Source of the DNA: Propionivibrio sp.
GTDB lineage: Bacteria > Pseudomonadota > Gammaproteobacteria > Burkholderiales > Rhodocyclaceae
Assembly: GCA_003249625.1 (NCBI GenBank)
Contig: QKII01000321.1
Span: 1 to 12,958 of the forward strand
Direction: 5' to 3'
Length of the DNA: 12,958 bases
How positions within the stretch are numbered: the first letter of the stretch is position 1; each line of letters begins with the position of its first letter. The notes under the pieces are model-generated. The model had not been told where the DNA came from, did no database searches, and saw only the letters and a program-made list of their open reading frames with translations. This document shows positions 1-12,958 of the stretch, piece by piece. The position numbers and the translations under genes were made by a program.

Positions 1-4
1 TCAT
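1..4 (-). CDS. Probable start codon of a minus-strand gene leaving the left edge
   Basis: Bases 2-4 read ATG on the minus strand. An AGGA Shine-Dalgarno core (bases 11-14 on the plus strand read tcct) lies 6 bases upstream within AAAAGGAATCGGTATG. That is an ideal ribosome binding site in a stretch with no other gene. The gene would be the next one downstream of the SAF-domain oxidoreductase, about 170 bases past its stop, and may share its transcript. Only the start codon is inside the window, so nothing can be said about the product. Confidence 0.45.
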
Positions 5-128
5 ACCGATTCCTTTTCTGAAAGTAATGGAACGAGAACAACACCTGAATCGCTACGCCCCCTCCATTGACGCGTTTGTGCAACCCAGGAAGAAAGACAA
101 CCAAGACAACTGCGCGCAGCCCTGCCCT

Positions 129-152
129 CCGGACCGGATCGATCCCGTCCGG
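129..152. repeat. 24-bp near-perfect palindrome in a 3' / intergenic region
   Basis: The outer arms CCGGAC (129-134) and GTCCGG (147-152) flank a perfect 10-bp palindrome GGATCGATCC (136-145), with one unpaired C on each side (135 and 146). It lies 22 bases beyond the stop of the oxidoreductase and about 125 bases before the probable start at base 4. No T tract follows on the minus strand, so it is not a standard intrinsic terminator. It may be an operator for the next gene or an mRNA-stabilising or processing hairpin. The rest of 1-173 shows nothing else clear. Confidence 0.6.
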
Positions 153-173
153 GGGCTGGTTCGTTATGTTTTC

Positions 174-1526
174 CTACAGTCCGAGTTCCTTGCGGAACAT
201 CGCTTCCATCTCGCGGCGAACGGCAACCGCCTGCTTGGTGGCGTCGTAATCGACGTCGCTCCAGCACACCGGCTTGCCGGCCGGCACGTCGTTCTTCAGC
301 ACCATGTTGTGAGCCAGACCGATCGGCAGTGCGCCGAGCCGAAGCGAATCCGGCGTCTGCATCAATTTGCCGTACACCGTGAACCCGCCCTCGCCATCCA
401 GCTTTTCGCCAGCCTTGAGCGTGCGCTTGGCCGTCGCCGCCACGTCGCCGCGCCATGCGCCTGTCGCGCCGGTAGCCTCGCCGCGCAGGGCAATGGTCGC
501 CACGGAGATTCCAAGTTCCAGACCGATCAGGTGATAGGGCTTGTACATCGCGGCGTAGCGGCCGCTGCTGTCTGTCTTCAGACCATACTGGGCAAAGCAG
601 TCTCGGACATAGTTCGAGGGCGCCTCGAACACCGCATACACACCCCAGCGCAGATCGCGATAGACCGGGCGGCCGTCGCGCTCAATCGACGACACCACCT
701 CGACCATGCCCTTTTGCGGCAGCGTGCCGCCGTCGGCGACCGGGCGCAGGATGTGCGGCAGATCATCGACGCCGCATGGCGGGAACTTGAGGCCGTCGCT
801 CGGTGCGGTCAGGTCACAGCCATTGGCTACCGCGGCCATTTCCAGCGCCGACTTGGTGCCATCGAGGAAGGAGTTGAACATCTGAGCATTGAAATCCCCG
901 CCGGCGACCTGCTCCTCGGAGAAGCCGTAATGCCCCCACACCGTTTCCGGCGTCGATTGATGGTAGATCGGCAGATACTTGGTTCCCTTGCCAGCGCAGA
1001 TGACTTCCATGCCGATCGTCCGAGCCCAGTCGACCAACTCGGCAATCAATGCCGGCTGGTCGCCAGATGCCATCGAGTAGATCACCCCGGCTTCTGCGGC
1101 TTTGCGGGCCAGCAGCGGTCCGGCAAGTACATCTGCCTCGACGTTGACCATGATGATGTGCTTGCGGTTGGCTGAGCAGAGCAGCGCGTGGTGGATACCG
1201 GCGGCGGGACTTCCGGTCGAGTCGATGACGATATCGACGAAGTCGCTGGCGATCATCGCGTCAGCATCGTCGGTAATGAACGTCGTGCCGTCGCGTGCGG
1301 CTTCCTGCAGCGATTTGGCTTCATAGCGCGATGCTTCCCAACCGACACGTGCCAGCGACGCACGTGCCCGGGTCGGCGAAAGATCGGCGACGCAGACGAG
1401 GTGGATGCCCGGCGTACGCGGCGCCTGCGACAAGTACATCGAACCGAATTTGCCGGCACCGATGACGGCCACACGAATCGGTTTTCCAGCGGCACCCCGT
1501 GCCTTGAGTTGTTGAATCAGCGACAT
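174..1526 (-). CDS. NAD(P)-dependent oxidoreductase with C-terminal SAF domain (predicted homoserine dehydrogenase-like, COG4091 type)
   Basis: This 450-residue protein has an N-terminal Rossmann fold: VAVIGAGKFGSMY at about residues 19-31 carries the GxGxxG dinucleotide loop, followed by VCVADLS at 44-50 at the end of the second strand. The central part (residues 120-340) resembles the homoserine-dehydrogenase-like catalytic region, with CAGKGTKYLP at 177-186. The C-terminus (about 345-430), including GLAHNMVLKNDVPAGKPV, fits an SAF domain. The ATG is preceded by ACAGGAG at good spacing. True homoserine dehydrogenase is unlikely, because these SAF proteins usually sit in sugar or polyol catabolic clusters beside kinases and isomerases. 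A cytosolic alcohol or sugar-acid dehydrogenase role is inferred; the substrate is unknown. The gene is divergent from a LysR regulator that probably controls it. Family placement is fairly sure, function is not. Confidence 0.8.
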   Translation of the reverse strand: MSLIQQLKARGAAGKPIRVAVIGAGKFGSMYLSQAPRTPGIHLVCVADLSPTRARASLARVGWEASRYEAKSLQEAARDGTTFITDDADAMIASDFVDIVIDSTGSPAAGIHHALLCSANRKHIIMVNVEADVLAGPLLARKAAEAGVIYSMASGDQPALIAELVDWARTIGMEVICAGKGTKYLPIYHQSTPETVWGHYGFSEEQVAGGDFNAQMFNSFLDGTKSALEMAAVANGCDLTAPSDGLKFPPCGVDDLPHILRPVADGGTLPQKGMVEVVSSIERDGRPVYRDLRWGVYAVFEAPSNYVRDCFAQYGLKTDSSGRYAAMYKPYHLIGLELGISVATIALRGEATGATGAWRGDVAATAKRTLKAGEKLDGEGGFTVYGKLMQTPDSLRLGALPIGLAHNMVLKNDVPAGKPVCWSDVDYDATKQAVAVRREMEAMFRKELGL

Positions 1527-1947
1527 GAAAGACTCCTGTTAAAGAAAAGATGCGGAACGAACGAAACCTGCAAAACTGCTGTTGCTGAAAAAAAGGCAAA
1601 ACGCTCCCCGTGGAACGCCACGAATGGCGTTCTGCTTCAGAAAAAAAATAAATGCGGGGGGGGGAGGCTTGGGCAGCGCTCTGGCCTGCCCTGCCGACGC
1701 TCAGGTCACGAGAACGACAAAGGGCATTCGAAGCGAGGGAAGAACCATCGCGGAATTGTCATGACCGATCGAGTATGGGACCATCGCCATTTCCTTTTCG
1801 CAACCCGGACCCTCCCGAGGGCCCTGTTTGTTATCGACATCGGCCACCTCTGCCGGGCGCCGTCTGTCTCAATGTGGGAGTCATCCTAACAACGGCTTTT
1901 GCGTAAAGGAATGCGAAAAAGGACAAATTGCTTGTGCAAAAAAACCC
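1527..1947. promoter_or_regulatory. 421-bp divergent intergenic region between the oxidoreductase and LysR genes
   Basis: No credible gene is seen here. The region must hold the promoters of both flanking genes, but I cannot pick out convincing -35/-10 pairs. It holds A7 (1588-1594), a perfect dyad (1613-1632), A8 (1641-1648) and G9 (1656-1664). A short dyad TTGC-TTGT-GCAA (1928-1939) lies just before the LysR start codon, where the regulator could bind to repress itself. The A-rich parts contrast sharply with the GC-rich neighbours. Confidence 0.6.
1613..1632. promoter_or_regulatory. Perfect 8-bp inverted repeat, candidate operator
   Basis: GAACGCCA (1613-1620) and TGGCGTTC (1625-1632) are exact reverse complements separated by CGAA. 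The dyad lies about 90 bases upstream of the oxidoreductase start on its strand and about 320 bases upstream of the LysR start. No T tract follows directly on either strand, which argues against a terminator and for a protein-binding site. The binding protein is unknown; the adjacent LysR regulator is the natural candidate, although LysR sites are usually less perfect. Confidence 0.5.
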
Positions 1948-2847
1948 ATGAGTAAATTTGACTGGAACGACCTGCAGGCCTTTCTGGCCCTCGCCCGCGC
2001 CGGACGGCTTACCGTCGCCGCGCAGCAGATGGGCGTCGATCACTCGACCCTGAGCCGGCGGATCGCCGCGCTGGAGGGTGCGATGGGCGTCCCGCTGTTC
2101 GAGCGTCGCAAGGAAGGCTTCGTCCTCACCCCGGAAGGCGGACGACTGGGAGAAGACGCAATGGCTGTGGAGGCGCTGGCACTGCGCATGCGCTCACGCC
2201 TCGAAGATGAATCAGCGGGGCTCACCGGCAAGGTCAGGATCGGCACGCCGGAGGGCTTCGGCACCTACTTCCTGGCACCACGCATCGCCCGTATCAGTGA
2301 TGCTTATCCCGGACTGGAAATCGAACTGGTGGCCAATCCGCGCAACTTCAGCCTCTCCAAACGCGAGGCCGACCTGGCCGTGGGCATGGCCCCGCCGCCA
2401 GACGGCCGCGTCTATGCGCGCAAGTTGGTCGACTACGAACTGGCGCTCTACGCGTCACGGGCCTACTGTGAAAGCCACCCGCCGATCCGCTCACGCGCCG
2501 ACCTCGAGCAGCATCGCTGGGTCGGCTACGTCGAAGACCTGATGTGGACGCAGGAACTGAATTACCTGCCGCAGGTATCCGGCAACATCGCGCCGCCGCT
2601 GCACATCTCGAACGTCATCAGCCAGATGAGCGCCATCACCGGCGGGGCCGGCATCGGCGTGCTGCCGCTGTACATGGCGCGACGTGAGCCGGCGCTGGTG
2701 CGCATCCTCCCCGACGACATCCGGCTGATGCGCGCGTACTGGCTGATCACCCACGCCGACACACGCGACTTCGCCCGGATCAAGCTGATGAGCAGCTTCA
2801 TCGACGAGGAACTGGCCGCGGCAGGCAAGGAATTCTGGCAGGAGTAG
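1948..2847 (+). CDS. LysR-family transcriptional regulator (divergent from the SAF-domain oxidoreductase)
   Basis: This 299-residue protein has typical LysR length. The N-terminal winged helix-turn-helix spans about residues 5-64 (DLQAFLALARAGRLT, then STLSRRIAALE and LFERRKEGFVLTPEG). The periplasmic-binding-protein-like effector domain follows from about residue 92 (GKVRIGTPEGFG) to the end. I chose the ATG at 1948 because MSKFDWNDLQAFL matches the usual family start; the longer frame from 1828 adds 40 residues with no domain. There is no clear Shine-Dalgarno site before this ATG, only an A-rich run, and a small dyad TTGC-TTGT-GCAA overlaps the spot. LysR proteins generally regulate the divergent neighbour, here the oxidoreductase, in response to a small-molecule inducer. 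The inducer is unknown. Confidence 0.9.
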   Translation: MSKFDWNDLQAFLALARAGRLTVAAQQMGVDHSTLSRRIAALEGAMGVPLFERRKEGFVLTPEGGRLGEDAMAVEALALRMRSRLEDESAGLTGKVRIGTPEGFGTYFLAPRIARISDAYPGLEIELVANPRNFSLSKREADLAVGMAPPPDGRVYARKLVDYELALYASRAYCESHPPIRSRADLEQHRWVGYVEDLMWTQELNYLPQVSGNIAPPLHISNVISQMSAITGGAGIGVLPLYMARREPALVRILPDDIRLMRAYWLITHADTRDFARIKLMSSFIDEELAAAGKEFWQE

Positions 2848-2857
2848 AACTCACCAC

Positions 2858-2875
2858 GGGCGGTGCCTGCCGCCC
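2858..2875. terminator. Hairpin between convergent genes, possible weak bidirectional terminator
   Basis: GGGCGG (2858-2863) and CCGCCC (2870-2875) can form a 6-bp GC stem with a 6-base loop. It lies in the 34-bp gap where the LysR gene and the glutaredoxin gene converge. No T tract follows on either strand, so efficient intrinsic termination is doubtful. Confidence 0.3.
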
Positions 2876-2881
2876 TCGCCA

Positions 2882-3205
2882 TCAATCGGGCGCGGCGATG
2901 CCTTCAAGCAACTGCTTCAATTCGCCGCTCTGATACATCTCGCGCATGATGTCGCAGCCACCGATGAATTCGCCGCGGATATACAGCTGCGGGATCGTCG
3001 GCCAGTCGGAGAAAATCTTCACCCCCTCGCGGATCTCCGGCTCTTCGAGCACGTTGACGCTGAAAAACAGAGGCAAGTTGCACGCCTGCAAGATCTGCAC
3101 CGCAGTCGCCGAAAAACCGCACATCGGTGCGCGCGGGGTCCCCTTCATGTAGAGCACCACCGGGTTGTTCGTTACCTGCTCCTTGATGACTTTTTGAACA
3201 TCCAT
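2882..3205 (-). CDS. grxD: Monothiol glutaredoxin, CGFS type (Grx4/GrxD)
   Basis: This 107-residue protein has normal length for a single-domain CGFS glutaredoxin. Key features are K21 and the active site C29-GFS in KGTPRAPMCGFS (residues 21-32), the cis-Pro segment WPTIPQLY (68-75) and GGCD (82-85), all used to bind glutathione. Members bind a [2Fe-2S] cluster between two monomers and glutathione, and pass it to Fe-S apoproteins in the cytosol, often with BolA partners. The ATG at 3205 has AGAGGT just upstream and gives the family N-terminus MDVQKVIKEQ; the extended frame up to 3325 overlaps prmC and is rejected. It is the last gene of the hemA-prfA-prmC-grxD run, 31 bases after prmC. Confidence 0.93.
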   Translation of the reverse strand: MDVQKVIKEQVTNNPVVLYMKGTPRAPMCGFSATAVQILQACNLPLFFSVNVLEEPEIREGVKIFSDWPTIPQLYIRGEFIGGCDIMREMYQSGELKQLLEGIAAPD

Positions 3206-3236
3206 TCGAAACCTCTTTTTAGAAATAAACGACACA

Positions 3237-4085
3237 TCAGGCGCCTGTCCAGCGCCCGCCGCTGACCCGCTCGATGCCCGCATCGTCGCGCCACGAGGCA
3301 ACATCGACGAAGCCTGCCGCAACAAGCAATCCGCGCACTTCGACCGCCTGATCGTAGCCGTGTTCCATCAGCAGCCAACCCCCGGCCCGCAAATGCGCTG
3401 GCGCGCCCGCGACAATGCGCCGGACGCAGGCCAGGCCGTCGCCGCCGGCAACACCGTCGGTCAACGCCCCACGCGGCTCGAAAGGCAGGCCGTTCAGCAG
3501 CAGATGTGGATCGCCTTCGACGACGTACGGCGGATTGGAGACGACAAGATCGAAGTGTTCATCGCCGAGCGGAGCAAACCAGTCGCCCTCGACAAAGCGC
3601 ACCGACAGGCCATGAGCTTCCGCGTTGGCGCGCGCCAGGGCAAGCGCTTCCGTCGAAACGTCCGTAGCAGTCAGGTGGGCCTTCGGGCAACGCCTCGCCA
3701 GCGAAACCGCGACGATGCCGGAGCCGGTGCCCAGATCAACGATACACGGGCTTTCGAAAGATCGTGCCCGCTCGGCGGCCACATCGACCAGCACGCCGGT
3801 ATCCGGCCGCGGGATCAGCACCGCCGGCGTAACCCGAAACTCCAGGTCGCCGAACCAGGCACTGCCGACCAGATAGGCCAGCGGTTCGCCATCTGCACGA
3901 CGAGCAACCAGCACCTCGAATGCGGCGGCCTGCGCCGCGCTCAGCGGGCGCTCGGGATGGGCAATCAGATCGGAATGGCGACAACCGCAGACATGTTCAA
4001 GCAACAGGCGCGCGTCGAGCCGGTCGATGCGCTGCGATGCCTGCCGCCACGCCTCGCCAAGGCTTGCCCCCGCCGCCGCGGTCAT
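3237..4085 (-). CDS. prmC: Peptide chain release factor N5-glutamine methyltransferase PrmC (HemK)
   Basis: This 282-residue cytosolic enzyme transfers a methyl group from S-adenosylmethionine to the glutamine of the GGQ motif in release factors 1 and 2, which speeds peptide release. The N-terminal helical release-factor-binding part spans about residues 1-85. The methyltransferase domain has IPRPDT (91-96), the SAM loop DLGTGSG (117-123) and the catalytic NPPY (184-187). Length matches the family. The start codon overlaps the prfA stop (ATGA, 4082-4085), so the enzyme is translationally coupled to its own substrate gene, an arrangement common in proteobacteria. The older name HemK came from its position next to hemA. 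Confidence 0.95.
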
Positions 4086-5164
4086 TCCCCGTCGGCCAAT
4101 GCCGCCAGCTGTTCGGCCTGATGTTCGGTCGTCAACGCGTCGACCACTTCATCGAGATCGCCGTCCATGATCGCGTCGATCTTGTACAGCGTCAGGTTGA
4201 TGCGGTGATCGGTCACCCGTCCCTGCGGGAAGTTGTAGGTGCGGATGCGTTCGGAACGATCACCGCTGCCGATGAGGCTCTTGCGCGTCGAAGCAATCTT
4301 GGCGTGCTGCTCGCGCTCCTGCGCATCGCGAATGCGTGCAACGAGCACGGCCATGGCCTGCGCCTTGTTCTGATGCTGCGAGCGGCCGTCCTGACATTCG
4401 ACGACGATGCCGGTCGGCATGTGGGTGATGCGCACAGCGGAGTCGGTCTTGTTGATGTGCTGACCACCGGCACCGGATGCGCGGAAGGTGTCGATGCGAA
4501 TATCCGCCGGGTTGATCTGCACATCTTCCAGCTCGTCTGCTTCCGGCATCACCGCGACGGTACACGCCGATGTGTGCACGCGCCCCTGCGATTCGGTTTC
4601 CGGCACACGCTGCACGCGATGGCCGCCCGACTCGAACTTGAGTTTGGAATACACGCCGGAACCGGCAATGCGGGCGATAACTTCCTTGTATCCCCCCAGC
4701 TCCGACTCGTTGGCTGAGACCACCTCGACCTGCCAGCGCCGACGCTCTGCGTAGCGGGTGTACATGCGGAACAGGTTGCCGGCGAACAGCGCTGATTCGT
4801 CTCCACCCGTGCCGGCGCGAATTTCCAGGAAGATGTTGCGTTCGTCGTTGGCGTCTTTCGGTAGCAGCAGCTTCTGCAGTTCCAGCTCGATTTCCGGCAG
4901 GCGCTCCTTTGCCGATTTCATTTCCTCCTCGGCCAGTTCCTTCATTTCCGGATCGGCCATCATCTCCAGCGCCGAGGCGAGGTCGGCCTCGGTCTGCTGC
5001 CAGTCCTTGTACAACGCGACGACCGGACCGAGTTCGGCATGTTCGCGGGTCATCTTGCGGAACTGGTCCATATCGCGCGTCGCGTCGCCGCTGGCCAGGA
5101 TGCGGTCGAGTTCGTCGAGACGGCCGACGAGGCTCTCCAGTTTGTCACGAATGCTCTGTTTCAT
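4082..5164 (-). CDS. prfA: Peptide chain release factor 1 (RF1)
   Basis: This 360-residue protein matches the Escherichia coli length. It recognises the UAA and UAG stop codons on the ribosome and triggers hydrolysis of peptidyl-tRNA. The coiled-coil domain 1 covers about residues 1-100. The stop-codon-reading PxT motif appears as PET at 188-190 ([10 protein letters not shown]), where E. coli has PAT. The GGQ motif lies at 233-235 in [18 protein letters not shown] and contains the glutamine that PrmC methylates. The gene starts 6 bases after hemA ends and overlaps prmC by ATGA, so the three are almost certainly one operon. Identification is certain. Confidence 0.97.
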
Positions 5165-5170
5165 AATCGC

Positions 5171-6424
5171 TCAATGGGGTTCGCGGTGCAGATTGAACAG
5201 CCGGGTCACAAGCGCCGGCATTTCGCCGTGCGGACTTTCCGACTGGCTCAGTGCCTGGGTCGGGGCATGCAGGAATTTGTTGGTCAGGCGGTGCGACAAC
5301 TGTTCCAGCACAGCGGCAGGGTCATCCCCCCTGGCCAGAAGCTTCTGGGCGTGCTCGATCTCGTGTCGGCGCATCCGCTCGGCATTGTCGCGCAGCGACC
5401 GAATCAGCGGCACGCTTTCGCGCGTCTGCAGCCAGTGCAGGAAATCCTCGACACGCCCGTCAACGATCGCCTCTGCATCGACAACCGCCGACTGCCGCGA
5501 TTCGAGTCCGGATTCGACGATCTGCGCAAGATCGTCGACGGTATAAAGAAATACATCGTCGAGTTGCCCGACTTCGACTTCCACGTCACGCGGCACGGCC
5601 AGGTCGACCATGAAAATCGGGCGATGGCGTCGCGCACGGACCGCACGCTCAACCAGTCCGAGCCCGAGAATCGGCAGCTGGCTGGCAGTGCAGGAAATGA
5701 CGATATCGAATTCGGCAAGACGCCCGGCGACATCTTCGAGGCGGATTGCCGTGGCACCGAATTTCGCGGCCATCTCCCGCCCGCGATCGACCGTTCGGTT
5801 TGCGATGACGATCTGCTTTGGCCGCTGCGCTGCGAAGTGCGTCGCGCACAAGCCGATCATCTCGCCGGCGCCGATGAACAGGATGCGTTGTTCGGCGATG
5901 CTGCCGAAGATACGTTCGGCCAGATGTACCGACGCAGCCGCCATCGAGACGATGTTCGCACCAATCGCCGTGGTCGAGCGTACATCCTTGGCAACAGAGA
6001 AAGACTGCTGGAACAGCTTGTTCAGAATCGTTCCGAGGGAACCGGCTTCGCGGGCGATGCGCACCGCCTCCTTCATCTGACCGAGGATCTGCGGCTCGCC
6101 GAGCACCATCGAGTCAAGGCCGCTGGCCACGCGAAAGGCGTGCCGGACAGCAGCCCGCTCCGGGTGCGCGTAGAGATACGGCTCGATCTCGCCAAAAGGC
6201 ACCTGGCGATATTCGGCCAGCCAGCGCACCGCTGCCTGCGGATCGTCGGCCTGGCAGTAAAGCTCTGTCCGGTTGCAGGTCGACAGAATAGCCGCCTCCA
6301 TGACCCTGCCACTCCCCGACAGATCTCCCAGCGCCCGACGCAACTCCTCGGCATGGAAGGCCACCTGCTCGCGCACCGTGAGCGGCGCCGTGCGGTGGTT
6401 GATACCGAGAGTGAAAAGCGCCAT
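5171..6424 (-). CDS. hemA: Glutamyl-tRNA reductase (first step of C5 heme synthesis)
   Basis: This 417-residue enzyme reduces glutamyl-tRNA(Glu) with NADPH to glutamate-1-semialdehyde, the committed step of tetrapyrrole synthesis in bacteria using the C5 route. The catalytic cysteine is C50 in [10 protein letters not shown] (48-57). The signature [17 protein letters not shown] lies at about 102-118. The NADPH-binding loop is GAGEM (185-189) in [12 protein letters not shown], and a C-terminal helical dimerisation domain follows from about residue 310. The N-terminus [15 protein letters not shown] is canonical and fixes the start. It is the first gene of the hemA-prfA-prmC-grxD operon, with a promoter-like extended -10 located 54 bases upstream. 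Confidence 0.97.
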
Positions 6425-6477
6425 GCCGTTGATTCTGGGGAAAGTAACGAAGACCGGAGGCCCGGAGGAAGGCCGCG

Positions 6478-6504
6478 ATTATAACATTGCGACTCCCGCG
6501 CCAA
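6478..6504 (-). promoter_or_regulatory. Probable sigma-70 promoter of the hemA operon, extended -10
   Basis: On the minus strand TGTTATAAT (plus-strand 6478-6486) gives a consensus TATAAT hexamer with an upstream TGn extension. A weak -35 candidate TTGGCG (6499-6504) stands 15 bases away, shorter than ideal; the extended -10 would compensate. Transcription should begin near 6471, giving a 5' untranslated region of roughly 45-50 bases ahead of the hemA ATG. It lies in the gap between the ligase stop (6532) and hemA, where no terminator is visible, so read-through from the upstream operon is also possible. Confidence 0.7.
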
Positions 6505-6531
6505 CCCTTGCCGCGCCGTTCGCAGCGAGGC

Positions 6532-7665
6532 TCAAGCAAGCGTGCGGATGTCGCGAAAACGCGCGGCGGAATCGTGCACCACGTCATGCAGATTCCGGTG
6601 CGCATTCATGCGTTCGCGCAACCAGTCGGCGTCGGAAGGCCCCGCAACGAGAGCCTGGCGCAAGACGTCGAGCCAGCGCTGACAGCCCAGCGCCTCCGCC
6701 TCTTCCCGCAGACTGTCCAGCAGGGCATCAAGCCGTTCCCGCAGGGGGAACTGGCGCCGCCTATCAGGGCAAGAGATCTGTGCATCGAGGCCGTAGCGGC
6801 ATGCCTGAAACTTGTTGTAGCGTGCCACCAGCAACGCACGTGCGGAATCGAACGGCGGCCGCTCCCGGAGAAGAAACCGGCACAGACATTGCGCCAACGC
6901 TGCAAGCGCTGCTGCCCTGACGATGCTCAACGGCGTATCGCAGACGCGAATCTCGACAGTTCCGTATTCCGGCTTCGGCCGGACATCCCAGTACAGATCC
7001 TTGATGCTGCCAACAATGCCGCAATCGTGGAGAAATTCGTAGAGACCCAGGAAATCATTCCAGTCGCTCAGCACCGGACACTGTCCGCTGAGCGGGAAGG
7101 CCGAGACGGCATTCAGCCGCGCCGACTGGAAGAAGGAATCGACACCGTCGACATAGGGCGATGAAGCCGACAATGCGATGAAAAACGGCACGTACGGACC
7201 AAGGGCCTGCGTCAGCCAGACCGCTTCATCAGCGGAGGCACAACCGATGTGGATATGCTGCCCAAAGACGGTGAACTGCTTGGACAAATAGCCGTAGCGC
7301 TCATAGTTGGCCTTGTAGCGATCCCCCGGGGAGATCCGGCGCTCCGGCCAGGCATGGAAGGGATGGGTACCGCCGCCGCAGATGGCGATGTTGTTGCGGG
7401 CGCATTGTTCCACCAGAGCACCCCGCATGACATCGAGGTCCTCGACGATCTCATCGACCGTGTCGTGTGCCGCCGTATTGATCTCGATCATGCTCTCGGT
7501 AATTTCCAGCTTTACGTCCCCATGCGCCGGATCGAACTCAAGCACGCGCAGAAGGTCGGTCGCACCGCGCGTCAGATCGAAATCCCGTGTAGCCAGGAGC
7601 TGCAGTTCCAGTTCAACGCCAAGCGTCAGCGGTTCGCTTGATTTGAATTCCAGCCGTGCGCTCAT
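6532..7665 (-). CDS. YbdK-family carboxylate-amine ligase (glutamate-cysteine ligase type 2, GCS2)
   Basis: This 377-residue protein is close in length to E. coli YbdK (about 372). It shows GVELELQLL (16-24), the acidic metal/ATP segment of GCS2 ligases, GGGTHPF (97-103), GQHIHIG (135-141) and WDVRPKPEYGTVEIRVCDTP farther on. The family joins a carboxylate, classically the gamma-carboxyl of glutamate, to an amine using ATP. E. coli YbdK has only weak glutamate-cysteine ligase activity in vitro, so the real amine is uncertain. Its start overlaps the antiporter stop (ATGA, 7662-7665), implying coupled translation, and a gamma-glutamyl hydrolase homologue lies at the head of the same strand run. 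A dedicated gamma-glutamyl compound is a reasonable guess; glutathione is the alternative. Confidence 0.88.
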   Translation of the reverse strand: MSARLEFKSSEPLTLGVELELQLLATRDFDLTRGATDLLRVLEFDPAHGDVKLEITESMIEINTAAHDTVDEIVEDLDVMRGALVEQCARNNIAICGGGTHPFHAWPERRISPGDRYKANYERYGYLSKQFTVFGQHIHIGCASADEAVWLTQALGPYVPFFIALSASSPYVDGVDSFFQSARLNAVSAFPLSGQCPVLSDWNDFLGLYEFLHDCGIVGSIKDLYWDVRPKPEYGTVEIRVCDTPLSIVRAAALAALAQCLCRFLLRERPPFDSARALLVARYNKFQACRYGLDAQISCPDRRRQFPLRERLDALLDSLREEAEALGCQRWLDVLRQALVAGPSDADWLRERMNAHRNLHDVVHDSAARFRDIRTLA

Positions 7666-8936
7666 GCTGCACCCTCTCCTATCTTGTCCTCGATCGCTGT
7701 TTCACCCGATTTCACCAGAGCGAAGCGACATAGCACAGGGCCGGCGATATCCATGATCGCCGCGGCGAAGAACGCCAACAGCAGTGCGGAGCGACCGATC
7801 TCCGGATAAATCCGCGCAATCTCGAAGGCCATGAACACGGCTGTGGCGGATAGTGGCTGAATCCCGACCCCCAGTAGCCATCGCTTGTTCAACGGTAGTT
7901 GTCCGCCGGCAAGTGACATCGAGAAGGTCTTGGCCAACGCACGCACGATCAAGAGGCCTATCGCCTGAACCCCGGTCAGCCAGGTAAATTCGCGCCAAGG
8001 CAGCGAAGCACCGACCACGACAAAAAGGATGATCGCCAGCATCCAGTGTCCTTCCGGCAAGCTCGTGTAGCTCAACACCTTCGATTGATCGCGCAGCGAG
8101 AGCAGCACCCCCATCAGGAACAGCGTCAGGAACACGGGGACCGCCAGCATGCGGGCCACACCGACCGCCAGCAGTGCCATGGCCACCAGAACAAACACCT
8201 GCGCCAGAGAACGCTTTGGCAACAACCCGGCGATGCGCAGAGACAACTTGGTGACTGCCCAGCCAATCACGTAGGCGCCGCCACCCGCCCAAAGCGGATG
8301 GGTCAGGCTATGCGCCCAGCTCCCGCTCTGGTACGCATGCACGACGCCCAGGACGATGACGAAGACGACAAACGACGCTGCCGCGCTGAGCGAGGAATAG
8401 AGCATGACCCGTTCGGTCACCTGCCCTTGCGCGCGCGACTCCTCGATTACCAGCAGCACCACCGCGGGCGCCGACGCCATCGTCACTGCGGCGGTAGCCG
8501 CCGCCCAGGCCGGCGGCAAGCCGACCAGCAACAGGGCGAAAAGAAAAATGGCAACGAATGACACCACGATATCGCTGACAGCCCCGCGCAGGAGGTCGCG
8601 ATTGTGCGTCAGCCAGCGCAGATCAAGGCGACGTCCGGCTTCCAGCAATAGCAACCCATGTGCCGCATCCGCGAACGGCCGGAGTTGCGCCAATGTTTCA
8701 GCATTGATCCAGCCCAGCAGCGGTGGCCCGAATACCGTGCCGGCCACCACGTAGCCAAGCACGCGCGGCCATCGCCAGCGACTGCTCAGCCATTCGGCGA
8801 CCAACAGTCCCGTCACCAGCAACAGGCTGAGCAAGGCAAGCGTATCGACCTGCGAGGGGAAAGGCGGAAGAAAAAAGAGGTACCCCTGCAGCCCCGACCA
8901 CGCGTCGCGAACGGGGGAGAGTATCGATTCGATCAT
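7662..8936 (-). CDS. Cation:proton antiporter, CPA2/KefB-like membrane domain only
   Basis: This 424-residue, strongly hydrophobic protein has about 11-13 membrane helices. It carries the CPA2 signature GYVVAGTVFGPPLLG (61-75), the segment LLLLEAGRRLDL (95-106) equivalent to the usual F-x-x-G-x-E stretch, TMASAPAVVLLVIEE (152-166) and VVVGASLPW (306-314). It would exchange K+ or Na+ for H+ across the inner membrane. It ends after the last helix with a tail of about 20 residues, so it has no TrkA-N/RCK domain for nucleotide or glutathione sensing as in KefC. Where relatives have the ion-binding Asp pair, or Gln/Asn-Asp, on the helix after residue 180, this protein reads YSSLSAAASF with no acidic residue, so transport may be altered. 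It lies between a gamma-glutamyl hydrolase gene and a GCS2 ligase gene. Confidence 0.82.
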   Translation of the reverse strand: MIESILSPVRDAWSGLQGYLFFLPPFPSQVDTLALLSLLLVTGLLVAEWLSSRWRWPRVLGYVVAGTVFGPPLLGWINAETLAQLRPFADAAHGLLLLEAGRRLDLRWLTHNRDLLRGAVSDIVVSFVAIFLFALLLVGLPPAWAAATAAVTMASAPAVVLLVIEESRAQGQVTERVMLYSSLSAAASFVVFVIVLGVVHAYQSGSWAHSLTHPLWAGGGAYVIGWAVTKLSLRIAGLLPKRSLAQVFVLVAMALLAVGVARMLAVPVFLTLFLMGVLLSLRDQSKVLSYTSLPEGHWMLAIILFVVVGASLPWREFTWLTGVQAIGLLIVRALAKTFSMSLAGGQLPLNKRWLLGVGIQPLSATAVFMAFEIARIYPEIGRSALLLAFFAAAIMDIAGPVLCRFALVKSGETAIEDKIGEGAA

Positions 8937-8978
8937 GCCAGGCTGCTCCAGAAAACCAGGCGCAGCGGCTCGACGTTG

Positions 8979-9758
8979 CTAACGACGGCTACGCACAGCA
9001 CCAAGAAACTCGTCCAGAATGGGCGTGCAGTCTAGCAGGTTATCCGCGCCCGGCGGATGGAACTCCGGATGCCATTGCACGCCAAGAACATAGCTTTTTC
9101 CCTCCAGACGGACCGCCTCGACAATGCCGTCGTCCGAACTTGCCGCCTCGAGCCGCAACCCCTTCCCCAGCGTCTTGATCGCCTGATGATGAATTGAAAC
9201 CACCCGCCCGCTGTTGAGGCCCGGATAGAGCTTGGCAAACCCCGACTTTTCGTCCCAACTGATCGAATGCGAGTAGTTGTCGTAGTCGTCATGGAGATGC
9301 GACACGGCACCCGGCACATGCGTTGCAATGTCCTGGTACAGCGTGCCGCCGAGCGCGACGTTGATCAACTGCACGCCACGGCAAATTCCCAGGACGGGCT
9401 TGCCAGACTCCATGAACTCGTGCAGAAGTTCCATCTCGTATGCGTCACGCACCCGGTCGCCTACCCAGTCCGAATGCAACGGTTCCTCACCATAGCACTG
9501 CGGGCTGACATCAGCCCCCCCCTGTAGCACCAGGCCGTCCAGATACTCCGGATAGTCGCTGAGGCGGATGCTGCTGCGATGCACGATCCCGTCGCCGCTG
9601 ACCGACGGAATCATGAACACCATCACGTCGCGCGACATGACCCAATGCGCCACCGACTGTTCCAGATACTGAAGTGACTTGGACTGGATACCCTTGGCTC
9701 CCGCCTGCGGGTGATAGATTCGGGCCGAAAGGCCGATACGCAATGGACGTCTGGTCAT
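8979..9758 (-). CDS. Class I glutamine amidotransferase-like protein, gamma-glutamyl-gamma-aminobutyrate hydrolase family (peptidase C26)
   Basis: This 259-residue protein has the class I amidotransferase fold. LVLQGGADVSPQCYG (77-90) precedes the nucleophile elbow GICRG with catalytic C126, and H230 and E232 of HPE complete the triad (LGVQWHPE). SIHHQAIKTLGKGL (189-202) is typical of the PuuD-like C26 family, which hydrolyses gamma-glutamyl bonds such as gamma-glutamyl-GABA in the putrescine pathway. No other puu gene is present here. A GGGGAGGA site lies about 10 bases before the ATG. It is the first gene of the run with the antiporter (42-bp gap) and the GCS2 ligase, which makes and breaks similar bonds in principle. 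The exact substrate is not known. Confidence 0.88.
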   Translation of the reverse strand: MTRRPLRIGLSARIYHPQAGAKGIQSKSLQYLEQSVAHWVMSRDVMVFMIPSVSGDGIVHRSSIRLSDYPEYLDGLVLQGGADVSPQCYGEEPLHSDWVGDRVRDAYEMELLHEFMESGKPVLGICRGVQLINVALGGTLYQDIATHVPGAVSHLHDDYDNYSHSISWDEKSGFAKLYPGLNSGRVVSIHHQAIKTLGKGLRLEAASSDDGIVEAVRLEGKSYVLGVQWHPEFHPPGADNLLDCTPILDEFLGAVRSRR

Positions 9759-9827
9759 GATCGACAGTTCCTCCCCAACGCCTGCTGCCCCCCGGAGAAC
9801 GAGAAACGGGGAAACGGGGTACAGCCG

Positions 9828-9850
9828 AAAAAAAGGGGACCGGGTCCCCT
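9828..9850 (-). terminator. Rho-independent terminator of the GcvA-like regulator gene
   Basis: On the minus strand AGGGGAC, loop CCG and GTCCCCT form a perfect 7-bp stem (plus-strand 9834-9840 and 9844-9850), followed at once by seven T (9828-9834; the innermost A of the tract is shared with the stem). It lies about 70 bases past the stop of the LysR gene and upstream of the amidotransferase gene, so it separates the two transcription units. The amidotransferase promoter should therefore lie within roughly 9759-9827, but I see no convincing hexamers there. Confidence 0.88.
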
Positions 9851-9918
9851 CTCAAGCCCACTAACGATTAGCCAACACGTTAATCGAAGACACCGCTCCG
9901 CGCAACTCGCCCCACCGA

Positions 9919-10821
9919 TCACATCGCAGGTTCGGCGACAACCCCCACCTGTTCCTTGATCCATGCCACGAAACGCGCGACCTCGACGCGACGCGCATGC
10001 CGCTCCGGATAAACCATGAAATGCGCCTTGATGGCCAGCGACCACGCCGGATGGAACACCGGCCGCAAGCGGCCGGCCTCGATATGCTGCGAAGCGAGGC
10101 GATCGCTTTCCAGAGCGATGCCCAAGCCCTGCACAGCCGCCTCGAGCGACATCGACGCCCGGTCGAAGCGGAAGACAAAGCGCTCCGGCATTCCGATCAG
10201 ATTGCGGCTGGCGAACCAGGCCGGCCATTGGACGAGATTGACCGTAGACTGAATCAGCGGGCGCTTGAGCAGATCCGATGGCACATGAACCGGTTGCCGC
10301 GCGAGCAAGTCGGGGCTGGCAAGCGGCAGGATGTGCTCCTCGAAAATCGGCTCGACAACCAGATTCGGCCACTCCGCAACGCCGTAGCGGATGTCCACAT
10401 CGACCTGGCCAAGGGCAAAATCGGAATGCACAGGCGACGCCGAGAGCGACAGCGAAATCTCCGGATAGGCATGCACGAACCCGGCAAGACGCGGCATCAA
10501 CCACAGGCTGGCAATGCTGGTGCTGGAGTGCACGTGCAGCGTGTTGCGTGCGCCCTTGCGAATGTCGTTGGTCGCATCGCCGATGGCACCGAGTGCACCG
10601 GCAACTCGCTTCAGGTAACTCTCGCCCGCATCGCTGAGCAAGATGCCCCTTGGCGTGCGCTCGAACAGCAGGAAGCCGAGAAACTGTTCGAGCTTGGCAA
10701 TCTGATGACTGACCGCCGACGGCGTGAGGTGCAGCTCCTCCGCCGCTCTGGCAAAGCTGAGGCGCCGCGCCACAGTCTCGAAGGCCACCAGAGCTGTCAG
10801 CGGCGGAAGGTCGGATCGCAT
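9919..10821 (-). CDS. LysR-family regulator, GcvA-like
   Basis: This 300-residue protein has a winged helix-turn-helix at about residues 6-65: LPPLTALVAFETVARRLSF, then HLTPSAVSHQIAKLE and LFERTPRGILLSDAGESYL. This is the GcvA-like arrangement (LPPLNALRAFE in relatives). An effector-binding domain follows from about residue 85 (LHVHSSTSIASLWLMPRL). I prefer the ATG at 10821, giving MRSDLPPL, as in relatives. An in-frame GTG at 10848 would add nine residues (MKYFHGVPS) and has AGGTG-like sequence only at the codon itself, so it is less likely. The gene is divergent from the TIM-barrel isomerase and kinase, its likely targets, and ends at a strong terminator. The inducer is unknown. Confidence 0.9.
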   Translation of the reverse strand: MRSDLPPLTALVAFETVARRLSFARAAEELHLTPSAVSHQIAKLEQFLGFLLFERTPRGILLSDAGESYLKRVAGALGAIGDATNDIRKGARNTLHVHSSTSIASLWLMPRLAGFVHAYPEISLSLSASPVHSDFALGQVDVDIRYGVAEWPNLVVEPIFEEHILPLASPDLLARQPVHVPSDLLKRPLIQSTVNLVQWPAWFASRNLIGMPERFVFRFDRASMSLEAAVQGLGIALESDRLASQHIEAGRLRPVFHPAWSLAIKAHFMVYPERHARRVEVARFVAWIKEQVGVVAEPAM

Positions 10822-10937
10822 GCTGGGCACACCATGAAAATATTTCACCTGGCAATGAAAAAACAGAGCTTGTACTCATGAACCAAGACGAGGAATATTT
10901 TCGCCTGCACTCAGAACAGAACAACAAGCCTAGAAAC

Positions 10938-10965
10938 CGGTTCGGACAGCTTTTTTCTCGAACCG
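10938..10965. repeat. Inverted repeat CGGTTCG / CGAACCG, candidate operator
   Basis: Seven-base arms at 10938-10944 and 10959-10965 are exact reverse complements, separated by 14 bases that contain a T6 run. The centres of the arms are 21 bases apart, about two helical turns, which would place both half-sites on one DNA face. It lies in the divergent control region. Its role is inferred from position only. Confidence 0.4.
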
Positions 10966-11038
10966 ACAAAGTTAGACGCTTACAGAAAAACAGTTGAAAA
11001 ACGAGGAGAGCAAGCCGCACCCCGTGAAGCATTTTCAC

Positions 11039-11059
11039 CGCAAACGATTTTGCGTGCAA
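11039..11059. promoter_or_regulatory. Overlapping dyads around TTTGCG / TTGCGTGCAA, candidate LysR operator
   Basis: CGCAAA (11039-11044) pairs with TTTGCG (11049-11054) across CGAT, and TTGC (11050-11053) pairs with GCAA (11056-11059) across GT. They lie about 75-95 bases upstream of the leader ORF start, a reasonable activator distance. A related TTGC-TTGT-GCAA dyad lies in front of the other LysR gene (1928-1939). Confidence 0.4.
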
Positions 11060-11132
11060 TTTTTCTCATCGTAGCTCATCGCTTTCAGATCAACCAGCAA
11101 CACTTTCATTCAACGAAAAAAGGACCCGGAAA

Positions 11133-11186
11133 ATGTTACTTGCAAACCGCGCAGCAATCGTCAACGGCGGCATGCTGATCCACTGA
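11133..11186 (+). CDS. Putative 17-residue leader peptide upstream of the isomerase gene
   Basis: The ORF MLLANRAAIVNGGMLIH starts with an ATG 8 bases after AAAAAAGGA, the best ribosome binding site in this region. It stops with TGA at 11184-11186, only 2 bases before the ATG of the TIM-barrel gene (TGATCATG). The TIM gene has no Shine-Dalgarno site of its own in the preceding 20 bases, so ribosomes finishing the leader could restart there. The peptide has no run of a single amino acid, so classical attenuation is not evident. It could instead be a chance ORF, or the site could drive initiation at an unusual distance. Confidence 0.45.
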   Translation: MLLANRAAIVNGGMLIH

Positions 11187-11188
11187 TC

Positions 11189-12046
11189 ATGACTGAACGC
11201 ATCATTTCGTTTTCTGGGGCACCGTACGACGGCTACACTTTCCCGCAGATTCTGGAAAGCCTGGCGTCGTGCGACGTCACGCACGTGGAACCTGCGTTCA
11301 TCGTCGGCTACACGGGTGCGTTCGACGAGTCCGCCTTCACCCCCGCACAGGCCCGCCAGTACATTTCCTGGCTGGAAGCCAGCGGCCTCGGCTGTTACGC
11401 CTTCTCCTCGCACATCGACCTCGGCCGCGAAGACGCCGTCGACGTCTTCAAGGGGCGCATGGACTTCGCCGCCGCCCTCGGCGCCAAGGTGATCAACACC
11501 AACGCCGCCGCGCGTGCCTGGAGCGACCGCTTCTTCCGCAACATCGAACCGATCGTTCGTCACGCCGAGCAACTGGGTCTCGTCATCGGCCTGGAGAACC
11601 CCGGCGATGGCAGCGACAACCTGATCAATACCGCCGCCGACGGCATCGCCCTGCTCGACAAACTCGGATGCCCCAACCTGCGGCTCAACTACGACGCAGC
11701 CAACACCATCTCGCACCGCCCGCCCGGCAAGCCCGGCGGCGTGATCCCCGCGGATGACGCGCTGCTCGCCATGCCCTACTGCGGTCACGTGCACATCAAG
11801 GACGCCAAGGTCACCCCGGAAGGCTACTTCTTCACCCCGCTCGGCGAAGGCGATATCGACTGCGCCCGCATCGTGCAGGCCCTGGCCAAGACCGACATCA
11901 ACCTCGCGGTCGAACTGCCGTTGCGCCTCCACCGTATGGCCAACTCGCAGCCCAAGCGGCGCGAGGAGCCTGTACCGCTGGCCGAGATCGAAACCGTCGT
12001 CCGCGCCTCGCTGGCTTTCGTCAAGCATCACCTGGCCAACGCCTGA
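11189..12046 (+). CDS. Sugar phosphate isomerase/epimerase-like TIM-barrel protein (AP-endonuclease-2 / xylose isomerase-like fold)
   Basis: This 285-residue cytosolic protein shows the metal-binding tetrad of the xylose-isomerase-like TIM-barrel family: E136 in GLENPGDG, D169 in NYDAAN, H202 in HVHIKDAK and E242 in AVELPLR, each at the end of a predicted beta strand. Family members isomerise or epimerise ketoses, hydroxypyruvate, inosose or related compounds using a divalent metal. MTERIISFSGAPYDGYTF fits the start; upstream the frame stays open but has no ATG. No Shine-Dalgarno site stands before it, and a 17-codon leader ORF ends 2 bases away. The kinase gene follows 29 bases downstream, so isomerisation and phosphorylation of a short-chain ketose are likely linked. 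The exact substrate is unknown. Confidence 0.85.
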   Translation: MTERIISFSGAPYDGYTFPQILESLASCDVTHVEPAFIVGYTGAFDESAFTPAQARQYISWLEASGLGCYAFSSHIDLGREDAVDVFKGRMDFAAALGAKVINTNAAARAWSDRFFRNIEPIVRHAEQLGLVIGLENPGDGSDNLINTAADGIALLDKLGCPNLRLNYDAANTISHRPPGKPGGVIPADDALLAMPYCGHVHIKDAKVTPEGYFFTPLGEGDIDCARIVQALAKTDINLAVELPLRLHRMANSQPKRREEPVPLAEIETVVRASLAFVKHHLANA

Positions 12047-12075
12047 TATCAACCCTCATTGTTATTGGAGTCCGT

Positions 12076-12958
12076 ATGAACCGCGTCATCAACAATCCGG
12101 ATCTCGTTGTCGAAGACATGCTGGTGGGCATTCTTGCTGCCCATCCGGAACTGGCGGCGGCCGAAGGCAACCCCCGCGTGATCAAGCGTGCCTGCGCCCC
12201 GGTCGCCGGCAAGGTCGGCCCTGCGCCCCGGTCGCCGGCAAGGTCGGCATCGTCACCGGCGGCGGCTCGGGCCATGAACCGGCCTTCCTCGGCTACGTCG
12301 GCGAGAACATGGTCGACGCCGTCGCCGTCGGCGAAATCTTCTCCTCGCCCACCGCCAAGAGCTTCTTCGACGCCATGAAGGCCGCCGACGGCGGCCAGGG
12401 CGTCGCCTGCCTGTACGGCAACTACGCCGGCGACAACATGAACGTCAAGATGGCCATCAAGATGGCCGAGCGCGCCGGCATCCCGGTCAAGACCGTCGTC
12501 GCCAACGACGACGTGCCGTCCGCCCCGAAGGGTGACGAAGCCAAACGCCGCGGTGTTGCCGGTGAGATCCTCATGTGGAAGACGGCCTCGGCCTGCGCCG
12601 CGCAGGGCGGCTCGCTCGACGAGGTGATCGCCGTCGCCCAGAAAACGATCGACAACACCCGCAGCATCGGTATCGGCCTGACCTCCTGCATCATCCCGGC
12701 GGTCGGACACGCCAACTTCCATATCGAAGACGGCAAGATGGAAGTCGGCATCGGCCACCACGGCGAACCGGGGATCAACGTCACCGACATTGTCCCCGCC
12801 GATCAGATGGCCAGGATCATGGTCGACACCGTCCTGCCCGACCTGCCGTTTGCCCAGGGTGACCGCGTCGCCGTGCTGATCTCCGGTCTCGGCGCCACCC
12901 CGGTGATGGAGCAGTACATCCTCTACGCCAGTGTGGCGAAGTACCTCGGCGAAGCCGG
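12076..12958 (+). pseudogene. dhaK: DhaK-type dihydroxyacetone/ketose kinase, frameshifted by a 29-bp tandem duplication and cut by the window end
   Basis: A good start (ATG after GGAGTCCGT) gives MNRVINNPDLVVEDMLVGIL, the usual DhaK N-terminus. After RACAPVAGKVG an exact 29-bp duplication shifts the frame, and translation ends at 12376-12378 after 100 residues of junk. From 12246 a different frame continues open to the window end with GIVTGGGSGHEPAFLGYVG, GNYAGDNMN, VVANDDVPSAP and GIGHHGEPG. The last aligns with the loop holding the histidine that binds the ketose covalently in DhaK. Deleting one copy fuses the two parts seamlessly. The intact product would phosphorylate dihydroxyacetone or a four-carbon ketose. 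Whether it is an ATP-type fusion with a DhaL domain or a PTS-type subunit lies beyond the window. Real mutation versus assembly error cannot be told apart here. Confidence 0.88.
12191..12248 (+). repeat. Exact 29-bp tandem duplication inside the kinase gene
   Basis: Bases 12191-12219 and 12220-12248 are identical, beginning CCTGCGCCCC and ending AAGGTCGGC. Identity stops exactly at the borders on both sides. Because 29 is not a multiple of three, the copy shifts the reading frame of the DhaK-type gene. Direct repeats of this size are typical of replication slippage, and loss of one copy would restore the frame. Confidence 0.97.

Follow-up and report, generated by a model that had tools for sequence, protein, structure and literature searches.

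The DhaK-type gene at the 3′ end of the window, by which we mean the whole 12,958-nt stretch of DNA analysed here, is interrupted by a perfect 29-bp tandem duplication that shifts its reading frame. Judging from the form of the duplication, its absence from relatives and the place where a contig of the sister genome ends, the second copy is probably an artefact of assembly (or of sequencing). A real and recent duplication, giving a null allele of the gene, is the main rival.

The duplication and the broken dhaK frame

Tandem Repeats Finder describes positions 12191-12248 as a perfect repeat with a period of 29, 2.0 copies, 100% matches and a score of 116. The first copy of the unit occupies 12191..12219 on the plus strand and the second, identical to it and missing in all six aligned relatives, 12220..12248 on the same strand. 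No other tandem repeat of the window scores highly: its six remaining arrays lie between 31 and 46. From base composition about 3e-13 such repeats would be expected for a period of 29 and about 8e-11 for any period of 12-300, and a chance origin is excluded. A scan of 1.13 Mb, comprising the window and the partly overlapping loci fetched from relatives, revealed further perfect tandem duplications with a period of at least 20 only inside one array of 7-base units (loci L087 and L138, which overlap each other). There is zero microhomology at the edges of the 29-bp copies. A DNA hairpin was rejected as a cause since the 121-nt stretch at the site folds no better than shuffled sequence (z +1.04; 176/200 shuffles fold equally well or better). 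Further downstream in the dhaK frame, a 12-bp near-double repeat (1.9 copies, 12445-12467) fits the peptide MAIKMAE.

The broken frame runs from an ATG at 12076 to a stop codon ending at 12378 (12076..12378, plus strand), and its 100-aa product consists of DhaK residues 1-48 followed by out-of-frame residues. Residues 1-48 match positions 1-48 of TIGR02363 (E 1.9e-6, score 27.2), far under the curated cut-off of this family because they are only a fragment. The remaining coding sequence (12240..12956, plus strand) lies in another frame that is open to the window end. From 12240 onwards its 239 stop-free residues match the Dak1 domain PF02733, the domain by which a DhaK kinase subunit is recognized, with an E value of 5.4e-90 and 301.9 bits vs a cut-off of 31.4. 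The original prediction had described two perfect 29-bp copies that break a DhaK-type frame after about 48 codons, with DhaK-like sequence beyond them open to the window end, and both statements are confirmed. We also considered a translational restart past the repeat. The first in-frame ATG, GTG or TTG is the ATG at 12309, downstream of the conserved GGGSGHEP stretch (12258-12281); a restart there would lose this stretch and was rejected.

The repeat site in the sister genome and in other relatives

Positions 1-2846 (90.0% nucleotide identity) and 2881-12216 (85.6%) of the window align colinearly with a single contig of the sister genome G268. Colinearity is broken only between them (window 2846-2881 vs 4186-4326 of locus L109), in an intergenic region where the sister contig has about 100 bp more. 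This contig, C20, is 13,680 bp long and ends at the counterpart of window position 12216 (12216..12216, plus strand), inside the repeat unit and 3 bp short of the end of the first copy. An independent assembly thus stops at the same place. If G268 consists of 60-100 contigs and 3.8 Mb (it has at least 60 contig numbers), a given 58-bp stretch would contain a contig end with a probability of about 0.2-0.3%, a post hoc estimate. A search of G268 for the rest of the C20 dhaK did not find it: the DhaK matches left in this genome are a different copy at 81% amino acid identity and another at 40%, and the 3′ DNA matches only the two contigs that carry these. A long exact repeat of the C20 end was not found elsewhere in G268 either, the contig end matching well only itself. 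The 29-mers at 12180-12300 are shared with at most 4/83 loci, while the peak for the gene (17/83) lies near 12417. A tangle of shared k-mers was accordingly rejected as the cause of the break, as the repeat site is not where shared k-mers peak. Neither shared k-mers nor a long exact repeat in G268 would thus account for assembly breaks at this position, which counts against an artefact.

The 11 genes upstream show no net frameshift against G268, all gaps being multiples of three, cancelling within a few bases or lying at gene edges. The claim that the window contains no other decay is borne out for these genes. Their clean sequence speaks against a generally error-rich window, and fits one bad join and one recent mutation equally.

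From 575 relatives, the analysis retained 80 loci selected for their resemblance to the 3′ part of the gene, and 79 of these could be anchored on the conserved glycine-rich motif (L042 lacks the anchor). The same frame is open for at least 45 codons upstream of the motif, across the repeat site, in 79/79 anchored loci. DNA alignment shows one 29-bp copy missing in each of six relatives, the end of the G268 contig included; all six are single-copy and none carries at this site a conserved repeat tract of the kind found in phase-variable loci. The duplication junction, searched with up to one mismatch, occurs in 0/28 genomes of the sister's genus, with a pattern that is specific to local codons and a region that is matched at all in only 10/28 of them. 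A comparison of this gene in sister strains had been proposed, and the relatives compared here yielded no two-copy allele; neither the 28 genomes nor the 79 anchored loci include a genome of the same species.

At the protein level, the duplication is absent from 23/23 examined homologues of the 100-aa broken product (24 were found and P0143 was left out). P0001-P0008, which share 93-95% identity with the 3′ part and are its closest homologues, have the full length of 332 residues. A protein search for an intact allele from the same species did not find one, the best hits reaching 94-95% for the 3′ part and 95% for the isomerase encoded upstream, and same-species members may be hidden because the protein database lists 90% clusters. 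Plasmid searches returned distant matches only, none of which spanned as much as 80% of the query. Several database homologues, among them P0121, P0125, P0126 and P0128, have frames that are broken or cut short near the N-terminus at differing points, some of them lying on 8- to 18-kb contigs; these may be errors or pseudogenes.

Origin of the second copy

An assembly artefact would arise as follows. The window presumably derives from a short-read or metagenome assembly, in which two contigs or graph pieces overlapping by the 29-bp unit would have been joined end to end at this position. If the overlap was left unmerged, the 29 bp would be written twice, and this would shift the dhaK frame. 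Exactly two perfect copies with zero microhomology at their edges are the form that an unmerged overlap leaves behind, and the end of the sister contig within the same unit points in the same direction. So do the single copy in the six aligned relatives, the open frame in all anchored loci, the lack of any further net frameshift in 11 genes of the window and the position of an out-of-frame break within an otherwise conserved enzyme gene. The length of the unit, 29, matches one of the default k values of MEGAHIT. Against an artefact it can be said that a real duplication may take the same form. Errors of this type are described for metagenome assemblies in PMC7111523: scaffold joins made despite an overlap leave duplicate sequence that has to be removed, and contigs often overlap by n or n-1 at a k-mer size of n. 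The likeness extends to duplicate sequence at the join of overlapping pieces and to the incorrect protein-coding genes that result. The joins described there contain inserted Ns, however, whereas the window has none at the site, which also counts against an artefact. False duplications reported in vertebrate assemblies (PMC9516828) bear only loosely on the present case.

A real 29-bp tandem duplication is a lesser but serious possibility. It would be a spontaneous null allele of dhaK, arisen recently by chance or under relaxed selection and not yet followed by decay, and both the perfect copies and the absence of further damage fit such an event. Since several DhaK-like genes are present in relatives (four each in G001, G109 and G239, six in G002), the loss of one might be tolerated. 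Several database homologues are likewise broken, at other points, though possibly they are errors too. Slippage duplications usually begin from short repeats, however, and zero microhomology at the edges does not fit such an origin. In addition, the end of the sister contig at the same place would have to be a coincidence, and the junction recurs neither in the genomes of the sister's genus nor in the examined homologues.

The original prediction had named a very recent event, an artefact and a reversible slippage switch as possible explanations, stressing the last in its title. The recent event and the artefact stand, with the artefact favoured, while the switch found no support. In such a switch, slippage or recombination would take the locus back and forth between one and two copies, with the kinase subunit turned on or off accordingly. 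Perfect tandem copies could in principle collapse to one and restore the frame, and a mixed population could also break assemblies here, but we consider this reading very unlikely. The relatives have no repeat that could seed the change and no second two-copy lineage appeared among the six aligned sequences, the 28 genomes or the 79 loci; there is neither edge homology of the kind used by slippage nor an unusual fold at the site, and no regulatory gain would call for a switchable catabolic kinase subunit. Contingency genes do not typically encode subunits of catabolic enzymes. In the capsule genes of pneumococci, spontaneous tandem duplications reportedly cause phase variation. In both cases a short perfect tandem duplication within a reading frame destroys function and could in principle be undone by collapse. 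In the pneumococcal case, however, switching was observed and a surface structure is concerned, in contrast to a single sequence and a catabolic enzyme subunit here. Still less credible is a duplication hot spot in the genus, with one- and two-copy dhaK alleles coexisting, breaking the frame here and the assembly in the sister, and switching the pathway off and on. Least probable of all is a chimera joining the 5′ part of one dhaK to the 3′ part of another, from paralogues or from different species. The presence of several dhaK copies in related genomes and the missing 3′ part in G268 would be compatible with it. Yet among six complete genes that of G239 is the closest match to either half (79.1% of 115 bp before the repeat and 87.0% of 708 bp after it), and for this reason a chimera is not favoured. 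In P0001-P0008, the nearest proteins to the 3′ part, the N-terminus is similar as well, with agreement at 40 to 44 of 48 residues.

The consequences depend on which of these explanations holds. If the second copy is an artefact, as we favour, it is a warning that one unmerged overlap is enough to give a conserved enzyme gene the appearance of being switched off, and that databases of truncated proteins take in such records. A real duplication would amount to one ordinary null allele in a catabolic gene. The case would have implications for reversible switching of metabolism in environmental bacteria only if the alleles were shown to interconvert.

The DhaK-type gene and its neighbourhood

On the evidence of its domain matches, the broken gene is of the DhaK type and encodes a DhaK (Dak1) subunit. 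Against the equivalog model TIGR02363, which has a cut-off of 406.25, the two parts in the window score 27.2 and 258.2 and the intact homologue P0001 347.9. Since even the intact homologue remains under the cut-off, the substrate is not settled. The upstream neighbour (11189..12046, plus strand) encodes an intact sugar phosphate isomerase/epimerase-like protein (PF01261). In the relatives L111 and L112 a separate DhaL gene (Dak2, PF02734) adjoins and follows the DhaK gene, a position that would fall past the window end here. The order of the genes points to a possible operon for the catabolism of a sugar or polyol. The PF02733 domain and the adjoining DhaL gene in relatives are shared with DhaK/DhaL-type dihydroxyacetone-like kinases, whereas the isomerase neighbour and the score of P0001 below the family cut-off set the present gene apart. 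It had been proposed that, if the duplication is real, the strain would make isomerase but no active kinase. The isomerase is indeed intact and the kinase subunit broken, but the second half of this claim is too broad: only the DhaK subunit is affected, DhaL is a separate gene in relatives and the four related genomes searched have further DhaK-like genes.

The prfA-hemA neighbourhood carries dhaK in several related genomes, with differing types of the gene (window 4082-6424 and 12076-12958; contigs C40 of G001, C2 of G109 and C80 of G002). Near prfA-hemA, G002 has an isomerase gene and dhaK as in the window; in G001 and G109 the dhaK copy present there, within about 5 to 6 kb, is a more distant one. 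At the other end of the window, the minus-strand gene at 174-1526 combines a DRL catalytic domain (PF21135) with a weak match to the SAF domain (PF08666) and has no NCBIfam name.
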